Made by a program: the position numbers and the translations under genes. This document shows, piece by piece, positions 1 through 39,037 of a stretch of 39,037 nt of DNA. The stretch comes from Ignavibacteria bacterium (GTDB lineage Bacteria > Bacteroidota > Ignavibacteria > Ignavibacteriales > SURF-24), in the NCBI GenBank assembly GCA_025612375.1, contig JAAXKN010000039.1, forward strand, positions 1-39,037, written 5' to 3'. The notes under the pieces are model-generated. The model did not search any database and was not told the DNA's origin. It was given only the letters and a program-made list of their open reading frames with translations. The first letter of the stretch is position 1, and each line of letters opens with the position of its first letter.

Positions 1-37
1 TATTAAAACAGGTTCAACTCACTTTTAAACATAACTT

Positions 38-75
38 CTCGGGCTACAAATGTTTTGCCCGTCGGAGTCGGGCTT
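38..75. repeat. REP-like palindromic fragment
   Basis: Short alternating palindrome arms are seen: CGGGC at 40-44, GCCCG at 57-61 and CGGGC at 69-73, around the sequence GCTACAAATGTTTTGC. Either outer arm can pair with the middle one. It lies about 50 bp beyond the 3' end of the TPR gene that starts at 789 on the minus strand. This placement, past the 3' end of a gene, is shared with the two better REP-like elements near 22.0 and 26.4 kb. It may be a decayed intergenic repeat. The rest of 1-126 holds nothing I can identify apart from a small CCAAT/ATTGG hairpin at about 100-112. Confidence 0.35.
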
Positions 76-126
76 AGTAACTGCGTAATTCTTACTGGTC
101 CAATTTCATTGGAATTCTTAACTTAT

Positions 127-789
127 TTAATTTTCCTGGATATATCTTTTTCGGCAAAGGTCTTTTATTGTCTCTTTGTGATTATAAGTTTTGTAGAGGT
201 TTAAAAAATCAGCTATTTCTTTGTTCCTATCCGGAAATTCACCGGGCAGCTTACTTACAAGACTGTCAGCTTCCTTTTTCTTTCCTAACTGCAATAATAT
301 AATTATTCCGTTACTGTAGTCAGTGAAGTCATGTTTTTCTTTAAAGCGCATCCGGTAAACTGCCAGTGCTTTTTCATAATTCTTTATTGCTTCTTTCTTG
401 TTTTTATTACCTTCATACAGCATTCCCAGCAAAGCAATGCTTTCAGCCATCTCCGGACTATTCTTAATACATTTTTCCATTGTCTCTATTGCGTCCAGGG
501 TACGCCCATAGCCCAAAAGAATATTTGCCTTATTGCCATAAGCCAGATAATAAGAGCTATCAGCAGTTATGGCTGAATCTAATAAGCTAATCACAAGCAC
601 TGCAACTCTGAAATCAGGCTTTTCCTTTACCATTTCCTTTTGCCATAGGCTTAATGCTTTATTGTTAAGCTCAATTGATGCCGAATTGAATTTACTGCTG
701 CCAGCTGGTTTTTCATTTTCGCATTTGATTTGCGGAAAAATGAAGCTGGATATAACGGATAAAATTATAACAGATAGAATTATTTTCAT
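127..789 (-). CDS. secreted TPR-repeat protein (220 aa)
   Basis: Residues 1-23 form a signal peptide (MKIILSVIILSVISSFIFPQ). The cysteine at 23 is preceded by Gln-Ile-Lys, which is not a canonical lipobox, so lipidation is unlikely. The mature part has two recognisable tetratricopeptide repeats at about 80-148, with 'YGNKANILLGYGRTLDAIE' and 'GMLYEGNKNKKEAIKNYEK' as the helix-turn-helix signatures. The remaining helices are more divergent. TPR proteins act as protein-protein scaffolds; no catalytic motif is visible. It lies 101 bp downstream of another secreted TPR gene on the same strand, so the two may be co-transcribed and work in the same envelope complex. The specific role is unknown. 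Confidence 0.75.
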   Translation of the reverse strand: MKIILSVIILSVISSFIFPQIKCENEKPAGSSKFNSASIELNNKALSLWQKEMVKEKPDFRVAVLVISLLDSAITADSSYYLAYGNKANILLGYGRTLDAIETMEKCIKNSPEMAESIALLGMLYEGNKNKKEAIKNYEKALAVYRMRFKEKHDFTDYSNGIIILLQLGKKKEADSLVSKLPGEFPDRNKEIADFLNLYKTYNHKETIKDLCRKRYIQEN

Positions 790-890
790 TTTATCGCAGC
801 CTGCATTTTACAAGTTGTTATTTACAAAACGTCCAGAAGAGTCCTGAGACGGAATTGTTTGTAATTCACTACCCCCGGGGCAATTTATTT

Positions 891-1967
891 CTACAATGAA
901 TAATCTGACCTATGGAATTTATGATCTTTATCAATTTTCAGCTGATGGCTCTTAAACCAATTAATGAACTCGCCGAACTTCTCCTTATTTGCCTCCTGCC
1001 AGGTGTCAAATTCATCTGAGGCGCCTGCCATAAGTAACCAGTGATTATAACTGTCAAAATAGCCATTGTCTATCAGAGCCTTGTGCCAGTCATATAATAC
1101 ATTTTGATAATTCTGGTTGTAATTTTCTGCAAAATACCTTTTTACAAAGTTTGTACGGATCCTGCTAAGACTCTCAAGCGAAATGCCCTTCTCACCCGTA
1201 ATTGACATAGCGATCAAAGGTTCAAATACCCCCAATCCAAATGGAAGCCTTCCGGCTGAACCATCATCCTTTATAGTGACACTTCCATTTTTGCTAAAAC
1301 TTATCTGGATTGTTGAATCGGATTCAAATTTAATTCCAGCGCTGTACGTATCAAATAGCAGCTTGCTTATTTCTTCCGTTCTGTCACTTCCACGCTCCAT
1401 ATTCATAAATATCTCGCCATAAAGAACACCCCATACTCTTTCTGTTGACGCACAAAACAATTTTGCTGCCCGGTAGTAGTTTGAGGGAAATCCAGGATCC
1501 GCCTGAATTCCTTTTTCGTAATATTTCAGTGCTTTCTGCAAACTGTCCTTCTGCATGTTTCCCATCTCAAGATAAAGCCTGCCTGAATTCGGAAATTTCT
1601 CAAGTCCTTTTTGATATATTCCTAAAGCACTGTCGCGTTTACCGGATTCATCCAGGATATTTCCAAGCATCTGATAATATTGGTCAGAAATATCTTTCAT
1701 AATAAGTGTCTGCTTCAAAGTTTCTATTGATTTCCCAAAATCTTTCTTCAGATAATATGCATAGCCCAGTTCAAACCTGTAATCCGGTTTCTCAGGATCC
1801 AGTTTACAGGACTCGTTCAGCATAGTAATTGCCGTTTCCAGGTCGCCCTGATCCATTATCTTTACTGCTTTCAGCGCGGTTGAGTGCGCCTTCTGCTTAT
1901 CAGTGTCAGACTGGCTGAAGACCGCATTGCAAATGAATAGCAAAAGAATAGTAGTTATTAATTTCAT
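891..1967 (-). CDS. secreted TPR-repeat protein (358 aa)
   Basis: A cleavable signal peptide (MKLITTILLLFICNAVFSQ) is followed by three to four tandem TPR motifs at about 27-165, for example 'YRFELGYAYYLKKDFGKSIE', 'LGNILDESGKRDSALGIYQK' and 'MGNMQKDSLQKALKYYEKG'. Residues 170-358 form a separate, probably globular region without a motif I recognise, rich in aromatics near the C-terminus ('NHWLLMAGASDEFDTW'). The GAGGG ribosome binding site sits directly before the ATG. The product is likely periplasmic. The C-terminal part may be the functional domain, with the TPRs as a docking platform. It precedes the 220-aa TPR gene on the same strand. The function is not assigned. Confidence 0.75.
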   Translation of the reverse strand: MKLITTILLLFICNAVFSQSDTDKQKAHSTALKAVKIMDQGDLETAITMLNESCKLDPEKPDYRFELGYAYYLKKDFGKSIETLKQTLIMKDISDQYYQMLGNILDESGKRDSALGIYQKGLEKFPNSGRLYLEMGNMQKDSLQKALKYYEKGIQADPGFPSNYYRAAKLFCASTERVWGVLYGEIFMNMERGSDRTEEISKLLFDTYSAGIKFESDSTIQISFSKNGSVTIKDDGSAGRLPFGLGVFEPLIAMSITGEKGISLESLSRIRTNFVKRYFAENYNQNYQNVLYDWHKALIDNGYFDSYNHWLLMAGASDEFDTWQEANKEKFGEFINWFKSHQLKIDKDHKFHRSDYSL

Positions 1968-2346
1968 TTTCCCTCTTTATCTTTTTGAATACTAATTAAA
2001 ATCCAGGCTTCGAAAGATTCAATCAGTTTTTCTTTATAAGTTTATTAGTTGACGAGTGAGCCAGCTTCAATTTCCACTTTCCAGCTATATAGATCCGGTT
2101 TCCTGATAAGTTAAAATTCTTTTCTTTCATACATATATATGGTGACAAGGAGCGTTTTCGGAAAATTATTTTATTTTTTTGTGGAATGCCATCAATTTTT
2201 GATCTTTTGGGAATATTTTATTGCATGCTGATTGTTCTTCGGTTTTATTTGTAGTTTGACTATTTTTGGTGCTGAATATTTTTTCCTCATCAGCTTAAAT
2301 TAGAAATAAGTAAAATTCTGAAACCGTTTTTATTATAAAGGAATTC
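1968..2346. other. AT-rich intergenic region between divergent genes
   Basis: This 379-bp stretch separates the minus-strand TPR gene from the plus-strand 167-aa gene and must hold both promoters. A TTGAAT followed 17 bp later by TTAATT on the minus strand (about 2018 down to 1990) is a weak candidate for the TPR gene. A TATTTTTG at 2261-2268 resembles the Bacteroidota -7 element but has no correctly spaced partner. No open frame, repeat or RNA gene is apparent. Confidence 0.4.
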
Positions 2347-2850
2347 ATGGATAAAGAATATTATATATTGTGGTACCGTCTGAATAAAAATGACAGATAC
2401 CTTATCTGGTTCTCTGACGAATCTGACGGCGTCGTAACCGGCCCCTCGGGCAATGCTTTGAGCTTTAACTCCAAAGCTGAACTGCAAGAGTATGCTTTGA
2501 AGAATAATCTGGACATTACCTCTGAGGAACCGGAACTGCACAACCTAGACCTCGTCTCCGAGTGGATAAAGGAAAGTGATCCCTCATCTATTAATTTCAG
2601 CCAGTTCAATAACATATGGAACCTCTGGACAGACATTTCTAACAGCACGGGAAAAGGCTTTGATGAGGATATTGAATCCGCCGAAATGATCTATGATAAA
2701 CTGTTCTGGAGCTGCACGTTGCCTACCGGGAAATCAGACGACCAGGAGTATATCCCCGAATGGACTGAAGATGAACTGAAAAATATGAGGGAACTGTTCT
2801 TAAGGGGAATTGATATGTTTACTCGTGCGGTTATTCCCTACTCTAAATAA
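2347..2850 (+). CDS. unrecognised cytoplasmic protein (167 aa)
   Basis: I do not recognise this family. The protein is acidic and rich in Trp, Tyr and Asp/Glu, with no signal peptide, transmembrane segment or metal-binding motif. The N-terminal third looks like a small beta-rich unit ('YYILWYRLNKNDRYLIWFS'). The C-terminal part looks helical ('TEDELKNMRELFLRGIDMF'). AGGAATTC before the ATG supplies a plausible ribosome binding site. It stands alone, 111 bp before the secreted DUF3160 gene on the same strand, so operon membership is possible but not shown. Codon use is like that of its neighbours, which supports a real gene. Confidence 0.65.
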   Translation: MDKEYYILWYRLNKNDRYLIWFSDESDGVVTGPSGNALSFNSKAELQEYALKNNLDITSEEPELHNLDLVSEWIKESDPSSINFSQFNNIWNLWTDISNSTGKGFDEDIESAEMIYDKLFWSCTLPTGKSDDQEYIPEWTEDELKNMRELFLRGIDMFTRAVIPYSK

Positions 2851-2919
2851 ATCCGGCATCTATTATTTCTGAGTCACAAAGGCCGGGGTGCGGACTAATA
2901 ATTCCTTGAGATTATAAAG

Positions 2920-2970
2920 CCATTTCATTAACTTACCTTCAAACATAAAAAGAGGTATGTCGTGAAATGG
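2920..2970 (+). promoter_or_regulatory. hairpin covering ribosome binding site and start of the DUF3160 gene
   Basis: Two nested helices are visible. The outer helix pairs CCATTTCA (2920-2927) with TGAAATGG (2963-2970), perfect over 8 bp. The inner helix pairs ACTTACCT (2931-2938) with AGGTATGT (2953-2960), 7 of 8 pairs. The inner right arm contains most of the AGAGG Shine-Dalgarno; the outer right arm contains the TG of the GTG start codon. The loop is 14 nt. If it forms in the mRNA, translation initiation would be blocked until it is opened, by heat, a protein or another factor. The stems are A/U-rich, so stability is uncertain. Confidence 0.4.
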
Positions 2971-5547
2971 TTTTTACGGTCTCTGGCAATATCTTTAGTG
3001 TTATTAAGCTTCTTTTCGGCGCCGCACGCCCAGACGCCTGACTTTAACGTAAACAGCTACAAACAGTTCCTTTCTGAAAACCAGAATCTTACAACTGAAA
3101 AACTCCTCGGTATGCATCCCACAGGCCTTTTTATGGGAAATCTGAGGCTTAACCACCTCTCAGGACTCTACGCCGACTCAATCGGGATTAAATTTAATCT
3201 CACTTCAGGGGAAAAGTCACTCCTGGATAAAAACGGGTTCATGGTAACCGAAAGGGTTCACTTCAATACGTTTCAAATTGCTTTTCGGGAAATCTACAAC
3301 AGGGACCTACCTGTAATGATTACAAGCGATGCAGTTCTGCATGCTTTCCACATGTCGTACGATAAGATCCTTATGGATGTGGAGAATGATGTTCTGATAC
3401 CAGAACTGAAAAGTTTCCTCAAAAGCCTGCATGAAAATCTTCCGGCTCTTAAGTCTGCTTACAGCGCTGATGCCGGGATGACCACATCGTTAAAAGACGT
3501 GGACATATATCTTACCGTTGCAAGAACGCTCCTTGAGGGACAGACGGCACCAGTATTTGCCGAGAACAGCAGCGAAATTACGGCTATCCTCCAGTTTATT
3601 ACTTCTGAACAGCCGGCTAGTGTAAATCTGTTCTCCTCAACCGGTAAGTTAATAGATTTCAGCCAGTTTAAGACGCGCGGTCATTACACGAAAAGCCCCG
3701 CTCTTACCAGCTACTTTAAGGCTATGATCTGGCTGGGCAGAACTGAAATGTATCTTTCTGCCCCGCGCGCTTTAGAACCAGCTCCAAAACCTGAAGATAT
3801 TCAAAGACAGACAATTGATGCAGCGCTTATTCTGGAAGCCGTCCAGGCTTCAGGAACAATGCCGCAATATGAAAAGATTAACGGCATCATTGAATTTTTT
3901 ACCGGCGAACAGGATAATGTCACTCTCGTAAACCTTAAGAGCCTTACTCAGTCACTGAATGTTATTAAGGCCGGCGAGCTTCTGGATATCTCTAAACTTA
4001 AGACATTCCAGGATTCATTAAAAAACCAGTCTTATGCCTTTCAGAGGATCCTTTCACAAATAATATGTACCGGCTTTGATTCGCCCGACAGCATCGTTCC
4101 CGCTTCGGCTTTCATGCTCTTCGGACAAAGGTTTGTTATTGACTCCTACGTTACGGCACAGACTGTCTTCGACAGAATCTACTTCAACAACGAACGCATG
4201 AAAAGAATGCTCCCTTCAACGCTCGACGTGATGTATGCACTGGGCAATGATGCTGCAATACAGCTTCTTAAGCCGGAACTGGACAAGTACCACTACGGAA
4301 CGAACCTGGCAGCTCTCAGATACCTTGTGGATTCCTACGGCGAGGACTTCTGGAATCTTTCACTTTATAACGGCTGGCTTAATTCCATAAGAAAGTTAAA
4401 CCCGAAGAAGGATAGGTCAAATCTTCCTTCGTTTATGCAGACTGCAGCCTGGTGGCAGCAGAAACTGAATACACAGCTAGCCTCCTGGGCTCAGCTCAGG
4501 CACGATAACCTGCTTTATGCCAAGCAGTCCTATAGCGGCGGAGCAGGATGCTCCTTCCCTTATGGCTACGTGGAGCCTGTACCTGAACTTTACCTTGAAC
4601 TAAAGAAGCTCTCTGAAAAGGCAAAGAATTATTTTTCGTCCTTCAATTTTTCAGACAGCTATACTAAATCTGTATTGAATAGTTATTTCTCAAATGCTAT
4701 CACTATCTATACAAAACTGGCTTCAATATCTGAAAAGGAGCTCGGTAAAACTCCCCTTTCAGACGAAGATATGACATTTATTAGAAGCCTGGTCTCAACA
4801 GGCGGCGTCTGCGGTATGGACTTTCATCCGGGGTGGTATATGCAGCTTTTCTATCAGGGGGATGCGCTTGCCAACGACCCGGAATACGTAGTTGCCGACG
4901 TTCATACCGCCCCTACAGATGAAGCAGGTAACCCCACGGGCTGGGTCCTGCATGCAGGCACAGGGCCTGTTAACCTGGGCGTATTCTCGGTTGAGAGCCC
5001 ATCGGGAGAGAGAATCACATATGCCGGTCCGATGTTGAGCTATTACGAATACCTTACTACAGGTTTCCAGCGCCTGTCGGACGAGGAATGGTTAAGCAAA
5101 ATGAATATGATCTATATGAGCAATCCTCCTGCCCTGCTGCGCCCGGAATTTGTTAATCTTTACCTGACAGACTATTTGGGCAAGGAAAGACCAGAAGGAC
5201 TCTCACTTCTGACTTCTGTACCGGACAGGCCGGATGACCAGCTGCCCCAGACAATGACGCTTGCACAGAATTACCCAAATCCCTTTAACTCAACTACTGT
5301 CATAAACTTTGTAATTCCTAATAAAATGGCAAACCGCCAGGTGACGCTTATAGTCTATAACGCGCTAGGAGTTGAAGTTAAGAAGCTGATCGATAATACC
5401 CTCCCTGCAGGCAATTATTTCATGCGTTGGAACGGGACGGATAACTTCAATCAGAGCGTGTCAAGCGGCGTTTACTTCTATAACCTGGTAATTGATTCTG
5501 AAGGATTAAAGGAAAAGGTTTCTGGGAAAATGATGCTTTTGAAATGA
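2962..5547 (+). CDS. DUF3160 protein with type IX secretion sorting domain (861 aa)
   Basis: A signal peptide (about 1-24, ending in 'FFSAPHAQ') is followed by a long DUF3160 domain (about 60-750), recognised by 'VTERVHFNTFQIAFREI', 'VMITSDAVLHAFHMSYDKI' and the late 'VADVHTAPTDEAGN' and 'HAGTGPVNLGVF' segments. A C-terminal beta-sandwich of about 85 residues follows, beginning 'LAQNYPNPFNSTT' and ending 'GKMMLLK'. This is the type A sorting signal of the type IX (Por) secretion system. The product is therefore probably exported through both membranes and attached or released at the surface. DUF3160 has no established activity that I know of. The start is GTG, with AGAGG eight bases upstream and no alternative in-frame ATG nearby. 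Confidence 0.85.
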   Translation: MKWFLRSLAISLVLLSFFSAPHAQTPDFNVNSYKQFLSENQNLTTEKLLGMHPTGLFMGNLRLNHLSGLYADSIGIKFNLTSGEKSLLDKNGFMVTERVHFNTFQIAFREIYNRDLPVMITSDAVLHAFHMSYDKILMDVENDVLIPELKSFLKSLHENLPALKSAYSADAGMTTSLKDVDIYLTVARTLLEGQTAPVFAENSSEITAILQFITSEQPASVNLFSSTGKLIDFSQFKTRGHYTKSPALTSYFKAMIWLGRTEMYLSAPRALEPAPKPEDIQRQTIDAALILEAVQASGTMPQYEKINGIIEFFTGEQDNVTLVNLKSLTQSLNVIKAGELLDISKLKTFQDSLKNQSYAFQRILSQIICTGFDSPDSIVPASAFMLFGQRFVIDSYVTAQTVFDRIYFNNERMKRMLPSTLDVMYALGNDAAIQLLKPELDKYHYGTNLAALRYLVDSYGEDFWNLSLYNGWLNSIRKLNPKKDRSNLPSFMQTAAWWQQKLNTQLASWAQLRHDNLLYAKQSYSGGAGCSFPYGYVEPVPELYLELKKLSEKAKNYFSSFNFSDSYTKSVLNSYFSNAITIYTKLASISEKELGKTPLSDEDMTFIRSLVSTGGVCGMDFHPGWYMQLFYQGDALANDPEYVVADVHTAPTDEAGNPTGWVLHAGTGPVNLGVFSVESPSGERITYAGPMLSYYEYLTTGFQRLSDEEWLSKMNMIYMSNPPALLRPEFVNLYLTDYLGKERPEGLSLLTSVPDRPDDQLPQTMTLAQNYPNPFNSTTVINFVIPNKMANRQVTLIVYNALGVEVKKLIDNTLPAGNYFMRWNGTDNFNQSVSSGVYFYNLVIDSEGLKEKVSGKMMLLK

Positions 5548-5556
5548 CAAACATAA

Positions 5557-5594
5557 AAAATCCCCTGCGCTTACAATTGAACGCAGGGGATTTT
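5557..5594. terminator. bidirectional rho-independent terminator
   Basis: A perfect 13-bp stem pairs AAAATCCCCTGCG (5557-5569) with CGCAGGGGATTTT (5582-5594) across a 12-nt loop. The G/C core is flanked by A and T runs on either side, so it can terminate transcription from both directions. It lies between the convergent DUF3160 gene (ends 5547) and the TauE-like gene (ends 5613). Confidence 0.9.
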
Positions 5595-5612
5595 AACAAA
5601 ATCTAATCTTAA

Positions 5613-5975
5613 CTACTTATTAAAAATCATCTTCAGCGATACGAGTAATATTATTACACCGAAGACTTTCTTCATTACTGCATCTGACAAACTTATTGAT
5701 AACTTGGCTCCGAAAAGTGCACCTATAACAAAACCCGCGCAGATAAGTCCAGCAACCCTTAAATCAATAAGCCCTTCCTTGTAGTAGGTCATTGCAGCCA
5801 GTATGCCGACCGGTGGTATTAAAACTGCAAGGCTTGTACCCTGAGCCTGATGCTGCGACATTCCGAACAAAAACACCAATGCCGGAACAATAAGTATCCC
5901 GCCGCCGATTCCAATCAGACCGCTTAAGGCTCCGGCCGTAAGCCCCAGCAATATATAAAGAAAAATATCGGACAT
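5613..5975 (-). CDS. half-length TauE/SafE (DUF81) membrane permease
   Basis: The protein has about four transmembrane segments. It carries the TauE/SafE signature 'GALSGLIGIGGGILIVPALV' near the N-terminus and ends 'FGVIILLVSLKMIFNK'. The family includes putative sulfite, sulfoacetate and other anion exporters. Usual members have about 250 residues made of two such repeats; this one has 120 and so corresponds to a single repeat, which would need to dimerise. I place the start at the second Met (MSDIFLY) because AGAGG lies eight bases before it; the first Met (5996) lacks a ribosome binding site. The substrate is unknown. Downstream of nnrD/vanZ on the same strand, but 86 bp apart. Confidence 0.75.
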   Translation of the reverse strand: MSDIFLYILLGLTAGALSGLIGIGGGILIVPALVFLFGMSQHQAQGTSLAVLIPPVGILAAMTYYKEGLIDLRVAGLICAGFVIGALFGAKLSISLSDAVMKKVFGVIILLVSLKMIFNK

Positions 5976-6061
5976 TTTTAGTTTCCTCTTTTGCATAGTA
6001 AAATTATTTCCAGAGTGTATAAACTCACTTTTCAGGATTTAATTATTCCTTCAGGATTTGA

Positions 6062-6466
6062 TTATTCCTGGGGGGCCATTTTCCTGGTAAGCTGTTTTAT
6101 TATAAATACAAGCAGAAGTCCCAGTAAAGCTCCGGTGACGTCTGCCGTAAGGTCAAGTATATCGCAGCTGCGTCCCGGCACCAGCAGCTGATGCAGCTCA
6201 TCCAAAGCTCCGTAGACTGTAACTGTCAGTATCGTCATCAGAAACGGCCTTGAAGATAAAAGCCTGAATTTTTTCTGGAAAAGATAAGTAAAACAGAGTA
6301 AAACCGAAAGGACCATGTATGCGGTAAAATGCTCAATTTTATCGCTAACCCCCAGGCTCGGCACGTCGTTGCCCGGAAGAGTGGTCGCTACGAAAAGAAC
6401 AATCCAGTAGAGGACGAGAGGAATATATATAAAATACATCTTATTTCTTTCTAAATACTTAAACAC
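6062..6466 (-). CDS. VanZ-like membrane protein
   Basis: This is a 134-aa protein with about four transmembrane helices. It has the typical VanZ-family core: 'VSDKIEHFTAYMVLSVLLC', then 'YGALDELHQLLVPGRSCDI' and 'DLTADVTGALLGLLL'. The conserved His, Glu and Asp residues lie near the membrane surface. The family is named after the teicoplanin-resistance accessory protein, but most members, including small stand-alone ones like this, have no assigned function. The start is GTG and overlaps the end of nnrD by 8 bp, with AAGGA six bases upstream, so it is translationally coupled. An ATG at codon 10 is the alternative start. Confidence 0.8.
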   Translation of the reverse strand: MFKYLERNKMYFIYIPLVLYWIVLFVATTLPGNDVPSLGVSDKIEHFTAYMVLSVLLCFTYLFQKKFRLLSSRPFLMTILTVTVYGALDELHQLLVPGRSCDILDLTADVTGALLGLLLVFIIKQLTRKMAPQE

Positions 6467-8027
6467 TTGATTTCCTTATAAATTTAATTGCTTCGGGTAA
6501 ATTTTGAATAATGTCAGTAGCCATTATGCCATATTCAGTCTTATCCTTCAAGAGCAGGTCGGCTGAGAGGCTGTGCAGATAAACTGCAGATACTACGGCA
6601 CCTTCTGTGTCCTCTGCCTGCGCTGCGAAGCCCGCAATTATACCCGTTAAAACGTCCCCGGTTCCAAACTTTGCCATCCCGGGGTTCCCGGTGCTGTTAA
6701 TAAGAGCTTCCCCGTCAGAGTTAAAAATAACTGTCGGGGCCCCTTTCAGAACCAAAAGCGCCCCGGTCTCCTCAGAAAACCTGCGCCCATATGTCAAAAC
6801 GTCACCCTGAAGTTCAGTAAGACTGATCCCCAGGAGGTTTGCAAATTCCGCCTGATGGGGAGTAAGAATGCAGTTACTCAAATCAAGGCTCTTGTACTTC
6901 CCTTCTCCAAGAGCAAAGATGGCATCGGCATCAATTACAATTTTCTTATTCTTATTCATCCTGATTGTTTCAACGACTGCTTCAACAGTTTCCTCGTCGC
7001 GCCCAAGCCCGGGGCCTATAGCCAGAACATCCATCCATTCAAAGCGCTTCTTCAGCTCTTCAATATTACCTTTGCTGAAAATGCCCCTGCCCTCATCTTT
7101 ATACGGAAGCACAATTACTTCGTCCAGCTTGCTCTGGATTACTCCCTGGGCCGATTCTGGAAAACACAATATTGAAGCTCCGGCGCCTGAGTGCAGAACA
7201 GAAGAAGCCGTCATAAAAGACGCTCCCGGAAGGATATTTGAACCCGCAATTACCAGAACCTTACCGGCACTGTATTTATAGAGGTCTTTGGCCTTTTGAG
7301 GTAAATTAAAAAAAGCATCCTCAGGTTCAATTACATAAGTATCGACTTGAAAATTATCAAAATATTCGGGTGCAAGACCTATGTACCCTTTCTTAATTTC
7401 ACCTGAAACAACGGCGCCTTTATTTACAAAAAGCCCTTTTTTAAGCTCGGCAAGCGTAACTGTAAGGTCGGCCACAAAGGCTTCATCGCCCGATCCCTTA
7501 TCGGCATCAAGCCCGGTCGGAATATCAAGAGCTACCCGGACTCCGTTAAACTTATTCAGCTCTCTTACAATTTCAGCATATGGCGATTTAAGGCTCCCCG
7601 AGGCGCCTGTGCCTAGGAGCGCATCCACAATCAACTGTGAATTTTCAAGCCTTTTAAGGTCGCGCACCGATTTATACTGCCTCATAAAAGAGGTTTCATC
7701 AGAATAGTGGATTACGTTTTGAAGGATCTCAAAATTTGTGAGGGCGTCTCCTTTTAACTCCTCGGCGTCCGAAAGGTAGATTACACCTACCCTGAAGCCG
7801 GAATTTATAAAATGCCTGGCAAGCGCAAAGCCGTCACCGCCGTTATTGCCCCTGCCGCATACAATTCCTATTAAAGAAGACTTATTTAAGCCGGGATACT
7901 CTTCCCTTATTATGCTGAAAATGCTCAAGGAAGCATTTTCCATAAGAATGAGCCCCGGAATCTGAAGCTGGCCGATTGCATATTCATCAGCCGATCTTAC
8001 CTGGGAAACAGAAAATAAAGGTATCAT
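6459..8027 (-). CDS. nnrD: bifunctional NAD(P)H-hydrate epimerase / ADP-dependent dehydratase
   Basis: This is a metabolite-repair enzyme that converts damaged hydrated NAD(P)H back to NAD(P)H. Residues 1-215 are the YjeF_N epimerase domain, with 'GRGNNGGDGFALA' at 58-70, 'ALLGTGASG' at 136-144 and 'DIPTGLDADKG' at 168-178. Residues 245-522 are the ribokinase-like dehydratase (CARKD) domain, with 'GPGLGR' at 338-343, 'IDADAI' at 365-370, 'TPHQAEFANLLG' at 389-400 and the 'NPGMAKFGTGDVLTG' nucleotide loop at 448-462. The 522-aa length matches the fused bacterial form (often annotated nnr or yjeF). It overlaps the VanZ-like gene. Lying just after the nuo genes is sensible, since complex I consumes NADH. 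Confidence 0.93.
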   Translation of the reverse strand: MIPLFSVSQVRSADEYAIGQLQIPGLILMENASLSIFSIIREEYPGLNKSSLIGIVCGRGNNGGDGFALARHFINSGFRVGVIYLSDAEELKGDALTNFEILQNVIHYSDETSFMRQYKSVRDLKRLENSQLIVDALLGTGASGSLKSPYAEIVRELNKFNGVRVALDIPTGLDADKGSGDEAFVADLTVTLAELKKGLFVNKGAVVSGEIKKGYIGLAPEYFDNFQVDTYVIEPEDAFFNLPQKAKDLYKYSAGKVLVIAGSNILPGASFMTASSVLHSGAGASILCFPESAQGVIQSKLDEVIVLPYKDEGRGIFSKGNIEELKKRFEWMDVLAIGPGLGRDEETVEAVVETIRMNKNKKIVIDADAIFALGEGKYKSLDLSNCILTPHQAEFANLLGISLTELQGDVLTYGRRFSEETGALLVLKGAPTVIFNSDGEALINSTGNPGMAKFGTGDVLTGIIAGFAAQAEDTEGAVVSAVYLHSLSADLLLKDKTEYGIMATDIIQNLPEAIKFIRKSSV

Positions 8028-8139
8028 GTAATTACCTTTGTCCGTAAATATGTTAATGTAAAATGAACACTTCTAAACCAAAATCTAAAATATTATTCAA
8101 ACCTTTCAGATACAAAAAATAATCTCAGGACCAGTTATA

Positions 8140-9573
8140 TTATCTCAGGTACGAAGTAATCAGATCGATCAAAGTGCCCGGGAATAAACCGAACCCGATT
8201 ACAAGCAGTGCTGAAATAATAACCGCAAGAACACCCTTGGAGTTATTGTGCACCGGCAGAGCTGCGGGCTCAGGATCCCTGAAATACATGTAAACAATTA
8301 CACGGATATAGAAATAAACGCTGATAACGCTTGAAAGGACGCCTAAAATTGCAAGCCACGTCATGTCGGCCTTAATGGCAGAGATAAAGACATAATACTT
8401 TCCGAAGAATCCTGCAAAAGGAGGAAGCCCTGAAAGCGAGAACATGAAAAGAGCCATTAAAGCTGCAAGCACCGGGTGACGCTGGCTGAGTCCAATGTAA
8501 TCGTCAAGTTCAAGCCTGGAGTCGTTTTCTCCTTCTATCATTGCAATTATACCAAAAGCCCCAAGGTTCATGAAAGTGTAGGCAATAAGATAAAACATTA
8601 TGCCTGCAACGCTTTCATTGTTGCCTGCAGCAAGGCCTATTGCCATATAGCCAGCGTGGGCAATTGACGAGTAGGCAAGCATTCTTTTAAGATTACTTTG
8701 CGAAATGGCAACTATACTGCCGTAGAGCATGGAGAAGGTGGCAATTGCAGCAAAGTAAGGCCTGAAGACGTTTGCAGCGCTTCCGGGGAAAACGGCTCCA
8801 AGCGCAATAATAAGGACGCTGAAAGCAGCAGCCTTGCCGCCTGTGGACATGAGCCCCGAGACCGTGGTTGCACTTCCCTGGTAAACGTCAGGCACCCACA
8901 TATGAAATGGGAAAGCAGCAATCTTGAATGAGAATCCGATTAAGAAAAGGAGCATTCCTGCAACAAACAAAATGTTGTGCGTCAGCATCCCGAAGTTAGT
9001 AATAATTGTATCTATATTTGTAGTGTGAGAGGTTCCGAAAATAAGAGCGATGCCATAGACTATGAAGCCTGTAGCAAATGAGCCCAGAAGGAAGTACTTC
9101 AGTGAAGCTTCATTTGCACTGCTTTTTTTCCTGTTAATGCCCGCAAGCACGTAAAAGCAGATTGACATCTGTTCAAGCCCGATGAAAACCATGAAAAGGT
9201 CCTTGGCTCCTGCCATCATCATCATGCCCAAAACAGAAGAAAGGATCAGGATATAATACTCGCCGAAATAGCTTCCGTACTTCTTTATATACTCCATAGA
9301 GCTTAAGACCGTAAGGGCCGCAGCAAGAGTAAAGAGGAAGTTGAATATTCCGACGTTGCCTCCATAGGCCAGCATGTTGTTATAAACCGTGCCCGTGTTG
9401 TTGAGGCTGAAGAGGGAATATGCCGAGGCTGCAAGAAGTACAAGAACGGAAAACCAGGGGAGTACTTTGTCGCTTTTCTCAGAAGTAATTTCAATTACAA
9501 CTGAAAGGAACACTCCGGCACCAACTAGAATTAAAGGTAAAATATTATAAATATCCTGAATATGGTTTTGCAT
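8140..9573 (-). CDS. nuoN: NADH-quinone oxidoreductase subunit N
   Basis: This is one of the three antiporter-like proton-pumping subunits of complex I in the inner membrane. The 477-aa protein has about 14 transmembrane helices. Diagnostic segments are 'FKIAAFPFHMWVPDVYQGS', with the conserved Lys of the broken helix, and 'QSNLKRMLAYSSIAHAGYM', plus 'GLSQRHPVLAALMALFMFS' and 'SLSGLPPFAGFFGKYYVF'. It is the last gene of the J-K-L-M-N series, 56 bp after nuoM. The length is close to the family norm. Confidence 0.95.
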   Translation of the reverse strand: MQNHIQDIYNILPLILVGAGVFLSVVIEITSEKSDKVLPWFSVLVLLAASAYSLFSLNNTGTVYNNMLAYGGNVGIFNFLFTLAAALTVLSSMEYIKKYGSYFGEYYILILSSVLGMMMMAGAKDLFMVFIGLEQMSICFYVLAGINRKKSSANEASLKYFLLGSFATGFIVYGIALIFGTSHTTNIDTIITNFGMLTHNILFVAGMLLFLIGFSFKIAAFPFHMWVPDVYQGSATTVSGLMSTGGKAAAFSVLIIALGAVFPGSAANVFRPYFAAIATFSMLYGSIVAISQSNLKRMLAYSSIAHAGYMAIGLAAGNNESVAGIMFYLIAYTFMNLGAFGIIAMIEGENDSRLELDDYIGLSQRHPVLAALMALFMFSLSGLPPFAGFFGKYYVFISAIKADMTWLAILGVLSSVISVYFYIRVIVYMYFRDPEPAALPVHNNSKGVLAVIISALLVIGFGLFPGTLIDLITSYLR

Positions 9574-9629
9574 ATCTACTCTGAAATAAAATCTTTTTTG
9601 CTGATTTTCTGTAATTTATATTTTCCGGC

Positions 9630-11165
9630 TTACTTACCTGCCACCGGCCTTATGTCGAAACTTGGAACTGAAACCTGCTGAATGATTGTGTTTGTAGATT
9701 TTTCAGAGAGTTTCAAAAATGTGCCCGGATAAATTCCGATCCAGATAATGAATATGAAAATCGGGACGAGCACCAGTATCTCTTTTTTAGTGAGATCTTT
9801 GAGCGCCAGAAGGTTCTCGTGCTTAACTTCGCCGAATACCACCCTCTGGTACATCCACAGGAGGTAAACGGCTGCAAATATAACACCCGAGGCGGCAAAT
9901 ATTGTAAAGCCCCAGCTGTTTAGAACAGGCGACTTGAACGATCCGAGTAAAATTAAGAATTCACCCACAAATCCGTTCAAGCCCGGAAGCCCCATGGAAG
10001 AAAGCGAAGCAATCATTAAAGCTACAGAATACAAAGGTACTATCTTTGCAATTCCGCCGTACTTTGCAATTTCTCTTGTGTGAGTGCGGTCGTAAATCAT
10101 ACCCACTAAAAGGAAGAGGGCGCCCGTAGAAAGCCCGTGGTTCACCATCTGAATTACGCTTCCCTGTATTGCTTCGGTTGTAAGTGCAAATATGCCTAAG
10201 ACAACAAAGCCCAGGTGTGAAACCGATGAATAGGCAACCAGCTTCTTCATATCCTTCTGCACCATTGCAACAAGGGCCCCGTAGATGATTCCGATTACGG
10301 CAAGGACCGAGACAAAGGGCGCAAATTTCATTGCCGACTGCGGGAAGAGGGGCAGGCAGAACCTTAAAATGCCGTAGGTTCCCATCTTAAGCAGCACGCC
10401 GGCCAGTATAACGCTTCCTGACGTCGGCGCCTGAACGTGCGCATCAGGCAGCCAGGTGTGAAACGGGAACAAGGGAACCTTAATTGCAAAGCTTAAAAGG
10501 AATGCCAGGAACATCCACTGCTGAACTTCCTGCGGCACGGCTGGACCGATCTTATATAGTTCAAGCAGGTTTGTTGTAAATGACCCGGTAAATTTGGCAG
10601 CGTATATTCCAAGCCAGATAATGGCAATAAGCATTAAAAGGCTTCCGAACATGGTGTAAATAAAGAACTTCACCGAAGCATAGATCCTCTTTTCGCCTCC
10701 CCAGATACCAATTATAAAGTACATAGGGATAAGCATTGCTTCCCAGAAAATGTAGAACAGGAAGAGATCCAGTGAAACAAATACTCCAAGCATGCCCACT
10801 TCAAGCAGAAGCATGAAGAAGGTAAATTCCTTAACTTTTTTCTTTATGCTTCCCCAGCTCGAGAACAGTGTAATAGGGGTGAGGAAAGTTGTAAGCATAA
10901 CCATCAGTATGGAAATACCGTCAACGCCTATGTGGTAACTTACATTAAGGTTACTGATCCAGACGATGTTGTGAATGAACTGAAAGCCCGCTTTGGAGCC
11001 GTCAAACTGCATGAATACGGCCAGTGACAGTATGAATGCGGCAAGTGAAACTGCAAGGCCCGTCCACCTGATTAGCTGTTCCCTGTTTTTATCAATGAAT
11101 AACAGAAGTAGGCTTCCTGCCAGCGGCAAAAATAATAAATACGTAAGTAATTGGCTGTTTTCCAT
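9630..11165 (-). CDS. nuoM: NADH-quinone oxidoreductase subunit M
   Basis: This is the second antiporter-like proton-translocating subunit of complex I (511 aa, about 14 transmembrane helices). Recognised by 'KVPLFPFHTWLPDAHVQAP', the following 'GSVILAGVLLKMGTYGILRF', and 'QKDMKKLVAYSSVSHLGFV'. A conserved Glu is present in 'LFLFYIFWEAMLIPMYFII'. The start lies 3 bp after the nuoL stop, so the genes are translationally linked. Confidence 0.95.
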   Translation of the reverse strand: MENSQLLTYLLFLPLAGSLLLLFIDKNREQLIRWTGLAVSLAAFILSLAVFMQFDGSKAGFQFIHNIVWISNLNVSYHIGVDGISILMVMLTTFLTPITLFSSWGSIKKKVKEFTFFMLLLEVGMLGVFVSLDLFLFYIFWEAMLIPMYFIIGIWGGEKRIYASVKFFIYTMFGSLLMLIAIIWLGIYAAKFTGSFTTNLLELYKIGPAVPQEVQQWMFLAFLLSFAIKVPLFPFHTWLPDAHVQAPTSGSVILAGVLLKMGTYGILRFCLPLFPQSAMKFAPFVSVLAVIGIIYGALVAMVQKDMKKLVAYSSVSHLGFVVLGIFALTTEAIQGSVIQMVNHGLSTGALFLLVGMIYDRTHTREIAKYGGIAKIVPLYSVALMIASLSSMGLPGLNGFVGEFLILLGSFKSPVLNSWGFTIFAASGVIFAAVYLLWMYQRVVFGEVKHENLLALKDLTKKEILVLVPIFIFIIWIGIYPGTFLKLSEKSTNTIIQQVSVPSFDIRPVAGK

Positions 11166-11168
11166 ATA

Positions 11169-13106
11169 TTATAGGCTTATAATTATCCAGAATAAAGCAA
11201 CTGCTATACCCACCATCATTATGAGGGCATAGAACTGAGCGACACCTGTTTGAAAACGACGGATAAAGGAGGCCGTCCTGTTTATAAGGGCAGCGGATCC
11301 GTTAACAACTCCGTCTATAATTTTACTGTCCGTGAATTTCCAGAGCAAGGCCTCTGACCCCTTCTGCAAAGGCTGAACTACTGCGGCCTCATAGAATTCA
11401 TCAACATAGTACTTATTGAGAAGAAGGTTGTAGAGTTTCCTGAGCTTCCAGGAAGTCCTCTCTGCAATGTCCTGACGCTTTGTATAAACGTAGTAAGCAA
11501 AGTATATTGAGCACAATGCTGCTGCAACCGAAACAAACATCAAAAGGAACTCTTCAGCGTGCGAATGCGAGCCGTAGAATTCAAGCTTCCTTTCGGCACT
11601 CGTGAATATGGGGGCAAGCCAGCTTTCAAAAAGGTTTCCGCCTTCGCCCGAGAAAACGGCAGGAAGACCTATATAGCCGCCAACTACAGACAGGAATGCA
11701 AGCACCATTAAAGGCACCGTCATAACAGAAGGAGACTCATGCGGATGAACCTCATGAGAGAACTTCTCCTTCCCATAGAAAGTCAGGAACACAAGGCGGA
11801 ACATATAAAAAGCCGTCATAACTGCCGTAAGCACGCCAACGATCCAGAGAAGAATATTACCCTGTGCATATGCATACCACAGGATCTCATCCTTGCTGAA
11901 AAATCCCGAAAGCCCCGGGAATCCGGAAATAGCAAGGGCTGCAATTAAAAATGTCATGTAGGTTTTAGGCATGTATTTTTTAAGTCCACCGAAATGCCTT
12001 ATATCCTGCTCGTCGTGCATGGAGTGGATTATAGAGCCTGCACCAAGGAACAGAAGGGCCTTAAAGAAGGCGTGCGTCATTACGTGGAAAATGCCTGAAG
12101 TAAAGGCTCCAACACCCATGGCCAGGAACATGTAGCCCAGCTGGCTTACGGTTGAGTAGGCCAAAACCTTCTTAATATCGTTCTGCACCAGTCCCACGGT
12201 TGCGGCAAAGAAAGCCGTCAGAAGTCCTACAACAGCAATTAAAGTCATAACTGCCGGTGCAGAGGCAAAAATAATTGAGCAGCGGGCAACCATATAAACG
12301 CCTGCTGTAACCATGGTGGCGGCGTGAATAAGGGCCGATACAGGAGTCGGACCCGCCATAGCGTCCGGAAGCCATACGAAAAGCGGGATCTGGGCCGATT
12401 TTCCGGTTGCACCGATAAAAAGGAAAAGAGCAATAAAGCTGAAAACTTTCTCGCTTACCGGGAAAAGTTCAGCCTTTGAGAATACCTCCTGGAAGTTCAG
12501 GCTGTCGAAAGTCATGAAAATTAAAAACATTCCGAGGAGGAATCCGAAGTCGCCTATCCTGTTAACAACAAACGCTTTCTTTGCGGCCTGGCTTGTAGTG
12601 CCTTTTTCGAACTTCCTGTTGTACCAGAATCCTATTAAAAGATAGCTGCATAAGCCCACGCCCTCCCATCCTAAGAACAAGAGTACAAAGTTATTGGCCA
12701 GTATCAGGTTCATCATTGCAAAGATAAAGAGGTTAAGATATGCAAAAAAGCGCCAGAAGCTCTTGTCTCCGTGCATGTAGCCGATTGAATAAACATGGAT
12801 AAGGAACCCCACGCCTGTAACTACCAGTGCCATAACAAGCGAAAGCTGGTCGACGAGATACGCAACCTTAATATTAAGGCCGCCTGCGCTAAGCCACGTA
12901 AAAAGTTCAATTTCCTGTCTTCTGTCCCCCGCCGGAAGCTGAAGTGTCTGGAAGAAAGTCACAAGAACAATTATAAAAGACAGGCCGACGCTGCCCGAAC
13001 CTATTATGCCGGTTATCTTTTCGTTATTAATTCTTTTTCCAAAAACCCCATTAATTAGAAAACCTAAAAGGGGGAGCAGGATTGTAAGATAAATATAGTT
13101 GACCAT
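11169..13106 (-). CDS. nuoL: NADH-quinone oxidoreductase subunit L
   Basis: This is the distal antiporter-like subunit of complex I (645 aa). Besides the core helices ('GVGLCSYLLIGFWYNRKFE', 'SAQIPLFVWLPDAMAGPTP', 'ALIHAATMVTAGVYMVARC', 'QNDIKKVLAYSTVSQLGYM'), it has the long C-terminal extension expected to contain the lateral helix and a final transmembrane helix ('FYALIMMVGIAVALFWIII'). It lies 7 bp after nuoK and 3 bp before nuoM. Length and motifs are normal, with no sign of an Mrp-type cation antiporter instead. Confidence 0.95.
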   Translation of the reverse strand: MVNYIYLTILLPLLGFLINGVFGKRINNEKITGIIGSGSVGLSFIIVLVTFFQTLQLPAGDRRQEIELFTWLSAGGLNIKVAYLVDQLSLVMALVVTGVGFLIHVYSIGYMHGDKSFWRFFAYLNLFIFAMMNLILANNFVLLFLGWEGVGLCSYLLIGFWYNRKFEKGTTSQAAKKAFVVNRIGDFGFLLGMFLIFMTFDSLNFQEVFSKAELFPVSEKVFSFIALFLFIGATGKSAQIPLFVWLPDAMAGPTPVSALIHAATMVTAGVYMVARCSIIFASAPAVMTLIAVVGLLTAFFAATVGLVQNDIKKVLAYSTVSQLGYMFLAMGVGAFTSGIFHVMTHAFFKALLFLGAGSIIHSMHDEQDIRHFGGLKKYMPKTYMTFLIAALAISGFPGLSGFFSKDEILWYAYAQGNILLWIVGVLTAVMTAFYMFRLVFLTFYGKEKFSHEVHPHESPSVMTVPLMVLAFLSVVGGYIGLPAVFSGEGGNLFESWLAPIFTSAERKLEFYGSHSHAEEFLLMFVSVAAALCSIYFAYYVYTKRQDIAERTSWKLRKLYNLLLNKYYVDEFYEAAVVQPLQKGSEALLWKFTDSKIIDGVVNGSAALINRTASFIRRFQTGVAQFYALIMMVGIAVALFWIIISL

Positions 13107-13113
13107 TAATTCT

Positions 13114-13422
13114 TTACCACTTAAAGATGTTGATCTCGTCTATGTTAACAGTTAATTTATTTCTGAATATAGCTATAATAACAGCAAGCCCTACTGCAGC
13201 CTCAGCAGCCGCAACGGTCATAACAAAAAATACAAAGATATGCCCTGCAGAACTTCCCAGGTATGATGAAAAAGCAACAAGCGTCAGGTTGGCCGAGTTA
13301 AGCATGAGCTCAATGCACATAAAGACTACTATTGCGTTTTTCCTTATAAGTACGCCGGTGACACCTGTAGCAAACATAAAAGCGCTCAGGGTCAGATAAT
13401 ATTCAATTGGTATTACATTCAT
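13114..13422 (-). CDS. nuoK: NADH-quinone oxidoreductase subunit K
   Basis: A small membrane subunit of complex I (102 aa, three transmembrane helices). The second helix carries the conserved Glu in '[19 protein letters not shown]', part of the proton path. The third helix ends '[16 protein letters not shown]', which holds the second conserved Glu. Located between nuoJ (42 bp upstream) and nuoL (7 bp downstream). The length is typical. Confidence 0.95.
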
Positions 13423-13464
13423 AATTTTTGTCTTAAGTAAATTTTACCGGGATATGGTCAGATT

Positions 13465-13980
13465 TTAATCAAATTTCTTTTTTGCAAGAACCAGTGCACC
13501 TACCGTAGCAGCCAGGAGAAGGAAACCGGCGGCTTCAAACGGGAGCAGATAATTTGTATAGAGCTGTTTACCTATCTCTTCAACAGTGCCGGCCTTAATA
13601 CTTTGGGCAACATCGGGGGAAAGGCTTTTTGAAGGGGAAGAGAAAAACACAAGGTATGCAATCTGGCAAAACACAAAAGCAGCAAGCACAATGGCAAAAA
13701 TCTTGATTTTATTCTGCCCGCTTAAGAGCTTGTGTTCGCTTTTTGTATTCAGAAGCATCAGAACAAACAAGAACAGCACCATAATTGCACCCGCGTAAAC
13801 GATCACCTGCACCACAGCAATAAACTGTGCATGAAGTATAAGGTACAATCCTGCAAGTGCAAAGAAGTTTATGACCAGGAATATTGCGCTCATTACAGGA
13901 TTTGGCCTTGTGACCATAACTACAGATGAAACTGCGGCTATAAGTGCGAAAAATATAAATAATATTAATTCTAAAGGCAT
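13465..13980 (-). CDS. nuoJ: NADH-quinone oxidoreductase subunit J
   Basis: A membrane subunit of complex I (171 aa, five predicted transmembrane helices). Family features are the N-terminal 'VSSVVMVTRPNPVMSAIFLV' stretch, then 'FIAVVQVIVYAGAIMVLFLFV' with the flexible third-helix region, and the last helix 'FEAAGFLLLAATVGALVLAK'. It is the first nuo gene in the window. The next gene upstream on the same strand is asnS rather than nuoI, so the nuo operon is split or the window catches a separate J-N module. TAGGA about ten bases before the ATG is a plausible ribosome binding site. Confidence 0.93.
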   Translation of the reverse strand: MPLELILFIFFALIAAVSSVVMVTRPNPVMSAIFLVINFFALAGLYLILHAQFIAVVQVIVYAGAIMVLFLFVLMLLNTKSEHKLLSGQNKIKIFAIVLAAFVFCQIAYLVFFSSPSKSLSPDVAQSIKAGTVEEIGKQLYTNYLLPFEAAGFLLLAATVGALVLAKKKFD

Positions 13981-14039
13981 AAATTATAAATCCTAAAAAC
14001 TGATTTCAAAATCCTAAAGGAACTTACAATTAAATCCAC

Positions 14040-14083
14040 TTAACCCTGAACGGGCCTTAAACTAAAGGCTCATTCAGGGTTAA
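14040..14083 (-). terminator. long hairpin between asnS and nuoJ
   Basis: A perfect 11-bp stem pairs TTAACCCTGAA (14040-14050) with TTCAGGGTTAA (14073-14083). An inner GCCTT/AAGGC helix (14054-14058 with 14065-14069) extends it. It lies 28 bp past the asnS stop codon. There is no strong T run on the minus-strand exit side, so it may be an imperfect terminator or an attenuator that lets some asnS transcripts continue into nuoJ. Confidence 0.55.
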
Positions 14084-14110
14084 ATTGTGAATTAAAGTTC
14101 CGGATTTAAC

Positions 14111-15406
14111 CTACGGAGTGTTCCTGTAGATCATTCTTGCAAATGGAATAGTCTCTCGAACGTGTTCCAGGCCGCATATCCAGGCAACAGTCCTTTCAAT
14201 TCCAAGCCCGAAACCGGAATGGGGTACTGAACCAAAGCGCCTTAAATCCAGGTACCATTCAAAAGCTTCCTGCGGAAGCTCCTGCTTTTTGATCCTTTCA
14301 AGCAGAAAATCCAGGTTTTCTTCCCTTTGGCTTCCGCCGATGATCTCGCCGTAGCCCTCAGGAGCAAGCACGTCAACGGCCAGAGCGAGGTTCTCGTTCT
14401 CAGGGTCGCGCTTCATATAAAATGCCTTTACTTCTGCCGGGTAACGGTGTACCATTACAGGACGGTCGAACTGGCTTGAGACAACTGTTTCGTCTGTTCC
14501 GCCAAGGTCGTTACCGTATTCAAATTCAATTCCGTTTTTATGAAGGATTTCAACTGCTTCATCATAGGAAATCCTCGGGAAAGGTCTTTTTACCGTCTCA
14601 AGCTTTGTTGTGTCGCGCTCAAGGATCTTCAGCTCCTCTGCCCTGTCTTTTAAGACAGACTGGACAATGTATTCCAGGAATTCTTCAGCAAGATCCATGT
14701 TATCATTGAGGTCGTTAAAGGCAACTTCAGGCTCAACCATCCAGAACTCAGTAAGGTGACGCCTGGTCTTCGACTTTTCAGCGCGGAATGTAGGTCCAAA
14801 GGAATAAACTTTCCCTAAGGCCATGGCGCCTGCCTCGGCATAAAGCTGTCCTGACTGTGTGAGGTAAGCCTTCCCTAAGTCAAAATAATCTGTAGCAAAC
14901 AAAGTAGACGTACCCTCACAGGCGCTCGGTGTAATAATAGGAGCATCCATAAGTGTAAAGCCGCGGTCGTCAAAGAAGTCGCGTATAGCCTTAACTATTC
15001 TGTGGCGGATCTTGAGTATGGCTACCTGGCGCTGGGAACGGAGCCACAGGTGGCGCTTATCCATGAGGAATTCAACTCCGTGTTCCTTAGGTGTAATCGG
15101 GTAGTCTGTCGACTCTGAGATCGCCTTGAGGTCCACTACATCCATTTCATAGCCGCCTACAGCGCGGGGTTCTGCTTTAATTTTTCCTGTAATCTCGAGG
15201 GAAGATTCCTGCCCAAGCCTGTCAGCCGTTTCAAAAACTTCAGGGGAAACATTTCCCTTAAATACGACGCACTGAAGGAGGCCTGTACCATCCCTTAGGA
15301 TTACAAATTTTACCTTTCCGCTGGATCTTTTATTGTAGAGCCAGCCTTTTAAGGTCACTGTCTGATCTACATATTGCGATAGATCTTTAATGTATACTTT
15401 TTGCAT
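14111..15406 (-). CDS. asnS: asparaginyl-tRNA synthetase
   Basis: A class IIb aminoacyl-tRNA synthetase charging tRNA-Asn. An N-terminal OB-fold (about 1-100, '[19 protein letters not shown]') binds the anticodon. The catalytic domain has motif 2 in '[19 protein letters not shown]' and motif 3 in '[19 protein letters not shown]'. The '[19 protein letters not shown]' loop and the 431-aa length fit AsnRS rather than AspRS. I start at ATG 15406 (MQKVYIKDL). An in-frame TTG at 15439 would extend it by 11 codons but lies at or upstream of the likely transcription start. It is transcribed from its own promoter. Confidence 0.93.
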
Positions 15407-15438
15407 AATCTGATTCTGGTTTAATATTTTAGTTATCA

Positions 15439-15467
15439 AATATAATGACGAGTAAAATCAAAAGCAA
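15439..15467 (-). promoter_or_regulatory. sigma-A-type promoter of asnS
   Basis: Read on the minus strand: TTGCTT (15467-15462), a 17-bp spacer, then TATATT (15444-15439). Transcription would begin near 15432 and give a leader of about 26 nt before the asnS ATG at 15406. This also supports that ATG over the TTG at 15439. Confidence 0.5.
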
Positions 15468-15534
15468 AATTTATTGATTTTACGGGGGAAATTTGTAAGA
15501 CCTCATAAAAACAGGGTTTACGGGGAGGAATGCT

Positions 15535-17118
15535 TCAGTTGTTTGCGGCTTCTTTAAGTCCGTCTTTTTCCGTGGAAACTGTAACTTCACGGCTGAAAAC
15601 CTCTTCCATGAGTGTTTTTCTCCTTTCCAGGTTCCAGAGCTCAATTTCAGGGTATTCGCTGTTGTGAAATAGGGTCAGGTGGATAGTTTTGGGATCCACA
15701 TTCACTTTAATCCTTTCAATTAAGGACGCGTGAGTGCGGTCGAGTGAATCTGCAACCCTCAATATGGAAGCCAGTTTTCTTATAACCGTCTTGTCTTTTT
15801 CAGCCATCTTGCTATAATCACTATGGCTCGGTTTGGGGTAGCTTTTTCTGTGATAGCGGGCTGTCTGCGCAATGATCTCAATTTCATTTTCACTGAAGCC
15901 CAGAATTTCTGCGTTCCGGATGATATAATAGCTGTGCTTATGGTGCTGTGAGTGGGAAATATGGTATCCCACGTCGTGCAGAGTGGCTGCAGCCTCAAGG
16001 TACTCCCTGTTCTCCGGGCTTAAAAGATGGACCTGCTCCATCTGGTCGTAGATCTGAAGCGCAAGGGTGCATACGTGCTGTGAATGAGCCTTGTCGTAGT
16101 TGCACATTTCGGCGAGCTTCTGGATGCTCTGCATCCTTATGTCCTCAATTCCCGCTTTCCGCTCAAGTGGCCTCATCTTGTGCATAAAGTCCAGTATGGT
16201 CCCTTCCCTTAATGCATAGCCTGAGACAGTCATTTCCTTGAGGCCCAGGGCTTTTACGATAGTGTTTAAGATTATGAGTCCTGCCGGAATTATGTCGGCT
16301 CTTTTTTCATCCAGACCTTTGATCTTTTTCCTTTCCTTTACGCTTGCCTTCTTAAGCGCGGCGTCTGTAACTTTCTGCAGGTCATTCTGATGGAATTGAT
16401 AGTTATTAAGGAGCATATTTTCAGGCATTGAGCCGCTTTTTTTAGCCTGTATCATTAGTGCCGCAGCCATGATCGTGCCTGAGGCCCCGACGGCAGTCTC
16501 AAAGCCGATCTTTTTTATCTCCTTTACTGTAGAGTAGATTTCTCCTGAGACCCAGTTTGTGCATTTTTCAACGGCTGACTTTGAGACCTCAAAATCGGGA
16601 AAAAACATCTGGCTTAAGCGCACGGCACCGAGCTTCAGGCTCTTTGCAAAAAGCATCCTTCCCTGCTGGCCTATTATCATTTCAGTACTTCCGCCCCCAA
16701 TATCAATGCAGAGGACCTTGCTGTTGAATACGGGAACAGCCTGCAGTATGCCGAGGTAGATCAGACGGGCCTCTTCAATTCCGCTTATAACCTGGATCTC
16801 AATTCCTGTTTCGTCATAAACCCTCTGAATGAACTCATTGCGGTTTAAGCTTTCGCGCACGGCGCTCGTTGCTACGGCGCGTATTACGGCGTCATATGAC
16901 GAGGCAATTGTCTTAAAGCGCTTGAGTGTTGCAATGGCCCTTTCCTGGGCATCGGGCTGGATGTGTTTCTTATCGGGACTGCTTCCAAGCCCCAGGCGGA
17001 TAACCTCCTTCTCGCGGTCAACTATTTCAAAGCTTCCGTTCTCATTTACTCTTACCACTATCAGGTGGAAAGAGTTAGTGCCGACGTCAATTGCTGCAAG
17101 ATGGCTGTTGGTCTGCAT
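15535..17118 (-). CDS. ppx: Ppx/GppA-type phosphatase with HD domain
   Basis: Exopolyphosphatase / guanosine pentaphosphate phosphatase family. The N-terminal half is an actin-like ATPase fold: 'AAIDVGTNSFHLIVVRV' at 8-24 and 'VLCIDIGGGSTEMIIGQQG' as the second phosphate loop, followed by 'KLGAVRLSQMFF'. The C-terminal half has an HD-type domain, 'AATLHDVGYHISHSQHHKHS', at about 375-395. The 527-aa length fits the two-domain form. Substrates in the family are polyphosphate and pppGpp; sequence alone does not tell which, so the symbol is tentative. It is the last gene of the pgeF-led run, 39 bp after the glycosyltransferase gene. Confidence 0.88.
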   Translation of the reverse strand: MQTNSHLAAIDVGTNSFHLIVVRVNENGSFEIVDREKEVIRLGLGSSPDKKHIQPDAQERAIATLKRFKTIASSYDAVIRAVATSAVRESLNRNEFIQRVYDETGIEIQVISGIEEARLIYLGILQAVPVFNSKVLCIDIGGGSTEMIIGQQGRMLFAKSLKLGAVRLSQMFFPDFEVSKSAVEKCTNWVSGEIYSTVKEIKKIGFETAVGASGTIMAAALMIQAKKSGSMPENMLLNNYQFHQNDLQKVTDAALKKASVKERKKIKGLDEKRADIIPAGLIILNTIVKALGLKEMTVSGYALREGTILDFMHKMRPLERKAGIEDIRMQSIQKLAEMCNYDKAHSQHVCTLALQIYDQMEQVHLLSPENREYLEAAATLHDVGYHISHSQHHKHSYYIIRNAEILGFSENEIEIIAQTARYHRKSYPKPSHSDYSKMAEKDKTVIRKLASILRVADSLDRTHASLIERIKVNVDPKTIHLTLFHNSEYPEIELWNLERRKTLMEEVFSREVTVSTEKDGLKEAANN

Positions 17119-17157
17119 TGTTTTATCTTTCGTAATAATAGACTTAATAATAGGCTC

Positions 17158-18255
17158 TCAGCGTTTGAGTTCAGAGAGCTGTTTTTTTTCCGAAAGGGCC
17201 TTTTCACACAAAGCGTATACTTCATCAACCGAAATGTCGTCAATTATATCAGACTTTCTTATAAAAACCTTATTGCTGCCGCTGGGCGCCCAGTTATAAG
17301 GGTTAGTAGGGCCGAAAATGGAAACCTGCGGTGTTTTCGTGGTTCCCGCCACGTGCATGATGCCCGTATCGTTTGTAACAAACAGGTCGGCCTCACTAAC
17401 GAGCGCAGCAACCTCAGGAATACTGCGGTTCAGGAATAAAGAAGGCTTGACTGCAATATACTTTGTAAGATAAGAAATTTCTTCCATATCGGCAGAGCTG
17501 CCCGTTAAGAAAAATCCTGCCCTGTAAGTACTGTTCAGCCTTTCAATCAGTTCGGCGTACTTCATAAGGGGCCAGCGGTTCGGGGGCTTGCCGGCTCCGA
17601 CGTGAAGGCCTATTAAAATATCCTTCCCCTTAAGGCCGTTGGAATGGATGAAATCACCTGCAGCTTTACTGTCTGATGAATCATAAGTAATTTCAGAGGT
17701 GTAGTCGTTTGTACTGATGCCGAAAGGACGGACTATCTCCAGGCAGAATTCCGACACGTTCTGATCGGGATGCCTGTTCCAATCCATTGTAACCCGCCTG
17801 TCAAAAAAGAAATCGTACTCATTTTTCATTCCGTTAAGCTCTTTAACCCCTATCCTCACCCGGGCGTTTGCAAGGCGGGCCATAATGTTGCTTGTAAAAG
17901 ATATGGATACCGTAACAGGCACAACGGCAAGGTCGTATGGCTTTCTTAGAATATTCCTTAACTTTGAAAAGTACGCAGGTGAGTAGATTTTTCTCTTGTC
18001 AAAGACAAAGTACTCGTCAATATACTTATTTTTAGTAATTGCCGCAGCGTTCTGGGGACTAACAATTACTGTAACGCGTGACCGGGGATAAGTTTCCTTT
18101 AAGGCCCTGAAAAATGGCACGCATGCCAGCAGGTCGCCAAGCTGGTTATGCTGCCTTACGACGAGTATGTTTTCCGGTTTGCCTATATCAGAGGACTTGT
18201 TTTCCTTCAGGGCAAACGCGTTTTTTATTAAGCTGTATAATAATCTCTTAAACAC
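17158..18255 (-). CDS. family 9 glycosyltransferase (heptosyltransferase-like)
   Basis: A GT-B fold enzyme of family GT9, the family of lipopolysaccharide heptosyltransferases. Residues 28-60 carry 'NILVVRQHNQLGDLLACVP', with the usual acceptor-side GD motif. The C-terminal nucleotide-sugar domain has 'IGLHVGAGKPPNRWPLMKY' and 'LFVTNDTGIMHVAGTTKTP', where the D-T/S-G-x-x-H motif is characteristic, followed by 'SIFGPTNPYNW'. It probably adds a sugar to LPS core or a related surface glycan at the cytoplasmic face. ADP-heptose as donor is a family-level guess. The DUF4834-like gene ends upstream at 18271, leaving 15 bp. Confidence 0.85.
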   Translation of the reverse strand: MFKRLLYSLIKNAFALKENKSSDIGKPENILVVRQHNQLGDLLACVPFFRALKETYPRSRVTVIVSPQNAAAITKNKYIDEYFVFDKRKIYSPAYFSKLRNILRKPYDLAVVPVTVSISFTSNIMARLANARVRIGVKELNGMKNEYDFFFDRRVTMDWNRHPDQNVSEFCLEIVRPFGISTNDYTSEITYDSSDSKAAGDFIHSNGLKGKDILIGLHVGAGKPPNRWPLMKYAELIERLNSTYRAGFFLTGSSADMEEISYLTKYIAVKPSLFLNRSIPEVAALVSEADLFVTNDTGIMHVAGTTKTPQVSIFGPTNPYNWAPSGSNKVFIRKSDIIDDISVDEVYALCEKALSEKKQLSELKR

Positions 18256-18270
18256 AAAGGATCTCTAAAA

Positions 18271-18540
18271 TTATTCTTTACCGGTGTTATCTTTATCTTT
18301 TTTTTCTTCTTCTTCCGGTTTTATATCTTCGAACTCGGCATCCACAATGTCCTTCTGGCTGATATTATAATGGTTCCTTGCCTGAGCCTGGCCGTTCGGG
18401 TTTACACTTGAGCCGTGAATATTGTTGTCGCTAGTGCTGCCGCGCCTGCTGTTCTGCAGCAGAAAAACATTTATAATTCTTCGTATGAACTTAAAGATAA
18501 AATAAAAAATTATTGTCCAAATTATTAATCTAAAGAGCAT
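18271..18540 (-). CDS. small membrane-anchored protein, DUF4834-like (89 aa)
   Basis: One N-terminal transmembrane helix (LIIWTIIFYFIFKFIRRII, about 4-22) is followed by a polar, probably disordered tail. The tail is rich in Asn and Ser and then very acidic and Lys-rich ('FEDIKPEEEEKKDKDNTGK'). The layout (a short hydrophobic start, basic turn, 'DAEFEDIKPEE'-type motif) resembles DUF4834 proteins common in Bacteroidota, which have no known function. It starts 2 bp after the deoxynucleoside kinase stop, so it is co-translated with it. The family call is tentative. Confidence 0.6.
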   Translation of the reverse strand: MLFRLIIWTIIFYFIFKFIRRIINVFLLQNSRRGSTSDNNIHGSSVNPNGQAQARNHYNISQKDIVDAEFEDIKPEEEEKKDKDNTGKE

Positions 18541-18542
18541 TT

Positions 18543-19193
18543 CTAACCTTTTGATTCGGGTTTAAAGTATTCATTTATTCCCCTGTCTTTCCTGAATATC
18601 TGAGCATAGAGTTCATCAAAGTCCTTTTCATTATGCACAAAATCAATTTCCGTAGTATTCACAATGAGCAGAGGGGTACTGTTATATTTAAAGAAGAAGT
18701 TATTGTAAGCCTCGCTCAGCTCTTCAATGTAGCTGCGCGTAAGGTTACGTTCTATTCTTCTGTTCCTTTTCTTAATGTTAAGCATCAGCCTGTCAAGGCT
18801 CGACTGAAGGAAAACCACCAGATCAGGTTTTCTTAAGTCCCTGTGCAGAAGGGGAAAAAGTGTCTCATAAAGCTTCAGCTCATCCCCCTCCAGATTTAAA
18901 TAAGCAAATATCCTGTCTTTATCAAAGATATAATCTGAGACCAGGAACTGGCTGAAGAGGTTCTCCTGGTTAAGCTGCTGAAGCTGCTTGAATCTGTTAA
19001 TAAGGAAAAACATCTGTGTCTGAAACGAATACCGTTTCCTGTCCGAGTAGAATTTCTCCAGGAAAGGGTTCTGTTCAAACTGTTCGAGAACAAGATTGGC
19101 CCTTATTTTTTCAGACAGTTTGTGGGCCAAAGAGGTCTTACCGGCTCCAATAACTCCTTCAATAGCGATAAACTTTATATCAGTATTAAGCAA
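18543..19193 (-). CDS. deoxynucleoside kinase
   Basis: A nucleoside salvage enzyme of the dNK family (deoxyadenosine/deoxyguanosine kinase-like) that phosphorylates deoxynucleosides with ATP. It has the Walker A loop 'EGVIGAGKTSLAHK', then 'FLVSDYIFDKDRIFAYLNL' with the D-R substrate motif, and the lid region 'RLMLNIKKRNRRIERN'. It has 216 aa, as usual. I place the start at TTG 19193 because GGGAG lies eight bases before it. A TTG at 19208 would add five codons but has no ribosome binding site. It comes directly after folK, a gene order often seen in Bacteroidota. Confidence 0.85.
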   Translation of the reverse strand: MLNTDIKFIAIEGVIGAGKTSLAHKLSEKIRANLVLEQFEQNPFLEKFYSDRKRYSFQTQMFFLINRFKQLQQLNQENLFSQFLVSDYIFDKDRIFAYLNLEGDELKLYETLFPLLHRDLRKPDLVVFLQSSLDRLMLNIKKRNRRIERNLTRSYIEELSEAYNNFFFKYNSTPLLIVNTTEIDFVHNEKDFDELYAQIFRKDRGINEYFKPESKG

Positions 19194-19228
19194 AATGCCA
19201 GCTCCCAAATGTTTTTAGAAAAAAATAT

Positions 19229-19726
19229 TTATAGCTCAGTTGACAATTTCTTAAGTATCAGCTTTTCCAGCTCGCTGGTGTTTATTTGAGAAACTTTTTT
19301 CTTTAAGACCGGATGCTCAAACTCCGGGGCTATTTCCACCAGCGGCACGAGTACAAAATCCCTTAAGAGGACTTCCTTGTGAGGAACAGTAAGCCTTTCG
19401 CTGGAGAAAACGGTATCGTTGTAGAAAAGAAGGTCTATGTCAATTTCCCTCGGGCCCCATTTAGGACCTTCAACGCGCCCGATTTCCTTTTCAAGATTTT
19501 TTATCCACGGATGCAGCTCCATTAAAGAGCGTTCTGAACTGATCTGTATTACGGCGTTAAGGAATGGGTTCTGCTCCTTCAGGCCGTATGGCTCTGTTTC
19601 ATAGACCGAGGAGACCTTTTCCACACGGGTCTGCCTGTCGGCACGTATCCTGCTTACAGCCTCCTTAAGAAAGTCTATCCTGTTGCCTTTATTGGATCCA
19701 AGTCCCAGAAATATATTTTCAGTCAT
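19229..19726 (-). CDS. folK: 2-amino-4-hydroxy-6-hydroxymethyldihydropteridine pyrophosphokinase
   Basis: Folate biosynthesis: transfers pyrophosphate from ATP to 6-hydroxymethyl-dihydropterin. The 165-aa protein has 'FLGLGSNKGNRIDFLKEAV' at the N-terminus, 'SSVYETEPYGLKEQNPFLN' for substrate binding, and the signature 'WGPREIDIDLLFYND' followed by 'LTVPHKEVLLRDFVLVPLV'. The metal-binding Asp pair is in 'EIDIDLL'. It follows folB by 36 bp. The product of FolB is its substrate, so the two steps are encoded together. Confidence 0.95.
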   Translation of the reverse strand: MTENIFLGLGSNKGNRIDFLKEAVSRIRADRQTRVEKVSSVYETEPYGLKEQNPFLNAVIQISSERSLMELHPWIKNLEKEIGRVEGPKWGPREIDIDLLFYNDTVFSSERLTVPHKEVLLRDFVLVPLVEIAPEFEHPVLKKKVSQINTSELEKLILKKLSTEL

Positions 19727-19762
19727 AACCCTTTAACGTTTTCGGAATGTATAATGTTCAAA

Positions 19763-20134
19763 TTAAATTTCCTCTCTGCCCTTTACAACCTCAGCTTCAA
19801 CATAGTCCACGTAGCCGCCTACAGGGACGTTAATTTTTCTTACCCTTACGGCAACTTTCTCTATTTTCGTAAAATCCCTCAGGAGCCCGTCGGCAATATG
19901 CATGGCCAGGGTTTCAATGAGTTTATACTTTTTTTCAAGAGCCAGTTTGCAGATGTACTTATACACCTTGTCGTAATCTACGGTTTCCTTCAGGCTGTCG
20001 TGCCCCGAGGCATCCAGGAAGTTTGTGTAGATATCCACATCGGCCTCGAACTTTCCACCCAGGTTCTGTTCCTCTGAGAAAAATCCGTGATAGCCGTAAA
20101 AAGTAGCTTTTTTAATTCTTATAACGTTAATCAT
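19763..20134 (-). CDS. folB: dihydroneopterin aldolase
   Basis: Cleaves dihydroneopterin to 6-hydroxymethyl-dihydropterin and glycolaldehyde. The 123-aa length is typical for the octameric enzyme. Signature segments are 'IKKATFYGYHGFFSEEQNLG' (substrate-binding Glu near residue 22), 'LKETVDYDKVYKYI', 'LIETLAMHIADGLL' and, near the C-terminus, 'VRVRKINVPVGGYVDYVEA' with the catalytic Lys. The start overlaps the end of the DMT transporter gene by 8 bp, so it is translationally coupled to it. Confidence 0.93.
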   Translation of the reverse strand: MINVIRIKKATFYGYHGFFSEEQNLGGKFEADVDIYTNFLDASGHDSLKETVDYDKVYKYICKLALEKKYKLIETLAMHIADGLLRDFTKIEKVAVRVRKINVPVGGYVDYVEAEVVKGREEI

Positions 20135-21047
20135 TTACACCTGCTCTTTGCACTACGAAGTAATTTTTAAGGCCCTTAAAATTAGCAAATAAAATTGCTA
20201 TAAGCACTAATGAACTTCCGATTAAATCCCTTGAGGTAAGTATTTCACCCATAAAGACCGCACCCAGTATCATGGCAACAATAGGGGTAACGAAAGAAGT
20301 AAGCGATAGCAAAATAATGTTTATTCTCTTCAGCAGCCAGTAATACGTTGTAAAAGTGAGAATTGTGCCGAAAATGGCCAGATATGCAATTGAAATCAGC
20401 GCTTTCGAATCGAGCTTTATGGCTGAAACGTCTTCAAAAATGAGCCCTGCTATTGTAAGTGAAACCCCGCAGATGAGGATCGGTATAAAATTCATTGACA
20501 AGGGATGCAGGTGCTCGCCATATTTTTTGACCATTACGGCAATTGCAGCCTGCAGGACGGCCCCGAGTAAAATGGCAATCATCCCCCAGAAACTGAAGCC
20601 TGAATCCCATGAGAGATTCTTTGAAAAAATGATAATAATGCCTAAAAACCCCATTACCATGGCAGCTATCTTGTCGCTGTGTATCTTATCCTGCGGGATT
20701 GCCATGCGCGAAAAAATAAGGACAAAAAAGGGCATCACAGCAAACAAAATTGCGGCAAGCCAGCTTGGTATATAGTTCTGTCCCCAATAGGAAAGTCCGA
20801 AAGGAATTACAAATGAGAATACACCAAGAATTATGTAAAGCACAATGGAGCGCCTGTCGGTCTGTATTTTAACCCCCTTGTACTTCATATAAAGGTAGAG
20901 GGCCACAGAGGCTAGTGAAAACCTGAATCCTGCAGATAAAATCGGGGAAACGGAATCAAGGCCTATCCTGATAGCCATCCACGTGGAGCCCCAGACAAGG
21001 CAGACCATTGCATAGCCTAGAATAATTTTAATTTTTTCAGCGTTCAT
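20127..21047 (-). CDS. EamA/DMT-family transporter
   Basis: A drug/metabolite transporter with ten predicted transmembrane helices (306 aa) built from two EamA repeats (about 10-145 and 155-295). Typical parts are 'MVCLVWGSTWMAIRIGLDS' in the first helix and 'YLAIFGTILTFTTYYWLLK' plus 'SLTSFVTPIVAMILGAVFM' in the second repeat. The substrate cannot be told. It overlaps pgeF by 11 bp and folB by 8 bp, so it sits in the folate run, but this does not show that it moves pterins. Confidence 0.9.
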   Translation of the reverse strand: MNAEKIKIILGYAMVCLVWGSTWMAIRIGLDSVSPILSAGFRFSLASVALYLYMKYKGVKIQTDRRSIVLYIILGVFSFVIPFGLSYWGQNYIPSWLAAILFAVMPFFVLIFSRMAIPQDKIHSDKIAAMVMGFLGIIIIFSKNLSWDSGFSFWGMIAILLGAVLQAAIAVMVKKYGEHLHPLSMNFIPILICGVSLTIAGLIFEDVSAIKLDSKALISIAYLAIFGTILTFTTYYWLLKRINIILLSLTSFVTPIVAMILGAVFMGEILTSRDLIGSSLVLIAILFANFKGLKNYFVVQRAGVND

Positions 21048-21783
21048 TTGTGTCCTTCATTGCAATTATGCCTAAGAGCCTTCCCGAATGCAGCCCGTCG
21101 CGCCTGTAGGAATGAAGCAGGTTTTCCATCTGGAAAGTACAGAGTGTGGAAACCTGAATATTTGATCTTTGTACCCCGGCATCAAGAAGGATGTCGAGAT
21201 TTGCCCCTTTAACGTCCAGCAGGTACTTGTCACCTGAGGGTTTAAGGTACTTTTCGTCAAAAAAGCCTGTAAATTCCCCTCCCACCTCGTAATTATTCTG
21301 GCTTATTGAAGGCCCGATATAGGCAATGAGGTCCTCAGCGCGGGAATTATAGTCCTTTGCCATCTTCTCAATTGTATTGGCAAGAATTCTTTTCTGCGTT
21401 CCCCTCCAGCCCGAATGAACGGCTGAGATAACTTTATTTACCGGGTCATAGAGAAATACCGGTGTGCAGTCGGCAACCGATACGCCGAGCCCCAGGTTTT
21501 TCTTGTCTGTAATCATGGCGTCGCTTTCGCCGCAGAGGCCTGCTTTTTCCGTATAGGTGCATATGTCGCTATGTGTCTGTTTCTGCAGGGCGACCGATTT
21601 TTCAGAGAGGTTTAGCGCGTGAAAGAACTCGCGCCTGTTCTGTTTTACCCTTTTGGGGTCGTCTCCCACTGAAAGCGAGAGGTTAAAAAAGTAAGGTGCC
21701 GGGGAATCAGAATTTATTTTAGTACTAAAACCGAAAACAATTTCAGGGTATTTCCTGAAAATCAAGCTTTGCAATATAACCAT
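21037..21783 (-). CDS. pgeF: PgeF/YfiH family purine-nucleoside phosphorylase-like (laccase domain) protein
   Basis: The YfiH (Cu-oxidase_4) fold. The conserved metal ligands are present: His71 in 'KQTHSDI', Cys106 in 'SVADCTPVFLYD' and His123 in 'AVHSGWRGT'. The 248-aa length is typical. Members have been described as purine nucleoside phosphorylases/adenosine deaminases and as peptidoglycan editing factor (PgeF) that removes wrongly incorporated L-Ser-containing precursors. Which activity applies here cannot be read from the sequence. First gene of the run extending to ppx, with a good promoter directly upstream. Confidence 0.88.
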   Translation of the reverse strand: MVILQSLIFRKYPEIVFGFSTKINSDSPAPYFFNLSLSVGDDPKRVKQNRREFFHALNLSEKSVALQKQTHSDICTYTEKAGLCGESDAMITDKKNLGLGVSVADCTPVFLYDPVNKVISAVHSGWRGTQKRILANTIEKMAKDYNSRAEDLIAYIGPSISQNNYEVGGEFTGFFDEKYLKPSGDKYLLDVKGANLDILLDAGVQRSNIQVSTLCTFQMENLLHSYRRDGLHSGRLLGIIAMKDTNER

Positions 21784-21809
21784 AACAGATGATCTGCCTT
21801 TTTGAGAAT

Positions 21810-21838
21810 TTTATAAAACGGACACATAAAACTATCAA
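21810..21838 (-). promoter_or_regulatory. sigma-A-type promoter of the pgeF run
   Basis: On the minus strand, TTGATA (21838-21833) is followed after exactly 17 bp by TATAAA (21815-21810). Transcription would start near 21803, about 20 nt before the pgeF ATG. This is one of the best -35/-10 matches in the window. Confidence 0.6.
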
Positions 21839-21930
21839 ATAAAAGCTGAATAAAAAAGCAAAAAGGGAAAGCACCATAGAGAGGTGTTTTGATGGGAAAG
21901 TGGCGGATTTTGGCTGAATAAACTAAACCT

Positions 21931-22077
21931 GACTAGCCCCGAGCTTTTAGCTCGGGGTTCCGGATATCCATCACTCTCGTTTGGGCTTTAGCCCCAGACC
22001 ATACGGCGAAAATCTGTGGCTAAAGCCCCTGGGTGTTGACAAATCCTTAACCGCCGACCTAAAGGTCGGGGCTAGTC
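21931..22077. repeat. composite REP-like palindromic element (147 bp)
   Basis: Several nested inverted repeats are visible. The outermost pair is GACTAGCCCC (21931-21940) with GGGGCTAGTC (22068-22077), perfect over 10 bp. Inside, CCCCGAGCT/AGCTCGGGG (21937-21945 with 21949-21957) forms a tight hairpin. GGGCTTTAGCC (21983-21993) pairs with GGCTAAAGCCC (22018-22028), extendable by CAGA/TCTG with one mismatch. CCGACC/GGTCGG (22054-22059 with 22064-22069) is a third hairpin with a TAAA loop. It lies a few bases past the stop of the upstream PLP gene. Such clusters resemble bacterial REP/BIME elements moved by RAYT transposases; no transposase gene is nearby. Confidence 0.75.
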
Positions 22078-22087
22078 ATTTCTAAAA

Positions 22088-23416
22088 TTAAACTACCTTC
22101 AGGCACTCTTCCAGGTCAGTAAGGAGATCGTCTGTGTTTTCAAGGCCTATGGCAAGCCTTATTCCTCCGGGGTCTATCCCCTTTTCAAAAAGCTTGTCGG
22201 AGGGAACAACCGAGTGCGTCATTGAAGCCGGGTGCTCAATTAAGGTTCTCGTGTGCCCCAGGCTTACGGCCAGAGTCATTGTGTATGCATGGTCGGCAAC
22301 ATAGTTCATGTAGCGCCTTCCGTTTTCGCGGCTTTCTTCGGCAGTTGCACCTTTAAGGACAAAATAGATGAGGCTCCCGGGAGCAAAATTACCGTTAAAG
22401 TCAACCATCTGTTTCTTTGCAAGTTCATAGAACCTGAATTCCGGAAGCCCGGGGTAATTTACAAATTCAACCTTCGGATGGCGGCTTAAATACTCAGCTA
22501 TTCTCTGTGCGGACCTTATCTGCTGGCGCTGCCTTACGGCAAGTGAAGGAAGCCCGTAGGTCAGAATGGCCCATGCGCTCTTGGTGTTCAATACCCCGCC
22601 AAAATCCTTGCGGTAAAGTAATAGCATATCGCGGTAAGTCTTTTTCCCTATTACAACGCCTCCCATATCGGTTCCGAAGCCGCCAATTCCTTTTGTAAGG
22701 GAGTGTACAACAAAGTCGGCCCCAAAATCCAGCGGGCGCTGGCAGTAAGGAGTTGAGAAGGTATTGTCAACTACAACCTTTATCTGGTTAGCCTCAGAGC
22801 GGTCCTTATTTACCTCTTTTACTATCTCAGCGATTTTTTCAATGTCGATGATAACGAGGTTCGGGTTGGCAGGGCTTTCAAAGTATATTACCTTTGTAGC
22901 GCTATTTATCAGGTTCTCCAGATTCTGGGGATCTGTAAGATCTGTATAAGTTACTTTTATGTTATACCTTGGATACCAGTTATCCAACAGAGAAATTGTG
23001 CAGCCGTAGAGTGTTTTATGAGCTATAATTTCATCTCCTGATTTAGTTAGCACACCCAGTATGCCCGAGATTGCGCCCATGCCGGAGGCATACGTTACGG
23101 CCGTTTCCCCTTTTTCCACGTAGGCCAGGTTTTCTTCCAGTATATCCTTATTCGGCTCACCAAGCCTGTCGTATATATATATGGGTGTTTCATCTTCCCG
23201 CATGCTCGGGGTATTGGCAAAGCTTATAAAGCCCTGGGCTCCCCTTTCCACAGAATCCAGGCGGAATGTAGTTGAAGAAGATATTGGTGAAACCACGTGG
23301 TGCGAATAATCCCATTTTGTGGTGATATTCTTTCCATAGATCAGGTGCGTATCCATGGAATACTTTGTGTCGTCAACAACCTTGTTATTGTTTTTGACGT
23401 TAGACTCAGAAGCCAT
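22088..23416 (-). CDS. Cys/Met-metabolism PLP enzyme, divergent paralog (442 aa)
   Basis: Fold type I PLP enzyme of the cystathionine gamma-synthase / gamma-lyase / methionine gamma-lyase family. The PLP Lys is K242 in 'HSLTKGIGGFGTDMGGVVI', and 'VVVDNTFSTPYCQRPLDFG' holds the PLP Asp. Two segments differ from the usual family pattern: the Y-x-Y-x-R-x-x-NP region reads 'YIYDRLGEPNKD', and the loop after the Lys reads 'GIGGFGTDMGG' rather than the common 'YxxGHSDxxGG'. The N-terminus is extended by about 40 residues. It could be an O-acetyl-homoserine sulfhydrylase-like, gamma-synthase or gamma-lyase enzyme. GAGGAGG lies six bases before the ATG. The 156-bp gap behind the paralogous gene allows separate control. 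Confidence 0.8.
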   Translation of the reverse strand: MASESNVKNNNKVVDDTKYSMDTHLIYGKNITTKWDYSHHVVSPISSSTTFRLDSVERGAQGFISFANTPSMREDETPIYIYDRLGEPNKDILEENLAYVEKGETAVTYASGMGAISGILGVLTKSGDEIIAHKTLYGCTISLLDNWYPRYNIKVTYTDLTDPQNLENLINSATKVIYFESPANPNLVIIDIEKIAEIVKEVNKDRSEANQIKVVVDNTFSTPYCQRPLDFGADFVVHSLTKGIGGFGTDMGGVVIGKKTYRDMLLLYRKDFGGVLNTKSAWAILTYGLPSLAVRQRQQIRSAQRIAEYLSRHPKVEFVNYPGLPEFRFYELAKKQMVDFNGNFAPGSLIYFVLKGATAEESRENGRRYMNYVADHAYTMTLAVSLGHTRTLIEHPASMTHSVVPSDKLFEKGIDPGGIRLAIGLENTDDLLTDLEECLKVV

Positions 23417-23572
23417 AAAACCTCCTCAGGTTGAATAGTGGGTTTTAAGTTTCACGTTCCGGCAGGGCCTTAAAACATAAGACTTAAAACTGTCGTTCTA
23501 TTATTTATTTTGGTCCTTTATTTCCTTTCTTGTTATAAGTTTTTTACACACGGGTATAATATGGTTTTAACT

Positions 23573-24709
23573 TCATATTTTCAACCCTCTTTCTATGTCT
23601 TCAATCAGGTCCTCCACGTCCTCAAGTCCAACTGACAAACGGACGAGGCTTTCTGTAAGTCCGAACTTTTCCTTCTCGGCTTTCGGCACCGAGGCGTGCG
23701 TCATTGAAGATGGATGCGAGATGAGGCTTTCAACGCCTCCCAGGCTTTCTCCCAGAGTAAATACTTTTACGCTTTTAAGGAGGTTACGGGCCTTCTTTTC
23801 ATCCCCCACCTCAAGCGAAATCATTCCGCCGAAACCCCGCATCTGTTTTTTTGCAAGCTCATGCTGTGGATGCGTCTGAAGCCCCGGATAGATTACCCTT
23901 TCAACCAGGCCCGACTTATTAAAGTATTCAGCCAGCGCCATGGCGTTAGAGTTATGACGCTCCATCCTGACGGCAAGCGTCTTTGTAGAACGGAGTATAA
24001 GCCAGCAGTCAAAAGGCGATGGCACGCCGCCTGCGGCATTCTGAATGTATCTTAAGCGTTTATGAATATCATCATTGCTTGTAATAAGAATTCCGCCTAT
24101 AACGTCGCTGTGGCCGTTGATGTATTTTGTGGAGCTGTGAATTACAATGTCTATTCCCAATGTAAGAGGATTCTGGAAATAAGGGCTCATAAATGTGTTA
24201 TCCACTACACTGATCAGGTTTTGCTTTTTACAGACCTTTGCAGCTTCCGCGAGATCTGTAAGAACGAGCATTGGGTTTGTGGGGGTTTCAAGAAAAACGA
24301 GCTTTGTATTTTTCTTTATTGCCTTTTCAATATTTGAGGGGTCGCTGGTATCAACCCAGGAATATTCAATTCCAAAGTCCTTCATCACAAGTTCAAAGAG
24401 GCGGTAAGTTCCGCCGTAAACGTTATGCGAGCCTATAACATGATCTCCCGCCTTAACGAGGCTCATAAGGGCGTGCTCGGCTGCAAGGCCTGAGGCAAAT
24501 GCAATTCCGTACTTTCCTTTTTCAAGCGTGGCGACGTTTGTTTCAAGCGCCTCACGGGTCAGGTTCTGGGTCCTTCCATATTCGTACCCTTTGTGTTTGC
24601 CCAGTTCCTCCTGTGCGTAGGTTGATGTCTGATAGATCGGAGTAATTACGGCGCCGGTTGTTGGGTCAGGCCTCTGCCCGGCATGAATAGCATCAGTTGA
24701 AAATCCCAT
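23573..24709 (-). CDS. cystathionine gamma-lyase / gamma-synthase
   Basis: A canonical fold type I PLP enzyme of transsulfuration (378 aa). 'YEYGRTQNLTREALE' supplies the neighbouring-subunit Tyr and Arg that bind PLP phosphate. 'FASGLAAEHALMSL' and 'SVVDNTFMSPYFQNPL' bind the cofactor, and K195 in 'HSSTKYINGHSDVIGG' is the Schiff-base Lys. The stop of the cystathionine beta-synthase gene is 31 bp upstream. This pairing points to gamma-lyase activity in the reverse pathway (cystathionine to cysteine), but gamma-synthase cannot be excluded from sequence. The ATG is preceded by AAGGAATTACC. Confidence 0.9.
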   Translation of the reverse strand: MGFSTDAIHAGQRPDPTTGAVITPIYQTSTYAQEELGKHKGYEYGRTQNLTREALETNVATLEKGKYGIAFASGLAAEHALMSLVKAGDHVIGSHNVYGGTYRLFELVMKDFGIEYSWVDTSDPSNIEKAIKKNTKLVFLETPTNPMLVLTDLAEAAKVCKKQNLISVVDNTFMSPYFQNPLTLGIDIVIHSSTKYINGHSDVIGGILITSNDDIHKRLRYIQNAAGGVPSPFDCWLILRSTKTLAVRMERHNSNAMALAEYFNKSGLVERVIYPGLQTHPQHELAKKQMRGFGGMISLEVGDEKKARNLLKSVKVFTLGESLGGVESLISHPSSMTHASVPKAEKEKFGLTESLVRLSVGLEDVEDLIEDIERGLKI

Positions 24710-24740
24710 GGTAATTCCTTTTTATTTTAAGTATTAAAAA

Positions 24741-26111
24741 TTACTGATAGAAATCTGAATATTCAATCAGGTCGTATCTTGTTACAAGATCCACCAGGCG
24801 CCCATATTCTGCAACCAGGACGGCAGTTGTACGCGTAAGATGCTTTTTTACCTCTGAAAGATCGGCATTCGCGTCCAGGACAGGAAAAGTTTCAACCATT
24901 AGCTTTGAGACCTCCTCTTCCATGAGTGCCGGGTTTTCCAGAACGGCCGCCATAAACTTCGGCTCGCGGAGGCTTCCTACTGCCTGCCCCTCATCCATTA
25001 CAGGAAGCTGAGAGATCCCCTTCTCATTCATGAGCTTGATTGCAGATTTTATTTTATCGTGTGCTTCAATGGAGATAAGCTTTTTGATATTTCCCGATCT
25101 TTTGGCTTTTGATATATCACCAAGCGTTCTGGCCGCATTAAGGAGGAGCCTTTTTTCCCTGAGCCACTCTTCATTGTGGAACTTTGACAGGTATCGTTCT
25201 CCCGTATCGCTTACAACAAAAACCAATACGTCATTTTCATTTAATTCCTGTGCTATTAAAAGTGCAGCGTGAAGGTTAGTACCCGTGCTGCCGCCGCAGA
25301 AAATTCCCTCTTCACGCGTAAGCTTACGGGCAGCGGCAAATGACTGCTTATCGGTTACGGTCATTATCTGGTCGATATACTGAAAATGCACGTTCTCGGG
25401 GATGCAGTCCTGCCCGATACCTTCAACGAGGTAAGGTGTACCTTCAGTAATAACGCCGTAATCCTTGTACTCCTTAAATATTGAGCCCACGGGGTCGGCA
25501 GCAATTACTTTAATATTGGGATTCTTTTCCTTAAGGAATCTTCCCGTCCCGCTTATTGTGCCCCCTGTACCGATATTGGTTACAAAGTGAGTGATCTTCC
25601 CGTCCGTCTGGCGCCAGAGTTCAGGACCCGTAGTCTGATAGTGTATGGCAGGGTTTGCCGGGTTTGAGTACTGGTACATGAAAATTGAGTTTGAGGTCTC
25701 GCGTGCAATTCTTTTGGCAACGTTTACGTAGTACTCGGGGCTCTCGGGCTTAACCGCATTTGAGACCACTATCACCTCGGAGCCCAGGGCCTTGAGGTAG
25801 TTTATCTTTTCAACGCTCACCTTGTCTGTGCAGACAAAGACCGATTTATAGCCTTTAACCGCGGCAGCAAGCGCCAGGCCTATACCCGTGTTACCGCTTG
25901 TAGCTTCAATGATGGTTCCCCCCGGCATAAGTGCGCCTCTTTTTTCAGCATCCTCAACCATTGCCACCCCGATGCGGTCCTTGACGCTTCCGCCCGGATT
26001 AAATGATTCAAGCTTGGCAAAGATCTGAGGCTTAAGTCCCCTGTTCACCCTCTGGAGCTTAACTAATGGGGTATTCCCAATGAGTTCCAGAATATTATTT
26101 TTATAATCCAT
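24741..26111 (-). CDS. cbs: cystathionine beta-synthase with CBS domains
   Basis: Makes cystathionine from serine and homocysteine with PLP. The catalytic domain (about 1-320) has K44 in '[11 protein letters not shown]', '[14 protein letters not shown]' at 69-82, '[18 protein letters not shown]' as the phosphate-binding loop, and '[12 protein letters not shown]'. Residues about 335-456 form a pair of CBS domains ('[18 protein letters not shown]', '[18 protein letters not shown]'), the regulatory part that binds adenosyl ligands in some family members. The 456-aa length fits bacterial CBS enzymes without a haem domain. First gene of the transsulfuration cluster. O-acetylserine sulfhydrylases lack the CBS tail, which supports this call. 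Confidence 0.9.
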
Positions 26112-26514
26112 TTCTTGCCCTCTTTTTCTCTCATGTTATTATATGATTGCAGCAGGTATTCCGCATTAAATGACATATTTTTTATTATAACGAGAAAAAT
26201 GCAGAAAGGAAAGAAGGGGCAATTGTTCAAGGTTCAAAGTTAATAAGGCTGTTTTCTGTTGTCACAGTCATTGGTCTCAAGTTAAGGCCAATGAAAGAGG
26301 AAAGCATTTTAATTTATGCACTTGATAAGCACCGAAAGGTGCGCTTTGTTTGTAGCCCGGGGTGACAAACCCCGTAAGGGGTGCAGGAACCCCGGGTACC
26401 GAATCCCAACCACACCCCAAGCCGCGTCAGCCGCGACATGTTTAGGAAATGTGTGACCGTATTGGCTAAAGGCCCCAGGAAGCATATCCAGTCATCTTTT
26501 GAAAAGGAAATATA
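26112..26514. other. intergenic region with cbs 5' side and REP-like element
   Basis: A 403-bp stretch between the cbs start and the fmt stop, both on the minus strand. Near cbs there is a TATAAT on the minus strand (26143-26138) with no convincing -35 partner. The middle part is A-rich and featureless. The fmt-proximal part holds the palindromic element at 26329-26440. A small frame on the plus strand starting near 26381 runs through the repeat and into fmt and is not credible as a gene. Confidence 0.5.
26329..26440. repeat. REP-like element with two GNRA-looped hairpins
   Basis: A GCACC-GAAA-GGTGC hairpin occupies 26329-26342. A double palindrome follows: outer CCCGGGGT (26356-26363) with ACCCCGGG (26389-26396), and inner ACCCC-GTAA-GGGGT (26369-26382). 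Both inner loops, GAAA and GTAA, are GNRA tetraloops. The block then continues with an imperfect GCCGCGTCAGCCGCGAC segment (about 26422-26438). It lies about 75-185 bp beyond the fmt stop codon. The layout is like other intergenic REP-type repeats; the sequence is different from the element near 22.0 kb. Confidence 0.65.
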
Positions 26515-27414
26515 TCAGAATTTGTATCCCCTCAAGAATTCTTCAATTCCCATGCGGCGGCGGCCTTCGATCTGGACTTCCAGGAGGTTTAAGGCGTCTA
26601 TGCCGCAGCCGACTGTAGCTTCGGTCTTTGTCTGGTATATTTCCCCCGGAGTGAGCTTCCTCTCGCAGTTGAGGGATGACTTGTAGATTTTAATTACTTT
26701 CCCGTTATGCGTAAAAAACGCCCCGGGATATGGCGAAAGCCCTCGTATCAGGTTATGGATTTCGTAAGCAGGTTTAGTCCAGTCAATAGTGGCCGTTTCT
26801 TTTGTAATTTTGGGCGCCGGGGTTGCAGTTGAATTGTCCTGCGATTCAACCTTTACATCCCCTTTTTCAATTAGGTCCACAGTCCTGAGAACCAGGTCTG
26901 CCCCAACGGGACTCATCTTGTCGTGCAGGCTCCCGAAGTCATCAGTGTCCAGAATGTCCACCTTTTCTCTTAAGATAACATTTCCTGTATCAACCTTCTC
27001 CTGCAGGAAGAAAGTTGTAAGCCCCGTTTCCTTCTCTCCGTTTATTACTGCCCACTGTATGGGTGCTGCCCCGCGGTACTTAGGCAGTAAAGAGCCGTGC
27101 AGGTTAAATGCTCCTTTTTTGGGAATTGTATAAACCTCTTTGGGAAGGATCCTGAAAGCCACAACAACGTACAGGTCGGCCTCAAGCTCTTTCAGGCGGC
27201 TTATGAAACTTTCATCTTTAAGCGAAACAGGCTGAAGCACTTCAATGTTATTCTGAAGTGCAAATTCCTTAACCGGGGTAAATGTTACTTTCTGTCCGCG
27301 CCCTCTTTCCTTGTCCGGAGTAGTTACAACTGCCACAACACTGTGGCGGCTTTCAATGAGCGCCTTTAGTGAGGGTATCGCAAAGTCCGGGGTGCCCATA
27401 AATATAATTTTCAT
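26515..27414 (-). CDS. fmt: methionyl-tRNA formyltransferase
   Basis: Formylates initiator Met-tRNA with 10-formyl-tetrahydrofolate. The N-terminal catalytic domain has the triad Asn104, His106 and Asp142, in 'FNLHGSLLPKYRGAAPIQW' and 'QEKVDTGNVILRE'. The start 'MKIIFMGTPDFAIPSLKAL' is typical. The C-terminal OB-like domain (about 205-299) includes 'IRGLSPYPGAFF'. At 299 aa it is slightly shorter than the usual 310-315. It follows def with an 8-bp gap, the common def-fmt pairing for adding and removing the formyl group. Confidence 0.95.
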   Translation of the reverse strand: MKIIFMGTPDFAIPSLKALIESRHSVVAVVTTPDKERGRGQKVTFTPVKEFALQNNIEVLQPVSLKDESFISRLKELEADLYVVVAFRILPKEVYTIPKKGAFNLHGSLLPKYRGAAPIQWAVINGEKETGLTTFFLQEKVDTGNVILREKVDILDTDDFGSLHDKMSPVGADLVLRTVDLIEKGDVKVESQDNSTATPAPKITKETATIDWTKPAYEIHNLIRGLSPYPGAFFTHNGKVIKIYKSSLNCERKLTPGEIYQTKTEATVGCGIDALNLLEVQIEGRRRMGIEEFLRGYKF

Positions 27415-27422
27415 TACGAGTT

Positions 27423-27971
27423 TCAGTCCTTGTCAGCTATTGGGTAATCAACGTCAATTTTGCGGGTTTTAATTCTGTTGAGCTCTTTTTTAACCTTCTT
27501 TTTCTCCTCTTCAGAAATTTTGTCTGTAAAGAAGACTCCCTGCAGGTGGTCGAATTCATGCTGAATAACGCGTGCAAATAGCTCATTGGCCTCAAGTGTA
27601 AGCTCATTCATGTCCGTATCCTGGTATGCCACCTTTATTTCCTTGGGGCGTATTACCCCGGCTCTTAAGTTCGGCACGCTCAGGCACCCTTCCTCCATCT
27701 GGATCTTATCATCGGAGGTAAGAATGATCTTTGGATTTATCATTACTATAGGTTTTATCTTCTCGTAGCCCTCGACCGGGGAAACGTCTATTACAAAAAT
27801 AGACTTGTTAAGGCCGACCTGGTTTGCCGCAAGGCCAATGCCGTTGGCGTTGCGCATGGTTGCAAACATAGCCTTAATTTCCTTTATCGTCTGTATATCA
27901 ACATCACTAACCGGCTTGGTTTTCTCCCTTAATATCTTGTCGCCGTAAATTGTTATTGGTAAAATCGACAT
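27423..27971 (-). CDS. def: peptide deformylase
   Basis: Removes the formyl group from new polypeptides; metal-dependent. All three motifs are present: 'GIGLAANQ' at 44-51, 'EGCLSVP' at 94-100 with Cys96 as metal ligand, and 'QHEFDHLQG' with His138 and His142 as metal ligands and Glu139 as catalytic residue. The 182-aa length is normal. It lies 8 bp after the membrane-protein gene and 8 bp before fmt, so the four genes from the M1-type peptidase to fmt are likely one transcript. Confidence 0.96.
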   Translation of the reverse strand: MSILPITIYGDKILREKTKPVSDVDIQTIKEIKAMFATMRNANGIGLAANQVGLNKSIFVIDVSPVEGYEKIKPIVMINPKIILTSDDKIQMEEGCLSVPNLRAGVIRPKEIKVAYQDTDMNELTLEANELFARVIQHEFDHLQGVFFTDKISEEEKKKVKKELNRIKTRKIDVDYPIADKD

Positions 27972-27979
27972 TACTTCTC

Positions 27980-28882
27980 CTAAATGACTTCTTCAACCTG
28001 CGCAGGTATGACCTGAGCATTGATATCTTTGTATAAAATGACTTCTGTTGCTGTAAACAGCATTTTTATTGATAATCTAAATATAATTAAGAATTGTTGA
28101 AGAATAAAGGTAAGAAGTAAGTAAAGGTAGTGGCTCCTGGGAAGCAGGTCGTTCAGGAAATTGTAGACAATTGCACCCAAAGCACCCATCAGTGCAGTAA
28201 GAAAGAAGACCATGAACACACGGCTGAAGTTCTCTTTCAGGAACATTAAAAGAGGGTAGATCTCAGGGAAAATTCTGCTGCTGTCCTTTGTACCAAGTGC
28301 AACCTTAAGATAATCGCCAACAACAGTCACCATTCCAAGAAGGAAAATTAGGAATATATAGCGCGAAGCCCTCAGTATGAATTCAAATATTATCTTTTCC
28401 TGGTTTGAAAACAGGTACGTTAGAAGCTTTCCCGTCAGGTCATTGAACTCAAATGCCAGCGCATAAAATATCAGTGAGAGAAGAAGCACCTTTGTAAAGC
28501 GGTACCAGTACTTTACGCCCCCGAAGAAGAAATCGACGTAGTGGTTCTTCTTTGAATTGTTATAAACAGAAATGAGCCCGCCTAAGAAAAAGGTCTGGAT
28601 CAGGACGTAGATACCTGCAACCCCGTATATCATGTAAGGGATCTCACCGATATTTGTCTTATAGAGGTTCCTGAACTGCAGGTACCATATATAGTCAAAG
28701 CCGGAGCTGAGGCTGTCGCTTAAGGATGAATTTATAAGGTTGTCGCTAAGCAGATAGTAAAGCGGAAGCGACAGTACGACGGCAAAGGCAAGGTTAGTGC
28801 CCCAGTAGAGCCAGATAAATTTATGATTATGCCCAAGCAGTCTCAGGGCCGGGCGGAATATGTCTTTTAATTTTAAGGTCAT
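27980..28882 (-). CDS. multi-pass membrane protein (300 aa), unrecognised
   Basis: I do not recognise the family with confidence. About six hydrophobic helices are visible (near 25-45, 90-110, 130-150, 165-190, 220-245, 250-275), with a cytoplasmic-looking start 'KDIFRPALRLLGHNHKF'. The pattern resembles unnamed DUF4013-like or similar glycerophosphoryl-diester-associated membrane domains but lacks a clear motif. Its ATG overlaps the stop of the metallopeptidase gene (ATGA), so the two proteins are made together, and a partner or anchor role for that peptidase is possible. This is inference from position only. Confidence 0.65.
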   Translation of the reverse strand: MTLKLKDIFRPALRLLGHNHKFIWLYWGTNLAFAVVLSLPLYYLLSDNLINSSLSDSLSSGFDYIWYLQFRNLYKTNIGEIPYMIYGVAGIYVLIQTFFLGGLISVYNNSKKNHYVDFFFGGVKYWYRFTKVLLLSLIFYALAFEFNDLTGKLLTYLFSNQEKIIFEFILRASRYIFLIFLLGMVTVVGDYLKVALGTKDSSRIFPEIYPLLMFLKENFSRVFMVFFLTALMGALGAIVYNFLNDLLPRSHYLYLLLTFILQQFLIIFRLSIKMLFTATEVILYKDINAQVIPAQVEEVI

Positions 28883-30867
28883 GAGATGCTGCTTATTATT
28901 AACAATAGGTTCTGAATCCAGAAAAGCCAGCGCACGGTAAGATTTGTGCTTCCCCCGTACTGGTTGTGCAGGAGGTAAGAATTGTTCGCATAATTAAGAT
29001 CCAGAATGTTTTTTCTATAGGGATCTATCTCTGCGCCTGTTACTCTGTACTGTGTTCTGAAAGTGATCTTCTTCCATCTTTCCTCCCCGTTCCACTTCCG
29101 GATGATTGTATCCCTGTCCGTATACAAAGCCACGTCCTCTTTGAATACGGCGTCCCCAAGCCTTTCGGCCATAACTTCATACTCATCTTTCCTTCCCGTA
29201 CTCTTTACATATTTTATCCTGTAGTCAAACGTTGCCGAAGATGTGTAGAGGTTATTAAAGAACCAGGTCATATCTTCAGGCGAGAGCTTCATAACGGTAC
29301 CAATAAAATCTTTTCCCGTGGGGTGGGTAAACCTGTATGAGCTGAAAAAATCCTTCAGTATTGAAAGCACCTTATCGCGCCCTAAATATCTTTCCAGCGA
29401 TATGAGCATAAGCTCGGGTTTATAGTAGCCTGAGACCACATAGCTTTGAACCTCGGGCAGCTTATACGAGGTATCTGCAATTGCTGAAGAAGAAGGGCTC
29501 ATGTAGTATCCTGCAAGGGCCTGCATGCCTTCGGGCACAGGATAATCCCCCAGAGTATAAACCAGCGGAAGCTCACTGTAAGAAAGAAAATCCAGGCCGA
29601 AAACCGGGTAATATCCGAAAAGCTTAAAGTTAATGAGAGCTTTTCTGTAATAGCGTTCAATTATTTTATTTGTCAGATAGGAGGCCAGCCCCTCATCCAG
29701 CCAGGCTTCATAAACCTCATTGTTTGCAGCCATGCCGTAAAAATACTGATGCGTAAATTCATGGATGGTTACGTATTCAGGCGACAGGGTTTCAACCGGT
29801 GAGAAAAGGTCGCTTCTTACCGTAATAAGCGCCGGGTATTCCATCCCCCGTGAGCGGCTTGTCTTTGGAAGATCCACTACTGTAATTGTCTGATACGGAT
29901 ATTGCCCTATAAACTTTTCAAAAAATGTGAGCGAGTTTTTAACCGCCTGTACGTAGCGCTCCAAATATTTTTCGTTTTCCGGCTGGACGAAAGTTTTAAT
30001 TGTGATCCTGCTGTTGTCGCTCCTTATATATTCCGAGTTTTTGGATATTATGTTATCCGAGGCCATCCATGCAAAGTCGTGTATGCCCGACTGCCTGAAG
30101 AAGTATGAAACCTTGCCGCCGGGAGCGTTTTTCCTTTCCGCCAATACCCCGCTTGAGGCAACGGTATACTTTTCCGGGACCGTAACGCTAACCTCATAAT
30201 TTCCAAAGTCGGAGAAGAAATTGGTAAATGGGTGATACTCGCTGCAGATCCATTTGCCATCCGTAAAGACTCCTGCCTTTATGAACCACTGGGAGACGAA
30301 GTAAAAGTCGCGCCCTGCGGCATAGCCGAAGCGCTGTATCGACCTGGGTACAGGCACGCGGTAAGTAAATTTAAGCTTTACTGAATCGCCCGGGTTAACA
30401 CTTTTTCCCGGCACCACTTTTGCCACCGTGCTGTCAAAAGGATTGTCTGATTCAGTGTGGACGTAGTGGAGTTCAACTGGGCTGTCATCAAGGCTGGCGC
30501 TTTTAAGGAATATGCCTGAACAGCAGTCACTGGAAAATTCAGCCTCCCTTCCCTTAAAGTACTCTGTCCTGCTGTTTCTAAAAGCGTTCGGGTAAAGGTG
30601 GAGCATTATTTCAGCCGCCGGATAGCTGGTTTTATTTATCCACGTAAGCTCCTCGTAGACCTCCAGTGTTTTTGCTTCGGGCTTAAGTTCAGTCCTGATC
30701 CTGTAGCTGGCAACAGAAGGATAAGGCGTATTTTTCAGGATCCCGTTATGGTAACTCTTTTCCTTTAAGTCCGGCTTCACCTCTGAGGTAAGTGTGGCGC
30801 CTGGTTTATTCAGGTACGTAAGGCCTGCAAATGCAATTACAACGAGAATAAGAAGTATGTTCTTCAT
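28879..30867 (-). CDS. M1-family metallopeptidase (gluzincin), membrane-anchored
   Basis: A 662-aa zinc peptidase. An N-terminal hydrophobic segment (MKNILLILVVIAFAGLTYL) is a signal peptide or anchor. The beta-rich N domain leads to 'SRGMEYPALITV' at 339-350, equivalent to the GxMEN exopeptidase motif. The zinc site is 'HEFTH' at 369-373 with the third ligand Glu392 in 'WLDEGLAS', 18 residues later, as in M1 enzymes. The C-terminus ends in a hydrophobic stretch ('WLFWIQNLLLIISSIS'), a possible second membrane anchor. It probably trims peptides at the envelope. The GMEYP variant suggests a divergent aminopeptidase. It starts the operon with the 300-aa membrane protein, def and fmt. Confidence 0.85.
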   Translation of the reverse strand: MKNILLILVVIAFAGLTYLNKPGATLTSEVKPDLKEKSYHNGILKNTPYPSVASYRIRTELKPEAKTLEVYEELTWINKTSYPAAEIMLHLYPNAFRNSRTEYFKGREAEFSSDCCSGIFLKSASLDDSPVELHYVHTESDNPFDSTVAKVVPGKSVNPGDSVKLKFTYRVPVPRSIQRFGYAAGRDFYFVSQWFIKAGVFTDGKWICSEYHPFTNFFSDFGNYEVSVTVPEKYTVASSGVLAERKNAPGGKVSYFFRQSGIHDFAWMASDNIISKNSEYIRSDNSRITIKTFVQPENEKYLERYVQAVKNSLTFFEKFIGQYPYQTITVVDLPKTSRSRGMEYPALITVRSDLFSPVETLSPEYVTIHEFTHQYFYGMAANNEVYEAWLDEGLASYLTNKIIERYYRKALINFKLFGYYPVFGLDFLSYSELPLVYTLGDYPVPEGMQALAGYYMSPSSSAIADTSYKLPEVQSYVVSGYYKPELMLISLERYLGRDKVLSILKDFFSSYRFTHPTGKDFIGTVMKLSPEDMTWFFNNLYTSSATFDYRIKYVKSTGRKDEYEVMAERLGDAVFKEDVALYTDRDTIIRKWNGEERWKKITFRTQYRVTGAEIDPYRKNILDLNYANNSYLLHNQYGGSTNLTVRWLFWIQNLLLIISSIS

Positions 30868-31031
30868 TGCCTGATGAATAAAATAATTTTACCGGATTTA
30901 ATTTAAAGTGTCATATATTAAAATAAGCGAAGTAAAAATAAGCACGTTTGCGTTAAAACAAAATGACGCACAGTAATTAATTTCAGCGGGCGTTAATCTC
31001 TTATATTCTTCTGATGATGGGTAAAAATAAA

Positions 31032-31055
31032 AAACCCGCCAATGGGGGCGGGTTT
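31032..31055 (-). terminator. terminator after the downstream hsp20 gene
   Basis: A perfect 9-bp stem pairs AAACCCGCC (31032-31040) with GGCGGGTTT (31047-31055) around a 6-nt loop. On the minus strand the stem is followed by a T-rich run (TTTTATTTTTAC). It sits 14 bp past the hsp20 stop codon and closes the heat-shock cluster. Confidence 0.85.
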
Positions 31056-31069
31056 CAAGAAAGGAGATA

Positions 31070-31468
31070 TTACTTTATCTCTATGTTTTTGGGTTTCAAT
31101 CTTTCATGCTTCGGCATGTGAATTATAAGCTGGCCGTTTTCCAGTCGGGCATCTATTTTCGAGTCGTCTACGCCGTCTGAAATGTGGAACTTGCGGTAGA
31201 AGTTGCCTATCTGAGTTTCATTTAAGATATATCTTTTGCTGATCCTTTCGCCAAAATCGATCCTGCCCATAATTACCAGGTCGCCGTCTTCAAGTTTTAT
31301 TCTGACATTTTCCTTTGAAACTCCCGGCATGTCGGCAATTAAAGTATATGCTTCATCGGTTTCATATATGTCTACTAACGGGCCAACCCAGCTTTCTTTT
31401 TCAAGGGCTTCATCCCAGTTTGTTTTCTGGGCTTCCTGTACCTGAACGAGATCCTTATTGTTTTCCAT
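31070..31468 (-). CDS. Hsp20 family small heat-shock protein (downstream copy)
   Basis: An ATP-independent holdase that binds unfolding proteins and forms large oligomers. The alpha-crystallin domain spans about 25-120 ('ADMPGVSKENVRIKLEDGDL', 'RKFHISDGVDDSKIDARLEN', 'GQLIIHMPKHE'). The C-terminal 'NIEIK' supplies the I-x-I oligomerisation motif. I start at Met 31468 (MENNKDL) because AGGAGGAGC lies just before it; an upstream ATG at 31510 has no ribosome binding site and would fall about at the predicted transcription start. It is clearly different from the other Hsp20 at 34.0 kb (differing N-termini), so the two may mix or have separate clients. Confidence 0.92.
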   Translation of the reverse strand: MENNKDLVQVQEAQKTNWDEALEKESWVGPLVDIYETDEAYTLIADMPGVSKENVRIKLEDGDLVIMGRIDFGERISKRYILNETQIGNFYRKFHISDGVDDSKIDARLENGQLIIHMPKHERLKPKNIEIK

Positions 31469-31512
31469 TTTGCTCCTCCTTTGTAAAAATTTTATTTTTA
31501 TAAAATTCATAG

Positions 31513-31541
31513 TTATAACACTTCCGTAAACATAATTTCAA
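31513..31541 (-). promoter_or_regulatory. sigma-A-type promoter of the downstream hsp20
   Basis: On the minus strand, TTGAAA (31541-31536), a 17-bp spacer, then TTATAA (31518-31513). Transcription would start about 31505 and give a leader of about 37 nt to the ATG at 31468. This lets the second hsp20 be made independently of dnaK, from which it is separated by a hairpin. Confidence 0.5.
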
Positions 31542-31578
31542 ACTTTTTTTGTAAAGGGAACCGGAAAGTTATTTGGAA

Positions 31579-31615
31579 TAAGCAGGGCAGGCTTTCTAAG
31601 ACTCTGCCCTGCTTA
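31579..31615 (-). terminator. hairpin after dnaK
   Basis: A perfect 12-bp stem pairs TAAGCAGGGCAG (31579-31590) with CTGCCCTGCTTA (31604-31615), loop 13 nt, starting 9 bp past the dnaK stop. The T run on the exit side is weak (TTCCAAATAAC), so termination may be partial, with some readthrough into the downstream hsp20. Confidence 0.7.
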
Positions 31616-31623
31616 ACGAATGA

Positions 31624-33564
31624 TTACTGTTTCTTTTTCTTTTCTTCTTCATCAACTACTTCGTAGGAAGCATCCTGCACGTCTTTTTCCTTGCCGGCTT
31701 CCTGCTGCTGGGCTCCGCCCTGAGCGCCCTGCTCTGGCTGTCCCTGAGGTCCGCCCTGAGCACCGGACTGCTGATAGAGCTGGGAAGCAACTTCGTTCCA
31801 GACCTTGTTGAGTGAATCTGTAGCAGCTTTAATCGTATCGGAATTATTGCTTGCAACAGCGTCTTCCACTTTCTTGATTTCACTTTCAAGCCTGTTCCTG
31901 GAATCAGCCGGTATCTTATCTTTCATTTCATCAAGCTGTTTCTTTGTCTGGAAGACAAGGTTGTCAGCCTGGTTCTTGATCTCGATACCTTCTTTTCTCT
32001 TCTTGTCTTCAGCTGCATGAGACTTTGCATCATTTTTCATCTTCTCTATTTCGTCTTTATTCAAACCGCCTGAAGATGTGATTCTGATGCTCTGCTCTTT
32101 TCCTGTTCCACGGTCCTTGGCACTTACGTGCAGAATACCGTTGGCATCAAGGTCAAATGTCACTTCGATCTGAGGAATGCCTCTTGGTGCAGGCGGAATT
32201 CCATCCAAATGGAAGCGGCCTAAACTTCTGTTGTCACTGGCCATTGAACGTTCACCCTGCAGCACGTGAATTTCAACTGAGGGCTGGCTGTCGCTTGCCG
32301 TTGAGAATATCTCGCTTTTCTTTGTAGGTATTGTTGTATTGGCCGGAATTAAAGTCGTCATAACTCCGCCAAGAGTTTCTATACCGAGCGACAAAGGAGT
32401 AACATCCAGCAAGAGGACGTCTTTTACGTCGCCGGTAAGTACGCCGCCCTGTATAGAAGCGCCTATTGCCACTACTTCATCAGGGTTAACACCTCTGTGA
32501 GGCTCTTTGTTGAACAATCTCTTTACCAGTTCCTGAACCTTCGGAACCCTGGTTGAACCGCCGACAAGTATAACCTCGTCGATTTGTGACTGAGTTACAC
32601 CGGCATCACGCATAGCCTTTTCGCATGGTCCTGCTGTTCTTTCAATCAGGTCGTCAATTAACTGTTCGAATTTAGCGCGTGAAATCGTGATATTTAAGTG
32701 CTTCGGGCCTTCCTGTGTAGCTGTAATAAAAGGCAGATTTACGTCTGTCTGCAGTGAGTTGGACAGTTCGATTTTTGCCTTTTCAGCTGCTTCCTTGAGC
32801 CTCTGAAGGGCCATCGGATCATTCCTAAGATCGATGCCTTCCTGTTTCTTGAACTCATCGGCCAGAAAATCTATTACCCTCTGGTCAAAGTCATCGCCGC
32901 CAAGGTGGCCGTCGCCATTGGTGGATTTAACTTCAAAAACTCCCTCTCCAAGCTGAAGTATTGAAACGTCGAATGTACCGCCGCCAAGGTCATAAACAGC
33001 TACAAGCTCGTCTTTACCTTTTTTATCAAGGCCGTAAGCCAGGGCTGCTGCAGTAGGTTCGTTAATAATTCTTCTAACCTTAAGACCTGCAATTTCACCG
33101 GCATCTTTTGTGGCCTGGCGCTGTGAATCGTTAAAGTAAGCAGGAACTGTAATAACTGCTTCAGTTACTTCCTGGCCAAGATAGTCTTCCGCGGTCTTCT
33201 TCATCTTCTGAAGAATCATAGCGCTGATTTCAGGTGGTGAATACACCCTGTCGCCTATCTTGACGCGTGCCGAGTTACCGTCGCCGGCAACAACCTGATA
33301 AGGCACTTTAGTCATCTCTGAAGTAACCTCATCCATTCTTCTTCCCATAAATCTCTTTATAGAGAAAACGGTATTCTTCGGGTTTGTAACAGCCTGGCGC
33401 TTTGCAGACTGGCCTACAAGTCTTTCTCCGTTTTTAGTAAAAGCTACGATAGAAGGAGTTGTCCTACCGCCTTCGGAATTGGGAATAACCACCGGGTCGT
33501 TACCTTCCATAACCGCTACGCACGAGTTAGTAGTACCCAAGTCAATTCCTATTATTTTTCCCAT
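31624..33564 (-). CDS. dnaK: chaperone DnaK (Hsp70)
   Basis: ATP-driven chaperone, 646 aa. The nucleotide-binding domain has '[17 protein letters not shown]' at the start, '[15 protein letters not shown]' and '[19 protein letters not shown]', then '[17 protein letters not shown]'. The substrate domain begins after the '[19 protein letters not shown]' linker. A Gln/Gly-rich segment near 600-625 is followed by the acidic tail '[13 protein letters not shown]'. Neither grpE nor dnaJ is adjacent; instead dnaK is flanked by two hsp20 genes. A ribosome binding site AAGGGGAAA precedes the ATG. Confidence 0.98.
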
Positions 33565-33593
33565 TATTATTTCCCCTTTCTTTGTTAATAACT

Positions 33594-33629
33594 GCGGCAG
33601 AAAACAGTTTAGATTTATATTTCTGCCGC
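33594..33629 (-). terminator. hairpin between upstream hsp20 and dnaK
   Basis: A 10-bp perfect stem pairs GCGGCAGAAA (33594-33603) with TTTCTGCCGC (33620-33629), loop 16 nt, between the hsp20 stop (33649) and the dnaK start (33564). There is no T run after it on the minus strand. I read it as an attenuator or mRNA-processing hairpin that sets the Hsp20:DnaK ratio rather than a full terminator. Confidence 0.45.
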
Positions 33630-33648
33630 TCCTCTCATCCCGATATTC

Positions 33649-34083
33649 TTATGATAATTTAATTTCTTTTTCATTGACAGGTTTCGGATTGATCTTTTCC
33701 ATCTTGATCAACAGAGTACCGTCTTCAAATTTTGCGTCAACTTTCTCAGAATCCACTTCAACAGGAAGTGTAAAGCTTCTTGTAAAAGTGCCGTAAGTTC
33801 TCTCATTTCTGTAGAAGTTTTTATCCTTCTGCTCCTCAACCCTCTTCTTCTCGCCTTTGAGTGTCAGAATGTTGTCGTGGAGCGTAATCTTTAAGTCCTC
33901 TTTCCTGATTCCAGGAAGTTCAGCCTCAACATAAAGGTGCTTGTCATCTTCAGAAATATCAATCCTTGGGCTGAAAGCGCCCGAGAGATCCATCCCGAAT
34001 GCCGGGAAATCTTCAAAGTATCTCTGAATCCTGTTGCTGAAATTCTCCAGCTCTTTCATGGGTTCAAATTTTATGATTGCCAT
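33649..34083 (-). CDS. Hsp20 family small heat-shock protein (upstream copy)
   Basis: A small heat-shock protein of 144 aa. The alpha-crystallin domain (about 35-130) shows 'PRIDISEDDKHLYVEAELPG', 'RKEDLKITLHDNILTLKGEK', 'YGTFTRSFTLPVEVD' and 'AKFEDGTLLIKMEK'. The last residues 'KEIKLS' are a less typical I-x-I site. It is the first gene of the hsp20-dnaK-hsp20 series and sits closest to the proposed regulated promoter. AGGAGGATA before the ATG is a strong ribosome binding site. It is divergent from birA. Confidence 0.93.
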   Translation of the reverse strand: MAIIKFEPMKELENFSNRIQRYFEDFPAFGMDLSGAFSPRIDISEDDKHLYVEAELPGIRKEDLKITLHDNILTLKGEKKRVEEQKDKNFYRNERTYGTFTRSFTLPVEVDSEKVDAKFEDGTLLIKMEKINPKPVNEKEIKLS

Positions 34084-34121
34084 AATCTTATCCTCCTTTA
34101 TTGTTTCTGTATTAATATTAT

Positions 34122-34138
34122 CTCAAGTGCCGTGCCAA
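34122..34138 (-). promoter_or_regulatory. sigma-54-like -24/-12 promoter of hsp20-dnaK
   Basis: On the minus strand TTGGCACGGCACTTGAG (34138 to 34122) matches the consensus TGGCAC-N5-TTGC, with GG and G exactly 12 bp apart. The only mismatch in the conserved core is TTGA in place of TTGC. Transcription would start about 34112, 29 nt before the hsp20 ATG. An alternative reading is sigma-A: TTGGCA, 17 bp, TTAATA (34115-34110). A TCAAGT/ACTTGA inverted repeat (34123-34128 with 34139-34144) overlaps the site. No CIRCE sequence is present. Confidence 0.45.
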
Positions 34139-34201
34139 ACTTGAAAACCGCGAAAAATGGCGTTTTTTGAGGGCCTCTTATTTCAAAACTCCCAGGATGA
34201 A

Positions 34202-34254
34202 TGACATTTTGTCAGGAGGCATGTCATTTTGTCGTAAAGCAGGACATTTTGACA
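34202..34254. promoter_or_regulatory. triple 20-bp-phased operator/enhancer sites
   Basis: Three related 13-mers begin at 34202, 34222 and 34242, exactly 20 bp apart: TGACATTTTGTCA (perfect palindrome with a 3-nt centre), TGTCATTTTGTCG and GGACATTTTGACA. They lie about 65-130 bp upstream of the -24/-12-like element of the hsp20 promoter and 100-150 bp upstream of birA on the other side. The two-turn phasing would place three dimers on the same DNA face, as for an enhancer array of a sigma-54 activator. Confidence 0.6.
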
Positions 34255-34353
34255 GATTTTAAAGAAATATGGCTGATCGCGGGCGGGCAGAAGAATTGAA
34301 TTTTTATTTTTCCCTTTCTATTGCTAAATTTGTGTAAATAAACGAGGTATAAT

Positions 34354-35127
34354 TTGTTCAATTTTGAAGATTTTGAAATAAAACTGGATACAGATGTAAT
34401 TGGAAGAAACTTTATCTACTGCGAGGAGGTTGAATCTACAAACGCTCTTTTGCTCGAAGATGAAGGCGACATGAATGCAGACGGAACCGTTCTTCTGGCT
34501 GAAAAGCAGAATAACGGCCGCGGAAGAAAAGACAGGAAATGGTACAGCGCAAAGGACCAGAACCTGACTTTTTCAATCCTCCTTAAAAGAAGAATAAGCG
34601 AAAAGAAGGTAAACCTGATCAACTTTGCAGCAGCCCTTGCAGTTTCATATACTCTTGAGAACCTGTTCCAGATCAGGGTAAACCTCAAGTGGCCCAACGA
34701 CGTTTTAGTCGGGCGCTCCAAGATTGCCGGCATACTCATGGAATCCACAATCCGCGGCAGCAAGATCAATAAGCTTGTTGTTGGAATAGGCTTTAACGTT
34801 AACCAGGCAATGTTTCAGGGAAGTTTCATTATCCCTCCCACTTCTATACACAAAGAGCTTAACCAGGAAGTTGAGCGCGAAAGGGTGCTTAGCGACGTAT
34901 TAAACAACTTTGAAAACCTCCTGGACAGGATTGATGAAAATCCCGAAGGCGTACTTAACGACTGGAAAGAACGCTGCAGAATGCTCGGGGAAAAAATTAT
35001 GATTCAGGATGAAAACATGTCGAAAAGCGGAATTTTTGAGGACGTTGATGAACAGGGATTCCTTATGTTAAGAACGGACAGGGATACCGTCGAAAAGATC
35101 CATTTCGGGGATGTGAGCCTCAGATAA
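34354..35127 (+). CDS. birA: biotin--[acetyl-CoA-carboxylase] ligase
   Basis: Activates biotin with ATP and joins it to the carboxyl-carrier protein. The catalytic domain carries 'NNGRGRKDRKWYSAKDQN' (GRGR at 55-58), 'LKWPNDVLVGRSKIAGILME' (KWPND 112-116, catalytic Lys nearby) and 'GIGFNVNQ'. A short C-terminal SH3-like part follows. The protein (257 aa) has no N-terminal winged helix, so it is a monofunctional ligase, not a repressor. The start is TTG with GAGGT seven bases upstream. CoaX begins 1 bp after the stop, the frequent birA-coaX arrangement. Confidence 0.93.
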   Translation: MFNFEDFEIKLDTDVIGRNFIYCEEVESTNALLLEDEGDMNADGTVLLAEKQNNGRGRKDRKWYSAKDQNLTFSILLKRRISEKKVNLINFAAALAVSYTLENLFQIRVNLKWPNDVLVGRSKIAGILMESTIRGSKINKLVVGIGFNVNQAMFQGSFIIPPTSIHKELNQEVERERVLSDVLNNFENLLDRIDENPEGVLNDWKERCRMLGEKIMIQDENMSKSGIFEDVDEQGFLMLRTDRDTVEKIHFGDVSLR

Positions 35128-35128
35128 C

Positions 35129-35899
35129 ATGATTCTTGCATGTGATATAGGTAATTCCAGGATAAAATTTGCTCTTTATGACAAATATGGCCTTCGGGAG
35201 CTTAAAATAAGCTCCCGCGGCTTACTGCCCCTGGATTGGTTAAGAAAATGTGAAATTGAACATGCCGCCATTTCTTCTGTTGTACCTTCGGTTACAGATG
35301 AACTGTCTGAATATTTTTCAAAAGAGTTTAAGCTTGAGCCTTTCGTTATTACACACGAATCTGCCTTTGACCTGCAGATTGACTATGAGACCCCGCACTC
35401 ACTCGGAATAGACAGGATCTGCTCGGCCGAAGGCGCTTTTGCTCTTTTTAAGGCATCGCCTGAATCAAAAAGCTACAACGATAAAACCTTCATTATAACA
35501 ATTGACCTGGGAACTGCAACAACCCTGAACGTTGTAAAGTATAACGGGGTCTTTTCCGGCGGCATCATAATGCCCGGCATAATGACCATGGCTAACTCGC
35601 TTAAGGTAAATACCGCACAGCTGCCGGAGATCTCAATAGAGCTGGATTATAAGGGCTTTATCGGTAAAAACACGCGATCATCAATTGCAAGCGGAATTCT
35701 AAACTCCACTCTGAGCTTAATTGAAACTTCAGTATGCCGCCTTAAAAATGAGGCAGGGGCAGAAACAGTAAAGCTCTACACCACAGGAGGCAATGCCCCC
35801 CTCATTGAAAAGCACCTTAAGTATGAACATGTTATGGTTGAAGACCTCGTACTTCGCGGTGTGAAATCAGTTTTTGAAAGGAATATAATTCTTGGTTAA
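35129..35899 (+). CDS. coaX: type III pantothenate kinase
   Basis: First step of CoA synthesis: phosphorylates pantothenate. Motifs of the type III class are seen: 'ACDIGNSRIKF' at 4-14, 'YETPHSLGIDRICSAEGA' at 86-103, 'IDLGTATTLNVV' at 125-136, and 'GGIIMPGIMTMANSL'. The fold is actin-like, unlike types I and II. The length (256 aa) is normal. It is tightly coupled to birA upstream and overlaps the cysteine desulfurase gene downstream by 8 bp. Confidence 0.94.
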   Translation: MILACDIGNSRIKFALYDKYGLRELKISSRGLLPLDWLRKCEIEHAAISSVVPSVTDELSEYFSKEFKLEPFVITHESAFDLQIDYETPHSLGIDRICSAEGAFALFKASPESKSYNDKTFIITIDLGTATTLNVVKYNGVFSGGIIMPGIMTMANSLKVNTAQLPEISIELDYKGFIGKNTRSSIASGILNSTLSLIETSVCRLKNEAGAETVKLYTTGGNAPLIEKHLKYEHVMVEDLVLRGVKSVFERNIILG

Positions 35900-37061
35900 G
35901 AAAGTTTATTTTGACAACGCAGCCACTACTCCCATCGACCCCAGAGTGCTGGACAGGATGCTCCCCTACTTAAGCGAGCACTTCGGGAACCCGTCATCTA
36001 TTCATGAAGAAGGAAGAAAAGTTAGAGTTGCAATTGAGGAGGCAAGGGAAAATGTTGCAGGCTTTATCAACGCCGAGGCTTCCGAAATCTATTTTGTAAG
36101 CGGCGGAACCGAGGCAAACAACTTCCCTCTGTTCGGTATTTCCAAAACAGAGCTTGGCGAAACGGGAAAGAAGCACATTGTTTCTACAAAAGCCGAGCAT
36201 CATTGCGTGCTGGAATCTCTGGAAGAACTGTCCCGCCAGGGCTTTGATACCAGCCTTGTTAATGTTAAAGCCGACAGCTCCGTTATTACTGAAGAAGTAA
36301 AAGAATTATTAAGTTCAGGCAGAACTTCACTTCTTTCAGTTATACATGTAAATAATGAAACCGGTACATTTAACGATATTAAGACTCTTTCCGCTCTGGC
36401 TCACAGCAGTAATGCCTACTTCCACAGCGACACCGTGCAGTCTTTTGGTAAAGTGCCAATTGACGTCAAAGCCCTGGGAGTGGATTCCATATCGTTTTCA
36501 TCCCACAAGATTAACGGCCCCAAAGGCTCCGGGGCGGTTTACGTAAAAAGCGGCACTCCCCTGTCCCCTTTAATTTTCGGCGGCTCACAGGAGCGCAACA
36601 GGCGCGGCGGGACTGAGAATCCGGCATCCATAATAGGTTTCGCAGAAGCTGTTAAAATTGCCTCGCAAAATATGCAGAAAAACTTTGATCACGTAAGCCT
36701 CTTGAGGAGTCTTTTTACTGAAGGGGTCCATTCAATTGATCCGGAGGGGATTGAGGTTAACGGGGGGAATAATGTACTGCCCCACGTCCTTAGCATTACG
36801 TTCAGAAGCGAATATTATAATTCGGATGCCGAGGCTATGCTGATATACCTTGATATCAACGGCGTTGCAGCTTCAAACGGGGCTGCCTGTACTTCAGGTA
36901 CGCTCAAGCCCTCACACGTAATATTAAGTATGGGTAAGAAAATGGAAGACGCACGCGGCACGCTCCGCTTTTCTTTCGGCTCACAGAATACGGCAGAAGA
37001 GGTGGAATACGTACTTGAAATATTAAATAAAATGGCACTAAAATTCAGAAAGAATAGCTAG
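35892..37061 (+). CDS. cysteine desulfurase (IscS/NifS type)
   Basis: A PLP enzyme that takes sulfur from cysteine for Fe-S clusters and thiolation. The start 'VKKVYFDNAATTPIDPRVL' is typical. K206 in 'SFSSHKINGPKGSG' binds PLP and His103-His104 in 'TKAEHHCVLESL' lie over the ring. Cys333 in 'NGAACTSGTLKPSHV' is the catalytic cysteine on the group I (IscS/NifS) loop. The 389-aa length fits. The start is TTG inside the end of coaX, so translation is likely coupled. No iscU, iscA or suf gene is adjacent. Confidence 0.9.
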   Translation: MVKKVYFDNAATTPIDPRVLDRMLPYLSEHFGNPSSIHEEGRKVRVAIEEARENVAGFINAEASEIYFVSGGTEANNFPLFGISKTELGETGKKHIVSTKAEHHCVLESLEELSRQGFDTSLVNVKADSSVITEEVKELLSSGRTSLLSVIHVNNETGTFNDIKTLSALAHSSNAYFHSDTVQSFGKVPIDVKALGVDSISFSSHKINGPKGSGAVYVKSGTPLSPLIFGGSQERNRRGGTENPASIIGFAEAVKIASQNMQKNFDHVSLLRSLFTEGVHSIDPEGIEVNGGNNVLPHVLSITFRSEYYNSDAEAMLIYLDINGVAASNGAACTSGTLKPSHVILSMGKKMEDARGTLRFSFGSQNTAEEVEYVLEILNKMALKFRKNS

Positions 37062-37072
37062 TATATAAAAAT

Positions 37073-37105
37073 GGCCGGATCTTATTTTAACCATAAAACC
37101 CGGCC
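37073..37105. terminator. possible bidirectional terminator
   Basis: GGCCGG (37073-37078) pairs with CCGGCC (37100-37105) around an AT-rich 21-nt loop, between the convergent desulfurase gene (ends 37061) and rfbB (ends 37133). The stem is short and the loop long, so this is only a weak candidate. Confidence 0.3.
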
Positions 37106-37132
37106 CACAACTTAAAACTTAAAACTGATCAT

Positions 37133-38146
37133 TTATCTGTTGGAATAAAGACTTTCGTAATACTTCTGGTACTCACCGGAAATGATCCTCTTCCACCACT
37201 GTTCGTTTTCTTTATACCATTCAATTGTTTTGCAGATAGCCTCGTCAAACATGAACGACGGCTTCCAGCCAAGCTCTGTCCTGATCTTTGTGGAATCTAT
37301 CGCATAACGCCTGTCGTGACCCGGGCGATCCTTGACGTACTCAATGAGTTCATCCCCTTTTCCAAGGTTTTTCAGGATCAGCCTTACGATCTCGATATTT
37401 GTCATCTCCTGGCTTGCCCCGATGTTGTAGACTTCACCCACCCTGCCTTTCTCAAAAACGAGGTCAATTGCCTTATTATGGTCGATAACATAGATCCAGT
37501 CCCTTACGTTCAGACCGTCGCCATAGACCGGAAGTTTCCTGTTATTCATGCAGTTTAAGATCATAAGAGGGATAAGCTTTTCAGGAAACTGATAAGGCCC
37601 GTAGTTATTTGAACACCTGGTTATTACAACAGGCAGCCCGTATGTATGATAAAACGCCAGAGCCATCATGTCGGCTGAAGCCTTGCTGGAGGAATATGGG
37701 CTGTTTGGTGAAAGAGGTGTTTTTTCTGTAAAAAGCCCTTCCTTACCCAGGCTGCCGTAGACTTCATCGGTTGAAACCTGGAGGAATTTTTCCACCTGGT
37801 GCCTTCTTGCAGCTTCCAGGAGAACGTTTGGACCAATAACGTTTGTCCTGAAGAAGACTTCAGAACCCAGTATGCTCCTGTCCACGTGGCTTTCGGCGGC
37901 AAAGTTAATGACATATTTTATGGAATACTGCTGGAAGACGTAATCTACCAGTTCAGCATTTGTAATATCACCTTTAACAAAGCGGTAATTTGTTTTGCTT
38001 TCAGATTCCTTCAGGTTCTCAAGATTTCCTGCATAAGTAAGCTTGTCCAGATTGATTATATTATAATCATCTCTTTCACCTAGGATATGATTAATGAAAT
38101 TGCTGCCGATAAATCCGGCGCCGCCTGTTACCAAAATATTTTTCAT
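37133..38146 (-). CDS. rfbB: dTDP-glucose 4,6-dehydratase
   Basis: A short-chain dehydrogenase-type enzyme that converts dTDP-glucose to the 4-keto-6-deoxy sugar, the branch point to dTDP-rhamnose and other deoxysugars. 'VTGGAGFIGSNF' at 6-17 binds NAD. 'STDEVYGSLG' at 125-134 carries the active-site Thr-Asp-Glu, and 'YSSSKASADMMA' has the Tyr151/Lys155 pair. The 'RCSNNYGPYQFPEKLIPLM' segment is diagnostic for RfbB/RmlB. No other rml/rfb gene is in the window. It follows the 243-aa secreted protein gene by 9 bp. Confidence 0.95.
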   Translation of the reverse strand: MKNILVTGGAGFIGSNFINHILGERDDYNIINLDKLTYAGNLENLKESESKTNYRFVKGDITNAELVDYVFQQYSIKYVINFAAESHVDRSILGSEVFFRTNVIGPNVLLEAARRHQVEKFLQVSTDEVYGSLGKEGLFTEKTPLSPNSPYSSSKASADMMALAFYHTYGLPVVITRCSNNYGPYQFPEKLIPLMILNCMNNRKLPVYGDGLNVRDWIYVIDHNKAIDLVFEKGRVGEVYNIGASQEMTNIEIVRLILKNLGKGDELIEYVKDRPGHDRRYAIDSTKIRTELGWKPSFMFDEAICKTIEWYKENEQWWKRIISGEYQKYYESLYSNR

Positions 38147-38155
38147 AAGTCTTTC

Positions 38156-38887
38156 TTAATAGTTAAAAAATCCTACAAATATTCCCGCCTGAATAAAAAG
38201 CGAATTGCTATTCAGGTCACCGGGCACGTTAGTTAATTCCTGTCCGTTATCTACCTGCCAGTTATTCCCGAGGGCCAGGTTGTAGCCTGCCCCGAGCCTG
38301 AAGGCAAAGAAGCGGTAGAACGGGATATCCACATTTAATGTGGGAGACATGAGAAAGTATTTGTTGGAGATTGTCCTGTGCTTTGCCTGGGACTGCATGG
38401 AAGACGCATCATTCCACGCATTATCCCAGCTTTCCGATCCCCTGTTTTCATAGAGGTCCACCGAACTTCCTCCCCATCCCAGAATAACTCCTGCCGAGAC
38501 GGCAACACTCTTAACAAATGGCAGAGTATATTCAATTGTAAAGCCTCCCATGCCGAGCGAAAACTCGGCCTCTCGCCTTGAGCCGTTAACAACAGCTGAA
38601 TTTTTCACAGAGCCGCCCATTCCCATGCCGCCTATCCTTATGTTTTTAATAACTGCAATGGAAATAAAGCCTGTTCCGCCCTGGGCAAAGAACCCTGAGG
38701 AGGGGAACTTCCCCACTCCGAAGGCTTCCACCTTCTGGTTAATTACTGTCATGTCCGGCTTAAACCAGCCCGGAGTATAACCGCCGCCTGCGGCAAATTT
38801 TGCGTCCCAGGCGCTCTCATCCTGCGCAAAACCCCTCATTGAGGTTAACAATAGAACTATTACTATGGGAAATATGTGCTTAATCAT
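38156..38887 (-). CDS. secreted, probably outer-membrane protein (243 aa)
   Basis: A clear signal peptide (MIKHIFPIVIVLLLTSMRGFAQ) is followed by Gly-rich, alternating polar/hydrophobic strands ('GGTGFISIAVIKNIRIGGMG', 'SVAVSAGVILGWGGSSVDLY', 'FFAFRLGAGYNLALGNNW'). It ends in an aromatic-terminated strand ('SLFIQAGIFVGFFNY'), as is usual for beta-barrels. I do not recognise a named family. It precedes rfbB on the same strand with a 9-bp gap. An outer-surface role is an inference from composition. The remaining 38888-39037 is AT-rich with no credible gene. Confidence 0.7.
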   Translation of the reverse strand: MIKHIFPIVIVLLLTSMRGFAQDESAWDAKFAAGGGYTPGWFKPDMTVINQKVEAFGVGKFPSSGFFAQGGTGFISIAVIKNIRIGGMGMGGSVKNSAVVNGSRREAEFSLGMGGFTIEYTLPFVKSVAVSAGVILGWGGSSVDLYENRGSESWDNAWNDASSMQSQAKHRTISNKYFLMSPTLNVDIPFYRFFAFRLGAGYNLALGNNWQVDNGQELTNVPGDLNSNSLFIQAGIFVGFFNY

Positions 38888-39037
38888 TTTAATAGCCCGG
38901 AAAATGTTGTAAAATTAAGAAAGTATAGAATAAAACAAAATAACAAAAATTCCAGATTGTTAAAATTGTCATTATCCCCCTTGCAGGACCTGTGCAAAGT
39001 CATTGAAAAAGGTATTGAAAAAGTTTAAGATAGAAGG

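Follow-up and report, generated by a model that had tools for sequence, protein, structure and literature searches.

The hsp20-dnaK-hsp20 operon and its upstream region

The window analysed in this study (the whole stretch of 39,037 nucleotides) corresponds to contig C39 in a genome of 5.23 Mb from Ignavibacteria bacterium (GenBank assembly GCA_025612375.1). Among the named genomes of the collection, the nearest relative is the MAG "Ignavibacteria bacterium bin-C14", whose Hsp20 shows 93% identity. The locus of interest is a chaperone cluster, in which dnaK is flanked by two genes encoding small heat-shock proteins (Table 1). The gap between dnaK and the second hsp20 contains a GC-rich hairpin, GCAGGGCAG...CTGCCCTGC (window about 31580-31613, minus strand), which might lower read-through inside the operon. 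A search of Rfam at the gathering threshold gave no match between positions 30600 and 34500.

Table 1. Features of the chaperone operon and of the region upstream of it (positions are those of the window; UAS, activator site)
Feature	Position	Strand	Basis
Terminator-like hairpin and T-run, directly 3' of the second hsp20	31031..31056	-	consensus scan only
Second hsp20, 146 aa	31070..31510	-	Pfam PF00011
dnaK, 646 aa	31624..33564	-	Pfam PF00012, E 3.5e-271
hsp20, first gene, 144 aa	33649..34083	-	Pfam PF00011
Predicted start of transcription (TA in the source genome), about 27 nt ahead of the start codon of hsp20	34110..34111	-	C-purine conservation
Predicted sigma-54 -24/-12 element, TTGGCAC-N5-TTGAG (TTGGCACGGCACTTGAG)	34122..34138	-	sequence; -24 box in 26/26 hsp20 regions
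Proximal UAS, TGACATTTTGTCA, 8/8 of TGNCANNNTGNCA, 0 mismatches to the first-pass 13-mer	34202..34214	.	sequence and orthologous regions
Middle UAS, TGTCATTTTGTCG, 7/8 of TGNCANNNTGNCA, 2 mismatches to the first-pass 13-mer	34222..34234	.	
Distal UAS, GGACATTTTGACA, 7/8 of TGNCANNNTGNCA, 2 mismatches to the first-pass 13-mer	34242..34254	.	
Biotin ligase gene, divergent, upstream neighbour of the operon	from 34354		

A first-pass annotation of this DNA had pointed out three 13-mers (starting at 34202, 34222 and 34242) and a sigma-54-like element on the minus strand ahead of the operon, and direct reading of the sequence located all of them where they had been placed. The three sites share the form TGNCA-N3-TGNCA, follow one another at exactly 20 bp and start 77 (proximal), 97 (middle) and 117 bp (distal) upstream of TGGCAC. 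When compared with the sigma-54 consensus (GG at -24, GC at -12), the element has the GG and the G at the right spacing, with the final C replaced by A.

Each of these motifs is unremarkable when counted singly. The number of 13-mers with up to three mismatches in the window is at chance level (18 versus 14.5 +/- 4.3 in shuffles), and 13-mers with one mismatch are not enriched genome-wide (31 versus 44 for the backwards pattern), most of them lying within open frames. A single TTGGCAC-N5-TTG is present in the window (shuffles: mean 0.17, maximum 1) and eight in the genome, a number that equals the backwards control and shows no enrichment. These figures favour the reading that the region is an AT-rich repeat next to a fortuitous TTGGCAC, and the count of the latter pattern would not convince by itself. 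This explanation is nevertheless hardly credible, given that a triple of sites with at least seven of the eight fixed bases of TGNCANNNTGNCA within 60 bp, present once in the window, was missing from all 150 dinucleotide shuffles, and that the arrangement is conserved throughout the order and the class, yet not at groES (see below). When 30 loci were examined for the 31 one-mismatch sites of the genome, the three-site array was found at three of them solely, all three being the hsp20 promoter itself; the seven other intergenic loci had neither the array nor, by eye, a sigma-54 box.

Conservation of the promoter within the order

A search for Hsp20 in 39 genomes of the source order (source genome included) gave a match in every one. 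There were 30 hsp20 loci among the matches listed, with nine of the 39 genomes contributing no locus; 26 loci, from 26 genomes (one each), were used. L074, L075, L079 and L080 were left out, as the DNA upstream of them resembles, by eye, the coding end of another hsp20. Several of the genomes share a genus, and the 26 regions are therefore not independent of one another.

A [TC]GGCA[CT] box was present in all 26 intergenic regions, 45-101 bp ahead of the Hsp20 match. It is followed by T at +11 (24/26), T at +12 (26/26) and G at +13 (23/26). The base after this TTG varies (T in 20 regions, G in three, C in two and A in one), which settles the concern, raised in the first-pass annotation, that the -12 element of the source genome ends in GA. 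At sigma-54 promoters, transcription starts at this distance from the GG: a C followed by a purine was found at +26/+27 (24-25 nt beyond the GG) in 18 of the 26 regions, compared with at most two of 26 elsewhere between +16 and +36.

The hexamers of the source genome can also be read in sigma-A fashion (TTGGCA-N17-TTAATA), in which case the three sites would serve a repressor or an activator. This alternative is very improbable. No -10 box is conserved across the 26 regions; nothing resembling TATAAT stands at the N17 place, where most of the relatives carry a C inside the hexamer, whereas the +11 to +13 TTG is kept. Moreover, the pair was not among the matches listed by the sigma-70 consensus scan, and the appearance of sigma-A heat-shock promoters in this group is displayed by the groES regions, with TTGACA, a TATATT-like hexamer and CIRCE. 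The conserved -24 box, the TTG, the C-purine step and the lack of a -10 box thus favour sigma-54 over sigma-A, and the sigma-54 promoter is, on this comparative evidence, almost certainly genuine.

The activator sites were scanned for at -300 to -60 with a threshold of at least seven of the eight fixed bases of TGNCANNNTGNCA. This yielded 42 sites in 20 of the 26 hsp20 regions, an excess of about 16-fold over 200 shuffles (mean 2.6, maximum 10), and no site at 7/8 in the remaining six. In the 30 groES regions used as a control, the same threshold gave seven sites (shuffles: mean 1.9, maximum 6), which is a slight excess. The distances between successive sites (31 pairs) fell at 20-21 bp in six cases, 8 bp in five, 12-13 bp in five and 39-41 bp in four. 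Since these other spacings recur, strict 20-bp phasing is peculiar to the source genome and its near relatives. Measured from TGGCAC, the start of the proximal site falls 66-145 bp upstream in 36 of 38 site-bearing loci. Both the 13-mer sites and the -24/-12 element, whose conservation in orthologous promoters had been proposed as a check, are thus retained, and the sites are very probably functional.

groES carries CIRCE

The first-pass annotation had also suggested looking for the same wiring at groES, a gene present in all 39 genomes of the order. The best-scoring copies (30 loci among the matches listed for the same 39-genome set) gave no support to this expectation: the sigma-54 element was found in none of the 30 regions, while CIRCE (TTAGCACTC-N9-GAGTGCTAA, at most two mismatches) was found in 29 of them, as against 0 of 30 hsp20 regions. 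The groES regions printed carry promoters of the TTGACA/TATATT type. The groES of the source genome (L340) has a CIRCE with one mismatch, and the earlier statement that CIRCE is absent consequently holds for the hsp20 promoter and fails for the genome. groESL was rejected as a co-regulated target as far as the best-scoring copy is concerned. Judged from these sequences, the order appears to combine a CIRCE site at groES with a sigma-54 element at hsp20-dnaK.

Distribution in the class and in other phyla

Hsp20 was also searched for in 20 more genomes of the class and matched in 17; in 16 of these 17, reading of the upstream region revealed a plausibly placed TGGCAC-like box (the exception is G128). 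Nine of the 16 boxes have G at -13 (TTG, once TAG) and seven have C.

The latter variant belongs to a sister lineage. In families f7, f9 and f11, C replaces G at -13 in all seven hsp20 promoters found (TTGGCAC-N2-TTTTCC-like; L236, L237, L239, L241, L242, L243 and L248). Sites with at least seven of the eight bases are retained in six of the seven (L242 is the exception), and in five a site begins 25 bp upstream of TGGCAC. In the 400 kb read of the 2.84-Mb genome G091 (20 x 20 kb), the TTTTCC form was found at the hsp20 promoter only. The helix-turn-helix (HTH) of RpoN in these families reads DIST[VI]CR, as against DISTISR (RpoN loci among L297-L316; the alignment was made without L312 and L317, in which the pattern was not found). 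The link between the RpoN cysteine and C at -13 is imperfect: G153 has the cysteine but a TTG promoter, and G059 has the cysteine and no hsp20 match. If the -12 code and RpoN have truly changed together, this lineage would offer a natural experiment on how sigma-54 recognises its promoters.

The survey was extended to named hsp20 loci, of which 79 of 80 were used (some from genomes of the order; L175, whose match begins at the first base, was left out). The sigma-54 pattern was present within 450 bp upstream of hsp20 in 33 of the 79, including loci of KSB1 (L200), Latescibacteria (L193) and unclassified bacteria (L186, L188, L196 and L235), each with at least one site. dnaK was found in 34 of the 79 loci, with its start at most 1.2 kb downstream of the hsp20 start in 27. 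The description of this wiring as uncommon therefore needs qualifying: it spans the class and reaches other phyla, and sigma-54 control of chaperone COGs was predicted for Bacteroidota and Planctomycetota in 2025 (PMC12316311).

A match to an AAA+ activator of sigma-54 promoters (EBP) at E <= 1e-30 was detected in three of the 79 named loci, and only in L186 ("bacterium AUK196") is it adjacent to hsp20. In this locus an EBP with receiver, AAA and Fis domains (7646-9043, minus strand) is divergent from hsp20 (at 9204, plus strand) and dnaK, and the gap between EBP and hsp20 contains TGNCA-type sites and TTGGCACGGTAATTGT. In L235, an EBP of 1016 aa (114-3161, minus strand) with a long N-terminal stretch of repeats that by eye resemble TPR and GAF lies about 9 kb from an hsp20 that has a sigma-54 box and sites.

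RpoN and the candidate activator

The presence of rpoN and of a co-conserved sigma-54 activator had been named as a check on the proposal, and both were found. The source genome encodes an RpoN (PF04552, 205.8 bits) in an open frame of 503 aa, and RpoN was detected in all 24 genomes searched. The source genome has 17 strong EBP matches and three weak ones. The reciprocal best hits common to all of G012, G016 and G027 were L033, L034 and L037 only.

To these data a survey of 73 EBPs from 16 genomes was added (G012 is represented by 10 of its 12 strong matches). At E <= 1e-30, every one of the eight genomes in class family f7 yielded two EBPs and no more. In all eight, one of these is the reciprocal best hit of L037, as was found in 12 of 12 genomes searched. 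The L037 clade has a single EBP per genome for all 16 genomes and is well defined both in the IQ-TREE analysis (support 98/96; 60 of the 73 EBPs, the 13 others having been missed by the Walker-A pattern) and in the FastTree analysis of all 73 (0.993); one further EBP set left out 16 of the 73. No other clade of the IQ-TREE tree (60 EBPs) covers all 16 genomes.

The second f7 EBP was at first sight a counterpart of L033 (six f7 genomes) or L034 (two), as judged by reciprocal best hits of 32-36% identity. This assignment was overruled by the tree of 73 EBPs, in which the second EBP falls into a separate clade (0.995; 11 rows) with no member from the source genome, G012, G016 or G027, and in which the L033 and L034 clades have no f7 members. 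GAFSGA replaces GAFTGA in this protein, and the pattern used found no Walker A; it may nevertheless act as an activator in f7. The same features were observed in a set of EBPs from class genomes (L282-L289, L292 and L294: GAFSGA or GSFSGA for GAFTGA, no Walker A by pattern), which form a clade of their own with L291. Another observation concerns L085 (G000:C6:164256-164270, minus strand), a further intergenic TTGGCAC-N5-TTG of the source genome located one short gene downstream of the EBP L038, with two TGATTCATTTTAAGACA copies upstream; it is perhaps the target of another EBP.

L037 (G000:C20:3218-4327, beside lptE) is a receiver-less, PspF-like EBP of 370 aa, encoded in the gene row miaB / SPOR-TPR / metallo-hydrolase / EBP / lptE. 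It has the bEBP features PF00158, AAA lid and HTH_8, arranged as an AAA+ domain from the N-terminus, then a linker (about 60 residues, including a conserved helix) and finally a Fis HTH; Pfam revealed no sensory domain, GAF included. Its loop reads GSFTGA, and G[AS][FY]TG[AS] is present in 15 of the 16 clade members (GAYTSA in G136). The HTH keeps ISERTLYRK or close variants, which matches what a conserved site would require. The alignment of this region was partly filtered on the motif, with L104 (SERTLHRK) and L114 (NERTFYRK) excluded and the frame of L111 misplaced, so the helix should be regarded as strongly conserved and not as invariant.

In all 39 genomes of the order, the C-terminal part of L037 has a best match with E no higher than 4e-18. 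At E <= 1e-11, 24 of the 148 genomes sampled from the phylum gave a match; this threshold misses true members, because f7 genomes without such a hit do have an L037 counterpart. The gene is not linked to the operon: in the genomes compared it lies on another contig or hundreds of kb from hsp20. Three genomes of the class without an Hsp20 match (G059, G063 and G167) have an L037 counterpart, which implies that this EBP has other targets, or that hsp20 was missed or lost there. In Bacteroidia, an L037-type EBP may lie near groESL.

It is conceivable that the promoter and the enhancer are as described and that they are served by another EBP (e.g. the two-component L033 or L034) or by several. The 17 strong matches of the source genome offer ample candidates, and L033 and L034, too, are reciprocal best hits in G012, G016 and G027. 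The arrangement in AUK196 speaks in the same direction, since the receiver-bearing EBP that adjoins hsp20-dnaK there, with similar sites in between, falls outside the L037 clade, and other EBPs may thus read similar sites; it supports control of hsp20-dnaK by EBPs in general and weakens the exclusivity of L037. Against this stands the situation in f7, where hsp20 has the sites and each genome has two EBPs, yet neither belongs to the L033 or L034 clade, and where the second EBP belongs to a group missing from the EBP set of the source genome. Another activator is therefore rather unlikely, and an L037-type EBP is, on the distribution of these sequences, quite probably the one that acts at the operon.

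Proposed mechanism

The proposal that a sigma-54 promoter with upstream activator sites precedes the chaperone cluster has been strengthened: both elements are conserved, rpoN is present and a co-conserved activator exists. In the model that we consider fairly probable as a whole, and for which we infer the binding, the signal and the sensing, the 270-bp region upstream of hsp20 would be a sigma-54 promoter with its own enhancer. RpoN-polymerase would wait on TTGGCAC-N5-TTGA (34138-34122) until a hexameric AAA+ activator, most likely L037, assembled at the three TGNCA-N3-TGNCA sites and opened the promoter, giving a transcript of hsp20-dnaK-hsp20 from about 34110. Such a hexamer mechanism is established for EBPs generally.

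Since L037 has no sensor domain, its activity would probably depend on chaperone titration, on a partner protein or on the amount of L037 itself. We prefer a model in which it is switched by chaperone titration or by a partner protein. The gene content of the operon inclines us to regard stress as the signal, albeit with less assurance than we attach to the activator.

Comparison with known systems

The study PMC12316311 (2025), in the parts compared here, used promoter matrices to predict sigma-54 regulation of GroEL, IbpA, GroES, GrpE, DnaJ and DnaK in Bacteroidota and Planctomycetota, and reported sigma-54 dependence for grpE (B. thetaiotaomicron and F. psychrophilum) and for groES (B. thetaiotaomicron). 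The Bacteroidota classes enriched in that study were Flavobacteriia, Bacteroidia and Cytophagia, and "Ignavibacter" is absent from its main text. It predicts groES to be sigma-54 regulated, whereas the best groES copy in the order studied here is of the CIRCE type. The sections compared assign neither an activator site nor an activator to the chaperones, and state that not all of the organisms covered had information on EBP specificity. Sigma-54 control of chaperones in Bacteroidota was thus already predicted on a genome-wide scale and is known in kind. What is new is the activator site with its conservation, a candidate for the activator, the division of chaperone genes between sigma-54 and CIRCE, and the spread over the class and into other phyla; our search of the open-access literature found no description of an activator site or an activator for these genes in Ignavibacteria.

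The closest parallel in architecture is NorR at norVW, described in PMC2941729 as having three tandem upstream sites, a sigma-54 promoter and an AAA+ activator, and an EBP oligomer on the sites reported here can be likened to NorR on its three sites. The geometry is the same as well: the NorR core given in PMC1274295 is GT-N7-AC, and the sites here read G-N-C-N5-G-N-C. NorR differs in its GAF domain and its control by NO, whereas L037 lacks a GAF domain, scores below the cut-off of the NorR model (NF003451: 319.9 bits, cut-off 476) and would have chaperone targets.

PspF is a receiver-less AAA+ activator with a C-terminal Fis HTH, and L037 resembles it in both respects. However, L037 stays below the cut-offs of both PspF models (TIGR02974: 276.1, cut-off 443.55; NF008622: 224.2, cut-off 529) and has its linker of about 60 aa, with the conserved helix, between the AAA lid and the HTH.

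Heat-shock genes have been connected with sigma-54 before. In Myxococcus xanthus, HsfA reportedly activates the heat-shock gene lonD (Ueki and Inouye, 2002, listed among the references of PMC9548883). HsfA would be a dedicated activator, of the sigma-54 type, of a heat-shock gene, as proposed here, but one that belongs to a two-component phosphorelay and has a Lon protease as its target. In E. coli, dnaK is controlled by sigma-32, and ibpAB is also transcribed by this factor. For ibpB, transcription by sigma-54 has been reported (cited in PMC4370416), which makes it, like the hsp20 of the present study, a small heat-shock gene under sigma-54.

Conclusions

It is tempting, though tentative, to combine these observations into a broader picture. 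The L037 clade would then be a dedicated activator of the response to chaperone stress, sensing by titration of chaperones or clients, and would provide a third heat-shock route beside sigma-32-type factors and HrcA-type repressors, alongside HrcA/CIRCE at groESL; in the sister lineage, the promoter code would have shifted (C at -13, a site at 25 bp, and DIST[VI]CR in RpoN).

Sigma-54 promoters are silent until an ATP-driven activator acts on them, which would place the operon under tight control. The f7 genomes, with two EBPs each, make the question of the activator directly testable, and the conserved enhancer site provides a handle on the rest of the regulon. With dnaK and two small heat-shock proteins, and apparently not groESL, under sigma-54, the heat-shock response of these bacteria would be split between two regulatory logics.
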